DNA of 64,000 nt. Source: Phycisphaerae bacterium. Its GTDB lineage: Bacteria; Planctomycetota; Phycisphaerae; UBA1845; Fen-1342. Below, in pieces: positions 1 through 64,000 of this stretch. Location of the stretch: assembly GCA_017999985.1 (NCBI GenBank), contig JAGNKU010000010.1, forward strand, positions 1-64,000, given 5' to 3'. Both the position numbers and the translations under genes were made by a program. Position 1 is the stretch's first letter, and the number at the start of each line of letters is the position of its first letter. Under the pieces are notes generated by a model that saw only the letters and a program-made list of their open reading frames with translations, was not told where the DNA came from and searched no databases.

Positions 1-827
1 TCCAGGCTTCACCGCCGGCTGCGGTGCAGGCCGCCTCGGTAAGCTGCTGGCAACTCCCATCATGGAAGCAGCAAGCGCCGACCGGCTGCGCACACGGGTT
101 CGGCGTGCAGGACTGGTCCATGGTCCAAGCTTCACCGCCGGCTGCGGTGCAGGCCGCCTCGGTGAGCTGCTGGCAGGTGGCATCGTGGAAGCAGCAGGCG
201 CCGGTCGGCTGCGCACACGGGCTCGGCGTGCAGGACTGGTCCATGGTCCAGGCCTCACCGCCGGCTGCGGTGCAGGCCGCCTCGGTGAGCTGCTGGCAGG
301 TGCCATCGTGGAAGCAGCAAGCGCCGGTCGGCTGCGCACACGGGCTCGGCGTGCAGGACTGGTCCATGGTCCAGGCCTCACCGCCGGCTGCGGTGCAGGC
401 CGCCTCGGTGAGCTGCTGGCAGGTGCCATCGTGGAAGCAGCAGGCGCCGGTCGGTTGCGTGCAGGGGTTCGGCTCACACGCCACATCCATCATCCAGGCT
501 TCACCGCCGGCTGCAGTGCAAGCCGCCTCCGTCAACTGTTGGCAACTCCCATCATGGAAGCAGCAAGCGCCGGTCGGTTGCGTGCAGGGGTTCGGCTCAC
601 ACGCCACATCCATCATCCAGGCTTCGCCGCCAGCCGCAGTGCAAGCAGCCTCCGTCACCTGCTGACACGAACCATCATGGAAGCAGCAGGCCCCGATGGG
701 CTGTGTGCATGGGTTCGGCGTGCACGACTGGTCCATCGTCCAAGCTTCACCGCCGGCTGCCGTGCAAGCCGCCTCGCTGAGCTGCTGGCAGCTTCCATCA
801 TGGAAGCAGCACGCACCGGTCGGAATC
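1..827 (-). repeat. Tandem 123-bp coding repeats (at least 7 units of a 41-aa Cys-rich module)
   Basis: The same segment recurs at exactly 123-bp steps (the GGEAW codons fall near 6, 129, 252, 375, 498, 621 and 744). Each unit reads GACCFHDGxCQQ, then TEAACTAAGGEAW, then a variable tail. Two tail types exist: TMDQSCTPxPC (units 1, 4-7 in protein order) and MMDVACEPNPC (units 2-3). Six cysteines per unit suggest disulfide-stabilised modules. Unit 7 is cut by the window edge. The near-identity at DNA level suggests recent duplication or gene conversion. Confidence 0.95.
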
Positions 828-3800
828 GCCAGCGTCGATAGCGTCGCGACCGGACCCAGCGCCGTCTCGACATTGTCCGCGTTGCGAGCCTTAACCGCGA
901 AGCTGTACGCGGTCGCCGGCTGCATGCTCAGCACCGTCATGGTGCCCCAGATGCTGTCCGTCTGCCAGACCGCGGCGGACACCGGCTGCCCTGCCGCGCT
1001 CACGTATTTGCCGTTCCAGGCGGCATCGGTTGTCGCCGTGCACTGGATCGCGAATTGCGTGCTCGCCGGGTTTCCGCCCGCGATCACGTCGAGCACCATG
1101 CTGGTCTGCGTGGGGTTGCTCAGCGTCGGCGCCGCCGGCACGCTGGCCAGCGTCACCTTGCTGGCCGTGGTGCTGTACGCCGTCTCGATGCTGTTCTGAT
1201 TGCGGGCCTTGACCCGGAACGTGTACGCCGTATTCGGGCTCAGACCGGTGGCGGTGTCGGTCGTGGTTTGGATCCACGCATTGATGCCGCCATCACCGCC
1301 GGTGGTAGTCGAGTCGAAGTACACGCCCGAAGTGTCCACGGCGAGGTTCGTCAGCGTGCCGGTGGCCGTCAGCACGATGGAGCTGTCGGTCACTGTTTCG
1401 AACGTCACGCCGGTCGGCGTCTCGATCAGCGTCGCGGTCTCAGCGTTGGATGAGTACGTGCCTTCATTCGGTGTCGCGGCGCTGTCGCGCGCCTTCACGC
1501 GGTACGTATAGCTCGTGTTGGCGGCCAGCCCGCTGTCGGTGTACGCCGTGGCACTCTGCCAGGCGCTGTCGCTGCCGCCGGCGCCGCCCGAGACGAAGTC
1601 GAAGAAATACTGCACCGGCGGCGATTGCGTGTCGGTGGCCGTGGTGGCGGTCATCGCGATCGCGGTGGTGCTGCTCGGGGCCGGCGCCACGGCGAAGGTC
1701 ATGGGATCGGGCGTCGGTGGCGTCGTGTCGCCCGACTCGCACTGGAACCCATCCACGCGGAAGGCATCCAGGCCGGCCTCGACGACGCTCTGCGGGTCGG
1801 CATCGTTCGCGGTGAAGCGCAGTTGCATCGTCGACGTCAACGTGACGCCGGCGGCGGTCAGGGCCGCCTGACCAATCTCATGGTGCGTCCAATTCAGGCC
1901 GTTATTGGTCGTGTGTCGCGCGATCTCAATCCACGTTGATCCGCCGTTGTTGATCTCGACGAGCAGACGGTCCACGGCGCCGGTCGTGTTGGTGAGGCGC
2001 AGGAAGTAGTCGTAGCTGATCGTGATGTTGCCGCCGGACATGTCGATGACCGGCGAAGTCAGGCGCACGGACCCGTTGTCCACGTCCGTGTTGCCCGTCT
2101 CGTTCTGCGTGAGCCAGCACTTGCCGCTGCCATCCGAGTCCGCGGCCGGGTCGTAGTCCCAGCTCGGGTCGTTCACCGGCACGCCGCGCTGCCAGTTGCC
2201 GGCGGTGGCCCCGAGGTTCGTCGCCGTCCAGCCCAGATCGGTCTCGAAACTGTCGGCGATGATGGTGGTGGTCTCACCGACGATCGCGGTGAGGACGGTC
2301 GTGGGCGCACCGGCCGGGTAGTACACGATGCCGGTACTGCTGCCCGCCGCGCTGAAGTAGTACTCGGGATTGTCGGCGCAGCTCGCGGCCGGCAGCGTCG
2401 CCTGGTACAAGTTGCCGCCGACCAGCGTCAGCGCCGCGGTCTGGTACGTGTCGCCGTCGTAGCGATAGTAGAGGGTTGGGCTGCCGGGCACGGTCGTCTC
2501 GCCGATCGAGACGATCTGCACGTCGATCACCTGCGCGACCCCGGGGGGCATCGTCTGTGGTGCCCCGTTGGGCAGCGAAATGCTGGTGCCGACGTTCATG
2601 GCCCCGTCGCCGACCAGGGAGAACGACTGCGGGCCCTGCGGCACGGCGTAGCCGTAGACTTCAATGGTCCACGTGCCGGCCGCCGGGCTGCTGACCAGCA
2701 CCTGCTCGAGGTTGTCACGGTGATTTTCCTGCGTGCGGACGGCCGCCGCGCTGGGCGTCGTCGGCGACAGCGTCCAGGGATAGTAGCGCGTGCCGCCCGG
2801 GCCGTAGACCCGCAGGTCCAGGTCGTTGACGAGCGCCGGGTTGACGTTCGGCGTGCCGGGGTAATCGTCCCACGCCAGCGTAACGCGCAGTTCCGGGTCG
2901 CCGGCGCTGACGGTCACGGTACGCGAGTAGGACCCGCCCTGGCTGAGCGTACTCTCGACGAACGCGCCGGTGCGCATGAAGTCAATCGCGTCCTTGACGC
3001 GCACCGAGCCGTAGCCGAACTGGTAGTCGGGCCCGGCGGTGCCCAGGTCCACCGCGGTGTGAGCCAGCCAGGCCTTGAGCGTGGAATTGCGGAACAGCGG
3101 CTGGCCCGGGAACTGCGCGCGGAAATCTTGGACGATCAGCGCCGCACAGCCGGTGACCGTCGGGCAGGCCATCGACGTGCCGCACATGGTCGTGTACGCG
3201 GTGTTGCTGGAAGAGTTGCAGGAGGTGACGCCGCCGTCGCCCGTGTTCTGGCAACCAGGTCCGCAGATATCTGGCTTCATGCGCCCGTCATCGGTCGGGC
3301 CCCAACTGCTGAACGACGTCATCGAGTCGTCATCGGAATTAACGGCGCCGACGCAGATGTGGTTCTTGGCCCCGGCGGGCGGCGCGCTGCTGTAATAGTC
3401 GCCATAGCCCTCCACGTCGCACCGGCTGCCCTGACGCTCGTTGCCGGCCGCCCAGAGAATGCGGAACGGCGCTCCCAGACTGCCGCGCACGATGTTATCG
3501 ATCAATTGGTCCGTGACGCCGTAATTGCCCTGAATGGCGCAGTCGAAACCGTTCGTCTCGGTGTTCGTGCCGATGGAGTTGTTGGCCAGGACGGCCCCGT
3601 AGGTGTTGATCGCCTGGTTGTAGTCCGACTGGATGTCGCCGGGATTCGAATAGAGGAAGATGCCGGAGCCGTCGTATTCGAAGCCGTACGACTGGATCGT
3701 CACATCCGGTGCCATGCCCTTGTAGGTGGCATTGGCGACGCCGGCGCCGCCGATCGTCCCGGCCACGTGCGTGGAGTGGCTGGCCATGCCAGAGCTGTCG

Positions 3801-4627
3801 CGGACGCTGAGTCGGCCCTCGAAATCCACGTGCGTGGACCGCGCGGTGCCGCCGTCATACACGAGCACGTTGACGCCGGCCCCGGTCAAATTGTAGGGGG
3901 CGGCCTGCACCAGGTCCGCCTGCACGCGCGCCCGGTTGCTGTCGTTGAGTTCACTCATCCGCGGCAGCGGCGGCTCGACCCACTGCACCGTGTCATCGGC
4001 CACCAGTTGCGCGATCGCGGACTGCGGCAGCTCGATCACCAGGGCGTTGACCGTATCCAGGGCGTCACGCACCGTGGCGCCCAGTTCCTCCGCACGCGCG
4101 ATCCCCGTTGCGAGGGACACGTCGGCATGGAACACCACGTAGGCGCCGACGATCGGGTCGCTGTCGGCCGTGACGATCGCCCACGCCGGCGCGCGGCCCG
4201 TGCTCAGGAGCGGATGCAGCTTCCAGGCCGGCTGGATGGCTTCGACGCCGAGGAGCGCGCGCGTGGCACTGAGCGCGCCGGCGTCGATGCGCCCGGGTGT
4301 CACTGCCGCGAAGTACGAGTTCGCGCCGACATACGCCAGCAGCTCCAGCCCCTCCGCGGCCAGCATCGCGCGCGTGTCATCATCCACGGGGCCATCGAAT
4401 TGCACGACCACGTGGCGGGCCGCGCCGTCGCGCGCCGCGAACGCCTCGAGTACGGTCGCGATCTCCGCCGGCGTCCGGGTGGGCACATCGAACGCGCCGC
4501 TGCGCCACGGGATTTCCGCAGCCTGTCCGGGGGCTGCACTCAGCAGCACGCCCAGCAACGCGCCGGCCACGGCGATATTGAACCCGGTCGCGGTCGTCGC
4601 TCGTACTGTTCTGGCCTGGTAAGACAT
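1..4627 (-). CDS. Secreted subtilisin-like (S8) protease with C-terminal Cys-rich tandem repeats, 3' end outside window
   Basis: The reading frame stays open for 1,542 codons from an ATG preceded by AGGAGG at an 8-base spacing, and runs off the left edge. Residues 1-40 form a signal peptide with a hydrophobic core ending near AAPGQAA. About residues 40-240 look like a propeptide region. The S8 domain shows Asp258 (VYDGGT), His284 (SHSTHVAGT), oxyanion Asn396 (WAAGN) and Ser485 (GTSMACP), so the full catalytic set is present. A P/jelly-roll-like region follows, then an LamG-like segment near residues 770-960, two fibronectin-III-like segments to about 1265, and the 41-residue repeats. Expected to be an exported, possibly surface-attached protease. 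The final C-terminus cannot be seen. Confidence 0.93.
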   Translation of the reverse strand, partial: MSYQARTVRATTATGFNIAVAGALLGVLLSAAPGQAAEIPWRSGAFDVPTRTPAEIATVLEAFAARDGAARHVVVQFDGPVDDDTRAMLAAEGLELLAYVGANSYFAAVTPGRIDAGALSATRALLGVEAIQPAWKLHPLLSTGRAPAWAIVTADSDPIVGAYVVFHADVSLATGIARAEELGATVRDALDTVNALVIELPQSAIAQLVADDTVQWVEPPLPRMSELNDSNRARVQADLVQAAPYNLTGAGVNVLVYDGGTARSTHVDFEGRLSVRDSSGMASHSTHVAGTIGGAGVANATYKGMAPDVTIQSYGFEYDGSGIFLYSNPGDIQSDYNQAINTYGAVLANNSIGTNTETNGFDCAIQGNYGVTDQLIDNIVRGSLGAPFRILWAAGNERQGSRCDVEGYGDYYSSAPPAGAKNHICVGAVNSDDDSMTSFSSWGPTDDGRMKPDICGPGCQNTGDGGVTSCNSSSNTAYTTMCGTSMACPTVTGCAALIVQDFRAQFPGQPLFRNSTLKAWLAHTAVDLGTAGPDYQFGYGSVRVKDAIDFMRTGAFVESTLSQGGSYSRTVTVSAGDPELRVTLAWDDYPGTPNVNPALVNDLDLRVYGPGGTRYYPWTLSPTTPSAAAVRTQENHRDNLEQVLVSSPAAGTWTIEVYGYAVPQGPQSFSLVGDGAMNVGTSISLPNGAPQTMPPGVAQVIDVQIVSIGETTVPGSPTLYYRYDGDTYQTAALTLVGGNLYQATLPAASCADNPEYYFSAAGSSTGIVYYPAGAPTTVLTAIVGETTTIIADSFETDLGWTATNLGATAGNWQRGVPVNDPSWDYDPAADSDGSGKCWLTQNETGNTDVDNGSVRLTSPVIDMSGGNITISYDYFLRLTNTTGAVDRLLVEINNGGSTWIEIARHTTNNGLNWTHHEIGQAALTAAGVTLTSTMQLRFTANDADPQSVVEAGLDAFRVDGFQCESGDTTPPTPDPMTFAVAPAPSSTTAIAMTATTATDTQSPPVQYFFDFVSGGAGGSDSAWQSATAYTDSGLAANTSYTYRVKARDSAATPNEGTYSSNAETATLIETPTGVTFETVTDSSIVLTATGTLTNLAVDTSGVYFDSTTTGGDGGINAWIQTTTDTATGLSPNTAYTFRVKARNQNSIETAYSTTASKVTLASVPAAPTLSNPTQTSMVLDVIAGGNPASTQFAIQCTATTDAAWNGKYVSAAGQPVSAAVWQTDSIWGTMTVLSMQPATAYSFAVKARNADNVETALGPVATLSTLAIPTGACCFHDGSCQQLSEAACTAAGGEAWTMDQSCTPNPCTQPIGACCFHDGSCQQVTEAACTAAGGEAWMMDVACEPNPCTQPTGACCFHDGSCQQLTEAACTAAGGEAWMMDVACEPNPCTQPTGACCFHDGTCQQLTEAACTAAGGEAWTMDQSCTPSPCAQPTGACCFHDGTCQQLTEAACTAAGGEAWTMDQSCTPSPCAQPTGACCFHDATCQQLTEAACTAAGGEAWTMDQSCTPNPCAQPVGACCFHDGSCQQLTEAACTAAGGEAW

Positions 4628-5179
4628 GGGCTTCGCCTCCTGTTTTGTTGTGCCCGATACCGGAGCGGAAGTGAGTGCGTCGTGTGTTCTCGCGCGACGA
4701 CAGCACGCGACGGCAGCGGTGGATCTGGCGTGGTCCCGACGCCGCGTTGCAGCACCGGGGTCGCCGCCGGTCGGTCGGACGTGAGCCGGGCAGGGCGACA
4801 GATGGCCGTACCCCGCCAGCCATTCAGCGAGCGTGTGCGCAACACCCATAACACCCAGCGCAACACCAACCTGGGGGCTCTGCCGGCCAGCAGCCTGGAC
4901 CGCGCCGCGCGCCGTCGAACCCAGACAGCCCACCCGCGGGTCGCTTTTCCCAGTCGGATCGATTCTAACTTGCCGGGCCGACCGGGCCAACAGAAAACTG
5001 GGCAGGCCAGCCCTACCGCGCGTCGATACTGCGCTGCGCGGTGACGGACCGGCGTTACTCCGCAAGGACTTACGCCGGGTCGGCGCGTCGCGGGCCAGCC
5101 GCCGCGACCGCCGCTGGCACGCTGCCGGCAGGTCGCCCCGGAGTGTTCCCCCGCGTGCGACTACCCGTAGAATCCGCGC
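4628..5179. other. Divergent intergenic region, about 550 bp
   Basis: This lies between the divergently transcribed protease and GT-C-like gene. The only signals I can point to are the AGGAGG ribosome-binding site of the protease at its left end and the TAGAAT hexamer just before the gene at 5180. Short open frames here show no domain and look like chance frames in GC-rich DNA. I see no RNA gene or repeat. Confidence 0.6.
5168..5173 (+). promoter_or_regulatory. -10 element, predicted leaderless start
   Basis: TAGAAT ends 6 bases before the ATG at 5180. No Shine-Dalgarno sequence is present, so the transcript would begin at or next to the start codon. The -35 region is poor. Confidence 0.45.
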
Positions 5180-7087
5180 ATGACCGCGACACCGATAATT
5201 CTGAAGGCGCTCGTCCACCCGCGGCTGCCACTGATGGTGACCGCGCTCGCTGTGCTGCTGATGCTTCCGGCGCTCTGGGTCGGCTGGCAGACCGATGACT
5301 ACATGCACCAGCTCGCGATGCAGCGGCCGGCGGAGTTTCGCGACGTTGTGCCGCCGCCGTTGCTGATGTTCTCCTTCGTGCCCGGCGACGCCGCGCAGAC
5401 ACACCGCCTGATGGACATCGGGTGGCTGCCGTGGTGGACGTACGACGGGTTGCGGCTGGCGTTCTGCCGGGTCGTGACAGCGCTGACCCACTGGGTGGAC
5501 TACCAGCTCTGGCCGCGTTCACCCGCGTTGATGCATGCGCACAGCCTGCTGTGGCTCGCGCTGCTCGTGTACGGGGCGGCGTTGGTGTACCGCCGAGTGG
5601 CGCTGGTGGAGCAGCACGCGGCGGACGTCACCCCGTTCACCAGCGGGCCGGCACGGCATGGGTCGGCGGAGCACGGCGCCGCGCTTGCTCCGGCCGCGCT
5701 CGCCGGCCTGGCCGCCGTGCTGTATGCGGTCGATCACACGCACGCAATGCCGGCGGCGTGGCTGGCGAATCGCAACGGCATCGTGGCGGCGGCGCTGGGC
5801 GCGTGGGCGCTGGTCGCGCACGTGCGCTGGCGGGCCGACGGCTGGCGCTGGGGTGTCTTGCTGGCACCGGCGCTGCTGTTGGGCGCGCTGCTCGCCGGCG
5901 AGCTCGCGGTTGGAGCCGGCGCGTACATCGTGGCGTACGCCGTGTGCATCGAACGCGGCCCGTGGCGTCGCCGCATCGCCGGACTTGGGCCCAGCGTGTT
6001 CATTGGTCTGGGGTGGTGGCTCACGTATCGCGCGCTGGGCTTCGGGGCGTACGGATCGGCGTGGTACGTCGATCCCGGGCGTGATCCGCTGGGGTTCACG
6101 GCGGCCGTCGTGGAGCGTGCCCCGATTCTGCTGCTGGGACAATGGGCCGGGCCGCCGCCGGAGTTCTACCTGATGTTTGCGCCGTCGGCGCAGCGCGTGC
6201 ACTGGCTCGCTGCGCTGGCGTTCATCCTTGTACTCGGCGTGGCGTTTGTGCCATTGTTGCGGCGCGATCGGTTCGCGCGTTTCTGGGCACTGGGGATGCT
6301 GTTGGCGCTGTTGCCGGTGTGTGCCACGGTCCCGTTTGATCGGCTGTTGCTGCTGGCCGGCGTTGGTGCGCTGGGGCTGCTGGCGCGGTACCTGCTTTGG
6401 GTGTGGCAGGCGCGCCGCGCGGTGGGCTGGTTTCCCGCTATTGTTGCGGTGGCGCTCGCGGGGCTGCACCTGGTCGTGTCGCCGCTGGCGGTGCCGTTGC
6501 GGGCTTGGAGCACGGCGCGCCTGGGCGGGTTGATCGAGTCCTCGGTGGCGACGCCGGCCGACGATCCCGCGCTGCGCGACCAGCATGTGGTCCTGGTGAA
6601 TGGTCCGGGTGCGATGGTCGGGTCGTTCTATTTCCAGGTCTTGCGCCTGCTGCACGGCCAGTCGACGCCGGCCCACACGCGCATTCTCGCGTCGGGCATC
6701 GACGATGTGACGGTCACGCGCGTGGACGAACGGACCTTGCTCGTGCGGCCGGCGACGGGGTTCGCGCCGCCGCCCGGCACGGTCGCGCCAGGCGCTGAGC
6801 ATCCCTGGTTCAACCTCGGCTACATGCTGCAGAATCTCGATCGGCTGGTGCGTGACGACCGTCATCCGTTCGTCGTCGGGCAGCGCATCGAGCTGACGGG
6901 GCTGGGCATCGAAGTGACGGCTGTGACCGCGGACGGTCGGGCGGCGGAAGCACGCTTTCGGTTTGCCGTGCCGCTGGAGGACCCGTCGCTGCGCTGGATG
7001 CAGTGGGGCGAGCGCAACTTCGTGCCGTTCACGCCGCCGGCGGTAGGCACCACCGTGACGCTGCCGGGGCCGAAGGTGAAGGTGTGA
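5180..7087 (+). CDS. Polytopic membrane protein, GT-C/TMTC-like glycosyltransferase candidate
   Basis: 635 residues with about ten hydrophobic segments. After the first membrane segment comes QTDDYMHQ, an acidic pair at the place where GT-C transferases carry the catalytic Asp in the first extracytoplasmic loop. The HTHAMPAAWLANRNG stretch resembles the HPVHTEAVAWVSGR-type signature of TMTC-like proteins. The C-terminal about 200 residues are soluble and probably periplasmic. If the assignment holds it would transfer a sugar from a polyprenyl-phosphate donor outside the inner membrane. No neighbour helps with the substrate. The fold assignment is inference, and it could be an unrelated membrane protein. 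Confidence 0.55.
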   Translation: MTATPIILKALVHPRLPLMVTALAVLLMLPALWVGWQTDDYMHQLAMQRPAEFRDVVPPPLLMFSFVPGDAAQTHRLMDIGWLPWWTYDGLRLAFCRVVTALTHWVDYQLWPRSPALMHAHSLLWLALLVYGAALVYRRVALVEQHAADVTPFTSGPARHGSAEHGAALAPAALAGLAAVLYAVDHTHAMPAAWLANRNGIVAAALGAWALVAHVRWRADGWRWGVLLAPALLLGALLAGELAVGAGAYIVAYAVCIERGPWRRRIAGLGPSVFIGLGWWLTYRALGFGAYGSAWYVDPGRDPLGFTAAVVERAPILLLGQWAGPPPEFYLMFAPSAQRVHWLAALAFILVLGVAFVPLLRRDRFARFWALGMLLALLPVCATVPFDRLLLLAGVGALGLLARYLLWVWQARRAVGWFPAIVAVALAGLHLVVSPLAVPLRAWSTARLGGLIESSVATPADDPALRDQHVVLVNGPGAMVGSFYFQVLRLLHGQSTPAHTRILASGIDDVTVTRVDERTLLVRPATGFAPPPGTVAPGAEHPWFNLGYMLQNLDRLVRDDRHPFVVGQRIELTGLGIEVTAVTADGRAAEARFRFAVPLEDPSLRWMQWGERNFVPFTPPAVGTTVTLPGPKVKV

Positions 7088-7121
7088 GGCACGCAGGCAC
7101 GCAGGGCAGTGCCTGGCGTGC
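7086..7121. repeat. GGCACGCAGGCACG short repeat with stem-loop
   Basis: GAGGCACGCAGGCACG begins at the stop codon of the upstream gene and is followed by an imperfect 12-bp inverted repeat. The same 16-mer occurs inside clpB near 40735, so this is a small dispersed repeat. It may also act as a bidirectional terminator stem, although no T-run follows. Confidence 0.5.
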
Positions 7122-7589
7122 GTGTGGCACGAGGGCATGGCACACTTGGCGCGGGCGCGTCGAGATGGCGGCATGAGTGCAGTTCGGCCGCGCTGACGGG
7201 CCACGTTGGACGGCCGGGGCGAAGCTGCGACGCCGACTCCCTGTTTCGATGCGCGCCAGGAAAGTTGCCGAGCTTCTGCGGAAGTGGGCGCCCTACGGCG
7301 AGGGGGTGTTTGTGGCGATTCACGCCGGTGCGGCTTGCTCGAGGCTTGCTCACTGCCGTCCGCGACTCGGACCGGATACGCCGACCGGGGAGTGGGACTC
7401 CCCACGGATTCGGACGGATCTGCATGGATGGTCGGTCATTGATGTGGCCTGACGGTCAACCACCGCCGGGACATGTAGCCGTGGCACCAGGCACAGCTCA
7501 AGCGCAGTGGCACACGGCGCGCTGCGCGGGTCCGGCGCTGTCGCGCCAGGTCCTGCACGGGATACTGCCGCAAAAACGCGCGCGGGGGG
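7088..7589. other. Convergent intergenic region, about 500 bp
   Basis: This lies between two convergent genes. Its left end carries a GGCACGCAGGCACG-type repeat and an imperfect stem (97-108 pairing with 110-121 in the 7000s). The rest holds only short frames without recognisable domains, and I see nothing else in it. Confidence 0.5.
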
Positions 7590-8870
7590 CTACTCGGTTT
7601 CGCCTTCCTTCCGGCGGATATCGGCGCCGACGGCGCGGAGCTTCTCGTCGATCTTCACATAGCCGCGCTCGATGTGGTACACGCGGTTGATCCGCGTGGT
7701 GCCGCGCGCGGACAAGGCCGCCAGGACGAGTGCCGCCGACGCACGCAGATCAGATGCCATCACGGGGGCCGCGATGAGACGCTTGACGCCCTGAACAATG
7801 ACCGTGGGGCCTTCCTTGCGGAGGTGGGCACCCATGCGGCTGAGTTCGGCGACGTGCAGGAAACGATCGGGGAAGATCTTCTCCGTGATGATGCTGTTGC
7901 CGTCGGCCAGGCAGAGCAGCGCCATGAGCTGGGCCTGCAGGTCGGTCGGGAAGCCGGGGAACGGTTGCGTGGTCACGTCGACCGGTTCCAGGCGGCGGGC
8001 GGATGAGACCGTGACGCCCTTATCGCTTTTCTCGACGTTGATGCCGATGGCGGTGAGGCGATCGACGAAGGCCATCAGGTGATCGAGACGGCAGTTCTCG
8101 ATGGTGAGCTCGCCATTGGTGATCGCGGCGGCGACCATGAACGTGCCGGCTTCGATGCGGTCGGGAATGATGCGGTATTCGCAGCCGTGCAGCTCCTTGA
8201 CGCCCTCGACGACGATGCGCGGCGTGCCGTGGCCGGTGATCGACGCGCCGCAGCGGTTGAGGAAGTTGGCCAGGTCGACGACTTCCGGCTCGCAGGCCGC
8301 CATCTCGATGACGGTCACGCCCTCGGCCAGCACCGCGGCCATCATGGCGTTGGCAGTGCCCAGCACGGTGGAGCCGAACGGGCCGCCGAGGAACATCTCG
8401 GTGCCCTGCAGGCGCTTGACCTTGGCGCAGATGTCGCCGTTGACGAGCTCGATGTCGGCGCCGAGCTGCTGCATGGCCCGGATGTGGAGGTTCACGGGCC
8501 GGTCGCCGATCGCGCAGCCACCGGGCAGGGCGACCTGCGCGCGGTGGCGCTTGGCGATGAGCGGGCCGAGCACGCAAATCGACGCCCGCATCTTGCGGAC
8601 GATGTCGTACTCGGCCTTGCAGTTCATTTCGTCGCGCGCGATGAGGCGCAGGGCGCCGTCCGGGCGCCATTCGACATCCAGGCCGAGCTTGGCGAGCAGC
8701 TCGCAGAGCGAGTGCACGTCACTGACCGGCGGGATGTCGTGCAGGATGACTTCGCCCTCGCAGAGAATCGCGGCCGCCATGATCGGCAGCGCCGCGTTCT
8801 TCGCGCCGCTGAGCCGCACGTTGCCCCGCAGACGCGGGCCGCCGGTGATTTCGAAATACGCCAGACCCAC
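7590..8870 (-). CDS. murA: UDP-N-acetylglucosamine 1-carboxyvinyltransferase (MurA)
   Basis: First committed step of peptidoglycan synthesis in the cytoplasm: transfer of enolpyruvate from PEP to UDP-GlcNAc. The 426-residue length is normal for the family. LSGAKNAALP is present near the N-terminus. The active-site cysteine is Cys119 in LPGGCAIGDRPVNLH, so this is the fosfomycin-target Cys form rather than the Asp variant. The start is the GTG at 8870, which has AAAGGAGG just upstream and lies 11 bases past the prmC stop. An earlier in-frame start inside prmC is unlikely. Probably co-transcribed with prmC. Shows that this organism retains peptidoglycan precursors. Confidence 0.97.
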   Translation of the reverse strand: MGLAYFEITGGPRLRGNVRLSGAKNAALPIMAAAILCEGEVILHDIPPVSDVHSLCELLAKLGLDVEWRPDGALRLIARDEMNCKAEYDIVRKMRASICVLGPLIAKRHRAQVALPGGCAIGDRPVNLHIRAMQQLGADIELVNGDICAKVKRLQGTEMFLGGPFGSTVLGTANAMMAAVLAEGVTVIEMAACEPEVVDLANFLNRCGASITGHGTPRIVVEGVKELHGCEYRIIPDRIEAGTFMVAAAITNGELTIENCRLDHLMAFVDRLTAIGINVEKSDKGVTVSSARRLEPVDVTTQPFPGFPTDLQAQLMALLCLADGNSIITEKIFPDRFLHVAELSRMGAHLRKEGPTVIVQGVKRLIAAPVMASDLRASAALVLAALSARGTTRINRVYHIERGYVKIDEKLRAVGADIRRKEGETE

Positions 8871-8880
8871 GGCTCCTCCT

Positions 8881-9804
8881 TTAAGCCACCTGGGCGTGTT
8901 CGGCGGCGGAACGACGGGCGTGCCAGACGCGCTCATGCCCGGCGCCGTCGCGATAGCTGTTGATGCTCTGCCAGGCGGCGCCCGTCAGCAAGACGCGCAG
9001 GGCAGCGGCCTGGTCGAAGGCGGTTTCCAGCAGCAGGTGCCCGCCGGGCCGCAGCCAGCGCGGCGCGGCGTCGAGCAGGGCCCGGATCACGCGCAAGCCG
9101 TCGGGCCCGGCGAACAAAGCCACGGACGGCTCGAACTCCCGCACGGCGCGGTCGACCGGGGCGCCTTCGGTTGCGACGTAGGGTGGATTGCACACGATGA
9201 TGTCGAAAGCGCTGGGCGCGCCGTCACGGCCGGTCGGTACCCAGGCGTCGAACAGATCACCGGCGCGGAACTCGATGCGGTCGGCGACCTGGTGGCGCTG
9301 TGCGTTGCGCTGTGCCACGGCGAGCGCGGCCGCGGAGATGTCACTGGCGCACAGGCGCGCGGTCGGAAGGTGGCGCGCAAGGCTGACGGCGATGCAGCCG
9401 CTGCCGGTGCCCAGGTCAAGGATGACCGGCTGCGTGTCGGGTGCTTTCCGCACGAGGTCGATGGTGCGCTCGACGAGAATCTCGGATTCGGGTCGCGGGA
9501 TGAGCACATCCGGCGTGATCTCGAACGGCAGGGAGAAGAACTCCTTGCGGCCCGTCAGGTAAGCGATGGGGTAGCCGCTGGCGGCCTGTTTGACCAGGTC
9601 GCGGAAGGTGCTCCGCACAGCCTCGTCGGGGATCTGCTCGAAGCGGGTGTAAAGTTGAATTCGCTCGCAGTTCATGGCGTGCGCGAGGAGGATCTCGGCG
9701 CACAGTCGCGGCGACTCGATGCGGCTGCGCTGCAGGTATTCACGTGTCCAGTTCAGCAGCCGGACGACGGTCCAGGCTGTCGCGCTGTGGGCCTCGTCGC
9801 TCAT
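8881..9804 (-). CDS. prmC: Peptide chain release factor N5-glutamine methyltransferase (PrmC/HemK)
   Basis: 307 residues. It methylates the glutamine of the GGQ motif in release factors RF1/RF2 using S-adenosylmethionine. An N-terminal helical domain precedes a Rossmann methyltransferase domain with DLGTGSGC (SAM loop) and the diagnostic NPPY motif in CNPPYVATEG. PRPESE, typical of the family just before motif I, is also present. The ATG at 9804 is chosen because an extended -10 sits 6 bases upstream, whereas a longer frame to 9831 would start before that promoter. It is followed immediately by murA. Confidence 0.95.
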   Translation of the reverse strand: MSDEAHSATAWTVVRLLNWTREYLQRSRIESPRLCAEILLAHAMNCERIQLYTRFEQIPDEAVRSTFRDLVKQAASGYPIAYLTGRKEFFSLPFEITPDVLIPRPESEILVERTIDLVRKAPDTQPVILDLGTGSGCIAVSLARHLPTARLCASDISAAALAVAQRNAQRHQVADRIEFRAGDLFDAWVPTGRDGAPSAFDIIVCNPPYVATEGAPVDRAVREFEPSVALFAGPDGLRVIRALLDAAPRWLRPGGHLLLETAFDQAAALRVLLTGAAWQSINSYRDGAGHERVWHARRSAAEHAQVA

Positions 9805-9810
9805 GCGCGC

Positions 9811-9819
9811 ACTATAGCA
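9811..9819 (-). promoter_or_regulatory. Extended -10 promoter, predicted leaderless prmC start
   Basis: On the minus strand TGCTATAGT is an extended -10 (TG-N-TATAGT). It is followed by GCGCGC and then the prmC ATG, which places the transcription start at or beside the start codon. There is no Shine-Dalgarno sequence. Confidence 0.6.
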
Positions 9820-10093
9820 TAGGTCCCGCATACTGACGAGACGTACCGGGGTGGCCGCGGAGCGGCCCGCCGAACAGCCGCGCCGGCGGCATGCGCCGCC
9901 CGGGCGGGCTGGCCGGGGCGGATACGACGCGACCGATCCCAGAGATCCTGCGTCATGCGCAGGCGCGTTGAGCGCAGTGCAATGACGACAATAGTACCAC
10001 GTTCCCAGGAATGCGTACGAAAAGCGTGGGCGGCCGGCCAGCCGGACGCCGCGGACATGTCAGGCGTTGCCGAAGGCTAGAGTGCCGCGCTGA
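9820..10093. other. Intergenic region between RRM gene and prmC
   Basis: GC-rich spacer of about 270 bp downstream of the RRM gene, ending at the prmC promoter. It has several GC-rich inverted stretches near 9850-9910, but no clear terminator T-run and no coding frame I can support. Confidence 0.4.
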
Positions 10094-10414
10094 CTACCAG
10101 CGCGCGGGACGCGCGCCGCCGCGTCCGCCGCCGCGGAATTCGCGACCACCCTGGCCGCCGCCGCCACCGGCGCGGGGGCGTGCCTCGTTCACGGTCAGTG
10201 TGCGGCCGTCGACCTGCGTGCCGTTGAGGCCGGCGATGGCGGCCTCGGCCTGGCTGTCGTCGTCCATCTCGACGAACCCGAACCCCCGCGACTGCCCCGT
10301 TTCACGGTCGCGGATGATCGCGACGTTGGAGACTGTGCCGAACGCCGAGAACGCCGATTCGAGCCCCTCTTCAGTGGTCTGATACGCGAGATTGCCTACG
10401 TAAATCTTCTTCAA
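10094..10414 (-). CDS. Small glycine-rich RRM RNA-binding protein
   Basis: 106 residues. A single RNA recognition motif occupies residues 1-80, with RNP2 as IYVGNL and RNP1 as RGFGFVEM, followed by a short Gly/Arg-rich tail. This is the cyanobacterial/planctomycete Rbp type, thought to bind RNA in the cytoplasm and in some lineages linked to cold response or mRNA localisation. The upstream stretch (10415-10586) is a long leader-like region with AGGAG about 12 bases before the ATG. Family is certain, role is not. Confidence 0.93.
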   Translation of the reverse strand: MKKIYVGNLAYQTTEEGLESAFSAFGTVSNVAIIRDRETGQSRGFGFVEMDDDSQAEAAIAGLNGTQVDGRTLTVNEARPRAGGGGGQGGREFRGGGRGGARPARW

Positions 10415-10586
10415 CTTCTGCTCCTGAAACCTGTGCGCGCTACGTTACGCACATGGGGCCCATGCCCCAGGACCAATCTTGACCAGTTGTTCGTCGAAGG
10501 GAGATGTCGAAGCCAAGCACAGACGATTCCGATCGAGCACCACGAACAACGGACCGGCTAGATACTAGCCGTCGGGCCGGAGAGCG

Positions 10587-12461
10587 TCAATCGTCAGATC
10601 TTGTCACGCGTGCAGTTGCGGCGACGCGCAGCTCGCGCGCGGCCGAAGCGTCCGTCACGCGCGCGACCGGGTAGAGGTTGTGCTCGACGTCCCAGTACGG
10701 AGAACGGCGGTAGAAGAAGTCCAGCCGTTGTCCGGGGCTGGCGGCAAAGGCGGGATCATCGGCGAGCCGCCGCGCGAATTCCTGTCGCAGTGCTGCATCC
10801 TCGGCCAGCATCCGTTGGGCGTGCGGCTCCATCGCGTAGGCTTCGGCGTACTCCTTCCGTTCGAAGATCGCGTTGAAGAAACCCCAGGCGACGAATGAGT
10901 CGGGGCTGTCGGGTTCGAGCAGGTGAACCACGAGGCGGGCCTGCGGCTGGTCCAGTGGCACCAAAATTGTTCCAGCACTGAAACGGCGCGTCTCATGCGT
11001 GACCGTAGTTGTGTACCGCGCGAGCTGCCGGCCTTCATAGGGCGTGGGGCTGAACTGCACGTCGGTGAAGCGGTAGATCTCCACCTCGACCGTGCGCGGT
11101 GCCGGGATGCGGAGCATCTCGATGCCGTGCAGGGCGAGACGCTCAATGACCGTGGTCCATTGGGGCGGCACCAGGTATGCCGACGGGGGTACTACCGCCG
11201 CGGCGACCCGCCAGTCATCGTACAGCCGCGTCGAAACATCGAGCGGCGTTTTAGTGTACTCGATGATGTCATCGCCGGTGATGTCGCTGGCGCGCAGCGT
11301 CTGCACGACGCCGCGGTAGACGAGAGGTTGCGAGTTGCCGGTGGCTGCAAAACGCAGCGGCACGCGGCCGTCCGGGTCGGCGCCGCGCGTGCGGATCATC
11401 AGGTGGTCGGCGTCCTGGATGGCAGCACGCAGGCGGTTGGGATCGCGGTTCACCGTGGCGAGCGCATGGACGAGGAGGGCGTGCGTGGTCTGGACACGCC
11501 GGGCGTAGGGTAACAGGGCGTGGGTTTCGACGAGCAGGGCCGGGCGATTGCACGCGGCGCCGTAGCCCGTGGAGAAGCGCGGGCCCATGGGGCCGGGGGT
11601 GGCGATGCCGCCCGCGGGGTCCTTGGCGTCGCGCGGAAAGGAGTATGGCATCGCGGCGTAGCCATCGGCCTCGAGCGCGGGCAGAACGTTGGCGAGCAGC
11701 GTGTCCCGGGTCCACGTGACGATGGGTGGGCTGGAATCGGGATCGATCGTGGCCGAGTAGAACACGTCATAGCGGTGGTCGTGGCCGTCGGTCGTGTGGG
11801 TGTCGATGAACAGGTCGGGCTGCCAGGCAGTCCAGACGCTCAGCCAGGCTTGCATCTCCGGCGTGTCGGCCTTGGTGTAGTCGCGGTTGATGTTCAGGTT
11901 GGCGGCGTTGGTGCGCCAGCCCAGCTCGCGCGGGCCGTTCTGGTTGATGCGGCTGTAGCGGCTGGTGCGCTCGTGCCCGTCGGCGTTGAAGATGGGCATG
12001 ATCAGCAGTGTGACGTGGTCGAGCAGCGCAGCGCGGGTGCCGGTGATGACCATTTCACGCGCGAGTTGCAGGCACGCGTCCTTGCCCTCACATTCACCGG
12101 CGTGGATGCAGCATTGGATGAGTACCACGGGGCGGCCGGCGCGGCGGGCGGCGGCGGGGGTGAAAGCGCGGTCGGACGACAGGATGAGCAAGGGCAGCGG
12201 GCGGCCCATGCCGGTCAGGCCAAAGGTGGTGTAGTGGGCGAACGGCGACGCGGCGGCGAGACGCCGGCAGAAATCCACGGCCTCGGCGTAGCGGCCGGTC
12301 TCGGCGTACGCGGTGCGTTCGGCATGGGTACGCCACTGGTCCGGCAGCACATCGAAGTCGAGAGAGGCGGACCGCGACGCCGCGCCACAGCCGGTAGCGG
12401 CGACGGTGGCCAGGAGAAGGGCCCCGGGGAAAAGCGTGACGGGGGGATAGCGCAGCGACAT
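10587..12461 (-). CDS. Lipoprotein M14-family zinc carboxypeptidase-like protein
   Basis: 624 residues from the chosen ATG. Residues 1-25 form a lipoprotein signal with LLLATVAATGC, suggesting membrane anchoring at Cys25. The M14 zinc ligands are His120 and Glu123 (HAGECEGKDA) and the His in DTHTTDGHDH, and the catalytic Glu fits LLVETH. The substrate is unknown: a peptide or a peptidoglycan stem is plausible. About 250 residues follow the catalytic domain. An in-frame ATG further upstream (12647) would put a charged, proline-rich stretch before the signal peptide and is rejected. Divergent from the barrel gene. Confidence 0.85.
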   Translation of the reverse strand: MSLRYPPVTLFPGALLLATVAATGCGAASRSASLDFDVLPDQWRTHAERTAYAETGRYAEAVDFCRRLAAASPFAHYTTFGLTGMGRPLPLLILSSDRAFTPAAARRAGRPVVLIQCCIHAGECEGKDACLQLAREMVITGTRAALLDHVTLLIMPIFNADGHERTSRYSRINQNGPRELGWRTNAANLNINRDYTKADTPEMQAWLSVWTAWQPDLFIDTHTTDGHDHRYDVFYSATIDPDSSPPIVTWTRDTLLANVLPALEADGYAAMPYSFPRDAKDPAGGIATPGPMGPRFSTGYGAACNRPALLVETHALLPYARRVQTTHALLVHALATVNRDPNRLRAAIQDADHLMIRTRGADPDGRVPLRFAATGNSQPLVYRGVVQTLRASDITGDDIIEYTKTPLDVSTRLYDDWRVAAAVVPPSAYLVPPQWTTVIERLALHGIEMLRIPAPRTVEVEIYRFTDVQFSPTPYEGRQLARYTTTVTHETRRFSAGTILVPLDQPQARLVVHLLEPDSPDSFVAWGFFNAIFERKEYAEAYAMEPHAQRMLAEDAALRQEFARRLADDPAFAASPGQRLDFFYRRSPYWDVEHNLYPVARVTDASAARELRVAATARVTRSDD

Positions 12462-12474
12462 TTGCGGCTCACAG

Positions 12475-12503
12475 TTGACAGTGCTCAAAACGCAAGCCAT
12501 GCT
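12475..12503 (+). promoter_or_regulatory. Possible sigma70-type promoter for barrel gene
   Basis: TTGACA at 12475-12480 is followed after 17 bases by CATGCT (weak -10). It points toward the gene at 12622. The -35 is perfect and the -10 is poor. Confidence 0.3.
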
Positions 12504-12621
12504 AACCGACGCCTTCGGGCTTGCACATTGGCGCGGCCGATAGACCCGGCCGGCAAAGCGTGGTCGCGGCGGCCCGGGGTCGCCGCGGCGGGCCGGGCTA
12601 TCCGTGAAGTGAGTCATATCG

Positions 12622-14043
12622 ATGCGGCTCGGCAGCTTAGGGATCACGGGGTTGATTGTGCTGGGGGCCGGTCTGGCCGGCGCGCGCGGTCAGCCAACGG
12701 ACAGCGCGACGCAGCAGCGCTTCCTTGACGAGCAACGGCGGGTCGATGAGCAGTTGAAGAAGCAGCGCGAGGCACTAGCGCCGCTGCAATCCATCTTTGA
12801 CCTGCAATGGGGCGGGTGGCTCGACTACTACTACTTCAATTTCGATGACGGCGTGCAGTCGTCGCGTAATTTTCACCGCCCGTCGCTGGCTTTCTGGACA
12901 CGAGCGCGGATCGACGATGGGGCGCATGAGCTGTTTGCACGACTGCGGCTGCGCTATGAGTACTACCATCCGGGCGACGAGGGCGCCAGCCTGCAGGAAG
13001 ACTGGGTCGGGCCGGAATTCGATCAACTTTGGTATCAGATTGACGTGGGCAAGGCGTTTCGCCTGGCGCGGCCCTCCGATCCGATCCAGGTCCGGGCGCG
13101 GGTCGGCCGGCAGACGGTGCAGTTCGGCACGGGCTTCATCCTGGACCTGCCGATGGACGCCGTGCTGCTGGACGCGAAGCTGTGGGACCTGCGCGTGCAG
13201 GGCCTGTTCGGCCGGTCGATCGGCAACCTGCCGAACATCGACCGCAGCCCGCCGGTGCAGAGCCACAGCGACCGGCTGTTCTATGGCACGCAGATCTCGT
13301 ACGAGGGCTGGCAGCGGCACGTGCCATTTGTGTATGCGTTGTGGAACAACGACCGGACGGACGAGCGCCCGAAGTACTGGTTCCAGGACTTCAGCTACGA
13401 CAGCTTCTACCTGGGCGGTGGCTTGCGCGGCGAGCTGGCGCACAACCTGAACTACTGGGCCGAGGGCGTATTCGAGTCGGGGCACAGCTTTGGTGACCAG
13501 GAGTGGATCGAGCGGGATTACATCGAAGCCTGGGGCTGCAACGTCGGCCTGGAGTACCTCTTCGACGTGCCCACGCGTCCGCGCATTTCGGGCGAATACA
13601 TGTTTGCCAGCGGCGATGGCGATCGCCGATTCAGCCCGACGGGCGCGCTGGGCGGCAACACCGGCAATCGCGAAGACACCAGCCTCGTGGGTTTCGGCTT
13701 CCGCGACACGGGCATCGCACTCGCGCCGATGATGAGTAACCTGCACATCTGGCGGGCGGGCGGGTCGCTGGCGCCGCTGGAGCGGATCGAGCTGCTGCGG
13801 GACCTCGAGCTGGGGACCAACTGGTTCCTGTACTGGAAGAACCACGAACGCGGCGCCATCAGCGACGGAACTGCGGATGTATACGACGGCTATGTCGGCT
13901 GGGAGATGGACTACTTCATCAACTGGCGGTTGACGTCGGACCTGGCGTGGACGATTCGCTGGGGGTCGTTCTTCCCGGGGTCGGCGTATAGCGACCGGGA
14001 CACGCGGCATTTCCTCTTCACGGGTGTGACATGGAGCTTCTGA
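12622..14043 (+). CDS. Outer-membrane beta-barrel protein (alginate-export/porin-like)
   Basis: 473 residues with a signal peptide (cut near GARGQ), a short charged coiled-coil-like segment (residues 30-55), then alternating amphipathic strands rich in Tyr/Trp/Arg. The protein ends in VTWSF, the aromatic C-terminus recognised by the BAM machinery. Strand content and the VGRQTVQFGTGF-type segment resemble alginate-export family barrels. It probably forms a channel in the outer membrane. The following lipoprotein gene overlaps its 3' end by 13 bases, so the two are likely made together. Confidence 0.7.
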   Translation: MRLGSLGITGLIVLGAGLAGARGQPTDSATQQRFLDEQRRVDEQLKKQREALAPLQSIFDLQWGGWLDYYYFNFDDGVQSSRNFHRPSLAFWTRARIDDGAHELFARLRLRYEYYHPGDEGASLQEDWVGPEFDQLWYQIDVGKAFRLARPSDPIQVRARVGRQTVQFGTGFILDLPMDAVLLDAKLWDLRVQGLFGRSIGNLPNIDRSPPVQSHSDRLFYGTQISYEGWQRHVPFVYALWNNDRTDERPKYWFQDFSYDSFYLGGGLRGELAHNLNYWAEGVFESGHSFGDQEWIERDYIEAWGCNVGLEYLFDVPTRPRISGEYMFASGDGDRRFSPTGALGGNTGNREDTSLVGFGFRDTGIALAPMMSNLHIWRAGGSLAPLERIELLRDLELGTNWFLYWKNHERGAISDGTADVYDGYVGWEMDYFINWRLTSDLAWTIRWGSFFPGSAYSDRDTRHFLFTGVTWSF

Positions 14044-14639
14044 GCCTACTCGCGGCGCAACCGGGCTTGGCGGCCGGAGCGCCGTTCGCATCGCCCAGAC
14101 GGCCGGCTTGGGTCGCGGGGCTGATCCTGCTTGCGCTGGCGGGGTGCCAGGTCGGGGGGCCGCATGCCACATCGCAGCCGGCGCTGCCGCAGACCGGCAG
14201 TGCGGAGCTGATTCTTTACATCGCCGATCAGCCGTTTGTGACGGCGGAGCCGGCGTGCCGGGCGGTGTATGCCCTGGCCAAAGGTGCGAGCTTCGAGGGC
14301 GAGTACGCGGCCCTGACGACGGCGCTGCGCGACGAGCGCCTGATCGCGCCGCAGTGGCGGCTGGACGCGGATCAATATCTGGATCGGGCGACCGTCGCGT
14401 ACATGGTCTGCCGGGCTTGCGGGATCAAGAGCGGCGTGAACTGGCTGTTGACGGGGCTGGGGCGATACGCGTGGCGCGAGCTGCAGTACAAGGGAATCGC
14501 GGGCGGCGGCAGCGAGGCGGCGCTCATGAGCGGCGGCGAATTCATCGGTCTGCTGTCGCGGGCCGAGGAATACCTGCAGCGCACGGGACGCGCGGGGGAG
14601 GAAGCGGTGAAGCTGGGCCCGGCGAAACAGCCGGGGTGA
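14031..14639 (+). CDS. Lipoprotein of unknown function coupled to the barrel gene
   Basis: 202 residues. A hydrophobic segment ends in LALAGC, a good lipobox, although about 30 residues precede it, so a later start inside the barrel gene's end is possible. The mature part is mostly helical, with a conserved-looking core around YMVCRACGIKSG. I do not recognise the family. The overlap with the upstream gene suggests a partner of the barrel, for example a periplasm-side accessory lipoprotein, but that is inference. Confidence 0.7.
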   Translation: MELLSLLAAQPGLAAGAPFASPRRPAWVAGLILLALAGCQVGGPHATSQPALPQTGSAELILYIADQPFVTAEPACRAVYALAKGASFEGEYAALTTALRDERLIAPQWRLDADQYLDRATVAYMVCRACGIKSGVNWLLTGLGRYAWRELQYKGIAGGGSEAALMSGGEFIGLLSRAEEYLQRTGRAGEEAVKLGPAKQPG

Positions 14640-14666
14640 TTACCGTCGGGGGGGTTGTTGTACGCG

Positions 14667-15038
14667 CTACATGCCGTCCTTGAGCGAGACCGGATTGCGC
14701 GTAAAGAAGAAGAACACGACGGCGGATAGCGCGAGCGTAATCACCAGCGCGTTTAGGAAAAAGGATTTCCACGCCAGCGCGGAGCGCGTGTTGCGCTTCT
14801 GGCCGGCGCTATTCAGCGCCATGAAGAAGCCGATCACGCCCGCTGCCAGCCCCACGAGCAACCCCAGGCCCAGGACCGGCTGGAAGAGCCCCTCCGAATT
14901 GAAGGACACATAGAACGCGGTGCGGTCAAAGCGCCGGACCAGCAGCCCCCAGGTTGCCACGGATGCCACCGCGCCCAGCACCGCCAGCGCCGTGCTCAGG
15001 ATGGTTTGCCCCTCGTAGGTCTTCAGGTTCAATGCCAC
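14667..15038 (-). CDS. Small membrane protein, three transmembrane segments
   Basis: 123 residues from a GTG start. Three hydrophobic segments lie at about residues 13-35, 50-73 and 92-112, separated by short charged loops, with a soluble loop after the first. No conserved catalytic motif is visible. It faces the barrel/lipoprotein pair convergently and purN divergently. Function unknown. Confidence 0.75.
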   Translation of the reverse strand: MALNLKTYEGQTILSTALAVLGAVASVATWGLLVRRFDRTAFYVSFNSEGLFQPVLGLGLLVGLAAGVIGFFMALNSAGQKRNTRSALAWKSFFLNALVITLALSAVVFFFFTRNPVSLKDGM

Positions 15039-15224
15039 CTTGTTGCCCCTATCACACGAACTCGTCCAAACGACCGCGCACTACTGCCGGCGGCCGCGAC
15101 CGTCGCGCACCGCGCTGCAACCGGCACCTGGGTTGCCCATCTTATCGGATTATTGTAGCGTTTGCGATAGGCCTGCCTACCGCCGGCGGGCCTTTGGAAA
15201 CCGCGGACCAACCCGAGTTCCAGC

Positions 15225-15857
15225 ATGGACGGACAGGCAGGCAAACCGGGGCCCCTGAGGCTGGCTGTGTTGCTCTCGGGCGGGGGGACAACGCTGGAGA
15301 ACCTCCTCGCGCGAATCGCTGACGGCCGGCTGCGCGGCGTGGAGATCCGGGTCGTGATCAGTTCCCGCAACGAGGTCCGCGGCGTCCGCATTGCCCGTGC
15401 GGCTGGCTTGCCGTTGGTAATAATCCGTCGGCGGGACTACGGGGACGACGACGCCTTTTCGACGGCGATCACAGCGACCCTGGACGCTGCGGGGATCGAC
15501 CTGGGGGTGCTGGCCGGATTCTTGTGCTTCTGGCGGATCCCGCCGACGTACCTCGGGCGGGTACTCAATATCCACCCGGCGCTGCTGCCGCGGTTCGGCG
15601 GGCGCGGGTTCTTTGGCCATCACGTGCATGAGGCGGTGCTCGCCGCGGGCGAGACGCAGAGCGGATGCACGGTGCATCTGGCGGACAATCAATACGACCA
15701 CGGGCCGATCGTCGCTCAGAGCGTTGTGCCCGTGCAGCCGGGCGATACGCCGGAAACGCTGGCGGCACGCGTGGGGGCGGCGGAGCGGGAGCTGTACCCG
15801 CAGGTCATTCAGCGGGTGGCTGACGAGGGGCTGGCCTGGTTGCGGCAATTCAGGTAG
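15225..15857 (+). CDS. purN: Phosphoribosylglycinamide formyltransferase (PurN)
   Basis: 210 residues. It transfers a formyl group from 10-formyltetrahydrofolate to GAR in purine synthesis. Family signatures are LLSGGGTTLENL at the N-terminus, Asn115 and His117 in LNIHPALLP, and Asp158 in DHGPIVAQ, matching the catalytic Asn-His-Asp trio. The segment after LLP (FGGRGFFGHHVH) is slightly unusual but aligned. No other purine genes are adjacent. Its end overlaps the convergent regulator gene by 8 bases. Confidence 0.95.
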   Translation: MDGQAGKPGPLRLAVLLSGGGTTLENLLARIADGRLRGVEIRVVISSRNEVRGVRIARAAGLPLVIIRRRDYGDDDAFSTAITATLDAAGIDLGVLAGFLCFWRIPPTYLGRVLNIHPALLPRFGGRGFFGHHVHEAVLAAGETQSGCTVHLADNQYDHGPIVAQSVVPVQPGDTPETLAARVGAAERELYPQVIQRVADEGLAWLRQFR

Positions 15858-16965
15858 CGGGCCGACGGGCACAACTGCCGGCGTCGGGCGGGCTGGTGGC
15901 TGGGCGGGCGCGCAGGCACAGGTCCATCAGGCGGTTCACGGCGTCGCGCAAGTGCGTCTGGGCCCCATCCAGGAACGCCGCCGTGTGCACGTCGGCGGCG
16001 GCGTCGGAGATTGGCTTGAAGCCGTAGGACCCGGCGTTGGCGCGCAGCCCGCGGGCCAGGTCGGCGAGGGTATACACGTCCTGTGCGTCGAGGGCGAGTG
16101 CGAGGTCGTTCACCTTTGCCCGTAGCGTGCCCACGAACTCGTCGATCAGCGGGGCGAGCGCCGGGTCCTGCGCGAGGGTGCTGACCAGCGGCTGATCGGC
16201 GAGGGAAGCCAGCAGGTGCTGGAGGGCGCTGCGACTCACGGGCTTACACAGGTAGCCGGTGCAGCCGGCCGCGGCGCAGCGGGCGTGTGTCTCAAGATCG
16301 CCTTGGACGGTCAGACCGACGATGGGCCGGACGAAGGCATTGTGCCGCAGCTCCTCAACCAGCGCATACGGGTCGAAGCTCTCGGTGTCCAGGTCCACCA
16401 GCAGCAGGTCGAACTCGGTCATCGTCGTGAGTTCGGTTGCCTCATCGCTGGTCGCGACGCGTGTCAGCTCCACCCGGTCGCTGCCGAGCAGGCCGGTGAA
16501 TAACAGCTGCGCCGTCTCGGACTCGTCGACGAGCAACACGCGCGTCCGGCGGGCCTGTGGGGCAAACACGGCGACGTCGACCGGACGCTCGAAGGCGATC
16601 CCGACTTCGTAGAGCGCGCCGGAGCCGACCAGGTAGCGACAGCGCGCGATACGACCGTCGACGACCTGCGTGACGCCATAGGGGTCGCTCAACGTGACCT
16701 TGCACCGCGCGCGCGGATAGACGAACTGCCCGGTCAGCAACCCGACGCCCTCGCGGCTGAGATTGCGACCGACGGCGTTGTAACTGCGGCCGTCGTCCTG
16801 GCCACCCGCGACCTCGAGCGTTACGGCGGCGGCGCGGTAGTCAAACCGTCGGGACATGCGGTGGTCGAGCCCGGCCGGCGGGAGTGCCGCGTGATCGAGG
16901 CGGTCGAGCCAGGCCTGGACCGTCAGCGGGTCCACACGGATGCTGCGGGAGAGGTCCGCGGACAC
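15850..16965 (-). CDS. PilZ-REC-HPt-like regulator with mutated HPt site
   Basis: 371 residues from the GTG at 16965. PilZ domain at about residues 35-130 with RRFDYR (39-44) and NLSREGVG (68-75), the c-di-GMP-binding signatures. Receiver domain at about 140-255 with Asp147, phosphoacceptor Asp191, Thr219 and Lys241, all intact. C-terminal four-helix HPt-like domain at about 260-350, in which the phosphorylatable His is replaced by Arg305 (LARGLRANAGSYGF, where the family reads AH.LKG.AGS.G). It may therefore link c-di-GMP and phosphorelay input without passing the phosphate on. The longer open frame upstream overlaps the Nudix gene and is rejected. Confidence 0.85.
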   Translation of the reverse strand: MSADLSRSIRVDPLTVQAWLDRLDHAALPPAGLDHRMSRRFDYRAAAVTLEVAGGQDDGRSYNAVGRNLSREGVGLLTGQFVYPRARCKVTLSDPYGVTQVVDGRIARCRYLVGSGALYEVGIAFERPVDVAVFAPQARRTRVLLVDESETAQLLFTGLLGSDRVELTRVATSDEATELTTMTEFDLLLVDLDTESFDPYALVEELRHNAFVRPIVGLTVQGDLETHARCAAAGCTGYLCKPVSRSALQHLLASLADQPLVSTLAQDPALAPLIDEFVGTLRAKVNDLALALDAQDVYTLADLARGLRANAGSYGFKPISDAAADVHTAAFLDGAQTHLRDAVNRLMDLCLRARPATSPPDAGSCARRPAT

Positions 16966-17065
16966 TGTCGGGTTCCTGCAATGACCGAACGCTGGTCCGC
17001 CGGCACGCGCCGCGTGCTGACGACGGTCCGCCTCAGTGACTATCGACGCAACCGCAATTGCGTAC

Positions 17066-17503
17066 TTAGGGGCGGGAGCGATTTCGGCGCATCTGGATCT
17101 TCGGGTCAGAGGCCGGCAGATGCTGGATCGCGGTCCGGCCGGGGGCGTCGATGACGTACGCTGCCAGTTGGTTTTGATCGACCCAGCGTACGGCGGCGTA
17201 CTCGAGGGGCAGCACATGGTCGCAGTCTACGGGGCAGTAGTAACAAAGGTAGGTGACCACGTGCGTGCCATGGCTGTAGTCGAACGCCGGCAGTGGGATA
17301 GCATCGTCTACGATGACGCCGAGCGCGGACTGGCAGTGTCGGCGCAAGGCGTCTTCAGGGGCGGCGCGTGGTGGGAGCCGGACGCTCGGGAATTCCCACG
17401 GTGCGTCGTTCGCATCGTGCCTTCGCACAATCAGGAAGGCGCGCGGCGGGCGACCGAGCAGCGCGCGCAGCTCGGTCCAGGTTGGGCGGCGTTGACGGTT
17501 CAC
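17066..17503 (-). CDS. Nudix-fold protein with degenerate Nudix box
   Basis: 145 residues. FLIVRRH, WEFPSVRLPPRAAPEDALRR and the trailing LGV match the Nudix frame, but the REXXEEXGU core reads RRHCQSALGV, so the metal-binding glutamates are missing. The C-terminal half has VRWVDQNQL, like MutT/MutY-C-type Nudix domains. Probably a nucleotide- or ligand-sensing Nudix protein rather than a pyrophosphohydrolase. It sits about 100 bp upstream of the PilZ-REC gene on the same strand. Confidence 0.7.
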   Translation of the reverse strand: MNRQRRPTWTELRALLGRPPRAFLIVRRHDANDAPWEFPSVRLPPRAAPEDALRRHCQSALGVIVDDAIPLPAFDYSHGTHVVTYLCYYCPVDCDHVLPLEYAAVRWVDQNQLAAYVIDAPGRTAIQHLPASDPKIQMRRNRSRP

Positions 17504-17565
17504 GCGGCTTCACGGTACAAAGGCCGCCACCGGGCGTCCAGCCGGAGTGTGACCACGGAGCAGGC

Positions 17566-18501
17566 ATGCGCATTTTGATCACGGGTTCGAGCGGGCAGAT
17601 CGGCACCAACCTGGGGCTGGCGCTGCTGGAGCGGGGGGATGAAGTGGTGGGGCTCGACCTGCGGAAGAACACGTGGACGGAACGCATCCCGACGAGGGTG
17701 TGCGACCTCAACGTGGTCGCGCCGGGGGCGTTGCCGGTCAGCGGGCGGTTTGACGTGGTGGTGCATCTGGCCGCGCACGCCAAGGTGTTCGAACTGGTCG
17801 AGCAGCCGCACCGGGCGATGGAGAACGTGGAAATGTGCTTCCGCGTGCTGGAGTATTGCCGGCAGCAGGCGACGCCGGTGATCTTCGGCAGCTCGCGCGA
17901 GGTATACGGGGACATTCATCGGCACGTGACAGACGAGACCCAGGCGGACTTCGTGGTGGCGGAGAGTCCGTACAGCGCGTCCAAGATCGCGGGCGAAGCG
18001 TTCATTTACTCGTACGCCGAGTGCTACGACCTGCCGTTCCTGGTCTTTCGCTTCAGCAATGTTTATGGGCGTTACGACTGCGACATCGAACGGCTGGAGC
18101 GCGTGATCCCGCTGTTCATTCGGCGGATTGCGGCGGGGGAGCCGATCGTCGTGTACGGCCGGGAGAAGGTGCTGGATTTCACCTATGTGGACGACTGCAC
18201 GGTCGGGCTGGTGCGGGCGATTGACGAGCTGGCGGCGCGGCGCGTGAATCAGCAGACGATCAACCTGGCGTACGGGCAGGGCTCGACACTGCAGGACCTC
18301 GTGAACCTGATCGCGCTGGCACTGCAGAAGGAGCCGAACGTGCGGTACGAGCCGGCGCGGAGCGGCGAGGTCACGCGCTACGTGGCGGACATTACCAAGG
18401 CGCGTCAGTTGCTGGGCTACGAGCCGCAGATGCCGCTGACTGGGGGAATTCCGCGGGCGATCCGCTGGCAGCGCGAAAACGGGCTGCTGCGCGTAGAGTA
18501 G
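17566..18501 (+). CDS. NAD-dependent nucleotide-sugar epimerase/dehydratase
   Basis: 311 residues of the extended short-chain dehydrogenase family. Gly-rich NAD motif GSSGQIG at residues 7-13, the catalytic Ser region FGSSREVYG, and the YSASK Tyr-Lys pair. The start is ATG at 17566 with CGGAG 6 bases upstream, and the long in-frame extension to 17368 overlaps the Nudix gene on the other strand. The likely substrate is a UDP- or GDP-sugar for envelope polysaccharide. The exact reaction (4-epimerase, dehydratase or reductase) cannot be told. Followed closely by lpxK. Confidence 0.88.
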   Translation: MRILITGSSGQIGTNLGLALLERGDEVVGLDLRKNTWTERIPTRVCDLNVVAPGALPVSGRFDVVVHLAAHAKVFELVEQPHRAMENVEMCFRVLEYCRQQATPVIFGSSREVYGDIHRHVTDETQADFVVAESPYSASKIAGEAFIYSYAECYDLPFLVFRFSNVYGRYDCDIERLERVIPLFIRRIAAGEPIVVYGREKVLDFTYVDDCTVGLVRAIDELAARRVNQQTINLAYGQGSTLQDLVNLIALALQKEPNVRYEPARSGEVTRYVADITKARQLLGYEPQMPLTGGIPRAIRWQRENGLLRVE

Positions 18502-18551
18502 GTGGTTTGACCGGAGTGTGCCGTGCGCCCGCGCGGCGCGAGGATCGGGCG

Positions 18552-19574
18552 ATGGACGTCATGCACAGCCTGCTGACGCCGCTCGCGCTGGCCTACGCCG
18601 GTGTGATTCGGGGGCGCAATTTCTACTATGAGCGCGTTCGGTCGGCGGTGCACGCCGCGGGGGTGCCGGTCATCAGCGTGGGGAATGTGACGGTCGGGGG
18701 CACGGGCAAGACGCCGCTGGTGATCGAGGTGGTGCGGCGGTTGCGAACGCAGGGCCGGCGGCCGGCGATCCTGACGCGCGGGTACCGGGCGGTGGCGGGG
18801 CAGGCGGCGGACGAAGTGCGGGAGTTTCACGAGTCGCTGCCGGAGACGCCGGTAGTCGTGAATGCGGACCGGGTGGCGGGGGCAGCGACGGCGCGGGCGG
18901 CGCACAACGCGGATTGCGTGGTGCTGGATGATGGTTTCCAGCACCGCCGTCTGGGGCGTGACCTGGACATTGTGCTGATTGACGCGCTGGCGCCGTGGGG
19001 GGGTGGGTGGGTGCTGCCGGCGGGGCGGCTGCGCGAGCCCCTGGGGAGCCTGCGGCGCGCGGATGCGTTCGTGATTACGCGCGCCAACCAAGTGGAGGCG
19101 GCACGGGTGGAGGTGGTGTGCGCGGAGCTGCGGCGCTGGGCGGGTGACCGGCCGATTTATCGCGCGGGGGTGGAGGCCGAGGGGCTGCGGTGTGCGGACG
19201 GGCGTTTGACGCCGCCCACGGAGCTGGCCGGGCGGCGTGTGCTGCCGGTGTGTGGGATCGGCAATCCGCGAACGTTTCAGCAGTTGTTAACCGGGTTGAC
19301 GGGGGACGCCGAAGCGGGACTGGTGTACCCGGATCATCACAACTACGAACGGCGCGACGCGCTGGCGATCTGTGCGGCGGCGCGGCAGCGCGGGGCGGAG
19401 CGGGTGGTGACAACTCGCAAGGATTGGGTCAAACTGGTGGCGGTGTGGCCGGACGCGGGCGTGGAGCTGACGCGCCTGGACGTGCGACTTCGGCTGCTGG
19501 AGGCGAGTGACGACTTTGATGCGCAGCTGCGCGCGCTATTCGGCGGCCCCGGCGACAGGGAGCGGCATTCGTGA
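18552..19574 (+). CDS. lpxK: Tetraacyldisaccharide 4'-kinase (LpxK)
   Basis: 340 residues. It phosphorylates the lipid A disaccharide at the inner membrane. An N-terminal membrane-associated helix (LLTPLALAYAGVIRG) is followed by VISVGNVTVGGTGKTP, containing the P-loop, and by VVLDDGFQHRRLGRD, the strongly conserved LpxK signature. The gene implies a lipid A-containing outer membrane. The start is ATG at 18552 (MDVMHS). An earlier in-frame start at 18507 adds an Arg-rich stretch. Its stop overlaps the GTG of the next gene by 4 bases, indicating translational coupling. Confidence 0.95.
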   Translation: MDVMHSLLTPLALAYAGVIRGRNFYYERVRSAVHAAGVPVISVGNVTVGGTGKTPLVIEVVRRLRTQGRRPAILTRGYRAVAGQAADEVREFHESLPETPVVVNADRVAGAATARAAHNADCVVLDDGFQHRRLGRDLDIVLIDALAPWGGGWVLPAGRLREPLGSLRRADAFVITRANQVEAARVEVVCAELRRWAGDRPIYRAGVEAEGLRCADGRLTPPTELAGRRVLPVCGIGNPRTFQQLLTGLTGDAEAGLVYPDHHNYERRDALAICAAARQRGAERVVTTRKDWVKLVAVWPDAGVELTRLDVRLRLLEASDDFDAQLRALFGGPGDRERHS

Positions 19575-20554
19575 GTACGGCAGGTGAGAGCGACGCACGG
19601 GTGCCCCGACTGGACTGGTCGCGCCTGCGACTGAAGTCGCGGGCCGCGCGGGCGCACAAGGTCGCGGCGGGGGCGCTGGGCAAGGCGACGCCGGCGGGTT
19701 GCTCGTTCGGCGCGTGGTTCGAGGCGTTGCCGGACTTTCTGGGGGCGCGCGAGTTGCGGGGGGTCGTGCAGGCGCTGGTCGCGGCGCGGCGGGCGGGGCG
19801 GCCGGTGGTGTTCGCATTCGGCGGACACGTGATCAAGACCGGGTGCTCGCCGCTGGTCATAGATCTGATCGAGCGCGGGCTGCTCACGGCGCTGGCGACG
19901 AACGGCTCGGGGGCGATCCACGACCTGGAGCTGGCCGAGACCGGCGCGACGAGCGAGGAAGTTGCCGACACGATCCGCGACGGCAGCTTCGGGATGGTGC
20001 GCGAGACGTGCGAGCGGATGAACGCGGCGGCGCGCGCGGGGGCGGCGGGTGTCGGGCTGGGGCGGGCGCTCGGGCAGTTGCTGGCCGATGGTCCGGCACC
20101 GTATCAGCATCTGAGCCTGTTCGCAGCGGCGGCGCGGGCAGGGATTCCGGCGACGGTCCACGTGGCGATCGGCACGGACACGGTGCACATGCACCCGGAG
20201 GCGGATGGCGCGGCGATCGGCGCGGCGACGCTGGCGGATTTTCGCACGATCTGCGACGTGGTAGCGGACCTGGGCGCCGCCGGGCCGGGCCAGGCCGGCG
20301 GCGTGTGGCTCAATTGCGGGTCGGCCGTGGTGCTGCCGGAGGTGTTCTTGAAGGCGGTGTCCGTGGCGCGCAACCTGGGGCACATGCTGGACGGCATGCA
20401 CACCGCGAATTTCGACATGCTGCGTCACTATCGCCCGACGCAGAACGTGGTGCAGCGGCCCGTGGCGGCCGGACACGGTCATACCGTGCTGGGTCAGCAC
20501 GAGCTCTTGCTGCCGCTGCTGCGACAGGCGGTCATCGAAGCGTGGGGAGCGTGA
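19571..20554 (+). CDS. Conserved protein, possibly deoxyhypusine-synthase-like fold
   Basis: 327 residues from a GTG overlapping the lpxK stop. Motifs include FAFGGHVIKTGCSPLVIDLIE, ALATNGSGAIHDLELAETG, TVHVAIGTDTVHMHPEADG and VWLNCGSAVVLPEVFLKA. The order (Gly-rich strand, ATNGxG segment, IPxxxHVxIGxD segment, Gly-Ser strand) recalls the NAD-binding fold of deoxyhypusine synthase, but I cannot identify the catalytic lysine or prove homology. The tight coupling to lpxK suggests joint expression. Function unknown. Confidence 0.75.
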   Translation: MSTAGESDARVPRLDWSRLRLKSRAARAHKVAAGALGKATPAGCSFGAWFEALPDFLGARELRGVVQALVAARRAGRPVVFAFGGHVIKTGCSPLVIDLIERGLLTALATNGSGAIHDLELAETGATSEEVADTIRDGSFGMVRETCERMNAAARAGAAGVGLGRALGQLLADGPAPYQHLSLFAAAARAGIPATVHVAIGTDTVHMHPEADGAAIGAATLADFRTICDVVADLGAAGPGQAGGVWLNCGSAVVLPEVFLKAVSVARNLGHMLDGMHTANFDMLRHYRPTQNVVQRPVAAGHGHTVLGQHELLLPLLRQAVIEAWGA

Positions 20555-20564
20555 GGCCAGGCCG

Positions 20565-20921
20565 ATGATGGACGAGCGCGACGAGCGGTCACGAGCGGGG
20601 CTGGGCGATAGCTCGGGCGCGGCGGCGCCGGCCGGCACGGAGCAGGAGTTGCTCGCGGCCCTGCGGCGGCTGGAGCGGATTGCCGAGGAGATGCGCGGGC
20701 TGCTCGAGACGACGGCGCGCGTCCAGCGTCACCGGGCGTTCTCGTTCGCACGACTGCTCGGGGCGCTCTTCGAAGCACTGGTCGGCGGGCTGCTGTTCGC
20801 GGCGCTGATGGGCTGGGTGTACGACGCCTCGCCGGCGAGCCTGCTGGTGGAACTGGCGCTGGCGGGCGTGCTGCAACTGGTGGCGTTGACCGCGTTCGTG
20901 GTGGCCCGCGACGAGTCGTGA
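20565..20921 (+). CDS. Small membrane protein, two transmembrane segments
   Basis: 118 residues. Residues 1-60 are soluble and include a heptad-like charged helix (ELLAALRRLERIAEEMRGLL). Two membrane segments follow at about 70-88 and 92-112. It starts 10 bases after the preceding stop and probably belongs to the lpxK operon. No family recognised. Confidence 0.72.
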   Translation: MMDERDERSRAGLGDSSGAAAPAGTEQELLAALRRLERIAEEMRGLLETTARVQRHRAFSFARLLGALFEALVGGLLFAALMGWVYDASPASLLVELALAGVLQLVALTAFVVARDES

Positions 20922-20926
20922 GGCGC

Positions 20927-21262
20927 TCAGCCCAGCTTGGCGAGCGCGTCATTCACCGTGGGGGCCAGCTCGAAGAAGCGCACGAGTTGCGAGGCCTGCA
21001 GCACGCCGCGGACGAAGGGGGACGGGCTCGCGAGGATCAGGCGCCCCTCCTGGATGTTGGCCTGCGCGGCAGCACGGACCAGATCACCCAGGCCGCTCGA
21101 GTTCATGAACGGCACGTCGCTGAGATCGACGACGATGCGGGCGCCCGGCGTTGCCAGGGCGCTGGTGACGAGTTCGAGGAAGGCCGTGCTCGGGACGCTG
21201 CCAAGCTCGCCATGCAGCCGCACGATTCGGACGCCGGCTCTGTCTTCGTGATCGACTGTCAT
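20927..21262 (-). CDS. STAS-domain anti-sigma factor antagonist
   Basis: 111 residues, a complete STAS domain of the SpoIIAA/RsbV type. The phosphorylation site region is FMNSSGLGDLV with the target Ser in place. The ATG at 21262 has GAGGT 5-6 bases upstream, and a GTG two codons earlier is possible. It would bind a cognate anti-sigma kinase when unphosphorylated. No sigma factor or kinase is adjacent. Convergent with the membrane protein gene, with only 5 bases between. Confidence 0.9.
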   Translation of the reverse strand: MTVDHEDRAGVRIVRLHGELGSVPSTAFLELVTSALATPGARIVVDLSDVPFMNSSGLGDLVRAAAQANIQEGRLILASPSPFVRGVLQASQLVRFFELAPTVNDALAKLG

Positions 21263-21337
21263 ACGCACCTCGCTTGCGGACTGAGGGCACCGGCCGCGGC
21301 CAGCGCGGCCTGGTCGTCACGGTAGTGCCGCAGCGCG

Positions 21338-22582
21338 CTAGATGCAATACGCGGGCTTCCGGGCGGCGCGCTCGACCAGCAGCATGACGAACGGGTTGAT
21401 GTCGCCGAAATCAGCCGTGCCGTCCGCGTTGATGTCGCCATTGGCGGCCGGGCAGCCGGCGTACGCGGCTTCCCACGCGGGGCGGTTCGCGAGGAGGAGG
21501 ACGAACGCATTGATGTCGCCGAAATCGACCTGCGCATCGCAGTTGACGTCGCCCGGCTGCGCAGGCGCGGCGCGCAACGCGACCAGCGTCTCGCCACCGC
21601 CGGGACTCACGCCGTAGTCGCCGATCTGGAACCAGTACAACTCGCCGGCGCTGGCCGGCAGAGTGAGCGTGTCGATGTGTGGACCCGCGTATTCACCCGC
21701 GCGGGTGCACGAGATCTCGGAGAGCTGCGCGCAGTCGCTGCCAGCGTAGACCGCGCAGAGACCGTCGTACCAGTAGTACGCCACGTCAACCGTCAGAAGG
21801 CCCGTGTCCAGCGGCGTGTAGGTGAACCAGACGTCGTTGCACATCTGCGTCGCGGCCGCGGCGTTGCAGGAGCCCGGGGGGCCGTTGGCAGCGGAGGTGT
21901 TGTTCGTGAAGTAGACCGAGTAGGGCGGCTGGCCGAGCGGCAGAGCCGAAGTGCATGTATCGGGCGGCATGCTCAGCACGTCCGGGCAGGCGAACGTGAT
22001 GCAGTTGAAGCCCTCGAACCAGTTGCCGGCGGCCTCGAGGCACGGCAGTTGCGGGATGGTGCCAAGGCAGCCGTCCGCGGTGCAGCAGGCGCCCACGGGG
22101 AGGGTGCATGCTTTGATGGCGAGGTCGAATGTGGGAATGCAGTCGTTGCCGCCGGTGACCCAGCAATCAATCAGCAGCGTGTAGATGCCCGGCTCGAGAT
22201 GGTGACCGGTCAGGGCCAGCGGTTCGCCGTCGGTGCTGACCAGGTAGGCCAGGCAGGCGGGGCTGGTGGGCGGACACGTCGCGTCCAGCGCGAGGGCGGC
22301 GAAGCGCGTGCCGTGCGGGTCGAATTCGAGGTCGAAGTTGAGGGGCGCGGTGACGCGCAGCTCGTAAACGAGGTCGTGCCCCGCGAAGCCGGCGATGCAC
22401 GAGTCCGGGCTGTCGTAATCGGCGCCGCGGCCGCACGTATGCTGGCCCAGGTCCGCGAACGGCAGTTGGGCGGGGAGCGTGATCACCAGCGGATCCGCAC
22501 AGTCATCGCCCGGTGCCGCCCAGGCGACCACGGCGGACAACAGCGCAACGAGAGAAATCCCCACTACGGCGTGCGAAAACAT
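21338..22582 (-). CDS. Secreted protein with GACC module and dockerin-like C-terminus
   Basis: 414 residues with a signal peptide (cut near AWAAPGD). Two beta-rich sandwich-like segments (about 25-165 and 210-340) flank a single Cys-rich module (VGACCTADGCLG to FNC) of the same type as the repeats in the protease at 1-4627. The C-terminal 60 residues carry two Asp-rich Ca-binding-like loops, GDVNCDAQVDFGDINAF and GDINADGTADFGDINPF, the dockerin-like duplication widespread in planctomycete secreted proteins. GGGAGGT precedes the ATG. Function unknown; extracellular or surface location is likely. Confidence 0.85.
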   Translation of the reverse strand: MFSHAVVGISLVALLSAVVAWAAPGDDCADPLVITLPAQLPFADLGQHTCGRGADYDSPDSCIAGFAGHDLVYELRVTAPLNFDLEFDPHGTRFAALALDATCPPTSPACLAYLVSTDGEPLALTGHHLEPGIYTLLIDCWVTGGNDCIPTFDLAIKACTLPVGACCTADGCLGTIPQLPCLEAAGNWFEGFNCITFACPDVLSMPPDTCTSALPLGQPPYSVYFTNNTSAANGPPGSCNAAAATQMCNDVWFTYTPLDTGLLTVDVAYYWYDGLCAVYAGSDCAQLSEISCTRAGEYAGPHIDTLTLPASAGELYWFQIGDYGVSPGGGETLVALRAAPAQPGDVNCDAQVDFGDINAFVLLLANRPAWEAAYAGCPAANGDINADGTADFGDINPFVMLLVERAARKPAYCI

Positions 22583-22835
22583 TTCTCACACCTCCCGTGA
22601 CTCTGACCCCGATGCGGGCCGGCGACAGGGCCGGCCACCGCGGCGCAGGGTAGCGGAACGCCGTGATGAGCGTCAAGCCGACGAGCAGGAGTTCTTCGCG
22701 CCGGGCCGGCTTCCTCTGTTTCAAATGTGAGCACTGCCGGAGACCGGACAAGCCGCCGTCGTTGAAACGCCGCGGCTCGCAGCTAATATTCTGCGCATCG
22801 GGCCGAGTGACTTTCAGCGGAAGAAGGGAGCGCTC
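22583..22835. other. Divergent intergenic region
   Basis: Contains the GGGAGGT site of the dockerin-like gene at its left end and the GGAAGAAGGGAG site of the methyltransferase gene at its right end. TAATATTCT near 22783 may be a -10 for the rightward gene. Nothing else seen. Confidence 0.4.
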
Positions 22836-23945
22836 ATGTTCATTCGAGAATCGACCACGGAAGCTGCGCGCCTCGTGCCGGTCGCACTGGATGAGGCACG
22901 CCTGGAGGCCTTCACGCAGCGCATGGTGGGGCTGTTGAACGATGCGGGCGTTGCGCTGATGACCAGCATCGGACATCGCACCGGACTGTTCGACGTGCTG
23001 GCGCTGATGCCGCCCGCGACCTCGCGGCAGATCGCCGAGGCGGCCAGCCTGAACGAGCGGTACGTGCGCGAGTGGCTGGGCGCGATGGTGACCGGCGGCA
23101 TCGTGGAGTGCAACCCGCTGGATGGTACCTATCGGTTACCACCCGAACACGCGGCGCGGTTGACGCGGGCGGCGGCGCCGAACAACCTCGCGGCGACGAC
23201 GCAATGGGTCGCCGTGTTGGGGTCGGTCGAGAGTCGCATCGTCGAGTGCTTCGCGCGCGGTGGCGGCGTCCCGTACGCGGAGTACCCGCGTTTCCATGAC
23301 GTGATGGCCGAGGAGAGCGCGCAGACGACCGTCGCCGGGCTTCTCGAGCATATCCTGCCGCTGGCGGATGGACTGAGCGAGCGGCTGGAGCAGGGGATCG
23401 ACGTGCTCGACATCGGGTGTGGCAAGGGGCGCGCCCTGGCGCTGCTGGCGCAGCGCTTCCCGCGCAGCCGCTTCACGGGCTACGACCTGTGTCCGGATGC
23501 AATCGCGGCCGGGCGGGCGGAGGCCGAGGCACGCGGCGTGACGAATCTGCGCCTGGAGACCCGGGACGTTGCCGCGCTCGACGATGCGGCGTGCTTTGAC
23601 CTCGTGACGGCGTTTGATGCCATCCACGACCAGCGTGACCCGGCAACGGTGCTGGGGAACATCCGCCGCGCCTTGCGGTCCGACGGCGTGTTCCTGATGC
23701 AGGACATCGCGGGTTCGAGTCACGTGCACAAGAACATCGGTGGCACGCTGGCACCGTTCGTGTACACCGTTTCGTGCCTGCACTGCATGTCGGTGTCGCT
23801 GGCGCAGGGTGGGGCCGGACTGGGCGCCGCGTGGGGCGAGGAACTGGCGGTGGAGATGCTGAACGAGGCGGGCTTCGGGTCGGTGCGGAAGTCGCGGCTG
23901 GAGCACGACATCCTGAACACATACTACGTCGCGCGGCCGGAGTAA
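22836..23945 (+). CDS. SAM-dependent methyltransferase with N-terminal winged-helix domain
   Basis: 369 residues. The N-terminal about 110 residues form a winged-helix-like dimerisation region (TSRQIAEAASLNERYVREWL). The Rossmann domain has VLDIGCGKG (motif I), TGYDLCPDAI and FDLVTAFDAIHDQRDP. This is the Rv2258c-like layout. The substrate is unknown, probably a small molecule. A strong purine-rich ribosome-binding site (AAGAAGGGAG) precedes the ATG. Stands alone between divergent and co-directional neighbours. Confidence 0.9.
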   Translation: MFIRESTTEAARLVPVALDEARLEAFTQRMVGLLNDAGVALMTSIGHRTGLFDVLALMPPATSRQIAEAASLNERYVREWLGAMVTGGIVECNPLDGTYRLPPEHAARLTRAAAPNNLAATTQWVAVLGSVESRIVECFARGGGVPYAEYPRFHDVMAEESAQTTVAGLLEHILPLADGLSERLEQGIDVLDIGCGKGRALALLAQRFPRSRFTGYDLCPDAIAAGRAEAEARGVTNLRLETRDVAALDDAACFDLVTAFDAIHDQRDPATVLGNIRRALRSDGVFLMQDIAGSSHVHKNIGGTLAPFVYTVSCLHCMSVSLAQGGAGLGAAWGEELAVEMLNEAGFGSVRKSRLEHDILNTYYVARPE

Positions 23946-24074
23946 CAGCGCCGGCACCGCGGCGCGGCGGTGGTCCGGGCCGATCGAAAACGGTACGATG
24001 CACACTGTACGCCCTGCGCGCAGTGCGGGGCTGGAAGTGCGCAGGGACCAGGAGCCGGCGGCGCCGGAATCGAC

Positions 24075-25190
24075 ATGCTGAATTCAAAGACTCTGTCGTG
24101 GGTGTCCACTCTCGTTGTAGCGCTGGGCCTGTCCGGGTGGGCCGGCGCGCAGCAGATCGCAGGCGGCGCGCCCGCCACGACCCAGCCGGCCAGCGGGCCC
24201 GCGGGCAAGCTGGAGCTCGATCGGAGCGAGTTCAACTTTGGCGAGGTCTGGCAGGGCCTGCCGATCGAGCACGAGTTCGCGGTGAAGAACGTCGGACCCG
24301 GCCCATTGACGCTCGAAGTGCTGAGTTCCTGCGGCTGCACGCCCGTCACCAAGCCGAAGTCGCCCCTGGCACCGGGCGAGTCCACGACGTTCAAGATCTC
24401 GTACGACACGACGCGGGCCGGCGAGGTCCAGAAGCATGTGACCGTCAACTCGAGCGATCCGGCCCGGCCGAGCGTCGAAATACCCGTGCGCGGCACGGTT
24501 AAGCCGCTGTACGTGCTCACGCCCGAACACGTCACGTTCAACGAGCTGGATCCGGATTCGGCTGAAACTCTGACGGCGCGCATCGAGAGCCGGTACACGG
24601 CACCGCTGCGGATGAAACTGAAGCCCGATCAGGATTTCGGTCGGTTCGCCGTCGAGCTCAAGGAGGTCCGGCCGGGGGCCGAGTATGAAGTGACAATTCG
24701 CACGGTGCCGCCGCTGCCGGTCGGGGGGTCGGGCATCTCGGTGCAGCTTGACACGGACCTGGAGAAAGCGGCGCCGATCGTTGTCCCTGTCGCGGCGCTG
24801 GTCCCGCCGCGCGTGGCCATCGTGCCATACCGGTTGTTCATCGCGTCGAATGCGACGCAGGCCAGCCAGCACGTGGTGCGTCTGCAGTACCGCAAGACCG
24901 ACGATGTGCAGGTGCTGGAGACGAAGGCGCACCCGGAGGATGTCAAGGTCGAAGTGCTGCCGCCGCGGCCCATGACGGAAGGCAGCCGCATGATGGAAAT
25001 CGAGCTGCGCATCACCGTGCCGCCGTGGGAGCAGCTTACGAACCAGGGCGGGCAGGTGGAAGTCTTCACGAATCAGACCGCCCCTGAGTTCAAGCGACTG
25101 GTGGTGTCGATCACGAAGCGCCCGCCGACGCCGAAGGGTCGGCCCCGGCACCCGGTGCTGCCACCGCCCGCGACGCAACCCAAGCCCTAG
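24075..25190 (+). CDS. Secreted DUF1573 (Ig-like, ASH/HYDIN-type) protein
   Basis: 371 residues with a signal peptide (cut near GWAGAQQ). Residues 45-145 match DUF1573: FNFGEVWQGLPIEHEFAVKN followed by EVLSSCGCTPV, the typical Cys-Gly-Cys. A second Ig-like repeat follows at about 150-260, then a less conserved third. It ends in a Pro-rich, basic tail. Likely periplasmic or outer-surface, role unknown. An upstream in-frame start at 23970 would precede the signal peptide by 35 residues and is rejected. Confidence 0.88.
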   Translation: MLNSKTLSWVSTLVVALGLSGWAGAQQIAGGAPATTQPASGPAGKLELDRSEFNFGEVWQGLPIEHEFAVKNVGPGPLTLEVLSSCGCTPVTKPKSPLAPGESTTFKISYDTTRAGEVQKHVTVNSSDPARPSVEIPVRGTVKPLYVLTPEHVTFNELDPDSAETLTARIESRYTAPLRMKLKPDQDFGRFAVELKEVRPGAEYEVTIRTVPPLPVGGSGISVQLDTDLEKAAPIVVPVAALVPPRVAIVPYRLFIASNATQASQHVVRLQYRKTDDVQVLETKAHPEDVKVEVLPPRPMTEGSRMMEIELRITVPPWEQLTNQGGQVEVFTNQTAPEFKRLVVSITKRPPTPKGRPRHPVLPPPATQPKP

Positions 25191-25253
25191 CAGCGCGCAC
25201 GTTCCACCACCGGATGGTCCATCTGGGGGCTACGCGGTCACGTCCGCAGCCAA

Positions 25254-26591
25254 TCAGGTCGCACGGGAGCTGTGCTCGTCCGCCGCGGCGAGGCGGCGGA
25301 ACGCGATCAGCGATGCGGTGCCCAGCGCGATGCCCAGCAGCAGGGCGTACGGTCCGCAGAGGCTGTAGATCGCCGTACCGACAAAGGGCATGATCAAGCC
25401 GCGCAGGCCGGTCAGGGCGACGTGGATGCCCATGTAGAGCTCGGCGTCGCGCTCGCCGGCGAAGTGCAGATGGCCGAGGTTCCAGGCTATTGAGCCGCCG
25501 CCGCGGCCAACGCCGTTGCACAGGCGTCCGGCGACGAGGACGGTCATGGCAATCGCGGCGGCACCCGGCAGGGAGGTCGCGTTCATGATCAGGGCGACGG
25601 TCGCGAGCACGATCGAGCCGAGCCAGTAGGCGCTGTTGACCACCCGGAAGCGGAGCACGCCCACGCGGTCGAAGAAGTGGGCCCAGCGTGAGATGGTGAA
25701 CAGGGCGAGGACGGTGGGGATCTGCTCCATGAGCAGGTAGGAGCTGAAGTAGCCGAGGCGGAGGTTCTGGGTGACGAACAGCGTCAGGACGGGGTCGACC
25801 ATGAAGTTGGCCGAGCCCAGCAGGTACTGCGCGCTGCAATAGCGGGCGAACGCGCGGTCGCGCTTGAGAATTGACACGGCCTCGCCGAGGCTGCGACGAA
25901 AGCGCGGCCAGCGGCCGGTCGCGGGTCCGTCGCCCGTCTGCTCGGCGGCGCGGTGGAGCCGCAGCTCGCGCGGTTCCCCGCGGACACGCACACGTCGGAG
26001 CGGGATCAGCGAGAGCACGCCGACGACCGCAATCGCCGGGTAGACGAGGCGATAGTATTCGGCGTGGCGGTCGAACAAGAGGCTGACGGTGGCGCCCATG
26101 CCGATCATGAGCAAGGCGCTGAGTGCCTGGAGGCGGCCGGCGATGCGGGCGCGGTGCGTGCGGGGGTAGTTGGATTTCCAGATCGAGGTGCGAACGGTGA
26201 CCAGGCCGGAGAGGAAGATGCGGGCCGCGGCGACCTGGAGGGCGAAGAGCCAGCCGCCCCAGGGGTGCCAGTCGGTGGGCGTGAACGCGATCGAGCCGGC
26301 GCTGGCGATGGCGCAACTGGCCAGGACGACGAACGTGCGGATTTTCGGCCGCCCGCGCACGACGACGCCCCAGACGAAGGTGAGCAGGTGCGCCAGCATC
26401 GGGGTGGCCCAGACGATGGGGATGAGCAGAGGCGAATCGAAGGTCTTGGCGACGACGATGCTCGAAAAGGTGCCGTCGATCAGGTTGGCGAAAATCCCCC
26501 ACAGGAACATGTGCCTCAGCTCGGCCGCGTAGTTGGGGCGCGACAGAGGCGGGATGTCGTCGAAGCGCAGGAAATCGAGGATGCGGCGCAT
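25254..26591 (-). CDS. Major facilitator superfamily-like transporter
   Basis: 445 residues with about eleven to twelve hydrophobic segments in two halves joined by a charged central loop (about 195-235, Arg-rich). The loop after segment 2/3 reads WGVVVRGRPKIRTFV, an MFS-A-like basic stretch. The substrate cannot be predicted. TATGAT lies about 20 bases upstream of the ATG and there is no obvious Shine-Dalgarno sequence. Confidence 0.8.
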   Translation of the reverse strand: MRRILDFLRFDDIPPLSRPNYAAELRHMFLWGIFANLIDGTFSSIVVAKTFDSPLLIPIVWATPMLAHLLTFVWGVVVRGRPKIRTFVVLASCAIASAGSIAFTPTDWHPWGGWLFALQVAAARIFLSGLVTVRTSIWKSNYPRTHRARIAGRLQALSALLMIGMGATVSLLFDRHAEYYRLVYPAIAVVGVLSLIPLRRVRVRGEPRELRLHRAAEQTGDGPATGRWPRFRRSLGEAVSILKRDRAFARYCSAQYLLGSANFMVDPVLTLFVTQNLRLGYFSSYLLMEQIPTVLALFTISRWAHFFDRVGVLRFRVVNSAYWLGSIVLATVALIMNATSLPGAAAIAMTVLVAGRLCNGVGRGGGSIAWNLGHLHFAGERDAELYMGIHVALTGLRGLIMPFVGTAIYSLCGPYALLLGIALGTASLIAFRRLAAADEHSSRAT

Positions 26592-26658
26592 GCTGGCACG
26601 CGAAAAGCCGCATCATATCGGGGGCGCGGATGGACGGCGAATCCCGCGGCGGTCCGCT

Positions 26659-26687
26659 TTGACACTGGCGCGCGAGCGTGTAAGAAT
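26659..26687 (+). promoter_or_regulatory. Sigma70-type promoter for tatA
   Basis: TTGACA (26659-26664), 17-base spacer, AAGAAT (26682-26687). The -35 is perfect and the -10 is imperfect. About 65 bases of leader follow, including GGAGG before the tatA start. Confidence 0.45.
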
Positions 26688-26756
26688 AGTATGTCGCATG
26701 GAACAAGACTCGACGCAGGTCCGCGTGCACGGCGGCCATGCGGAGGACGTCTCGTG

Positions 26757-27065
26757 ATGATCGGACCCCCAATGCTGGCGTGGGCTTTTGACCCGTGGAC
26801 CTATGCGTTGGTCGCGCTCGTGGCCCTGCTGCTGTTTGGCAAACGTCTGCCGGAGGTCGGCCGGTCGCTCGGCAAGGGGATCGCGGAGTTCAAGAAAGGA
26901 CTGCACGACGTCCAGGACGAGATGATGAAAGAGGACCAAAAGCCGGAACCGCCGAAACAGCGTCTGCAGGCCCCGGCCAAGCCGCCGGCGGAGGCGCTGC
27001 CGGACCAGCCGGCGCCAGGCGCGGGCGCGGATCAGGACGGCGATCAGCAGCAGCATACGCCCTGA
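26757..27065 (+). CDS. tatA: Twin-arginine translocase subunit TatA/E
   Basis: 102 residues. One N-terminal membrane helix (WTYALVALVALLLFG), then the hinge and amphipathic helix RLPEVGRSLGKGIAEFKKGL, then an acidic, Pro/Gln-rich cytoplasmic tail: the TatA architecture. It forms the pore-like assembly exporting folded proteins. GGAGG lies 10 bases before the ATG (7 bases before an alternative GTG at 26754). tatB/tatC are not adjacent. Confidence 0.93.
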   Translation: MIGPPMLAWAFDPWTYALVALVALLLFGKRLPEVGRSLGKGIAEFKKGLHDVQDEMMKEDQKPEPPKQRLQAPAKPPAEALPDQPAPGAGADQDGDQQQHTP

Positions 27066-27111
27066 GCGGGCGGGCGGGGAATCCGGGTTCGATCCGCGGT
27101 GCGCGGCAAGC

Positions 27112-27822
27112 TCACACGATCGCGCACCGCAGTCGCAGGGCGGCGAGGATCATCTCGACGGCTTGCGGGGGTGTGAAGCGGTCCATGTTCAGCACGAGAT
27201 CGTGGCGCGTGTCGTCGTTGGCGTCGGCGCCGAAGTGCCGGCGGCGGAAATCGGCGCGTTCGCGATCCACCCGCTCGATCTCGGCGCGGGCCATGTGTTC
27301 GGGGATGTTGCTCTGCAGCGCGAAACGGGCGGTCCGCTGGTCGAGCCCGGCGGTGATACGCACGCGCAGACCATACTCGCGCGGGAGGATCAGGTCGGCG
27401 CCGCGGCCGAGGAAGATGCCATGGCCGCGGCGGGCCAGCGCCAGGACCGCCTCGGTCAGGCGATAGAAATAGTCATCTTTGCGCAGATCGCCTGCGATCA
27501 GCCAGCGGAGGGTGTCCTCGATCCAGCTCGTGTCGCGCTCGTCAAGGTGCTCGTACAGCCGGGTGCGCATCTGGTCGTCGCCGGCCATGGCCTGGAGGAT
27601 CTGCCGGTCGAACACCGGCCAGTGGAGGCGCTCGCCAAGCAGGGCCGCGACCTGCGAGCCGCCGGAGCCCAGCGTGCGCGAAATCGCGACGAAGTGCTGG
27701 ACGGCGTGGGCGCCGGCGTCGGGGGCGGGAATACGCTGCCCATGGGCCAGCTCCCAGTTGCGCATCTGCCGCTCGACGATCTTGGCGATGTCCGTTTTGC
27801 CGCTCGAAGGTTTGGCCGGCAT
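27112..27822 (-). CDS. Cytidylate kinase-like protein
   Basis: 236 residues of the cytidylate-kinase-like P-loop group. VAISRTLGSGGSQVAALLGE carries the P-loop variant (GSGGS), followed by VFDRQILQAMA and GIFLGRGADLIL. These proteins phosphorylate, or are predicted to phosphorylate, nucleotides, but many are annotated only by fold. GAGGT is present about 5 bases before the ATG. Convergent with tatA. Confidence 0.85.
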   Translation of the reverse strand: MPAKPSSGKTDIAKIVERQMRNWELAHGQRIPAPDAGAHAVQHFVAISRTLGSGGSQVAALLGERLHWPVFDRQILQAMAGDDQMRTRLYEHLDERDTSWIEDTLRWLIAGDLRKDDYFYRLTEAVLALARRGHGIFLGRGADLILPREYGLRVRITAGLDQRTARFALQSNIPEHMARAEIERVDRERADFRRRHFGADANDDTRHDLVLNMDRFTPPQAVEMILAALRLRCAIV

Positions 27823-27905
27823 AGGTCACCTCACTGGTCATTCTACCGCCGTAGGCAGGCAGCGACTGCGCGACGTACGGCCGATGCTGCGCGCGCTGCC
27901 GGTGC

Positions 27906-28382
27906 TCAACGAGGAGCCGCGGAGCGCTGCGCGCTGCGTACTTCCGAAATGTAGCGCTGCGCCTCGGGTACATCAAACATGATGCGCAGCAGCGTGTCCA
28001 TGCTGCGTGACTGGTAAATGCGCCCGGTTTCCCAGCGTGACAGCGAATTGCCGCCGAGGCCGAGAAGCTGTTGTAGTTCCTGCTGGCTGAGGCCGAGCTG
28101 CTCGCGGCCGGCGCGGATTTCAGCCGGAGTGAGCAGACCCAACTGCCGGTAGGTCTCCTCGGTGATGCGCCAACTCGCAGCGTCGTCGACCAGGATCGTG
28201 TCGTCCGGGTGCTCCGGGTGGCAGTCCGGGTTGGTGCAGACGGTCAGCTCGAGGTCCGGAATGCGGATGGTCACGGGCGGCCGGCCGTCGTGGCTGATTG
28301 CGTACTCGTAGGGGCGCTTCTCGCGGCGCAACGTGCGCTGGCCGCAGACGTGACAGCGTCGTTGCTCAGTCGGCTTGCTCAT
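27906..28382 (-). CDS. MqsA/YgiT-type antitoxin: zinc finger plus HTH
   Basis: 158 residues. The N-terminal half has CHVCG near residue 12 and CTNPDC near residue 50, the two Cys pairs of the MqsA zinc domain. The C-terminal half is an XRE-type helix-turn-helix (REQLGLSQQELQQLLGLGGNSLSRWETGRIYQS). Expected to neutralise the upstream toxin and to repress the operon. The ATG overlaps the toxin stop as ATGA. Toxin-first order matches mqsRA. Confidence 0.88.
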   Translation of the reverse strand: MSKPTEQRRCHVCGQRTLRREKRPYEYAISHDGRPPVTIRIPDLELTVCTNPDCHPEHPDDTILVDDAASWRITEETYRQLGLLTPAEIRAGREQLGLSQQELQQLLGLGGNSLSRWETGRIYQSRSMDTLLRIMFDVPEAQRYISEVRSAQRSAAPR

Positions 28383-28780
28383 GGTCGTTTCCACGATTGA
28401 TCGTCGCGCTTCACGCTGATTACGATCACGTCCTGTTCAGCAGACTCCTCGTCGCAGAAGATCTTCACGAAAAGTAGCACTCCGCAAGCCGTAACGCGAA
28501 AGTGGTAGTAGCACGCTGCGTCCATTTGCATGTCGGCGTCACCCGCAGATCGCTCGACGTTCGGCTGATAGCCAGCGTCGAGTGCGGCCACCACCGCCGA
28601 CTTGAGTGCGAGGCGTTGCTCGTACTCCGAGAATTCGGGCGCCAGGAGATTGCACAGGCCTTCGTCGCGTCGGTGCCCGCCGGTGATCGCAGTGCGCGAG
28701 AATTCCGGAACATTCGACGCCGTATCGGCGAACGCCGCCCGTAGCGCCTTCAACCGTTGTTGGGCGCTTTCCCTCGTCAC
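28379..28780 (-). CDS. Putative toxin of an MqsRA-like toxin-antitoxin pair
   Basis: 133 residues from a GTG. The C-terminal third (YYHFRVTACGVLLFVKIF then DVIVISVKRD) resembles the strand pattern at the end of MqsR-type RNase toxins (lyvKi...viviSfk). The first about 90 residues match nothing I know. The 4-base overlap with the antitoxin and the shared near-consensus promoter support a toxin-antitoxin operon. Toxicity and RNase activity are inference, and it may be a new toxin family. Confidence 0.65.
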   Translation of the reverse strand: MTRESAQQRLKALRAAFADTASNVPEFSRTAITGGHRRDEGLCNLLAPEFSEYEQRLALKSAVVAALDAGYQPNVERSAGDADMQMDAACYYHFRVTACGVLLFVKIFCDEESAEQDVIVISVKRDDQSWKRP

Positions 28781-28801
28781 GGGCGGGAAGGTACCCGGCG
28801 A

Positions 28802-30103
28802 TCAGCGCGGCGGCAAACCTGAGTGTAGTATAGCACGTATTTTGGCATATGTCAAATGGGCCCCAAGTGACCGATAATCGCGGCTTGCGAGGGATGCGGA
28901 GGACCTGTGCCAGTCTGCGGTTCGCCCGGGCGGATACGCCTGGCCGTTCGGCTTGCTCTTCACGGACAGGATATAGAAGCTGCCGTAGGTCGCCGAGCGA
29001 TCGCTGGCGAACAGGCGCGCGGCGAGGTCGTCGTGACGCTCGACGTGCGGGCGGATCGACGCCGGCGGGTCGAGCTGATAGCTGCCGCTGCGGTAGATCA
29101 GTGTCGCGCCGATCTTGGCGGCACGGAGCACGCTCTTCAGCGTCGCGTCGAACACGTCCGGCGTCATCCAATCGAAGATGTCGAGTAGGTTGAACTTGGT
29201 GACGGAGTCCGGCGGCAGCGTGTCGAGATACGGGCCGAGCCAGCCGTTGACGACGGTCACGCGGTCGAGGTTGTTGCGCAGCGTGGCGAAATTCTCTTCG
29301 AGCAGGTAGGGCGGGACACGCTTGCCGCGGAAGCGGCCGGTGACCGCCTGGCTGAGGAAATAGTTGTCGTAGATTGGGACCTTTGTGAGCGCGTACTCGA
29401 CCCGCTCCTTTACGTATTCGTACATATCGTGCCGGCCGTTGACCAGGCGGTACTGCTCCGGATGCACGCCGGAGAGATACAACAGCGGGCGGAACATGAC
29501 GAAGCGGCGCGACCAGGGGCCCCAGAGCTTCGGGGCGGCGTACTTCTCGTACCACGCGACCTGCTCTTCCAGGGACTGTAGCTCGAAGAAGTGCTCGATG
29601 TGCGCGCGCTTGATGCCGAGCATGGTCAGGAAGCGGCGGAGGATGCGGCAGAACAGGCCCATGCGGCCGAAGTTGTAGAGCCCGCGGGCGGCCATCCAGA
29701 GGTTCTCGTCCCAGAACTCGCGGGCGCGGGCCGAGAGGTGCGGCCGCAGGTCGTGGCGATACACGCGCGTGACGACGGCCGGCTGGCGGGCGGCGAAGAT
29801 ATCGAAGAACGTGTCATAGTCGAGCGTGCGGATGGCGGCGAGCTTGAGTTCGAGGATCGCGTTCTGCGCGGGGTTGCCGTCGACGCTGATGAGGCGTTTC
29901 GGGCTCTGGCAGAGGAAGTTGAGCGGGTTGCAGCCGGCGGAGCTGATGGAGACGACCGTGTCGTCGGGGGTGATCCGAAATGCCTGGCGGTCCATCTCCG
30001 GGTCTTCCCACGACATGTTGAAGACGATCCCGTGGAAGACCATGCGTTCGAGCAGGGCCCGTCCTTCCGCGACGGGCATGTCCAGGACCTGCGGCATGCT
30101 CAC
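28802..30103 (-). CDS. btaA: S-adenosylmethionine:diacylglycerol 3-amino-3-carboxypropyltransferase (BtaA, DUF3419)
   Basis: 433 residues. It moves the aminocarboxypropyl group of SAM to diacylglycerol, giving diacylglyceryl-homoserine, the first step to the betaine lipid DGTS. Family features are the N-terminal FNMSWEDPEMDRQAF, ISSAGCNPLNFL (SAM region) and SVDGNPAQNAILELK. The homologous part ends near YGSFYILSVKS. The last about 45 residues are Arg/Ser-rich and contain the toxin-antitoxin promoter. Its GTG overlaps the btaB stop (GTGA). Confidence 0.9.
   Translation of the reverse strand: MSMPQVLDMPVAEGRALLERMVFHGIVFNMSWEDPEMDRQAFRITPDDTVVSISSAGCNPLNFLCQSPKRLISVDGNPAQNAILELKLAAIRTLDYDTFFDIFAARQPAVVTRVYRHDLRPHLSARAREFWDENLWMAARGLYNFGRMGLFCRILRRFLTMLGIKRAHIEHFFELQSLEEQVAWYEKYAAPKLWGPWSRRFVMFRPLLYLSGVHPEQYRLVNGRHDMYEYVKERVEYALTKVPIYDNYFLSQAVTGRFRGKRVPPYLLEENFATLRNNLDRVTVVNGWLGPYLDTLPPDSVTKFNLLDIFDWMTPDVFDATLKSVLRAAKIGATLIYRSGSYQLDPPASIRPHVERHDDLAARLFASDRSATYGSFYILSVKSKPNGQAYPPGRTADWHRSSASLASRDYRSLGAHLTYAKIRAILHSGLPPR
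28827..28855 (-). promoter_or_regulatory. Near-consensus sigma70 promoter of the toxin-antitoxin operon
   Basis: On the minus strand TTGACA (28855-28850), exactly 17 bases, TATACT (28832-28827). It lies inside the last codons of btaA and about 47 bases before the toxin GTG. It is the best -35/-10 match in the window and lies in an AT-rich patch (about 28826-28862) unlike its surroundings. Confidence 0.75.
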
Positions 30104-30714
30104 GAACCTTTCCGGCCGATGGCCGTGAAGTTGTAGCCCCCAAGCCAGTAGTGGACCTCGACGCGCTCGAACAGCCGACGGAGCTCATCCTCGTAGGGCT
30201 GGAGAGTCTCCACATGGTTGAGACGCAGCCAGGTCCTCATCAGCGGGGCCAGCGGGCCCCACCGGTGGAAACGGCTGAAATCAAGCACCACCAGTGTGCC
30301 GCCGGGTACGAGATGCTCCCCGGCCCTCTGCAGGGCGGCGCGCCAGTCCGGAATCATCGTCAGACTGTAGCCGAAGAAAACCGCGTCGAACGTGCGACCG
30401 AGGTCCAGCGTGGTGGCGTCGGCCTGGATGAGCTTGACGTTCGACCAGCCTTGGCGCGCGACGCGCCGGGCGGCGCGGGCCAGCATGTCGGCGGAGAAAT
30501 CCACGCCGGTGAGCTGTCCGGCCTGCGGGTCGAGGTATTCGAGCAGGTAACGGAAGTTCAGGCCCGTGCCGCAGCCGATTTCCAAGGCCTGGCTGGTGCG
30601 GCGCAGGCCGAGCGCGGCGGCGGCCCGGTGGCGACCGTGGAGTATCATCCAGCGGGTGCTGTCGTACACGTGGGCGTGGAAGCGGTAGAAACGTTGGACT
30701 GCGGTCGTCGACAA
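30100..30714 (-). CDS. btaB: Diacylglyceryl-homoserine N-methyltransferase (BtaB)
   Basis: 204 residues from a TTG start. A class I SAM methyltransferase with ALEIGCGTGLNFRYLLEYL (motif I), GVDFSADMLARA and AVFFGYSLTMIPDW. Paired with btaA it would trimethylate diacylglyceryl-homoserine to DGTS. Without the neighbour this would be only a generic methyltransferase, so the name rests on context. DGTS usually replaces phospholipids under phosphate limitation. I found no clear Pho box upstream. Confidence 0.85.
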   Translation of the reverse strand: MSTTAVQRFYRFHAHVYDSTRWMILHGRHRAAAALGLRRTSQALEIGCGTGLNFRYLLEYLDPQAGQLTGVDFSADMLARAARRVARQGWSNVKLIQADATTLDLGRTFDAVFFGYSLTMIPDWRAALQRAGEHLVPGGTLVVLDFSRFHRWGPLAPLMRTWLRLNHVETLQPYEDELRRLFERVEVHYWLGGYNFTAIGRKGS

Positions 30715-31066
30715 CGCGCAATGTCCCCAGCGCTCGGTTCAGGCCAACCGTGTCGCGGCCAAACGGTCCGCGAGGACGTTGCCCGACCGGCCGGCGTGAC
30801 CGAGCGCGCGATCGGCGGCCAGGCGACAAACGCGGTAGTGTAACGGGGCCGGGGCCGGGCACAAAGGGGCCGGCGTGAGAATGCCGCGTTCGATGGGCCG
30901 GGCGGCCTCCGCGGTGCCGTGCGCGGTTGGTTGACAGCTTGGGAGCCGGGAATGAGAATCCCTATAATCCGGCGTGGCGGGGCGCTCCGAGGCCCGGAGT
31001 GGCCGCTGCGCGGACGTAACGCGACTGCCGCGCGCCCGCGGGGCAGGCGTGGAGGACACAGCGCGT
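30715..31066. other. Divergent intergenic region between btaB and STAS gene
   Basis: About 350 bp. It contains the TATAAT promoter for the rightward STAS operon. No phosphate-regulon-like repeat is visible for btaB and no coding frame can be supported. Confidence 0.5.
30939..30968 (+). promoter_or_regulatory. Promoter for the STAS-RsbW pair
   Basis: TTGGGA (30939-30944), 18 bases, TATAAT (30963-30968, perfect -10). A perfect TTGACA at 30931 is too far away (26 bases). The leader is about 90 bases and includes GGAGG 11 bases before the ATG. Confidence 0.55.
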
Positions 31067-31432
31067 ATGGATCAGCCGTCTTCGCATCTGAAGATCAAGC
31101 GTGCCGGGAGCGTCGCGGTCGTGGAGTTTGCCGACCGCAAGATTCTCGAGGAGCTGTCGATCCAGGAGATCGGCGACGAGCTCCGCGGGCTGGCCGAGGC
31201 CGAGGCGGGCCCGCAGCTCCTGCTGAATTTCCAGAACGTGGACCACCTGGCGAGCGCGGCGTTGGGCATGCTCATCACGCTGCACAAGAAGGTGCAGGAG
31301 CAGAATGGCGCGCTGAAACTGTCGAACATCAACCGGCAGATCTTCCAGGTGTTCCGCATCACGCGCCTGAACCGCGTGTTCGACATTCACGAGACCGCGG
31401 AGGACGCGTTGGCCTCGTTCGGACAGGCCTGA
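31067..31432 (+). CDS. STAS-domain anti-sigma factor antagonist
   Basis: 121 residues, a complete STAS domain. The phosphoacceptor segment is DHLASAALGMLI, with Ser at the expected place but Ala where many have Ser-Gly. It would be the substrate of the kinase encoded next. Start ATG at 31067. The longer frame to 30974 begins near the transcription start and is rejected. Forms a two-gene partner-switching unit. Confidence 0.9.
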   Translation: MDQPSSHLKIKRAGSVAVVEFADRKILEELSIQEIGDELRGLAEAEAGPQLLLNFQNVDHLASAALGMLITLHKKVQEQNGALKLSNINRQIFQVFRITRLNRVFDIHETAEDALASFGQA

Positions 31433-31466
31433 ACCGCGGCGTGCCCGCCCTGGTCACGGTACGGCA

Positions 31467-31904
31467 ATGAAGGTGCCACCCGATTTCGGTATTGAGGACG
31501 CGGCACTCACCACTGTCGTCGTTCCCAATGACCTCCACCAGCTGCGTGAGCCCGAGGCACGCATCATGGCGGAACTGCGGCGTTGCGGCTACGACGACGA
31601 CACGATTTTCGCGATCAAGCTGGCGTTCGAGGAGGCGGCGACCAACGCGGTCAAGCACGGCAACGGCAACGACCGCTCCAAGAAGGTCCACCTGCGCTAC
31701 TACGTCGACCCGGAGCGCATCGTGTTCATGGTGCGCGACGAAGGCTGCGGGTTCCGGCCCGCGGACGTGCCGGACCCGACGGCGGACGAGAACCTGGAAC
31801 GCCCGTGCGGCCGGGGGCTCATGCTCATGCAGTCGTACATGACCAAGGTGCGCTACAGCGAGACCGGCAACGAAGTCTGGCTGCTCAAGGAGCGGCGCCC
31901 CTGA
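31467..31904 (+). CDS. RsbW/SpoIIAB-type serine kinase (anti-sigma factor)
   Basis: 145 residues with the GHKL ATPase fold. N box FEEAATNAVKHGN, G1 box DEGCGF, G2 box GRGLMLM. Such proteins bind a sigma factor or another output partner and phosphorylate the STAS antagonist. Separated by 34 bases from the STAS gene. No sigma factor lies nearby, so the output may be encoded elsewhere. Confidence 0.92.
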   Translation: MKVPPDFGIEDAALTTVVVPNDLHQLREPEARIMAELRRCGYDDDTIFAIKLAFEEAATNAVKHGNGNDRSKKVHLRYYVDPERIVFMVRDEGCGFRPADVPDPTADENLERPCGRGLMLMQSYMTKVRYSETGNEVWLLKERRP

Positions 31905-32042
31905 GCGCGGGGGGTCCGTAACCCCTTGTTGGATATTATGTTGTGGCGGCCTGCCGCGCAGGAGCGACGCCGGCCGGCGATGCCGGTGTGTTGGTCTCCG
32001 GCGTGCTGGGCGTGCGCGGTGCAAGTTTCGGTGTCGAGGGGG

Positions 32043-32070
32043 TTGGCAGCGCGTCTCAGCATGCTATACT
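32043..32070 (+). promoter_or_regulatory. rpsL-rpsG promoter
   Basis: TTGGCA (32043-32048), 16 bases, TATACT (32065-32070) preceded by TGC, making an extended -10. The leader is about 50 bases to the rpsL ATG. Confidence 0.7.
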
Positions 32071-32128
32071 AGCGGGTCTGCCGGTTCTCCCGGCCAGTGT
32101 AAGCGCAACTGCAACGGACAGGTACAGT

Positions 32129-32518
32129 ATGCCGACGATCAATCAACTGGTGCGGAACCCGCGACGCGACGAGGTGGGCAAGTCCAAGGTCCGCGACCTG
32201 GAGAAGTCCCCGCTGCGGCGCGGCGTGTGCCTGCAGGTGAAGACGCAAACGCCCAAGAAGCCGAACTCGGCCCTCCGCAAGGTAGCCCGCGTGCGCCTGA
32301 CCAACGGCAAGGAAATCACCGCCTACATCCCGGGTGTGGACCACAACCTGCAGGAACACTCGATCGTGCTCGTGCGCGGCGGCCGTGTGCGTGATTTGCC
32401 CGGCGTCCGCTATCACATCGTCCGCGGCAAGTTGGACTGTGCCGGTGTCGCCGGCGACAAAGAAGGCAAACCCCGCAATCGCAGCCGCAGCAAGTACGGC
32501 GTGAAGAAGCGGAAGTAA
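32129..32518 (+). CDS. rpsL: 30S ribosomal protein S12
   Basis: 129 residues, normal for bacterial S12. [11 protein letters not shown] carries Lys43 as in sensitive bacteria. The second decoding loop reads [13 protein letters not shown], so residue 88 is Arg where E. coli and most bacteria have Lys. Arg at this site is a known streptomycin-resistance substitution. Asp89, the usual methylthiolation site, is present. Starts the rpsL-rpsG operon. Confidence 0.98.
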
Positions 32519-32534
32519 CGGAGTCAGGCAGCCC

Positions 32535-33017
32535 ATGGCGTTTAAGCGCTTCACCAACTCGACCCGGCAATTGCGCGGCGACCCGCGCTTCAACAACCGC
32601 GTGGCGAGCAAGTTTATCAACTGCATGATGTGGGAAGGCAAAAAGTCCGTGGCCCAGCGCGTCTTCTACGATGCGATGGACCTGATCTCCGAGAAGATCA
32701 CGGACGTGTCGCCGATCGAGGTCTTCCAGAAGGGCCTCGAGAACGTCAAGCCGGACGTCGAGGTGCGTTCGAAGCGCGTCGGCGGTGCCAACTACCAGGT
32801 GCCAATGCAGGTGAACCCGAAGCGCCGCCAGTCGCTGGCGATGCGCTGGATCCTGCAGGCGACGCGCGGCAAGAGCGGACGGGCGATGTCGGCGCGGCTG
32901 GCGGACGAACTGATGGCGGCCTATCGCCGCGAGGGCGACGCCATGCAGCAGCGCGAAATGGTGCACCGCATGGCCGACGCGAACAAGGCCTTCGCGCACT
33001 TCGGGTGGTCGCGCTAG
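32535..33017 (+). CDS. rpsG: 30S ribosomal protein S7
   Basis: 160 residues, full length, starting 16 bases after rpsL. Typical S7 features include [13 protein letters not shown] and the C-terminal [15 protein letters not shown]. It initiates head assembly of the small subunit on 16S rRNA. The usual next genes, fusA and tuf, are absent: a strong stem-loop and then the CCA-adding enzyme gene follow. Confidence 0.98.
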
Positions 33018-33045
33018 CCACACGCGGAGCACGGACGAGACAAAT

Positions 33046-33073
33046 GCGGCCGGGTCGGGGCGGACCCGGCCGC
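33046..33073 (+). terminator. Strong stem-loop after rpsG
   Basis: A perfect 11-bp inverted repeat (GCGGCCGGGTC / GACCCGGCCGC) with a 6-base loop, 29 bases past the rpsG stop. No T-run follows, so it may end or stabilise the transcript without being a classic intrinsic terminator. Confidence 0.6.
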
Positions 33074-33125
33074 TGCTATGCGCGGGCCGGCCGCGGTTGC
33101 GGTGTGCGCTGGGGGAGGTCCGTCG

Positions 33126-33131
33126 TATGAT
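33126..33131 (+). promoter_or_regulatory. -10-like element upstream of CCA gene
   Basis: TATGAT, 11 bases before the ATG at 33143, predicting a leader of only about 5 bases. No -35 or ribosome-binding site. Confidence 0.3.
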
Positions 33132-33142
33132 GATGAGCACCG

Positions 33143-34414
33143 ATGGACGAGTCGTTCCCATTTACGGGCAGCCTGCCGCCGGCGGCCGACGGGGCGGTGG
33201 AGATTGTGCGCACCCTGGTCGGGGCCGGGCACCAGGCGCTGCTGGCGGGCGGGTGCGTGCGGGATCTGCTGCTGGGGGCTGAGCCGCAGGACTACGACGT
33301 GGCGACGGACGCGCCCCCGGCGCGGGTCGGCGCGCTCTTTCGCGCGACGCGGCAGGTGGGCGCGCAGTTCGGCGTCGTGCTGGTGAAGCGGCGGCAGCGC
33401 TGGATCGAGGTGGCCACGTTCCGCGCGGACGGGCCGTATGTGGACGGCCGGCGGCCGGTGCAGGTTACGTTGAGCGATGCGCGGCACGATGCATTGCGAC
33501 GCGACTTTACCGTCAACGGCATGTTCCTTGATCCGCTGGCCGGGCGCATCGTGGACTACGTCGGCGGGCGGGCTGACTTGGCGGCCCGGCAGATTCGGGC
33601 GATCGGGGATCCGGCGGCCCGATTCGATGAGGACTATCTGCGCCTCCTGCGCGCCGTACGCTTCGCGGCGCGGCTGGGGTTTCCGATCGAGGCGGCGACA
33701 CTCGCGGCGATCCGGACGCACGCGCCCACGCTGGCACAGGTGGCAGCCGAGCGGGTGCGCGAGGAGCTGGAGAAGATGTTGAAGCACCCTGCGCGGCAGG
33801 AGGCCTGGCGACTGCTGCACACCTGCGGGCTGCTGCCGTACCTGTGGCCCGGGGCGGGTTGGTCGGATGCGCAGGTGCGGCGGGTGGATACGCTGCTGGG
33901 CCGGTTGCCGGCGGCGGCGCCGTTCGAGGCGGCGCTGGCAATCCTGTGGGCGGATCGGCGGGCGGGCGAGATCGAGCGCAACGCGCGGGCGGTGACGTTG
34001 TCGAATGAGGAGCGGGAGAACGCGCTGTGGCTGGTCGCGCAGCAGGGGGCACTGGATGAGCCGGATGCCGTGCCGTTGGCGGTCCTCAAGCGGCTGATGG
34101 CGCACCGGGCGTTTGCGACACTGGTCATGCTGGCGCAGGCGCGCTACGGAGACCGCGCGGACTGCGCGGCGCGGCGGGCGGTGCTGGCGGCGCGCCTGGA
34201 CGCGATCGCGCCGGCCGACGTGCAGCCGCCGCCGCTGGTGACCGGGGACGACCTGATCGGGCGCGGGCTGACACCCGGGCCGGTGTTTCGCCACTTGCTC
34301 GATGAGCTGTACACGCGGCAACTGGACGGACGTCTTGCGTCGCGTGAGGCGGCGCTGGGCGCGCTGGACGAACTTGTGCGGACGACACTGCCGGAAGCGG
34401 AGGATCGGCGATGA
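33143..34414 (+). CDS. tRNA CCA-adding enzyme / poly(A) polymerase family nucleotidyltransferase
   Basis: 423 residues, class II nucleotidyltransferase. The head domain has LAGGCVRDLLLGAEPQDYD with the metal-binding Asp pair, then RRDFTVNGMFLDP. The neck has DEDYLRLLRAVRFAARLGF for nucleotide selection. This family repairs tRNA 3' ends or adds poly(A), and sequence alone does not separate the two. Its stop overlaps the next start as ATGA. Confidence 0.92.
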   Translation: MDESFPFTGSLPPAADGAVEIVRTLVGAGHQALLAGGCVRDLLLGAEPQDYDVATDAPPARVGALFRATRQVGAQFGVVLVKRRQRWIEVATFRADGPYVDGRRPVQVTLSDARHDALRRDFTVNGMFLDPLAGRIVDYVGGRADLAARQIRAIGDPAARFDEDYLRLLRAVRFAARLGFPIEAATLAAIRTHAPTLAQVAAERVREELEKMLKHPARQEAWRLLHTCGLLPYLWPGAGWSDAQVRRVDTLLGRLPAAAPFEAALAILWADRRAGEIERNARAVTLSNEERENALWLVAQQGALDEPDAVPLAVLKRLMAHRAFATLVMLAQARYGDRADCAARRAVLAARLDAIAPADVQPPPLVTGDDLIGRGLTPGPVFRHLLDELYTRQLDGRLASREAALGALDELVRTTLPEAEDRR

Positions 34415-34920
34415 CACGAACGGCATGGTTGCGTTGGGCGGGTGCGGCGGCGACGATCCAACTCGCGTGTGCGGGGTGTGCGACGCTGTCCGCGCGCGGG
34501 CCGGGTGACACGAACGTCCCGCCGGTCGCCGTGCGGTTTCACCTGGCGGCGAGTGAGCCGCGCGAAGGGTACGGCGAGGCGGCCGATGAGAACGGGCAGC
34601 TATTCTACGTGGATCCCGAGCCGCTCTTGACGGAGCGTGACGTGGCGCGGGCCGCGGTGCTCCGCAGCGACCGCCGGAACGTCGTGTTGCTGGAGTTCGC
34701 GCCGCATGGGGCGGATGTGCTGGACGAAACCAGCGCTGCTCACCTGGGCGACAGGTTGGCGATCTTCATCGATGACCAGCTCGTGATGTCGCCGCGCATG
34801 CAGTCGCGTATCACGAAAGGCAAGGCCGCGATCACCGGGGGCTTCTCGGATGCACGGGCAGCGGAAATCGTGCGGGGGCTGAACGCACCGCGCTCCGTCG
34901 CGAGACCGGATCATGAATGA
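34411..34920 (+). CDS. Lipoprotein resembling the SecD P1 head domain
   Basis: 169 residues. Signal peptide with lipobox near LACAGC. The mature part (about 40-160) has the SecDF P1-head pattern: FYVDPEPLLTERDVARA, then LAIFIDDQLVMSPRMQSRI and GKAAITGGFSDARAAEIVRGL. SecD uses this domain to capture exported chains, and a free-standing lipid-anchored copy is unusual. Coupled at both ends to its neighbours (4- and 8-base overlaps). Role unknown. Confidence 0.78.
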   Translation: MTRTAWLRWAGAAATIQLACAGCATLSARGPGDTNVPPVAVRFHLAASEPREGYGEAADENGQLFYVDPEPLLTERDVARAAVLRSDRRNVVLLEFAPHGADVLDETSAAHLGDRLAIFIDDQLVMSPRMQSRITKGKAAITGGFSDARAAEIVRGLNAPRSVARPDHE

Positions 34921-35662
34921 CGGGCTGCGGAGCATGCGGCGCGGGGCCACGCTGGAACTGACGTTGGACCGGCCGCAGCGGCGGAACGCGCTTTCTGGCG
35001 CGCTCATCGCGCGACTGACGGAGGCGCTGCGGGCAACGGCGACCGATGCCGACGTACGGGTTGTGCTGCTGACAGGTACGCCGCCGGTGTTTTGTGCCGG
35101 CCTGGACTTGCACGAGGTGGCGGACACGGCGAACGAGGCGGGCGCGCATGATACGTCCGCGCTGCTCGGACTCTATGAAGCGATCGAGCACGGGCCGAAG
35201 CCGGTGGTGGCGGCGGTAAACGGCCCGGCGGTGGCGGGCGGAGCGATTCTGGCCGGGGTGTGCGACCTGGTGGTCTGTGGGCGGGCGGCGGAATTCGGCT
35301 TTCCCGGAATTCGGCACGGGCTGGTGGCGCCGATCATCATGCCGTACCTGCTGCGCCTGGTGGGAGAGCGACGAACCCGGTACCTGCTGCTGACCGGCGC
35401 AATGATCCCGCCGCCGCAAGCGGTCGAATGGGGGCTGGCGAACGAGTGCGTCGAGGATACGGAGCTGTTGCCGCGAGCGCGCTGGTACGCGGATCTGCTT
35501 GCGACGCAGCCGCCGGACGCACTGGCTCAGACCAGAACATTGCTCAACCGCGTGCGGGCTCTGCACGGTCCGGACGTGGTGGCGGAAGTGCAGCGGCTGA
35601 GCGCTGGGGTGCCGCTGACCCCGGAGGCCCGCGCGGGCGTCGCGCGCTTCCTGGGGCCGTGA
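34913..35662 (+). CDS. Enoyl-CoA hydratase/isomerase family protein lacking both catalytic Glu
   Basis: 249 residues, crotonase fold. VFCAGLDLHEV (CoA/oxyanion loop) and VVAAVNGPAVAGGAILAGVCD are clear. The two catalytic glutamates of hydratases are not found: GGCE is GGAI here and PE.. is PGIRHG. It may bind CoA esters, be an isomerase/hydrolase with other residues, or be inactive. It overlaps the lipoprotein gene, so CCA gene, SecD-like lipoprotein and crotonase form one translationally coupled cluster. Confidence 0.85.
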   Translation: MNDGLRSMRRGATLELTLDRPQRRNALSGALIARLTEALRATATDADVRVVLLTGTPPVFCAGLDLHEVADTANEAGAHDTSALLGLYEAIEHGPKPVVAAVNGPAVAGGAILAGVCDLVVCGRAAEFGFPGIRHGLVAPIIMPYLLRLVGERRTRYLLLTGAMIPPPQAVEWGLANECVEDTELLPRARWYADLLATQPPDALAQTRTLLNRVRALHGPDVVAEVQRLSAGVPLTPEARAGVARFLGP

Positions 35663-35687
35663 CGCTGGTTGGACGCCCCGGGTACGC

Positions 35688-35693
35688 TATAAT
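35688..35693 (+). promoter_or_regulatory. -10 element of transaldolase gene
   Basis: TATAAT, a perfect -10, 26 bases after the crotonase stop. The nearest -35-like TTGGAC is only 13 bases away, so the -35 is weak or absent. Confidence 0.5.
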
Positions 35694-35703
35694 CCGGCCC
35701 GAT

Positions 35704-35722
35704 CGCGCCCGGCCCGGGCGCG
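35704..35722 (+). promoter_or_regulatory. Perfect 9-bp hairpin in transaldolase leader
   Basis: CGCGCCCGG and CCGGGCGCG flank a single C. The element lies between the predicted transcription start and the AGGAA ribosome-binding site of the gene at 35747. It could stabilise the mRNA, bind a protein as DNA, or be the residue of a terminator for the crotonase cluster. Confidence 0.45.
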
Positions 35723-35746
35723 CTACGATGAAGCAGGAATTCTTGC

Positions 35747-36862
35747 ATGAACCGCATTCGGCAAATCACGGCGCTGGGTCAGGCAATCTGGTTTGATAAC
35801 ATCAGCCGCGACCTGATACGCAGTGGGCAGCTCGCTGCGCTGGTGGAGGAGGGCATCACCGGCGTCACGTCTAACCCGACGATCTTCCACAAGGCTATCA
35901 CAACCGGGACGGCTTACGACGACGACATCCGCCAACTCGTTCGCGACGGCAAGAACGCGGTGGAAATCTACGAAGCGCTGGCACTCGGGGACGTCGGCGA
36001 GGCAGCGGACACCTTGCGCCCGACGTACAACGAGACGCACGGTCGCGACGGGTTCGTGAGCATCGAGGTCAACCCGCACCTCGCGCATGACACAGAAGGC
36101 ACGATCGCGGAAGCCCGGCGGCTCTTTGGCACGCTGCGCCGGCCGAACGTGATGATCAAGGTACCCGGCACGTCGGCGGGGCTGCCGGCGATCACGACGC
36201 TGATCGGCGAGGGGATCAACGTCAACGTGACGCTGATCTTCGCCCTCTCGGCGTATGAGCAGGTGATGGAGGCTTACCTGCAAGGGTTAAGCAGGTTCCA
36301 GACGACCGGCCGGCCGCTGGGGCTGGTGTCGTCGGTCGCCTCATTCTTCGTCAGCCGGGTGGACACGCTGACTGACAAGGTCCTGGATCATCGCATCGAG
36401 CACGGGGAGCCGCACCTCGAACCGCTGTACGGGCTGGCCGCGGTGGCCAGCGCGAAGATCGCGTATGCGAAATACAAGGGCGTATTTGGCGGCCCGCGGT
36501 TCGAGCCGTTCCGATCCGCGGGTGCACGGCCGCAGCGCCCGCTGTGGGCCAGTACCAGCACGAAGAACCCGAGCTACCCCGACACGAAGTACGTCGATCC
36601 GCTGATCGGAATCAACACCGTGAACACGGTGCCGCCGAATACGCTCGACGCCATTCGTGATCACGCCGTCACGGCGCAGACGATCGAGTGCGATCTCGAC
36701 CACGCGCAGGCGGTGATGAAAGAGTTGGCGGGACTGAAGATCGACATGGACTGGGTGACGGCCTGTCTGCTGGATGAGGGCGTCAAGGCGTTCCAGGATT
36801 CGTATGACAAGCTCTTGGCTGATATCGAGGCCAAGCGCGCCGGGCTGCAGCAGCCGGCGTAG
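35747..36862 (+). CDS. tal: Transaldolase
   Basis: 371 residues, the long TalB-like/Tal-Pgi type. GVTSNPTIFHKAI, the Schiff-base Lys in NVMIKVPGT, and NVNVTLIFALSAYEQVMEAY are diagnostic. It exchanges a dihydroxyacetone unit between sedoheptulose-7-P and glyceraldehyde-3-P in the pentose phosphate pathway. The start ATG has AGGAA 9 bases upstream. No fusion to glucose-6-P isomerase. Confidence 0.96.
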   Translation: MNRIRQITALGQAIWFDNISRDLIRSGQLAALVEEGITGVTSNPTIFHKAITTGTAYDDDIRQLVRDGKNAVEIYEALALGDVGEAADTLRPTYNETHGRDGFVSIEVNPHLAHDTEGTIAEARRLFGTLRRPNVMIKVPGTSAGLPAITTLIGEGINVNVTLIFALSAYEQVMEAYLQGLSRFQTTGRPLGLVSSVASFFVSRVDTLTDKVLDHRIEHGEPHLEPLYGLAAVASAKIAYAKYKGVFGGPRFEPFRSAGARPQRPLWASTSTKNPSYPDTKYVDPLIGINTVNTVPPNTLDAIRDHAVTAQTIECDLDHAQAVMKELAGLKIDMDWVTACLLDEGVKAFQDSYDKLLADIEAKRAGLQQPA

Positions 36863-36877
36863 CGGAGGGCACAGCGC

Positions 36878-37681
36878 ATGACGGGCCGGATGGCGTGGCT
36901 GGGCGGGCTGCTGGCCTGCTCGCTGGCGGTGAGTCCGGGGTGCGGACAGTCCGGGGGCCCGCCGTATGAGCCGTATCAGCCCCCCCGGGTGACGTCGCAG
37001 CCGGCGTCCGCAGGCGAAGTCGCCGTGACGCCAACGCGCGACCCGGCCGTGGAGAGCACCGTTCACATTGTCGAGGCCGAACACACGCTCACCGGCGTGA
37101 ATCTGCGGATATCAGACCTCGTCAGCATTGCCTACCGCACGCCGGAGCGCACGCATGAGACAGTGCCGCTGCTCTCGGCGTACCGCATTCGGTCGCAGAC
37201 GCCACTGCCAAAGGAGCGTTACGACGTACGCGTGTTTGTGCCGGGTGCGGACGCGACACACTTGCGGGCGGCGCTGGCGAAGCTGCTGGCCGATCGGTTT
37301 GGCATCGTGGCGCATCGCGAATTGCGGGCGGAGGAAGTGTACGTGCTCGTGGTGCCGACGGGGCAAATCGCGCGTCCGCCGAGCGGATCGGAACGGCCGC
37401 GCGAGCCAGGCACCGGCGTGCTGACTTTGAAGGGCGACGACCTGGCGCTGTTGGCCGAGCAGCTCGAGGAAGTGCTGCGGCACCCGGTTGTGGATGAAAC
37501 GGGGTTGCGGGCGCCGTTCGCGGTGTACCTGGATCGGGAGCTGGAGGGCGGGCAGCCGCGGCCGTTGGACTTCGAGCAGGTGCGGACGTCGCTGCGGGTG
37601 CAGATGCAGTTGGACCTGGTGCGGACGCAGCGGACGATCGAGTTCGTGATCGTGGATCGCGTGGGGGCGGGGACGCCGTAG
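36878..37681 (+). CDS. Secreted TIGR03435/DUF3738-type protein
   Basis: 267 residues. Signal peptide with Cys in SPGCGQ (probable lipoprotein). The body fits the TIGR03435 layout: ISDLVSIAY, YDVRVFVPG, LLADRFGIVAHRELRAEEVYVLVV and, near the end, LRHPVVDETGLRAPFAVYLD. The family was named in soil acidobacteria and has no established function. 15 bases after tal, so possibly in the same transcript. Confidence 0.8.
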   Translation: MTGRMAWLGGLLACSLAVSPGCGQSGGPPYEPYQPPRVTSQPASAGEVAVTPTRDPAVESTVHIVEAEHTLTGVNLRISDLVSIAYRTPERTHETVPLLSAYRIRSQTPLPKERYDVRVFVPGADATHLRAALAKLLADRFGIVAHRELRAEEVYVLVVPTGQIARPPSGSERPREPGTGVLTLKGDDLALLAEQLEEVLRHPVVDETGLRAPFAVYLDRELEGGQPRPLDFEQVRTSLRVQMQLDLVRTQRTIEFVIVDRVGAGTP

Positions 37682-37689
37682 GGTGTGAC

Positions 37690-38316
37690 TCAAGGGATCG
37701 TGAGCCCGCCGGTCTCTTCCAGCCAAGCGGCGATTTCGTCGGCGACGCGGGGGACATTGTCGTCGGATACATCGACGCGCAGGGTGGGCAGCCGCGATTG
37801 CCGCACGACGCGGCGGATCTCGTCCTGCTCCTGGATGAATACGTCGAGGTCGTCGTACTGGGCGGGGTTGCCTGACACGGCGAGGCGCAGCGCCCGGGCG
37901 CGGGCGAAAGAGTCGGGGCTGCGCGTGCAGAGGATGAGGCGGAAGCCGAGCGCAAGCAGGCGTTCCTCGAGCCAACCGAAATCGTAGTCCATGCCGTGTT
38001 CGCGGCGCTGGTAGACCTGCGTCGAGATGTGGAAGCGGTCGACGATCCACGAATAATAGCGCTGCAACTCGAAGAGGCGGACCCATGTACGGTAGGTTTC
38101 AAGGGCGAGGGCCTCCTCGTCGGGGGCGAAGTTGATGAGTCCGCGGCCCCAGGGGACGTTCGTGAATGCGCACCACTCGGCGGAGATCAGCGGGGAGTGG
38201 TAGCGGTACTTTCGCGGCCCGACGATGCGGGGGTGCTCGTTGAGTGCGAAGGCGAGGTCGGTCTTCAGCGTCAGCCGCGTGCCCTCGAGGATGAGCTTGG
38301 GACAGAGCTTGGGCAT
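37690..38316 (-). CDS. Nucleoside/thymidylate-kinase-like P-loop protein with altered Walker A
   Basis: 208 residues. The N-terminus reads LILEGTRLTLKTDLAFAL, which aligns with the EGxDGxGKST P-loop of thymidylate kinases, but the Gly before the Lys is Leu17 (Lys18 and Thr19 kept). WIVDRFHIST corresponds to the DR-Y/H motif, and ILCTRSPDSFARAR to the later Arg-rich segment. Nucleotide kinase activity is uncertain. The ATG at 38316 has TACGAT 7 bases upstream and no Shine-Dalgarno sequence. Confidence 0.72.
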   Translation of the reverse strand: MPKLCPKLILEGTRLTLKTDLAFALNEHPRIVGPRKYRYHSPLISAEWCAFTNVPWGRGLINFAPDEEALALETYRTWVRLFELQRYYSWIVDRFHISTQVYQRREHGMDYDFGWLEERLLALGFRLILCTRSPDSFARARALRLAVSGNPAQYDDLDVFIQEQDEIRRVVRQSRLPTLRVDVSDDNVPRVADEIAAWLEETGGLTIP

Positions 38317-38323
38317 GGGGCGG

Positions 38324-38329
38324 ATCGTA
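38324..38329 (-). promoter_or_regulatory. -10 element, predicted leaderless start of kinase-like gene
   Basis: TACGAT on the minus strand, 7 bases before the ATG at 38316. No ribosome-binding site. Confidence 0.4.
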
Positions 38330-38523
38330 CCTAGAACCCGGGGCGAGGGCGACAGCAGCAGATGGACTGCCGCCGCTGCCAAACTGGCATGATCCGGGCG
38401 TCGAGTCGAATATGTTACTGGCTGTAAATAAAAGGGTTATGCTCGCCACTGCATTGGTACGCGGCTTGTACACTGGCTCTTGGGCCGGCCGGGGTAGCGG
38501 TCTGCCCAGGAAGGAACCGTACG

Positions 38524-41211
38524 ATGCAGATGGACAAGTTCACGATCAAGGCGGCCGAGGCGATCCAGCGGGCCCAGCAGCTTGCGCAGGGCGCCGGCAA
38601 TCCGGAAGTCACGCCGCTGCACTTGCTGGCGGCCCTCGTTTCACCCGGGGCCGACAGCAATGGCGGCGTGGTTGTGCCGCTGCTCGAGAAGGCGGGCGGG
38701 CACGTCGGGCAGATTCGCACGATGGTCGAGAGCGAGCTGAAGCGGCTGCCGCGGCAGTCGGGCGGGTCGCTCACGGCGCATCGGTCGTTCGTGGATGTGC
38801 TGAACGCCGCCGAGAAGGAAGCCCGGCGGATGCAGGACCAATACATCTCCGTCGAGCACCTGCTGCTGGCGCTGGCCGATGTGGCGAGCGATGCGCGCGA
38901 GGTGCTGCAGCTAAACGCCGCCAATCGCGACGACATTCTCGCGGCGCTGAAAGAGGTCCGCGGCAACCAGAGCGTCACATCGCAGAACCCCGAGGATACG
39001 TACGAGCCGCTGAAGCGGTACGGGCGCGACCTGGTCGAAGCCGCGCGCCAGGGCAAGCTCGATCCGGTCATCGGCCGCGACGACGAGATCCGCCGCTGCA
39101 TGCAGGTGCTGGCGCGCCGGACGAAGAACAACCCAGTCTTGATCGGCGAGGCGGGCGTCGGCAAGACCGCGATTGTGGAGGGATTGGCGCAGCGGATTCT
39201 CGCTGGCGACGTGCCGCAGGCGCTCAAGGACAAGAAGGTCGTCGCGCTCGACATGGGGGCGTTGATCGCCGGTGCGAAGTACCGCGGCGAGTTCGAAGAG
39301 CGGCTCAAGGCGGTCGTGCAGGCGGTGGTGCAGTCGGCGGGAGAGGTCATCCTGTTCATCGACGAGCTGCACACGATCGTTGGGGCGGGCAAGACGGAAG
39401 GTTCGCCGGACGCGGGCAACCTGCTCAAGCCGGCGCTGGCGCGTGGCGAGCTGCGCTGCATCGGTGCGACAACGCTGGACGAGTATCGCAAGCACGTCGA
39501 GAAGGACAAGGCGCTCGAGCGGCGGTTCCAGCCGGTGTACATCGGCGAGCCGACGGTCGAGGACACGATTGCGATCCTACGCGGGCTGAAGCCGCGCTAC
39601 GACGCGCACCACGGCGTGCGCATCCAGGACGCCGCGCTGGTGGCGGCGGCGACGCTGTCGCATCGCTACATCAGCGACCGCCATCTGCCGGACAAGGCGA
39701 TTGACCTGATCGACGAGGCGGCATCGCGGCTGCGGATCGAGAACGACTCGTTGCCGAGCGAGCTGGATGAGCTGCGTCGCCGCATCATGCAACTGGAGAT
39801 TGAGCGCGAGGCGCTGAAGAAGGAGCGCGACGACGCCAGCAAGCAGCAACTGAAGCTGAATGAGAAAGAGCTGGCCGGGCTGAAGGAGCGCGACCGGCTG
39901 CTCACGGCGCAGTGGGAGAACGAAAAGGGGGCGATCGAGGCGATCAAGGCTATCAAGGTCGAGTTGGCCGCGAAGCAGACCGAGCTGGACGATGCGCAGC
40001 GGCGCGGTGATCTGGAGCGGGCGGCGCGCATTCGCTACGGCGAACTGCCAGAGCTGAATCGGAAGCTGGCGGAGCGCGAGCAGAAGCTGACCGAGTTGCA
40101 CCGGGATGGCGGGGGCTTGCTGCGCGAGGAGGTCACGGCGGAAGAAGTCGCCGAAGTCGTCAGCAAGTGGACCGGCGTGCCGGTGGCGCGGATGCTGGAG
40201 GGCGAGAAAGAGAAGCTGATGAAGATGGAGGAGCGTTTGCACGCGCGCGTCGTTGGTCAGGATGAGGCCGTGCGGGCGGTGTCGGACGCCGTACGGCGAA
40301 GCCGGGCGGGGCTGGGCGATCCGCAGCGGCCGATTGGTTCGTTCCTGTTCCTGGGTCCGACGGGCGTGGGCAAGACGGAGCTGTGCAAGGCGCTGGCGGA
40401 ATTCCTGTTCGACGATGAGTCCGCGTTCGTGCGGATCGACATGAGCGAGTTCATGGAGCAGCACAGCGTGGCGCGGTTGATCGGCGCCCCGCCGGGATAC
40501 GTCGGGTATGAAGAGGGCGGGCGGCTAACGGAGGCCGTGCATCGACGGCCGTACAGCGTGATCCTGCTCGATGAGATTGAGAAGGCGCATCGCGACGTGT
40601 TCAACGTACTGCTGCAGGTGTTGGATGACGGGCGCCTGACCGATGGGCATGGCCGGACGGTGGACTTCCGGAACACGATTGTGGCGATGACGAGCAACAT
40701 CGGGAGTGAGCTGATTGCCGCTGCTGCAGACGAGGCACGCAGGCACGGAGGCACGCAGGGACGCAGGGGGGCGGCGGCGGACGATACGTCGGCCGTGGAT
40801 TTCGAGATCGAGCTCAAAGTGAAGGAAGAGCTGAAGCGGCATTTCCGGCCGGAGTTCCTGAACCGGATTGACGAGACGATCATCTTCCACCGTCTGTCGC
40901 GCGCGGACCTGCGCGGCATCGTGGATCGGCAGGTGGCGCTGCTCCAGCAGCGGCTGGCCGGCGGCACGGGCTCTCAGCCGGTCGGGCTTAAGCTCATGCT
41001 CACGGATAAGGCGAAGGACCAGCTTGCCCAGGATGGGTACGACCCGGTCTACGGTGCGCGGCCGTTGAAGCGGCTGATTCAGCAGCAGATCGAGAACCCG
41101 CTGGCCAAGCGCATCCTGCACGGCGACTTCGCGCCGGGCGACACGATCTTGGTCGATTCGGACGGCGAGATGTACTCGTTCGCCAAAGAAGTGGCGGCAA
41201 GACCTGCCTGA
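38524..41211 (+). CDS. clpB: ATP-dependent disaggregase ClpB
   Basis: 895 residues. N domain (1-145), NBD1 with Walker A GEAGVGKT (about 208) and Walker [14 protein letters not shown], a middle coiled coil (about 400-520, Glu/Lys-rich), and NBD2 with GPTGVGKT (about 612) and TSNIGSEL (sensor 1). With DnaK it extracts proteins from aggregates. After sensor 1, residues about 737-757 ([17 protein letters not shown]) are an insertion not usual in the family, encoded by a GGCACGCAGG-type DNA repeat. The upstream region shows no CIRCE element. Confidence 0.97.
40735..40775 (+). repeat. GGCACGCAGGCACG repeat inserted in frame in clpB
   Basis: GAGGCACGCAGGCACG, then GGAGGCACGCAGG and GACGCAGGGG, a degenerate run of the same unit found at 7086. 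It encodes the Arg/Gly-rich insertion between sensor 1 and [11 protein letters not shown]. Confidence 0.6.
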
Positions 41212-41285
41212 TCAACGCTGCCCTGCATCGGCCAGTGCGCGACGAGGCACAGGTGGTCTGACCTTCGCCGGCCACGCCATCGGTG

Positions 41286-41558
41286 TCAGCACAGGCGCCG
41301 GAATACCACGATCTGCAAGGCAGCCGCGAGCAGCAGGATCGGAGCCATCAGAATGCTGCCGAAGTAGAGGACGGCGTAGATGCCACCGCGCCAGAGCGTG
41401 GCTCCCATTGTCATGCCCGCTGGGACCGTGCCGGAGATAATGCACGTGTAGCTGCGCCAGCCCGCGGCATCGCTGGCCCGGTATAAGCTGATCAGCAGCA
41501 TCGCCACCAAGACGAATCCCAGCGGCGAGAAGAGCCAGCGTAGTGGTTTCATGGCCAT
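41286..41558 (-). CDS. Small membrane protein, two transmembrane segments
   Basis: 90 residues. Hydrophobic segments at about 10-27 and 62-86 are joined by a polar loop with one Cys. Its start overlaps the end of the linalool dehydratase/isomerase-like gene by 10 bases, so it is probably co-translated with it. No family recognised. Confidence 0.7.
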   Translation of the reverse strand: MAMKPLRWLFSPLGFVLVAMLLISLYRASDAAGWRSYTCIISGTVPAGMTMGATLWRGGIYAVLYFGSILMAPILLLAAALQIVVFRRLC

Positions 41559-42733
41559 GCTCCCGAGCGCGATTCGTGCCAGAGCGGGCCCTGCACGATG
41601 CTGTACAGCAACACTGCGTCGCCCACCTGATTACTCGCCGCATAGCGCAGTCCAGCGCTGTCACGGATCGGGAACGCCGCGAATTCCAGCGTCGTGATCA
41701 GCTTCCGCTGGAACTCGGCGTCGCCAAACGCACCGGAGGCGACGCAGGCCAGCCCGCTCGAGCCGGCGCTGATGTCCAGGCCCGGGACGATCGGCCCAGA
41801 ATCAACATCCGCCGCGTTCTGCCAGGAAGGTGGCCATTCGCGGGCGAAGCCGAATCCGAGCAGCTCGCGCCCGAGTTCACGCTTCGCGCCCGCGTACTGC
41901 TCCGCTGCAAACGCCGGATCGACTAGCTGGAGACAGTGGGCGGCCATCCAGATTGATGATCCTTCTGGCCCGTCGCGTGGCTCGCCGTACCACGTGAAGC
42001 TCGACAGCAGGAGGCCGGTCCAACTGTCCACGAGCTGCTGGCGCGCGATCTCAACCCAGCGCCGCGCGAACGCGCTGTGATCCGTCCCGCCGCACGCGTC
42101 GCTGATTCGCATGGCCGCCAGGGCCATCGTGTTGCAGAACACCCAGCATTCATCCGGATAGCTTTCGGCGCACAGGACCGGACTGGCCTCCATGCGCTCC
42201 TGGATAACCCGCAGGCGCTTTGCCAGCGCCAGTTCAAAGCGTGATTCCGGGCTCACTGTCTGCCGCACCGCCAGCATCAGCGCGATCTCGCTGTCGACAA
42301 ACTGGCTGCGGGCCGGCTGCTGCTGCCACGCGCCACTGAGCGCGTAGGGCATCAGGAAGTGGAGCTGCCCATACTGGGCTTCGATGCGCAATGTATCCTC
42401 GAGCATGGCATCGATCGTCCGGAGGTACTCTGGCGCCTGCTGCACCTCACGGCGGCTGAGGTTCGCCAGTGCCAGTACCAGGTACGTCCGGCCCATCAGG
42501 TCCCACTCGGCGTTGGTGGTGCGCATGTCGGCGCGCTGTGCGGCCATGTCATCCTGGAGCTGCCGCAGGTGGTACTGAGCCATCTCGCGGGCGCGAACCG
42601 GCGTGCTGGTGCTCCCGGCGAGTTCAGTGAGGCGGGGTCGAAACAGCACGTGGACGGTCGGCAGCCAAATCGCCGCCGCGATGCACAGTGAACCAAGGCA
42701 GCCGACAATCCTGACCCCGGTTGAGTTTGGCAT
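41549..42733 (-). CDS. Linalool dehydratase/isomerase-like (alpha/alpha barrel) membrane-anchored protein
   Basis: 394 residues. An N-terminal membrane anchor (about 8-30) is followed by an all-helical domain. Resemblance to the Castellaniella enzyme is seen in the Cys pair region (Cys188 and Cys200 in AESYPDECWVFCNT), then MRISDACGGTDHSAFARRW and SIWMAAHCLQLVDPAF, parallel to its CEPDNYFVQCNS and following helices. An ADVDSGP segment and AASNQVGDAVLLY end the domain. Substrate unknown, and terpene chemistry is not implied. The ATG has TATACT 6 bases upstream. Confidence 0.68.
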   Translation of the reverse strand: MPNSTGVRIVGCLGSLCIAAAIWLPTVHVLFRPRLTELAGSTSTPVRAREMAQYHLRQLQDDMAAQRADMRTTNAEWDLMGRTYLVLALANLSRREVQQAPEYLRTIDAMLEDTLRIEAQYGQLHFLMPYALSGAWQQQPARSQFVDSEIALMLAVRQTVSPESRFELALAKRLRVIQERMEASPVLCAESYPDECWVFCNTMALAAMRISDACGGTDHSAFARRWVEIARQQLVDSWTGLLLSSFTWYGEPRDGPEGSSIWMAAHCLQLVDPAFAAEQYAGAKRELGRELLGFGFAREWPPSWQNAADVDSGPIVPGLDISAGSSGLACVASGAFGDAEFQRKLITTLEFAAFPIRDSAGLRYAASNQVGDAVLLYSIVQGPLWHESRSGAWP

Positions 42734-42739
42734 GCGGAC

Positions 42740-42745
42740 AGTATA
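42740..42745 (-). promoter_or_regulatory. -10 element, predicted leaderless start
   Basis: TATACT on the minus strand, 6 bases before the ATG at 42733. No Shine-Dalgarno sequence and no clear -35. Confidence 0.5.
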
Positions 42746-42934
42746 CGGGCGGATCGCAAGAGAAAGCGACGGATACGCAGTCCACGTCGCAGCAGGGCCC
42801 CGGCCCATCACTGCACAATCAGATTCGCGTCCCTCGTCGACGAGGCGGACAGGCACTCGCCCGACCGCGCAATCGCCGGCCGGATTGACCACCGGCCCCC
42901 GTGCCTACTTCCCGGCGATCGCGTTTTGACTGCC

Positions 42935-42940
42935 TATACT
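42935..42940 (+). promoter_or_regulatory. -10 element of CHRD gene
   Basis: TATACT 46 bases before the CHRD ATG. The leader contains AGGAGG. No convincing -35. Confidence 0.4.
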
Positions 42941-42985
42941 CCTCACTGCGGGCCGTGAAGAGTCCCCGACTCAGGAGGCAGGCAC

Positions 42986-43567
42986 ATGCGTCCATCATTG
43001 AGCAATCTCTCTGCATTGTTCAGCGGGCTGTTGCTGATCGCGACCGCAGCGAGCGCGGCTCCGATCTACTACCAGGCGGTGTTGTCAGGGCCGGCCGAAA
43101 GCCCGCCGAACGCGTCACCCGGCACGGGCCTCGCGCTCGTGGATATCGACGTCGTAGCGCACACGCTCCACGTAAATGTCGAATTCGCCGGGCTGCTGGG
43201 CAACAGCACGGCGGCGCACATCCACGCCCCAACAGCAGTCCCCGGCACCGGCACGGCGGGCGTCGCCACGATGCTGCCGACTTTTCTGGGCTTCCCGGCC
43301 GGCGTGACCGCCGGTACGTACGATGCCACTTTCGACACGAGCGTGACGTCGACGTATAACGCTGCCTTTGTGACGGCGAACGGCGGGACGGCGGCCGGCG
43401 CGGAAGCCGCACTGGCGGCCAGCATGGCGGCGGGCACGGCCTACTTCAACCTTCATTCGAATGTTTTCCCCGGCGGCGAGATTCGCGGGTTTCTGACGCT
43501 GGTCCCGGAGCCGACGGCGCTGGGTGCGCTAGTCGCCGGCGCGCTGTTTGCGTTCCGCCGCCGCTGA
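42986..43567 (+). CDS. CHRD-domain secreted protein with PEP-CTERM sorting signal
   Basis: 193 residues. Signal peptide cut near ASAAP. The CHRD domain spans about 27-170, with AAHIHAP and AYFNLHSNVFPGGEIRG, the usual His-rich signatures. The C-terminus VPEPTALGALVAGALFAFRRR is a PEP-CTERM signal: a VPEP motif, a hydrophobic helix and a basic tail, processed by an exosortase. AGGAGG lies before the ATG. No exosortase is in this window. Confidence 0.92.
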   Translation: MRPSLSNLSALFSGLLLIATAASAAPIYYQAVLSGPAESPPNASPGTGLALVDIDVVAHTLHVNVEFAGLLGNSTAAHIHAPTAVPGTGTAGVATMLPTFLGFPAGVTAGTYDATFDTSVTSTYNAAFVTANGGTAAGAEAALAASMAAGTAYFNLHSNVFPGGEIRGFLTLVPEPTALGALVAGALFAFRRR

Positions 43568-43673
43568 TGCCGTCACGGGTGGCAGCCGCAACGTTGTGTT
43601 GAAGCGCGTACCACGGCTGTGCCGGCCGCGCGGCGCGGAGGCCGCGCGGTCGGCGTACCGTAGTCGTTCCGCT

Positions 43674-44036
43674 TCATTCGGACTTCGTCTCTGCGGGCTT
43701 TTCCTCGTCGCGCTTCTCGGTGGCGAGTTGCGCGAAGACGCGCTGGCCGAACTGCTCCGCGACATGCGCCAGGCGCCAGCGGCGCACGTCGAGAACGCTG
43801 TGCTTGCCCTCGGCCGTCTGAATGAAGACGAACGGCAGGCAGACTTCGACAATCAGCACGGGGGTCGGCTCGCCCTCGGGCAGGCGCGCAATGCGCACGA
43901 GCTTGTCGCTGTCGGCGTCGAGGCACTCCCACGCTTCACGGATACGCTCGCTGACGACGTGCAGCGGCGCGACGTACTGGCCCGGCCGGAGGTCTTCCGG
44001 CGCGACGGCCCGCGCGATGTTCAGTTCATAATCCAT
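43674..44036 (-). CDS. Hypothetical protein
   Basis: 120 residues with a clear GGGAGG site 8 bases before the ATG. A mixed alpha/beta pattern (GQYVAPLHVVSERIREAWECLD, TPVLIVEVCLPFVFIQT) is followed by a charged Glu/Lys-rich C-terminus. No signal peptide or membrane segment, so probably cytoplasmic. I do not recognise the family. Confidence 0.75.
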   Translation of the reverse strand: MDYELNIARAVAPEDLRPGQYVAPLHVVSERIREAWECLDADSDKLVRIARLPEGEPTPVLIVEVCLPFVFIQTAEGKHSVLDVRRWRLAHVAEQFGQRVFAQLATEKRDEEKPAETKSE

Positions 44037-44347
44037 GTTCGCTGCCTCCCGCCCGGCGGGGGCGCACAGTCAGGGTTACCCGAAAGAAACCTTCGCGAAT
44101 CGGACGAGGAACCGGCCGCCGACTAGCCGAAGGCTGGCCGGTCATAGCGGGCGCAATCCGTACTTGTGGCGCGCCACCGCTTGAGGTTGGTCGAAATGTG
44201 CAGGACCGGGCACACATCGGGCTCCTTGGAAGAGGCGGGAAGATAGCGAATGTGCCCGGCGCATGTCAACGAAAATCCGCGGGCTGGCGGGACAAATTCA
44301 CGGCCGGGACGGCCGTGCCACCCGAGGGCCGGAGCATCCGCCGCTCG
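44037..44347. other. Intergenic region, about 310 bp, with terminator stem
   Basis: Lies downstream of the reductase gene and upstream of the hypothetical gene, both on the minus strand. It contains the stem-loop at 44299-44317. No other feature seen. Confidence 0.5.
44299..44317 (-). terminator. Stem-loop downstream of ferredoxin reductase gene
   Basis: CACGGCC / GGCCGTG with a 5-base loop. On the minus strand it is followed by AATTTG, a short T-bearing tail. It starts about 30 bases past the reductase stop. Confidence 0.5.
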
Positions 44348-45160
44348 CTACCAGTAACGCTCGAAGTGCAGGTTGCCGCGTGTTGTGCGGTCGTCGGTGA
44401 CGAAGCCGCGATCTTCGAGCAGCTTCTGCACCGCGTCAATCATGTCGGGATTGCCGCATAGGAACACGTGACACTGCGCGGGGTCGAGCGGGGCGCCGAC
44501 CAGCGCGTGATACGTGTCTGGCTCCAGCACCGTCTGCACGCGGCCGCGGCGGCCCACCCACGGGCTGTCAGCCGGTTCGCGGGTCGCAAGCGGAATGTAG
44601 ACCACCGTCGGATCCTCGCGGGCGATGGTTTCCATCTCTGCCCGGTAGCCGAGATCGGGGCTGAAGCGCACGCCGTTGATGAGCACGAATCGTCGCCAAC
44701 GGTTCTGGCCACGGTAGGTCCGCAGCATCGACAGGAATGGCGCGATGCCGGTGCCGGTCGAGATCATGACCAGGTCACGGTCCGGCGGCGCCAGGTCGAT
44801 GCTAAACTCGCCCTTCGCTTCGGTGTCCATCCACAGCCGGTCGCCGGGGCCGATTTCCCAGAGGCGCGGCGTCAGCTCGCCGGCCTCGACGCGGACGACG
44901 AAGAATTCCACGGTCTCGGTGACGAGCGGCGAGGAGGCGATGGAATACGCCCGGCGGGTGAGGCGGATGCGGCCGGGTTTCGCGGTTGGTCGCGAGGCGG
45001 CGCCATCCGGCGCCGGCGGACGTGGCAGGCCGAGCCGCAGGAACTGCCCCGGGGTGAAGGGCGGCACGGTGCCGGAGTCCGGGCGGACGCGAACGATGCT
45101 GAGGATGTCCGTGAGGTCTTCGCGGGCAACGAGGGTGGCGTTGGTCGGATCGGCTTCCAT
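44348..45160 (-). CDS. fpr: Ferredoxin/flavodoxin--NADP+ reductase
   Basis: 270 residues. FAD-binding RRAYSIASSP, NADP-binding STGTGIAPFLSML and FLCGNPDMI, and the C-terminal HFERYW with terminal aromatic residue, as in bacterial Fpr enzymes. It passes electrons between NADPH and ferredoxin or flavodoxin in the cytoplasm. A Pro-rich insertion sits in the FAD domain (about 48-62). ATG at 45160 with TAGAAT 6 bases upstream and no Shine-Dalgarno sequence. Confidence 0.93.
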   Translation of the reverse strand: MEADPTNATLVAREDLTDILSIVRVRPDSGTVPPFTPGQFLRLGLPRPPAPDGAASRPTAKPGRIRLTRRAYSIASSPLVTETVEFFVVRVEAGELTPRLWEIGPGDRLWMDTEAKGEFSIDLAPPDRDLVMISTGTGIAPFLSMLRTYRGQNRWRRFVLINGVRFSPDLGYRAEMETIAREDPTVVYIPLATREPADSPWVGRRGRVQTVLEPDTYHALVGAPLDPAQCHVFLCGNPDMIDAVQKLLEDRGFVTDDRTTRGNLHFERYW

Positions 45161-45166
45161 TCGCCT

Positions 45167-45172
45167 ATTCTA
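45167..45172 (-). promoter_or_regulatory. -10 element, predicted leaderless fpr start
   Basis: TAGAAT on the minus strand, 6 bases before the ATG at 45160. A weak TTCCGA lies 17 bases further upstream. Confidence 0.5.
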
Positions 45173-45294
45173 CGCAGCGTGGCGGGGCGTCGGAAGTTGT
45201 CGGGGGGTGTCGGGCCCGATCGACGGCGGGTGACGCGTGAGGCGCGACGGGCGAGAATGGCGCCAGGGGAACTGGAGCCGACAGGAGGTGCCGG

Positions 45295-47766
45295 GTGGCA
45301 AGGGCGATGATGCGCGGCGGACGGACTGGGGCGGTGTGGGGGCTGGTCTGCGCGCTGGGCGCGGCGGCGTACGCTCAAGACGCCACGCAGCCGGCGAGCC
45401 AGCCGAGTGGCCCGCCGGCGTCGCTGGCGGGATTCGCGGACGATGGCAAGTTCCAGCTCTATGTGAACGACGACGCTGTCGCGACGATCGAATTTACCTG
45501 GACTAAGGACGGGCGTTTCGAAAACACGCAGGTAATCTCGACCGCGGGTCAGACGGTGACGCGCCGGCTGAACATTACGCCGGACGATGCGGGCATCTGG
45601 AAGCGGATCACGCTCGACACGGCAAAAGGCCCGGCGACGCTGGAGCGCGCGGGCGACGTTGCCCGGCGGACGATCGGCGAGTCGGTCACGAACATTTCGC
45701 TTCGGGCCGGGGCGGTGCTGTTCGAGAACACGGCTCCGGCGCTGACGAGCATGGCGGTGCGGGCATATGACCGGCAGAAGGGCGGCAAGCAGACATTGCC
45801 GGTGTTCTTCGTGCCGAGCGCGGTGGCGGACGCGACGCTGGAAGCGTTGCCCGCAGAGACGCGCACGATCAAGGGGCGCCCAACGCACTTCGCGCGCTTT
45901 ACATACGGCCTGCCCGGTGTGGATGCGGCGCTTTGGGTCGATGAGGACGGGCGCACCTGTCTGGTCGACATTCCGGCCCAGCACGCGGCGTTTGTGCGCG
46001 AAGGGTACGACGAGCTCCGCAAGTCTGCGACGGCCGCCAGTCAGGCAGCGCCGGAACATGAGATCAAGGTGGATAAGGACGTTCGCGTGCCGATGCGCGA
46101 CGGCGTGCACCTCGCGACGGATATCTATCGGCCGGACGCCGGGGGGCGTTTCCCGGTCATCCTGACGCGCACGCCGTACAAGAAGGACATGGCGGAGGTC
46201 ACGGCGCGCTACTACGCGCGGCGTGGGTACGTGTTCGCGGCGCAGGACTGTCGCGGGCGGTTTGGGTCGGAGGGGACGTGGGAGCCGTTCATTCACGAGG
46301 CGGACGACGGCTATGACGCGATCGAGTGGCTGGCCGCGCAGCCGTGGTCGAGCGGCAAGGTCGGCATGGTGGGTGCATCGTACGGCGGTTGGGTGCAGTG
46401 GTGGGCGGCCAGCCGCAAGCCGCCGCACCTGGTGACGATCCTCCCGAGCGTGTCGCCGCCGGACCCGTTTTACAACGTGCCGTACGAGTACGGCACGTTC
46501 TTCCTGACGGGCGCGGTGTTCTGGGCGGACGTGCTGGAGAGCGAGGCCACGGCGGACATTTCGGGGGCGGCGATGGCGAAGGTGCGGGGCAAGGACTACC
46601 ACAAGCACCTGCAGGCGCTGCCGGTGATTGAGCTGGACAAGGCGGTACTGGGGAAGGAGAACCGCTACTGGCGCACGTGGATCGCGCACCCGACGAATGA
46701 CGCGTACTGGGCGCCGGCGAATTTCCTCGACCGGCTGAAGGACGTGCGCATCCCCGTGTTTCACCAGGCGGGGTGGTACGACGGCGACGGCATCGGCACG
46801 AAGCTGAACTACCTGCGGATGGCGAGCCATGGGGCTCCGTACCAGAAGCTGGTGGTCGGACCGTGGGGGCATACGCAGGATGCACAGCGCGTGACGCAGG
46901 GCCGCGACTTCGGCCCCGAGGCGGTGATCGATTTGCAGGCGGAGCGCTTGCGCTGGCTGGACCACTGGCTGAAGGGTGCTGACAACGGCGTCGCGAATGA
47001 GCCGCTGGTGAGCGTGTTCGTGATGGGAGCGAACAAGTGGCTGCGCGGCAACGTGTATCCGCTGCCGCTGACGCGCTTCGAGAAGTGGTATCTGGTGAGC
47101 GGCGGACATGCGAATACGTCCACCGGCGATGGTCGCCTGTCGAATGAGCCGCCGACCGGGGCGACCTCGGACCAGTACACGTATGATCCTGGCGACCCGA
47201 CGCCGGACCCGAATTTCTTCACGGGCTTGGATGTTTCGGAAGGTGCAGAGCGGTCGGTTGATGACGAGAAACAGGCGCGGGAAGTGTTCCATGAGAACAC
47301 GACGCGGGCGCGGAAGGACATTCTCGTGTACACGACGGAGCCGCTTACCGAAGCACTGACGATTGCGGGGCCGGTGTCGGCGGTGTTGTACGCCGCCACG
47401 ACGGCGCGCGACACGGATTGGTTTGTGCGGCTGATGGAGGTCAGCGAGGACGGGCAGATCTTCCCGCTCGTGGAGGGCCGGCTGCGCGCGCGATTCCGAC
47501 AGTCGACGATGAACCCGGAATTGCTGGAGCCGGGGCGCGTGTACGAGTATCAGCTCGACCTGTGGCAGACCGGCATCACGATCCCGTCGGGGCGGCGGCT
47601 GCGCGTGGAGGTCGCGTCGGCGTCCTTCCCAATGTTCTCACGTAACCTGAACACCGGCGGGCATAATGAGATGGAGACGGACTACGTCGCGGCGGAGCAG
47701 ACGATCTATCACAGCGCGGAGTATCCGTCGCACGTGCTGCTGCCGGTGATCCCGGCGGTGCCGTAG
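45295..47766 (+). CDS. Secreted X-Pro dipeptidyl-peptidase/CocE-type (S15) hydrolase
   Basis: 823 residues from a GTG with AGGAGG 6 bases upstream. Signal peptide cut near AAYAQDA. A novel about 210-residue N-terminal region precedes the alpha/beta-hydrolase domain, which begins near VRVPMRDGVHLATDIYRP. The nucleophile Ser is in GASYGGWVQ, the acid Asp in QAGWYDGDG, and the His in VGPWGHTQD. The C-terminal jelly-roll (about 640-820) is the S15 C domain. Acts on peptide or ester substrates outside the cytoplasm. The substrate cannot be told. Confidence 0.9.
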   Translation: MARAMMRGGRTGAVWGLVCALGAAAYAQDATQPASQPSGPPASLAGFADDGKFQLYVNDDAVATIEFTWTKDGRFENTQVISTAGQTVTRRLNITPDDAGIWKRITLDTAKGPATLERAGDVARRTIGESVTNISLRAGAVLFENTAPALTSMAVRAYDRQKGGKQTLPVFFVPSAVADATLEALPAETRTIKGRPTHFARFTYGLPGVDAALWVDEDGRTCLVDIPAQHAAFVREGYDELRKSATAASQAAPEHEIKVDKDVRVPMRDGVHLATDIYRPDAGGRFPVILTRTPYKKDMAEVTARYYARRGYVFAAQDCRGRFGSEGTWEPFIHEADDGYDAIEWLAAQPWSSGKVGMVGASYGGWVQWWAASRKPPHLVTILPSVSPPDPFYNVPYEYGTFFLTGAVFWADVLESEATADISGAAMAKVRGKDYHKHLQALPVIELDKAVLGKENRYWRTWIAHPTNDAYWAPANFLDRLKDVRIPVFHQAGWYDGDGIGTKLNYLRMASHGAPYQKLVVGPWGHTQDAQRVTQGRDFGPEAVIDLQAERLRWLDHWLKGADNGVANEPLVSVFVMGANKWLRGNVYPLPLTRFEKWYLVSGGHANTSTGDGRLSNEPPTGATSDQYTYDPGDPTPDPNFFTGLDVSEGAERSVDDEKQAREVFHENTTRARKDILVYTTEPLTEALTIAGPVSAVLYAATTARDTDWFVRLMEVSEDGQIFPLVEGRLRARFRQSTMNPELLEPGRVYEYQLDLWQTGITIPSGRRLRVEVASASFPMFSRNLNTGGHNEMETDYVAAEQTIYHSAEYPSHVLLPVIPAVP

Positions 47767-47899
47767 TGGCCAGCGCGGGCTGGCGTTGCCCCCAGAACCC
47801 GAAGCGGCAGCGCCGGGTCCGCGCAGCGGGTGGGGCGGCCTCGATGTCTGTGTGATCGAGCGGGGCGCTCGCTGGCGCTTCGGGCTCGGATTCACGCGG

Positions 47900-49531
47900 C
47901 TAGAAAATGAAGTCCGTCGACAGGAACTTCGAGTGTCGGCCGCGGATGATCTCGGAGACGAGTTTCTCGTTGGCGTCGTTGGCCTTCGCGGCGACGAGAC
48001 TGCGGATGGAGAAGACACGCAGCGCGTCGGAGACGGAGAGCGTGCCCTCGGCGGAATCCTTGCGGCCGGTGAACGGAAACGTGTCGGGGCCGCGCTGGCA
48101 CTGGCTGTTGAGATTCACCCGGCAGACCTGGTTCACCAGCGTGTCAATCAGCCGGCTCATGCGCTGCGGCTCGTTGCCGAACAGCGCCGCCTGTTGCCCG
48201 ACCGGGCAGTTGATCACCCAGTCGATGACCTCCTGCTCGTCGTTGTAGGGCAGCACCGGGACGACGGGACCGAACTGCTCAACCTGGCAGATTTCCATCT
48301 TTGGCTTCGCCGGGTAGAGGACGGCGGGGTAGAAGAACGTGTGGTCGATGACGCCGCCGCCGGGATTCATGATCCGGGCGCCGCCGGCGACGGCCTCGTC
48401 GACGAGCTTGCGCAGCCACTGGGGTTTGCCGTCCTCGGGCAACGGCGTGATCTGGACGCCGTCTTCCCAGGGCATCCCCGCGAGGAACTGGCCGACGGTG
48501 ACGGCGAGGCGGGCACAGAACGTGTCCGCGACGCTGTGGTGCACGAAGATGATCTTGATCGCCGTGCAGCGCTGGCCGTTGTAGGAGAGCGCGCCGAGGG
48601 CGCATTCCTTCACAGCCAGGTCGAGGTCCGCGTGCGGCAGGATGACCGCGGGGTTCTTCGCTTCCAGGCCGAACACACATCGCAGCCGGTTGGGGCGGGG
48701 GTGCTGGTGTTTGAGCAGGGCGGCCACCTTGGCTGAGCCGATGAAGGCGAGCACGTCAATGTCGCCGCTTTCCATCAGCGGGCCGATGATCGTGCGGCCG
48801 TCGCCGTAGGCCGTGTTGACCACGCCGGGCGGGAACGACTCGGCGAACGCCTTGAGCAGGGGGGCGTGGAGGAGTACGCCGTGCTTGGGCGGCTTAAAGA
48901 TGACGGTGTTGCCCATGATGAGGGCGGGGATGAGCGTGGTGAACGTCTCGTTCAGCGGGTAGTTGAAGGGGCCCATGCAGAGCACGACGCCGAGCGGGCT
49001 ACGGCGGATTTGGGCGACGAAGCCCTGCTCGACGGCGAAGCGCGAGCTGGTGCGATCAAGTTCCTTGAGGGCCTGGACAGTGTCGCGGATGTAGTCGACG
49101 GTGCGGTCGAACTCCTTGCGGGCGTCGGGCAACGTCTTGCCAATCTCCCACATGAGCAGCCGGACGACCTCGTCGCGCACGGCTTCCATACGCGGGATGA
49201 AATCCTCGACGTGCCGGATCCGGTCAGCCACCGACATGCCCGGCCAGACGCCGCAGCCGTGGTTGTACGCTTTACGGGCAGCCGCGAGCGCCTCGCGCGC
49301 CACCTCCGCGGTCATCAGCGGATAGCGGCCGAGGGCGAAGGGCGTGGGGCCGCCGGGCCCGTCGATGCACACGGGCGAGTGCACTTCCTCGCAGGGCCCA
49401 TCCCAGTCGCGGACCTGGCCGTCGATGAGGTAGCGTGCCCCGGCGCGGTAGTACTCGACCCGCATGTCGGCGGGAATCTGCGTCAGGGCGGCGGGGAAGA
49501 TCTTGGCGGGTACGCTCACGCGCGTTGGCAT
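47900..49531 (-). CDS. gapN: Non-phosphorylating NADP-dependent glyceraldehyde-3-phosphate dehydrogenase (GapN-type aldehyde dehydrogenase)
   Basis: 543 residues. Aldehyde dehydrogenase fold with GPFNYPLNETFTTLIPAL, active Cys in YNGQRCTAIK, and the GapN-like C-terminal SQCQRGPDTFPFTGRKDSAEG. It would oxidise glyceraldehyde-3-P directly to 3-phosphoglycerate, producing NADPH and no ATP. GAGGAAG precedes the ATG. The adjacent upstream gene handles hydroxypyruvate/glyoxylate, consistent with three-carbon acid metabolism. Another aldehyde substrate cannot be excluded. Confidence 0.85.
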   Translation of the reverse strand: MPTRVSVPAKIFPAALTQIPADMRVEYYRAGARYLIDGQVRDWDGPCEEVHSPVCIDGPGGPTPFALGRYPLMTAEVAREALAAARKAYNHGCGVWPGMSVADRIRHVEDFIPRMEAVRDEVVRLLMWEIGKTLPDARKEFDRTVDYIRDTVQALKELDRTSSRFAVEQGFVAQIRRSPLGVVLCMGPFNYPLNETFTTLIPALIMGNTVIFKPPKHGVLLHAPLLKAFAESFPPGVVNTAYGDGRTIIGPLMESGDIDVLAFIGSAKVAALLKHQHPRPNRLRCVFGLEAKNPAVILPHADLDLAVKECALGALSYNGQRCTAIKIIFVHHSVADTFCARLAVTVGQFLAGMPWEDGVQITPLPEDGKPQWLRKLVDEAVAGGARIMNPGGGVIDHTFFYPAVLYPAKPKMEICQVEQFGPVVPVLPYNDEQEVIDWVINCPVGQQAALFGNEPQRMSRLIDTLVNQVCRVNLNSQCQRGPDTFPFTGRKDSAEGTLSVSDALRVFSIRSLVAAKANDANEKLVSEIIRGRHSKFLSTDFIF

Positions 49532-49568
49532 GTTCGCTTCCTCGCAGGCCGCCGCCGTGGGGGTCGGG

Positions 49569-50534
49569 TTAATTGACCGGGTTGGGCGGCGGTTGATTGG
49601 TCAGCACTGCGATCACGTTTTGCGCTACCATCTGCGACATCTTCTGGCGCGTCGCCGTGGCCGCGCTGCCGAGGTGGGGGAGCAGCACGACGTTGGGCAG
49701 TTCGGCCAGCCCGGGGGTCAGCCGCGGTTCGTGCTCGTACACATCGAAGCCGGCGGCGGCGATGCGCTTGTGACGCAGCGCCTCCACGAGCGCGGCCTCG
49801 TCGACGACCGGGCCGCGCGCCGTGTTGATCAGGATCGCGGTCGGCTTCATCGCGGCGAACTCGGCCGCGCCAATCATGTGCCGTGTCTGCGGCGTAAGCG
49901 GCACGTGGATGCTCAGCACGTCGGCGGCGGCAAGGGCGTCGCTCAAGGGGACGCGCTGCGCGCCGAGGCGCTCATCGAGCAGCGGGCTGGGCTTGTCATC
50001 CACGTACACCACGCGCATCCCGAAGCCCTGCGAGCGCAGGCCGACCGCCGTGCCGATCCGCCCGCCGCCAATCAGCGCCAGGGTGGCGCCGGTCAGTTGC
50101 AGCCCGAGCAGTTGCATGGGGGCCCAGCCGGTCCACAGCCCCGCGCGAACCAAACGGTCGCCCTCGACGACGCGGCGGGCCACGGACAGGATCAGGGCCC
50201 ACGCGAGATCGGCCGTCGCGTCCGTGAGCACGCCGGGTGTGTTCGTCACATGCACCTGCCGTGCCGTGCAGGCCGGTACGTCGATGTTGTCGAATCCGAC
50301 CGCGAAGTTGGCGACGATGCGCAGCGAGGGGCCCGCGGCCGCGAGCAACTCCGCATCGACCCGCTCGCTGAGCATGGTGACGAGGGCGGCGGCGCCGGGC
50401 ACGCGCTCCAAAAGCGCAGCACGGGTGGGCGGATCGTCCTGGTCGAAGACGTCGACGAGGAAGCCCGCGTTGCGCAGCAGCTCCAGGGCCGGCGGCGGCA
50501 CGCGGCGCGTGATCAGCACGCGGGGTTTGCTCAT
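49569..50534 (-). CDS. Glyoxylate/hydroxypyruvate reductase (D-2-hydroxyacid dehydrogenase)
   Basis: 321 residues. The Rossmann NAD(P) motif is GGGRIG; catalytic Arg, Glu and His are seen in NTARGPVVDE, YEHEP and LLPHLGSA. The layout is that of GhrB/GyaR enzymes. It reduces glyoxylate or hydroxypyruvate to glycolate or D-glycerate. GGAGG lies 6 bases before the ATG. Transcribed toward gapN with 37 bases between the genes. Confidence 0.9.
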   Translation of the reverse strand: MSKPRVLITRRVPPPALELLRNAGFLVDVFDQDDPPTRAALLERVPGAAALVTMLSERVDAELLAAAGPSLRIVANFAVGFDNIDVPACTARQVHVTNTPGVLTDATADLAWALILSVARRVVEGDRLVRAGLWTGWAPMQLLGLQLTGATLALIGGGRIGTAVGLRSQGFGMRVVYVDDKPSPLLDERLGAQRVPLSDALAAADVLSIHVPLTPQTRHMIGAAEFAAMKPTAILINTARGPVVDEAALVEALRHKRIAAAGFDVYEHEPRLTPGLAELPNVVLLPHLGSAATATRQKMSQMVAQNVIAVLTNQPPPNPVN

Positions 50535-50626
50535 CGGTCATCCTCCGGCGCCCAACACGCCTGCACGCACGGGTGCGGGGCAACGCGTCGCACGGATCGC
50601 CTGCGGCGCGTGGCCGCGGCGGGGCA

Positions 50627-51181
50627 CTACCTGGTCTTGAAGTAGATCTGCACCGACTCGCTCTTGTCGGCCGAGAGCGTCAGGACCAGGAGGTACTCGA
50701 CGCCCGGCACGAACGCGACCCGGTCGACCGTCTTGTCCTTCTTGTCGAGGATCTTGAAGTCGGGGCCGAGGTTGCCCAGGTCATAATCGACGTTGGGCTT
50801 CATCTGGGCTTCGCTGTCCTGCCGGGCCGCGTAGATGACATAGTCGGGGATGTCCGAGAAGTCGGCCTCGAACTTCTGGTGGACCTGCATCGTCACGGAC
50901 TTGATGAAGCCGAACTTCTTCGGCTCGATGATCTCGTAGCGGAAGACCGGCGAGGTCGAGGCTTCCTTGTTGATCACGAACGGGGCGTAGCCGCTGAGGC
51001 CTTTCCGCAGCGTGCTCTGCTTGGCCTGCTCGCCATCGAGAAAGACCCGCAGGTTGCTGTCCTTGCGGAAGAGATTCTTGGTGACGTTGAAGCCGGTGGA
51101 GGCGCCGCTCGTCGCGCTGCACCCGCTCGCCAGCACCATGCCCACCAGTACCGTCGTCGCGGCAATCAATCGCGTCATCAT
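50627..51181 (-). CDS. Lipoprotein of unknown function
   Basis: 184 residues. Signal peptide with lipobox VLASGC at about residues 16-21. The mature part has beta strands and RVFLDGEQAKQSTLRKGLSG and YEIIEPKKFGFIKSV segments. GAGGT lies 8 bases before the ATG at 51181. No family recognised. The gene is the first after the sugar-nucleotidyltransferase-like gene on the same strand. Confidence 0.78.
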   Translation of the reverse strand: MMTRLIAATTVLVGMVLASGCSATSGASTGFNVTKNLFRKDSNLRVFLDGEQAKQSTLRKGLSGYAPFVINKEASTSPVFRYEIIEPKKFGFIKSVTMQVHQKFEADFSDIPDYVIYAARQDSEAQMKPNVDYDLGNLGPDFKILDKKDKTVDRVAFVPGVEYLLVLTLSADKSESVQIYFKTR

Positions 51182-51319
51182 CGGTGAATACCTCGCTGCC
51201 GAACACCTGGAACACCGGCGAGACGCCATCCGTAGGCCCGCCGGAACGCGAACCACACCCTGAGGGCCTGTTAGTGTAGCCGCCCCGCCGGGTACGACAA
51301 GCCCCGCGCCGCCCGCTGG

Positions 51320-52549
51320 CTACCGCCATCCGGCGGCCTCAACCGCGCGTGCCGCCCCGGCCACGTCCTCGAGGAGGCGCTGCTCAGCCGGGCTCAGCGT
51401 GACGTCCCGCCGCCCCATGACCGTGCGGGCGATGTGCACAGCCTTGTCCACGCGGCATTCCGTCATTCCGGCGTCCGTCAGCCACGCGAAGGACGGGACA
51501 AATTTCGGCACGGCGCTCGTCGCGAACACGTGCGACGCGACGCCGATCACGCACCCGGTCGGCAGGATCGTGCCGATGCCGGTCTTGCTGTGATCGCCGA
51601 TGAATGAGCCGATGAAGCACTGCCCGGTTTCCACGCCAACGCCGTTGAGGCTGACCCGGATGGTGCCGTAGGTATTCTTGAGGTCGCTGGTGATCGTGCC
51701 GGCCCCGATGTTGACCCACTCCGCGACGAAGCTGTGGCCCAGGTAGCCTTCGTGCTGCTTGTTGGCATAGCCCTGGAAAATGCAGCCCGAAATCTCCCCG
51801 GCCACGCGGCACATCGGTCCGACCGTCGTCCCCGGCCGCAGCGTCGCCCCGGTCCGCACGATCGAGCCCGGACCGATGTAGCCGGGGCCCTGGATGACGG
51901 CATTCGCCTCGATCAGCACATCGCGCTCGATGTAGACCGGCCCATCCTCGGCATCCAGCACGGCGCCCGGCTTGATCCGCGCACCACGCCCGAGATGGAT
52001 CTGGTCGGCGTGGACCAGGTGTGCACCGGGGTAGATCTCCCCCTCATGCTCGCCGCCGTTGCGGCACTGCCGGCGCAGCTCGCCCGCATTCGCGAGGACG
52101 AGGTCCCACGGGTACTCGAGCAACCGAACCACGGCCGGCAGGGGCGCCGGCCGCAGGCGCGTCGCCCACTCGCCGAGGGCGGCGGGGTCCCGGAGGATCG
52201 CCGGCGTGAGCTGGTTGAGCTCGGCGGCCGCGACGCTGCAGGCCACCAGCTCGCCGTTGTAACGCCAGGCGCAACCCGGCGGCGGCGGCGCGATGTCGCC
52301 GGAGACCAGCGCCCGCGCGTTCAGCAAGCACCAATCGGCGGCGGGCTCCGCTTGCTCCAGCGGGCAGCGTTCGGCGACCACGTCGGTGAGGGGGGCGCGG
52401 ACGAAAGTCCGGGCAAGCCGACCGCGGACATGGCTGCGGACCTTGTCGATCAACCGGTCGCGGCCGCAGCGCAACTCGAAGGCGGGGCGCAGCCACGTCA
52501 ACGGCAGGAGCCGCCTGTATCCGTCGTCCTCGAACAAGGCGATGTTCAT
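51320..52549 (-). CDS. Putative sugar nucleotidyltransferase with left-handed beta-helix (GlmU-like)
   Basis: 409 residues. The N-terminus MNIALFEDDGYRRLLPLTWLRP and ELRCGRDRLIDK match the planctomycete/Bacteroidetes GlmU-like group. The classic GxGTRL loop of nucleotidyltransferases is absent. Residues about 200-370 are hexapeptide repeats (VYIERDVLIEANAVIQGPGYIGPGS). The beta-helix includes NIGAGTITSDLKNTYG, as in GlmU acetyltransferase domains. Possible roles are sugar-nucleotide acetylation or uridylylation for wall or surface glycans. Confidence 0.82.
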   Translation of the reverse strand: MNIALFEDDGYRRLLPLTWLRPAFELRCGRDRLIDKVRSHVRGRLARTFVRAPLTDVVAERCPLEQAEPAADWCLLNARALVSGDIAPPPPGCAWRYNGELVACSVAAAELNQLTPAILRDPAALGEWATRLRPAPLPAVVRLLEYPWDLVLANAGELRRQCRNGGEHEGEIYPGAHLVHADQIHLGRGARIKPGAVLDAEDGPVYIERDVLIEANAVIQGPGYIGPGSIVRTGATLRPGTTVGPMCRVAGEISGCIFQGYANKQHEGYLGHSFVAEWVNIGAGTITSDLKNTYGTIRVSLNGVGVETGQCFIGSFIGDHSKTGIGTILPTGCVIGVASHVFATSAVPKFVPSFAWLTDAGMTECRVDKAVHIARTVMGRRDVTLSPAEQRLLEDVAGAARAVEAAGWR

Positions 52550-52724
52550 TTTGTAGGCCCTGCGAGCACGTCTCTCCGCCGTGCGCGGCCGGCGCCTGCA
52601 ATCGCCCGCGCCGGCCGAGCCCGTTGCGTCGGCTAAATACACTATCGGCGTCCCGGACCCGCCCGTGGAACCCGCTAAAACGGGGCAGGTCCGCCTTCGG
52701 CTCGCCCGAATGTTAGCGGGACGC

Positions 52725-52730
52725 TACACT
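52725..52730 (+). promoter_or_regulatory. -10 element, predicted leaderless start of DUF4416 gene
   Basis: TACACT, 7 bases before the ATG at 52738. No Shine-Dalgarno sequence. Confidence 0.4.
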
Positions 52731-52737
52731 TTCGGCC

Positions 52738-53313
52738 ATGTCCATTCCGCGCACGGCCCAGCCGGTCAAGCTCTTCGCCGGGCTCCTCAGCGGCGACCTC
52801 GACTTGTTGCGCCGGGCGCGGCAGTTGCTGGCCAGGCGTTTCGGGCCGGTCGATCTGGAAAGCGACATTTGGCCGTTTGATCACACGGACTATTACGCCG
52901 CGGAGATGGGACCGGGCCTGCAACGGTGCTTTTATGCGTTTAGGCCGCTGGTGAACCCGGACCGGCTGGTGGAGATCAAGCACGAGACCAACGCGCTGGA
53001 GCTGGAGATCGCCGAGCAGTGTCTGCTGTCGGATATCCCGCGTCCGGTAAACATTGACCCTGGCTACCTGGACCTGACGAAGCTGGTGCTGGCGACGACG
53101 AAGGACCGCGGGCACCGCGTCTACCTTGGGCACGGTATCTACGCGGAGGTCACACTCCAGTATGCCCGCAACGCGTGGCAGACCTTCCCGTGGACGTACC
53201 CGGATTACGCCCAGCCGGACTATCACGCATTCTTCCTGAAGCTGCGCGAACTGTATCGGCAACAGCGCGCGTCGGCGCCGCCGGCGGAATCGGCGGCCAC
53301 GGGGGCCGCATGA
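52738..53313 (+). CDS. DUF4416 family protein
   Basis: 191 residues. PVKLFAGLLSG, FDHTDYYAAEMGPGLQRCFYAF and NIDPGYLDLTKLVLATTKD are the DUF4416 hallmarks. A compact cytoplasmic alpha/beta protein of unknown function, common in planctomycetes and deltaproteobacteria. Its stop overlaps the start of the WecA-like gene (ATGA), tying it to envelope polysaccharide synthesis. Confidence 0.9.
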   Translation: MSIPRTAQPVKLFAGLLSGDLDLLRRARQLLARRFGPVDLESDIWPFDHTDYYAAEMGPGLQRCFYAFRPLVNPDRLVEIKHETNALELEIAEQCLLSDIPRPVNIDPGYLDLTKLVLATTKDRGHRVYLGHGIYAEVTLQYARNAWQTFPWTYPDYAQPDYHAFFLKLRELYRQQRASAPPAESAATGAA

Positions 53314-54413
53314 GTCGCGTCGCGCTGCTCGCGGTGCTCGCCGGCGCCACCCTGGCCGTGCTCGTGTTGTCGGCAGTGCTGACGGTCGTCGCACGGAAGG
53401 TGGCGCTGCGCATCGGCTTCGTGGACCGTCCCGGCGGGCACAAGTCGCACAAAGAGCCCACGCCGTACGCCGGCGGCTGCGCGATCTTCGTGTCGGTGCT
53501 GCTGGCGCTGGGCGGGGCGCTGCTGCTGGCGGCCGTCGTACCGCCGGCGTGGCTGGAGGACACCTTCGGCGAGACGCTCCGCGCGTACGTGGGCGGCATG
53601 CGCGAGAAGAGCGGGCAGTTGCTCGCGATTCTGGCTGGGGCATTGGCGCTGCACGTACTGGGCCTGTGGGACGACAAGCACCCCCTGCCACCGGTGCGGA
53701 AGTTGCTGGCGATCATCGTCGTCGCGTTGTTCGTGGCGGTGGTGGGGCGGGTGCGGGTGGCGGAATTCTGGGGCGTCGAGGCCTCGGTGACGCTGACGAC
53801 GGTGTGGTTCATCGTGATCGTCAACGCGTTCAACTTCCTGGACAACATGGATGGGCTCAGCGCCGGCGTGGCGGCAATCGGGCTCTTCTTCTTCGCGGCG
53901 TGCGGATTGATGGCCGGGCAGGTGCTGGTGCCGGCCCTGGCCTGCGTGGCCCTGGGTGCGATCGGCGGCTTCCTGATTTTCAATTTTCCGCCGGCGCGCA
54001 TCTTCATGGGCGACGCGGGCAGCCTGGTGGCGGGCTACCTGCTGGCGTGCGTGTCGGTGTTGACGACGTACTTTCAGAGCGGCCACGGTGCGCCGCCGTA
54101 CGCGCTGGCGATGCCGCTCGTGATCCTGGCGATTCCGCTGTATGACTTCTCCAGCGTCGTAATCATCCGGCTGCTCGAGGGGCGCAATCCGATGAAGGGC
54201 GATCAGCGGCACTTCTCGCACCGGCTGGTCGAGCGTGGCCTGTCCCGGCGGTTCGCCGTCCTCACGATCTACCTGGCCGCGGCCACCACCGGCCTGACGG
54301 CCACGCTGCTGCCGGGGGCGGACCTGCGGCGAACCGTGACCCTGGGCGTCATCGTACTGATGGTGCTGGCGATCGTTGCCATCCTGGAAGCCCCGTTGCG
54401 CAAGAAGCCATGA
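53310..54413 (+). CDS. Undecaprenyl-phosphate N-acetylhexosamine-1-phosphate transferase (WecA/MraY family)
   Basis: 367 residues with about ten membrane helices. DRPGGHKSHKEPTPYAGG and FNFLDNMDGLSAG carry the cytoplasmic Asp residues of the active site, with MGDAGSL and KGDQRHFSHRL (the His-rich loop) following. These place it with WecA/TagO/WbpL-like initiators rather than MraY. It loads a sugar-1-P onto undecaprenyl phosphate at the inner membrane. Overlaps both neighbours. Confidence 0.92.
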   Translation: MSRVALLAVLAGATLAVLVLSAVLTVVARKVALRIGFVDRPGGHKSHKEPTPYAGGCAIFVSVLLALGGALLLAAVVPPAWLEDTFGETLRAYVGGMREKSGQLLAILAGALALHVLGLWDDKHPLPPVRKLLAIIVVALFVAVVGRVRVAEFWGVEASVTLTTVWFIVIVNAFNFLDNMDGLSAGVAAIGLFFFAACGLMAGQVLVPALACVALGAIGGFLIFNFPPARIFMGDAGSLVAGYLLACVSVLTTYFQSGHGAPPYALAMPLVILAIPLYDFSSVVIIRLLEGRNPMKGDQRHFSHRLVERGLSRRFAVLTIYLAAATTGLTATLLPGADLRRTVTLGVIVLMVLAIVAILEAPLRKKP

Positions 54414-56752
54414 AGAGCGCCGCCCGCCCCATCGCGGCCGCCGTCCCGGAACCTGCTGCGTCGTGGGTGGACCGCGCCCTGTTCTGGGCATTGCTGGCGC
54501 TACTGGGGGCGCGTCCGCTGCTCAGCGAGACGTTCGAACCCCTCCAGGTCTCGTTTCTGACGGCGCTGGAGGTGAGCGGCGGACCGACACCCGCGACGAC
54601 CGCGGTGCTAGACAGCCTGCTGCTCGCGGCGGCGGCGTGTGCGCTGGCTCGCACGCGGCGAGGATGGGGCGGGGCCATCGCGCTGGGCGTCACCCTGTTG
54701 ACGATGGCCGTGATCGTATCGTCGTGTGTGGCGGGCGAGCGGACGCTGGCGCTGCTGGCGGGGGCCGATCTTGTGGCGCTGGTGTTGGGAGGTGCGGCGC
54801 TTGTCAGGCTGGCGCGGGCCCGGTGGATGGCGACACTGCTGGTGGCCGTGCTGCTGGCGACGGGGATCACGACGGCCATCAAGTGCGTGAGCCAGGCCCT
54901 GTACGAAAACCCGCAGACGCGCGCACGCTGGGAGACCGTCTACAAGCCGGCCCTGCTGCGCCAGGGCTTCGACCCGCAGGATCCGCTGTTCATTAACTTC
55001 GAACGCCGGATGCAGGCCGGAGAAGCGTACGGCTTTCTCGGCCATCCGAACATCACCGCCTCGGGCCTCATGATGTGGCTGCTGGCGACCGGCGGGGTGC
55101 TGGGCGGCGCGCTGGGGCGGCGGCCGCTGCGCAGCGTGGCGGGCCCGGCCGTGGCGAGCGCAGTGTTGTGCGCGTCAGTTGCCGGCGCGCTGTGGCTGAC
55201 CGGCAGTCGCGGCGCGGCAGTCGCGGCGGCAGGCGGGGTGCTGCTCCTGCTGTGCCTGGGCATGTGTGCGGCGTGGGTGGCGCGGCACGCGCGGGCCGTA
55301 TTGCTGGTGGCGCTGGCGGGTTACGCGGCGCTTGTGGGCGCCGGGGTCGCGTACGGGCTCCAGCGTGGCACACTGCCCGGGGCATCGCTCGCGTTTCGCT
55401 GGTACTACTGGACGGCTGCGGCCCGGGCGATCCAGGACGTGCCGCTCACCGGACTTGGACGTGAGAATTTCGCGGAGGCTTACACGCGCTACAAGCCCGC
55501 TGAAAGCACGGAGGAAGTGCGGAACCCGCACAATCTGTGGGTGGGGCTCTTGGTCGAGCTGGGGCCGCTGGGACTGGTAGCCGGCATCGTCCTGTGTGCC
55601 GGCGTGGTGCTCGCGAGTATGCGCGCCCTTGCCCCGCCCGCCGCGGACCAACCCGCGGCGGGCGGCGTGACCGCGGGCCGCTGTGTGCCCGTGGTGGCGA
55701 GCGTGCTGTTGGTGCAGGCAGTCGCGTCGGCGACACCATTTGGCGCGCCGGGCGTCGCGCTGGTCTGGGGCCAGGAAATCGCCGCGGTGTGGACGCTGGC
55801 GCTGCTCGTGGCGCTGTGGCTGCTCGATGTCGTCACGCGCGCGCCGAACGGCCGGGCGTGGCTGGTGGCCGGGCTGTGTGCCGCGCTGCTCGCGGCGCTG
55901 GTGCATGGGCTGGTGGACTTCGCCCTGCTGACGCCGGCCGGACTCGCCGTGGGCGTCCTGTGCGCGGCAGGCGCGGTGACGCTGGGAGGCGCCCGGACCG
56001 CGGCGGCCGTCCCGGTGGAGTCAGCGCGCACCTGGCGCGGACACGTGCCGTGGTTGTTGGTTGGCGGCATGACCGTGGCACACGTGCTATTTGTTGTCTG
56101 CCCAAGCGTGGCGACGGTGAGCGCCCTGAATGCGCTGGATGCAGCCTTGCGCAGTGGCCGGGCAGACGCGATCCCGGCCGCCGCGGCGCGCGCGGCCGCC
56201 GTGCCCGGCGGTGGCTCGACGGCGGCACGCAGCGCAGCGCGTGCCATGCTGCAGCTCAGTCACGCGGCGCCGCCGGAGATCGGCCGGCGGCAAGAATGGG
56301 CGCGCCAGGCGCAGGAGTATGCCCAGATTGCATGTGCGCGTAATCCGCGTGATCACACCAGCCAGGCGGTCCTGGCCGGGATCCACGAGGAACTGGGCCG
56401 GTTGTACGGCGAGTCTGGGGCGCGGCAAGGCTCGTTGGACGCCTGGTCCGAAGCCGCGGCGGCGTGGGAACGGGCCGTGTCGCTATACCCGACCAGTCCG
56501 CGACTGCGGATCTCGGCGGGCAAGGCCTGGCTCGCGGTGGGGCGGGCGACGGGGACAGCCCTCGCCGCCGAGCGCGCGCGCGGCCATTTCAGGGAGGCAC
56601 TCCGCATTGATGACCTCTGGCCCTCATACGAGGTCATGCGCCTGCGCCCGGCGGAGCGGGAAGCCACGCAACGGTTACTCGACGAGCCGGGACCGGAGAG
56701 CGCCTCGGACACGCGCCCGACGACGGCCAACACGGACCCGGCGACGGAATAG
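54410..56752 (+). CDS. O-antigen ligase/polymerase-like (Wzy_C) protein with C-terminal helical repeats
   Basis: 780 residues, about twelve membrane segments to residue 575, then a soluble TPR-like tail (about 590-760). The large periplasmic loop has LTGLGRENFAEAYTRYKP and VRNPHNLWVGLLVELG, the Wzy_C/WaaL signature. It ligates or polymerises undecaprenyl-linked glycans. The start overlaps the WecA-like stop by 4 bases, so the three genes 52738-56752 form one operon. Confidence 0.88.
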   Translation: MKSAARPIAAAVPEPAASWVDRALFWALLALLGARPLLSETFEPLQVSFLTALEVSGGPTPATTAVLDSLLLAAAACALARTRRGWGGAIALGVTLLTMAVIVSSCVAGERTLALLAGADLVALVLGGAALVRLARARWMATLLVAVLLATGITTAIKCVSQALYENPQTRARWETVYKPALLRQGFDPQDPLFINFERRMQAGEAYGFLGHPNITASGLMMWLLATGGVLGGALGRRPLRSVAGPAVASAVLCASVAGALWLTGSRGAAVAAAGGVLLLLCLGMCAAWVARHARAVLLVALAGYAALVGAGVAYGLQRGTLPGASLAFRWYYWTAAARAIQDVPLTGLGRENFAEAYTRYKPAESTEEVRNPHNLWVGLLVELGPLGLVAGIVLCAGVVLASMRALAPPAADQPAAGGVTAGRCVPVVASVLLVQAVASATPFGAPGVALVWGQEIAAVWTLALLVALWLLDVVTRAPNGRAWLVAGLCAALLAALVHGLVDFALLTPAGLAVGVLCAAGAVTLGGARTAAAVPVESARTWRGHVPWLLVGGMTVAHVLFVVCPSVATVSALNALDAALRSGRADAIPAAAARAAAVPGGGSTAARSAARAMLQLSHAAPPEIGRRQEWARQAQEYAQIACARNPRDHTSQAVLAGIHEELGRLYGESGARQGSLDAWSEAAAAWERAVSLYPTSPRLRISAGKAWLAVGRATGTALAAERARGHFREALRIDDLWPSYEVMRLRPAEREATQRLLDEPGPESASDTRPTTANTDPATE

Positions 56753-56778
56753 TGGCCTGCCATGTCGCTCGCGCAGTA

Positions 56779-58566
56779 TCAGCGCTGGTCGTGCAACTCC
56801 GTGTAGCCGCGCGCGAGGTAAGCGCGGCTGAGATGCTGCCCGATGTGGTCCCACGGCAGGCGCTCCGTGAGGGGGCGCTCCCGGTGCGCGTAGAAGGCGG
56901 GGTCTACGCCGGCCGTGGCAAACGCGTTCTGCCAGCGCTCGATCGAGAAGCGTTCGGTCCAGGCATCGAGCCGCGCGCCGCGCCGCCAGGCCTCGAGAAT
57001 GGCCGGGCCGATTCGCCGATCGCCGCGCGCGAGCACAGCCTCGAGGATGGCCCGTTGTGGCGGCTGCATGGCCAGGCGCACCGCGGAACGCTGGGCGTGC
57101 TTGCGGGCCTGCAAGCGCCGCCGGACGGAGTCGAAGTACGCGGCGGGCGGCTGGGCCATCCACTGTAGCGGGGTGAACGGCTTGGGTACGAGCCAGGCGA
57201 CGGACGCCGTCACGGCGGCGGGCGCGAGGCCCAACGCGCAGCGTTCGCGACTCACCGCGACACTCAAGTCGTAGATGCGATCGATGTCTTCGGGCCGCTC
57301 GTTGGGAAAGCCGGCCATGAAGTACAGCTTGATGCGGCTCCACCCGGCGGCGTACGCGGCGCGCGCGCCGGCAAGCAGGTCGGCGTCGGTGACGCGCTTG
57401 CGGATGGCCCGCCGCAGGTCGTCCGAGGCCGCTTCGACCGCCATCGTCAAGCCGCCCTTGCGGACCGAGCGGGCCATGGACGGGATATCCTGGAGCATCT
57501 TGTCGACGCGCAGCGAGGGGAAGCTGATGTTGGTCATGCGGGGCGCGAACCGGGCGTTGAGCTGCTCGGCGAGGGCGTGGAGCTGGGGATAGTCCGCCGT
57601 GGAAAGTGAGAGCAGGCCGATCTCCTCGTGACCGGTGGCCCAGTAGGCGGTCTCCGCGAGTTCCAGAATGCGGGCCACGCTGCGCAGGCGGAGCGGACGT
57701 TTCGTATACCCCGCGTGACAGAAGCGGCAGAGATTCGGACAGCCGCGCATGATCTCAAGGGCGATGCGGTCATGCACGGTGTTGATCCACGGGACCAGCG
57801 GCCGCTCGGGAAACGGCGCCGTCTCGAAGTCCGGCGCATGGCAGCGCTCGATGACGTCAGGCAGCCCCGGCAGCGTGGGCCGCAGCTCGGCCAGCGTGCC
57901 GTCGGCGTGGTACGAGGGCTCGTAGAGGTTGGGGGCGTAAACCCATGCAAAGCGGCGCGCCAGCGCGGGAATCATCGCCCGGCGCGGCAGGCCGCCGGCC
58001 TTGTATTCGCGAACCGCGGCGAGCAGTTCCGCGAACGCCTGCTCGCCGTCGCCGATCACCACCAAGTCGAGAAACTCGGCCAGCGGCTCCGGGTTGTCCG
58101 CCTGCGGGCCGCCGGCGATGACGAGCGGATCATCGTCGCCGCGCTCGGCTGCGCGCAGCGGGATGCCGGCGAGGTCAAGCAGATTCAGCACGCCGGGGAA
58201 GCCCAGCTCGTACTGGAGTGAGACCGCGAAGATGTCGGCGGAGCGGGCCGGCTGGCGCGTGTCCCAGGTGAAGAGCGGCAGGTGTTGGCGGCGCATCAGC
58301 TCTTCGGCGTCCCACCACGGGCAATAAACGCGTTCGGCACAGACGCCGGGTGTGTGATTGGCGATCCAGTAAAGAATCTGGCAACCCAGGTGGGACATTC
58401 CGATGGTGTAGATATCGGGGAAGGCGATGACGACGCGAACTGCGGCCGCCTCCCAGGCGCCGGGCTGAACGAGCTGGTTGACTTCGCCGCCGATGTATTG
58501 CGCCGGCTGCCGGACATGCGGCAGAAGCTCGTTGCTGACGCGGTCGGCGAGTGTGGGTTGCTGCAT
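56779..58566 (-). CDS. B12-binding/radical SAM protein (TIGR03960-like)
   Basis: 595 residues. An N-terminal B12-binding-like domain (about 45-200) has FPDIYTIGMSHLGCQIL and VIAGGPQADNPEPLAEFLD. The radical SAM core has the 4Fe-4S motif RGCPNLCRFCHAGY (CxxxCxxC), then GLTMAVEAASDDLRR. Family members are often fused to or next to a DUF2344 protein, which is absent here. The reaction is unknown, possibly tRNA or cofactor modification. Confidence 0.9.
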   Translation of the reverse strand: MQQPTLADRVSNELLPHVRQPAQYIGGEVNQLVQPGAWEAAAVRVVIAFPDIYTIGMSHLGCQILYWIANHTPGVCAERVYCPWWDAEELMRRQHLPLFTWDTRQPARSADIFAVSLQYELGFPGVLNLLDLAGIPLRAAERGDDDPLVIAGGPQADNPEPLAEFLDLVVIGDGEQAFAELLAAVREYKAGGLPRRAMIPALARRFAWVYAPNLYEPSYHADGTLAELRPTLPGLPDVIERCHAPDFETAPFPERPLVPWINTVHDRIALEIMRGCPNLCRFCHAGYTKRPLRLRSVARILELAETAYWATGHEEIGLLSLSTADYPQLHALAEQLNARFAPRMTNISFPSLRVDKMLQDIPSMARSVRKGGLTMAVEAASDDLRRAIRKRVTDADLLAGARAAYAAGWSRIKLYFMAGFPNERPEDIDRIYDLSVAVSRERCALGLAPAAVTASVAWLVPKPFTPLQWMAQPPAAYFDSVRRRLQARKHAQRSAVRLAMQPPQRAILEAVLARGDRRIGPAILEAWRRGARLDAWTERFSIERWQNAFATAGVDPAFYAHRERPLTERLPWDHIGQHLSRAYLARGYTELHDQR

Positions 58567-58616
58567 GTGCCGGGTACCTGGGTTGGAAGCGCCGCCGCGC
58601 GCGTCTCGCGGGACGG

Positions 58617-59531
58617 CTACGTGATGAGGCGCCGTGACGGGCCGGCCGGCGGCTCGGGTCGGCGCGGCGTGCCGCGCTGGCCGCGCGCGGCGGACGGGGC
58701 CGTCGTCGATTTTGGCTTGCGGCGGCGGGGCGGTCGCTCGGCGGCGGCGGCCGCTTTGGCCGCGGCGGCGCGCAGGGCGGCCAGCTCACCGGCGGTGAGG
58801 CGGCGCGCGCTGCCCACCGGCAGCCCGTGCAGCAGCAGCGGCCCGATCTGCGTGCGTTTCAGCTTCCGGACCGGGTGGCCGAGGCGCACGAGCATGCGTC
58901 GGATCTGCCGATTGCGGCGCTCGCGCAGCGTGATGCGCAGCATGGAGCGGTCTTGTCCGGCGTGCAGAATCTCGACCTCGTCGGCGAGCGCCTTGCCCTC
59001 CGACAGAAAAACGCCGGTCTTCAGGCGGGCCGGCAGATCGGCGGGCGCGCGGCCGCGGATCTCGGCCTCGTACGTCTTGGGCACGCCGTAACGCGGGTGC
59101 GTGAGGAGCTGGGCGAGCTCGCCGTCGTTGGTCATGAGGAGCAGGCCGCTGGTTTCCGCATCCAGGCGACCGACGGGAAAGAGCCGCGCGGGGAGGTCCG
59201 GCAGCAGGTCGACGGCGCGGGTCCGACCGGCGGGGTCGGTGTTCGTGCACACGACGCCCTTGGGCTTGTGCACCATGAAGTAGTCGGGGCGGCGCGGTCG
59301 CACGCGCGTGCCGTTCACGACCACGCGGTCGTGCTCCGGATCGACGAAGGCCGGCAGACTGTCCACTACCTGGTCATTGATCAGCACGCGGCCGTCGAGG
59401 ATCAGTTCTTCGGCGTGCCGGCGCGAGGCGACGCCGGCGTCGGAAAGGAATTTCTGCAGGCGCACACGGCCGCCGGCGCCGGACTCTGGCGCGGGGGCGC
59501 GCGTGTGGCGTTGGCGCGGCGTCCGGGTCAC
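58617..59531 (-). CDS. Pseudouridine synthase, RsuA/RluB/E/F family
   Basis: 304 residues. S4 RNA-binding domain at about 23-80 (RLQKFLSDAGVASRRHAEELI), catalytic Asp in VGRLDAETSGLLLMTND, then RNRQIRRML. Modifies uridine in rRNA; the exact site cannot be read from the sequence. The last about 50 residues are a basic Ala/Arg/Pro-rich tail. The GTG start overlaps the stop of the FlgI-like gene. Confidence 0.93.
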   Translation of the reverse strand: MTRTPRQRHTRAPAPESGAGGRVRLQKFLSDAGVASRRHAEELILDGRVLINDQVVDSLPAFVDPEHDRVVVNGTRVRPRRPDYFMVHKPKGVVCTNTDPAGRTRAVDLLPDLPARLFPVGRLDAETSGLLLMTNDGELAQLLTHPRYGVPKTYEAEIRGRAPADLPARLKTGVFLSEGKALADEVEILHAGQDRSMLRITLRERRNRQIRRMLVRLGHPVRKLKRTQIGPLLLHGLPVGSARRLTAGELAALRAAAAKAAAAAERPPRRRKPKSTTAPSAARGQRGTPRRPEPPAGPSRRLIT

Positions 59532-61360
59532 GGCTCGCTCTCCGCGCGCTCGCTTGCGGCGGGCTCATTCGCCGGACGCACGTTCTGCACGGTCTCGCCA
59601 ATTGGGCGTTCGCCCTCGGGCCGCTCGGGGGTGACCTCGGGGGCCGGGGCCCCGCCGAACTGCTCCATAATGACCGGCGCGGAGATGGCCTGGTCCGCGT
59701 TGAGCGCCGCGAGGATCCGCACGACGCCCGAGTAGTGCAGGCCGAGACCCCGCAGCCGGTTCGCGTCGTCGCGCACCGGCAGATCGGCGAGCGACGTGAT
59801 GAGATCGACCACGCGCGGGGGCAGCACGATCTGTTCGGACATCCGGCCCCGCCGCTTCGCGAAGACCCGCAGATCATCCGCCCCATCCACGGTGTGGATC
59901 GTGACGGATTCGTCCGCAGGCACGTAGAACACGGGCGGCGTGACCGGGGCCCGGCTGCCGAAGACCGCGATGCGGGGCAGCCGCGTGCGTCGGACGTAGA
60001 TCAGCGGCGCACCCGTGGAATCCACGACGTCCAGGATGAAGTTGATCTGGTCCTGGTCGAGGATGTGGCGGAACGTGACGGACTGAATGCTGGGATGGCC
60101 GCGCTGCAGCAGGGCCTCGTACGCGGCGATCCGGATGCCTTCGTCCGCGTCGTTGAGCAGGGGCGCGAGATGCGCGCCCACTTGCGGCGAGTTGCAGTCC
60201 CCAAGCGCGCGGATGGCCGGCAAACGCAGCTCCGCCCCCCCGGGCGCCGCGAGCGCGGCGAGTACCGGCAGCGCGCCGAGATCGCCGAGCCGCAGGCCGG
60301 TGCGCGCGGCGGCGAAGCGCAACGCCGCGTTCTGGTGCGTGTACAGCGGCTGCAGATCGGCGACGATCGTGCGTCCCAGACCCTCCCAGGCGGCCGTGAC
60401 GCGCTCGAGGTCCGCGCCGGCGAGGGCGGCGGCGTTTAGATCGGCGAGTCGCTTCGCCGTCAGCGCCGGCTGATTGTCGAGGTAGAGGTGGGCCACCAGT
60501 TCACGAAAGCGGCTGGGGTCGCGCGCCAGCGCGGGTGGCGTGTGCAGCTCGAGGTAGCCGGCGCTGATGGCCTGCGCCGCCGCGGGCCGGTGCCCGAAAG
60601 CCTCGTTCACGCGCCGCTGAATCGTCTGCGCAAGCTGGTAATTCGGGCGCAGCAGCATCAGGCGGATCGGACGTTCCTCGCGCGAACGGCCGCCGCCGAG
60701 CACGTAGCCATGCCGCGGGTCCGGCGTCGGGTCGACCGCGTCGGGCAGGGGATTGACGAACACCGGCCCGGCGCCGTCGGCGAGGATCATGCCGGCCACG
60801 AGACCCTGGCCGCTTGCCGCGCGATCGAAGAAGCGCATCGCCGTCGGCAGCAGCATCCCGCCCTCCAGGGACTCGGTCGAAGTGCCCGGCAAGGCCCGCA
60901 CTTCGAGATCGAAACGCGCCCCCTGGCGCGCCCCGATCGGCACGCGTCCGGTGACCTCCACCACCGCCGTGTCGAGCGAGTCGATCATCTCGCTGGCGGA
61001 GGGGCGCTGCTTGCGGGCTCCCTGGCCCGACGGCCCCAGCTCCTTCGACAGCAGATCGACGAGATAGTCGCGGATCACGGACGGGCAATCGCGGCTGCCG
61101 CGCCCGTTCAGGCCGACCACGAGCCCGAAACCCCGCAGCGGTTGTGCGTCGACGCTGGCCACCACGGTTTCGGCCCCGATCATGCCGGTTCGCAGCGCGT
61201 CTTCACCGACGGCCGTTTTGGGGGCCGGGGCCGGCTCGGGCGGCAACGCGCGCGAACCAAACCCCTCGCAGCCCGCCAGCAGCACCAGCGCCCACAGCCA
61301 CCACGCGGCCCCCGGCCCACGCCGTCGCATCGGGTGCTCGACCAACTCGCGCTCACGCAT
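59528..61360 (-). CDS. FlgI-like lipoprotein with HEAT-like repeats
   Basis: 610 residues from the ATG at 61360 (AAGGA 7-8 bases upstream). Lipobox WALVLLAGC near residue 31. The P-ring-like part (about 55-250) has LRGFGLVVGLNGRGSRDC, VEVTGRVPIGARQGARFDLEVRAL and LEGGMLLPTAM, as in FlgI. HEAT-like helices follow (about 355-440), then a C-terminal Pro/Glu-rich tail. No flagellar gene is near. It may be a repurposed ring-forming envelope protein. Confidence 0.82.
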   Translation of the reverse strand: MRERELVEHPMRRRGPGAAWWLWALVLLAGCEGFGSRALPPEPAPAPKTAVGEDALRTGMIGAETVVASVDAQPLRGFGLVVGLNGRGSRDCPSVIRDYLVDLLSKELGPSGQGARKQRPSASEMIDSLDTAVVEVTGRVPIGARQGARFDLEVRALPGTSTESLEGGMLLPTAMRFFDRAASGQGLVAGMILADGAGPVFVNPLPDAVDPTPDPRHGYVLGGGRSREERPIRLMLLRPNYQLAQTIQRRVNEAFGHRPAAAQAISAGYLELHTPPALARDPSRFRELVAHLYLDNQPALTAKRLADLNAAALAGADLERVTAAWEGLGRTIVADLQPLYTHQNAALRFAAARTGLRLGDLGALPVLAALAAPGGAELRLPAIRALGDCNSPQVGAHLAPLLNDADEGIRIAAYEALLQRGHPSIQSVTFRHILDQDQINFILDVVDSTGAPLIYVRRTRLPRIAVFGSRAPVTPPVFYVPADESVTIHTVDGADDLRVFAKRRGRMSEQIVLPPRVVDLITSLADLPVRDDANRLRGLGLHYSGVVRILAALNADQAISAPVIMEQFGGAPAPEVTPERPEGERPIGETVQNVRPANEPAASERAESEP

Positions 61361-61597
61361 TGCGAATTCCTTCATCGGGACTGCTGGCCGTCCCACGCCG
61401 GCCGCATGGCCGGACCTCGGCTCCGGCCGCACGGCGTCGCGCGGGACCGCCTGCACAGAGGTCCATCGCCACGCCCCGGCGGTAGTATAGCGTCCACGCG
61501 GCCCAGGCACATCGCCGGGCGGCTTGACCTTGCGGGCCGCAGTCCCCATCGTACGGCCGTGGCGGCGACGGCCTCAGGCGCGCACAGGGAGCGAGAC

Positions 61598-62332
61598 ATG
61601 GCAAAGGTGGCAGTGATCATACCGGCGGCGGGGGCGGGGCAGCGGTTCGGCGGGCAGGTGAAGAAGCCGTTTGCCCTGCTCGACAACCGGCCAATATTCA
61701 TCCGGGCGCTCGAGCTGTTCATCAACCGCGACGACGTGTGTCAAAACATCCTCACCGTCGCGCCCGAGGACTACGACGTCGTGAGGGAGAAGTACGCCGC
61801 CAACATCATGATCATGGGGATCAAGCTCGTGAAAGGCGGCGCCGAGCGCTACGAGTCGGTGCGGGCAGCGCTCGCGGCGGTGGATCCGGCCGCCGAGCTG
61901 ATCTGCGTCCATGACGCCGTCCGGCCCTGCGTCCTGGAGGCGTGGATCGATCAGGTCTTCGCGGAAGCTGGCAAGAGCGGGGCGGCCATCCTCGCAGCCC
62001 CGCTGACCGGGACCATCAAGCGGGTGGCCGAATCCGGCGTCGTTGACGCGACGGTGCCGCGCACGGGTCTGTACGAGGCCCAGACGCCGCAGGTGTTCCG
62101 CCGGGATCTGCTGGAAAAGGCGTATGCCGATCTGCCGCCCGATTTCCATCCCACGGACGACGCGGAGGCCGTGGAGCGGCTCGGGCACGGCGTCACGATT
62201 GTCCCGACGGACCGCCGGAACCTGAAAATCACGCAGCCGGGTGATCTGTCGCTGGCGGCGGTGCTCGTCAAGGAAATGGGGCGCAAGGCCAAGGGGCCGG
62301 CCCTGGGGGCGTTTGGCGAAGCCCAGTGGTAA
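61598..62332 (+). CDS. ispD: 2-C-methyl-D-erythritol 4-phosphate cytidylyltransferase (IspD)
   Basis: 244 residues. PAAGAGQRFGGQVKKPF is the nucleotide-binding start, with CVHDAVRPCV and AQTPQVFRRDLLEKAY. It makes CDP-ME in the non-mevalonate isoprenoid pathway. ATG at 61598 after AGGGAGCGAGAC. The KPF (usually KQ[FY]) and C-terminal QPGDLSLA segments fit IspD. The large open frame that extends leftward to 60488 overlaps the FlgI-like gene and is not coding. Confidence 0.95.
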   Translation: MAKVAVIIPAAGAGQRFGGQVKKPFALLDNRPIFIRALELFINRDDVCQNILTVAPEDYDVVREKYAANIMIMGIKLVKGGAERYESVRAALAAVDPAAELICVHDAVRPCVLEAWIDQVFAEAGKSGAAILAAPLTGTIKRVAESGVVDATVPRTGLYEAQTPQVFRRDLLEKAYADLPPDFHPTDDAEAVERLGHGVTIVPTDRRNLKITQPGDLSLAAVLVKEMGRKAKGPALGAFGEAQW

Positions 62333-62379
62333 TGGTCGGACAAAAACGCTAAACTTATATTGGCCTAACGTTTGGTTGG

Positions 62380-62405
62380 GGCGGCTGGCCGCCGGTGCTT
62401 TTGTT
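62380..62405 (+). terminator. Possible intrinsic terminator after ispD
   Basis: GGCGGC / GCCGCC with a 2-base loop, then GGTGCTTTTGTT. The short stem and partly T-rich tail fit a weak terminator about 48 bases past the ispD stop. Confidence 0.4.
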
Positions 62406-62448
62406 GCGCCGCCGGCGTGAGTCGCGGTAATGGAGTCTGGCAGGCGAC

Positions 62449-63390
62449 ATGACGCCACATTGCCGGCCGCAAATGCGAAACACCGGACGGGTGTGGGGGG
62501 CGATGTCCCTGCTGAGTGGCGTAGTGCTGATCGCGGTCGGTTGTGACTGGCCGGAGCTGAAGCTCTGGGACCCCAAGCCGGCGCCGGCCGCGGCGCCGGC
62601 CCCTCCGCCGCTGGTGTTGGACGGGCCGGCCCCGGGGGCGAACGCGCCCGTGGACCTGGTTCCCGCGGCGCGCGGTGTGGGGGCGACGAGCGCGGAACGC
62701 GTGCGGCTGGATGTGGTGCTGACGGTGCTGCGCGTGCAGGTGCCGTCCGGCCAGCGCGCGCAGGCCGAGCCGATCTGGAACCACCTGCGTGAGGACGTGC
62801 TCGACGCGCAGTCGGCGCTACGATTGCGGCAGAACGGGATCCGCGCGGGTGTTGGTCACACGCACTGGTGGGACGCGGTGAAGGCCACGCTGGACGCGGT
62901 AGAAGGCGTGCATTCCCTGGCGCTCGACCCGATGCGCGTGCCGCCCGACTATCCGGTGGCGTTGGAGCTGGACACGCAGCCGCGCGAGCAGACGCTGTTC
63001 TTCGTCGCGGAGGACGGGGTGTTGACCGGTGAGACCTGGCCGCAGAGCCGCAACGTGCTGCGCGTGAGCTACGGCCTGGATCGCGCGCACCCGGAACGCG
63101 TGCGGCTGCTGATCGTGCCGGAGGTGCGGCAGCGCCTGGATGGCTGGCGCTGGGTGCGGAGCGAGTCCGGCCTGCTGCCGGCCCCGGAGTACAACGGCCG
63201 GGCGTTTGGGGCGGCGGCGATCGCGGCCGACCTGGCGCCGGGCGAATTCCTGCTGGTGGCGCCCGGGGAGCAGGCGGAGCTGTACGGACTGCTCGGGGGC
63301 GTGTTTCTGTCGGGGGTCGAGGACGGGGAGCACTACGACTCGTACGTGTTTCTGCGCGCGGATATGAACCATGTCGCCTACCGCAACTAG
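62449..63390 (+). CDS. Lipoprotein of unknown function
   Basis: 313 residues. A lipoprotein signal ends in VLIAVGCDW (about residue 32), after a 9-residue N-terminal extension; a later start is possible. A Pro/Ala-rich linker (about 43-62) leads to a mixed alpha/beta domain with two similar halves (RVRLDVVLTVLRVQVP and HPERVRLLIVPEVRQRL). It overlaps the histidine kinase start by 20 bases. Family not recognised. Confidence 0.75.
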   Translation: MTPHCRPQMRNTGRVWGAMSLLSGVVLIAVGCDWPELKLWDPKPAPAAAPAPPPLVLDGPAPGANAPVDLVPAARGVGATSAERVRLDVVLTVLRVQVPSGQRAQAEPIWNHLREDVLDAQSALRLRQNGIRAGVGHTHWWDAVKATLDAVEGVHSLALDPMRVPPDYPVALELDTQPREQTLFFVAEDGVLTGETWPQSRNVLRVSYGLDRAHPERVRLLIVPEVRQRLDGWRWVRSESGLLPAPEYNGRAFGAAAIAADLAPGEFLLVAPGEQAELYGLLGGVFLSGVEDGEHYDSYVFLRADMNHVAYRN

Positions 63391-64000
63391 CCCGGCAGCG
63401 CCCGTGGGACGGCTCGACCCGGCCTACCTGGAGAGCATGTTCCTCAGCGCCGGTTTCGCGATCATCGCCTGCCGCGCCGATGGCGAGGTCGTAGCCGGCA
63501 ATGCGGCGGCGATGAAGCTGTTCCGTTGCGGCGGGCGGCCGCTGGGGGGACCGGTGAGCGCGCTGTTTCCAGAGGCGGATCGCGCCGCGGTCGAACAGAT
63601 GCTGGAGACCGTGCAGAACACGCTGGAAGCCATCGAGCTGCGGACGCATCTGGGCGGCTCGGAGGCGGACCCGCTCGAATACGCGGTGTGGTTTACACCG
63701 GTGCTGGAGGCGGACGGCACGCTGCGCGGCGTGTCGCTGTGGTTCCGGGACATCACGGAGCGCGTGCGCCTGCGCCGGACATTGAAGGAGCGCGAGCGCC
63801 TGGCGTCGCTCGGCTCGCTGTCACGGGGGGTGGCTCATCATTACAACAACCTGCTGTGCTGCATCGCGACCAGCGTCGAATACGCCATCAACATGAACAC
63901 GACGTCGGCGATGCGGCGCGCGTTGCAGCGCACCGCGGACGCCGTGTCGCGGGCGGCGCACATCACGCGGCAACTGCTGGCGTTTGCGCAGGCGGATCAT
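63371..64000 (+). CDS. PAS-domain sensor histidine kinase, 3' end outside window
   Basis: 210 codons seen, from an ATG overlapping the lipoprotein gene. PAS domain at about 15-135 (AGFAIIACRADGEVVAGNAAA to WFRDITERV), then a HisKA-type helix with the H box LGSLSRGVAHHYNNLL. The phosphorylated His is the first of the His pair. No signal peptide, so probably cytoplasmic. The ATPase domain lies beyond the window. Confidence 0.9.
   Translation, partial: MSPTATSPAAPVGRLDPAYLESMFLSAGFAIIACRADGEVVAGNAAAMKLFRCGGRPLGGPVSALFPEADRAAVEQMLETVQNTLEAIELRTHLGGSEADPLEYAVWFTPVLEADGTLRGVSLWFRDITERVRLRRTLKERERLASLGSLSRGVAHHYNNLLCCIATSVEYAINMNTTSAMRRALQRTADAVSRAAHITRQLLAFAQADH

Follow-up and report, generated by a model that had tools for sequence, protein, structure and literature searches.

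The PilZ-REC-HPt gene and its surroundings

The window, that is, the whole stretch of 64,000 nucleotides that was analyzed, carries a gene for a protein in which a PilZ domain, a receiver domain (REC) and an HPt-like four-helix bundle follow one another (Table 1). The gene lies on the minus strand, a point on which the first-pass annotation was silent; a plus-strand reading of 15850–16965 is interrupted by stops and was ruled out. The start codon is a GTG at 16965, with AGGA eight bases upstream, and lies ~100 bases past the stop of an upstream NUDIX gene on the minus strand; the other flanking gene, on the plus strand, encodes a purN-type formyltransferase. These neighbors have apparently unrelated housekeeping functions, and no linked kinase gene for the protein was found within the window.

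Table 1. Coordinates of the PilZ-REC-pseudo-HPt gene and its features in the window.
Feature	Position	Strand	Details
PilZ-REC-pseudo-HPt gene	15853–16965	-	371 aa; stop codon 15850–15852
N-terminal helix, residues 13–26	16888–16929	-	conserved L-D-x-L-D motif at residues 20–24
PilZ domain (PF07238), residues 39–130	16576–16851	-	R40/R44, N68/S70/G73 intact
Receiver domain (PF00072), residues 143–251	16213–16539	-	D147/E148, D191, T219, K241 present
HPt-like four-helix bundle	15913–16164	-	helices at residues 268–293, 297–313, 317–331, 336–351
Arg305 codon, at HPt histidine position	16051–16053	-	
C-terminal family motif C-x-x-A-R-P-A-T, residues C350–T357	15895–15918	-	

Domain architecture and fold

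In Pfam comparisons, the receiver (residues 143–251; 48.1 bits) is the only domain of this copy that passes its cut-off; the PilZ match (39–130) scores 22.4 bits against a cut-off of 22.5 (E = 1.6e-4) and the Hpt match (PF01627, 273–349) 18.7 bits, below the cut-off of 24.6. The two weak assignments are secured by relatives: among 28 family members, the receiver is recognized in 28, Hpt in 24 (E ≤ 0.01) and PilZ in 16. The PilZ-REC-HPt architecture proposed in the first-pass annotation is thus borne out by the Pfam matches of this copy, those of its relatives and the fold of the bundle. Minus-strand translation of 15850–16965 likewise places Asp191 and Arg305 at the residues where that annotation had put them, and a residue check found the PilZ signatures RxxxR (R40–R44) and NxSxxG (N68-S70-G73) intact, as it had claimed. 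The receiver, whose fold matches KdpE (Z 18.7), has every sequence hallmark of its class: the profile match, the phospho-acceptor Asp, the acid pair, the Thr/Ser and the Lys. From the HPt domain, the phosphorylatable histidine of HxLKG is absent, its place being taken by Arg305.

An AlphaFold2 (AF2) model of the isolated bundle has four helices (pLDDT 84.7), and HPt proteins fill the 13 highest rows of its VIA-align comparison (Z 12.6 to 11.0), among them HptB (12.6), AHP1 (12.3), the RcsD/YojN domain (12.1) and the ArcB HPt (11.5). Designed bundles rank next, at Z ~10.9, a modest margin for a helical bundle, so that the case for an HPt fold is carried by sequence homology; with Foldseek, the best E-value is weak (0.038) and the probability 1.00. 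On the model and the homology together, the bundle has an HPt fold. The full-length AF2 model (4-row alignment, pLDDT 67) is too poor for judging how the domains pack.

Loss of the histidine across the family

Homologues came from the genome that holds the window, from 40 relatives, from 114 genomes in the order and from 392 in the phylum. The family was defined as the 109 distinct proteins, duplicates removed, in which a PilZ domain is followed by a receiver and then by an HPt domain; they come from the same order and class, and the named records among the close matches are those of an uncultured Phycisphaerales bacterium, a Phycisphaerales MAG and an uncultured planctomycete. Remote matches on plasmids, all below 30% identity among the five matches listed, were the only ones found there, and a search of viral contigs found no relative.

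When orthologues were aligned at residue 305, the site held Arg in 76 of the 109 members, Gln in 8, Thr in 5, Glu, Ala, Ser, Gly and Val in 3 each, Lys in 2, and His, Met and Leu in 1 each. Histidine is therefore missing from 108/109 members, and a private mutation of this copy, which the first-pass annotation had named as one of two outcomes that would undo its reading, was ruled out. So was the other, a misalignment concealing an alternative histidine, since His reaches 15% of members in no column of the domain. The sole bearer of the histidine (L083) is a distant member whose PilZ domain is not recognized by Pfam, and its sister (L087) has Gly. Loss of the histidine is a family trait rather than a private accident, and Arg is the preferred replacement across the family.

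Among the homologues counted as lacking PilZ, most of which are hybrid kinases with a receiver-HPt end, 31/38 have His at the site (Fisher p = 6e-24 against the family, not corrected for the tree). Some of these 38 comparators are fragments cut off at the end of the retrieved sequence, and two of the 38 (L063 and L067) resemble incomplete family members, which, if anything, makes the contrast too small.

Three long frames of hybrid-kinase type (L174, L175 and L177, from genomes G434, G481 and G010) also end in an HPt domain without the histidine (ARRLKK, ADQLKR and ARQLQS), so PilZ proteins are not the only ones to have lost it.

Conservation and descent

A quick tree was built from the REC-HPt region with the two trait columns left out; many of its forks are weak and the direction of change is not fixed. 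PilZ proteins cluster on this tree, requiring 5 changes vs. 31.5 with shuffled labels. The histidine state likewise needs 5 changes, the exact number of losses being uncertain owing to the weak forks. The median end branch is 0.7 changes per column.

Across these divergent sequences, no other charged position of the bundle proper is as well conserved as the Arg at the site (70% of the family). The rest of the HPt signature is kept, with Lys/Arg at H+3 in 79% of members and the Gly and Phe of the GF motif in 99% and 93%. The N-terminal L-D-x-L-D motif and a C-terminal motif, C-x-x-A-R-P-A/S-T (Arg 90%, Thr 82%), likewise rank with the best-conserved parts of the family.

Conservation of the other two domains is less uniform. 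The receiver Asp is kept in 95/109 members and lost in 14, Lys241 is kept in 98, and both are present together in 90; full PilZ signatures are found in 59/109 and are incomplete in 50, and the PilZ signature, receiver Asp and Lys are all present in 47/109. Because the full signatures are kept in only part of the 109 members, the predicted sensing functions are not universal in the family.

HPt proteins, paralogues and kinases in related contexts

A stand-alone HPt protein encoded on contig C11 of the same genome bears the histidine and is 35% identical to the bundle over the matched stretch (LAHRLKGASGSYGY against LARGLRANAGSYGF). The single gap lies well upstream of the site, around which the alignment is ungapped, so that the His of the stand-alone protein sits opposite Arg305; the two cores differ little (NAGSYGF against ASGSYGY). 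The genome also has 7 GGDEF matches and 10 PilZ matches, in addition to its His-bearing HPts. Two paralogues, on contigs C1 and C7, both lack the histidine at the site: the first has Arg (EARQLKGE), and the second has Thr with a His one residue on (IATHIRVE).

The C1 paralogue and a hybrid kinase whose terminal REC-HPt has the histidine are divergently oriented. Such linkage is exceptional; a kinase lies within 5 kb in 1/20 family neighborhoods vs. 4/18 control stretches, no conserved neighbor kinase was found among the 20 family neighborhoods, and the kinase-linked exceptions (L033 and L185) belong to one paralogue clade.

Relation to known systems

Pseudo-enzymes are already known among two-component proteins (pseudo-receivers, AHP6 and the ChpA Xpt domains). 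Arabidopsis AHP6 is a pseudo-HPt in which the phosphorylated His is replaced by Asn, which makes phosphate relay impossible (PMC7402358); it resembles the bundle in being an HPt-type protein with that His replaced but is a stand-alone plant protein, whereas in the PilZ family the bundle forms part of a fusion with PilZ and REC and Arg is the usual replacement. In Pseudomonas aeruginosa ChpA, only 5 of the 9 Xpt domains carry out phosphotransfer, and the role of the others is unknown (PMC12632253); these too are bacterial HPt-like domains of which some lack phosphotransfer, but they lie within a CheA-type kinase without a PilZ fusion. The HPt domains of E. coli RcsD (YojN) and Pseudomonas HptB rank at the top of the structural matches to the bundle but are phosphotransfer domains that carry the histidine. 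By alignment and tree, the nearest non-PilZ relatives are the REC-HPt tails of planctomycete hybrid kinases, in which REC is likewise followed directly by a homologous HPt; they differ in having kinase cores and, in most cases, the histidine, both of which the PilZ family lacks.

A search of open-access literature found no paper on PilZ-REC, PilZ-HPt or PilZ-REC-HPt proteins or on the missing histidine. A large survey of HPt proteins excluded hypothetical and partial sequences in which the conserved histidine was missing (PMC4558063), so this class may have been overlooked. The PilZ-REC-pseudo-HPt protein thus represents a real, conserved and apparently uncatalogued variant with a predicted role. 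A bacterial family in which an HPt domain that lacks its histidine is conserved beside an intact receiver and a predicted c-di-GMP sensor opens a direct route to roles of the HPt fold beyond phosphotransfer.

Proposed function and alternatives

From the signature residues we infer an input from c-di-GMP, an input from a phosphorelay and a bundle that would be unable to accept phosphate, as the first-pass annotation had proposed. The receiver can probably be phosphorylated, because this copy has the full catalytic set and most of the family retains both the Asp and the Lys. In the hybrid kinases of ArcB/BarA-type relays, the receiver passes phosphate to an HPt domain. Transfer to this bundle via a histidine is impossible, and the protein would therefore be a terminal response regulator. 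Judged by their sequences, the members of the family are probably orphan terminal receivers that respond to c-di-GMP. We also infer that the bundle retains a non-catalytic contact surface, because the residues typical of an HPt domain near the site (L-K/R, G, G-F) are kept and Arg is strongly preferred.

The explanation to which we give an even chance as a whole is that of an orphan terminal regulator with a c-di-GMP-reading PilZ domain, a phosphorylatable receiver and a pseudo-HPt that serves as a docking module. The PilZ domain would read c-di-GMP, and a hybrid kinase or a true HPt would phosphorylate Asp191 in trans. The C-terminal HPt fold would have lost phosphotransfer but still serve, without catalysis, to bind receivers or as a docking module, which may bind the protein's own receiver in cis or kinase receivers in trans; c-di-GMP and phosphorylation together would then gate a protein-protein output through binding by the bundle. 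The rarity of linked kinases and the patchy retention of the PilZ and receiver signatures weigh against this explanation. Contact between Arg305 and the protein's own receiver is no more than an idea, and direct docking on Asp191 is not supported: the two residues co-vary before correction for the tree (p = 0.0096), but over independent pairs on the tree the signal vanishes (median p = 1).

A rather unlikely alternative is that the pseudo-HPt acts as a decoy in trans, competing with real HPts (e.g., that on C11) for the receivers of hybrid kinases, with c-di-GMP setting its availability. It would fit with this that the genome encodes a real HPt with a closely matching core, and AHP6 may inhibit its relay by just such competition with AHP1-5 (PMC7402358); however, the protein's own adjacent receiver would compete for the bundle, and most genomes lack a linked kinase.

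It is doubtful that the bundle, after fusion of PilZ to REC-HPt, is a mere structural remnant, a folding or dimerization unit that binds no receiver. The erosion of receiver Asp and PilZ signatures elsewhere in the family would fit such a history, but the retention of Arg and of the GF and ARPAT motifs in divergent members argues for a maintained function beyond that of a scaffold.

We consider it equally improbable that the conserved-Arg pseudo-HPt mimics an intramolecular phosphotransfer complex and caps the receiver, with c-di-GMP and phosphorylation jointly releasing an output surface. That the HPt is normally active, with this copy damaged or another histidine used, is highly improbable; the histidine of the distant member L083 would favor it, but that protein lacks a Pfam-recognized PilZ domain and stands against the rest of the family, in which no alternative His column exists.

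Other features of the window and genome

STAS-domain genes and a HATPase_c_2 (RsbW-type) gene occupy 20927–21268 (minus strand), 30974–31432 (plus strand) and 31467–31904 (plus strand) of the window; the genes at 30974–31904 are likely a partner-switching pair, with an orphan STAS protein besides. Dockerin-like terminal repeats (GDxNCDGxVxFGDINxFV) occur in two probably secreted proteins of the same genome, encoded at 21338–22582 of the window (minus strand) and at 5841–6563 of L033 (plus strand). At positions 1–823, starting at the window edge, a 123-base unit is repeated ~6.7 times in tandem (87% matches) within a plus-strand open frame.
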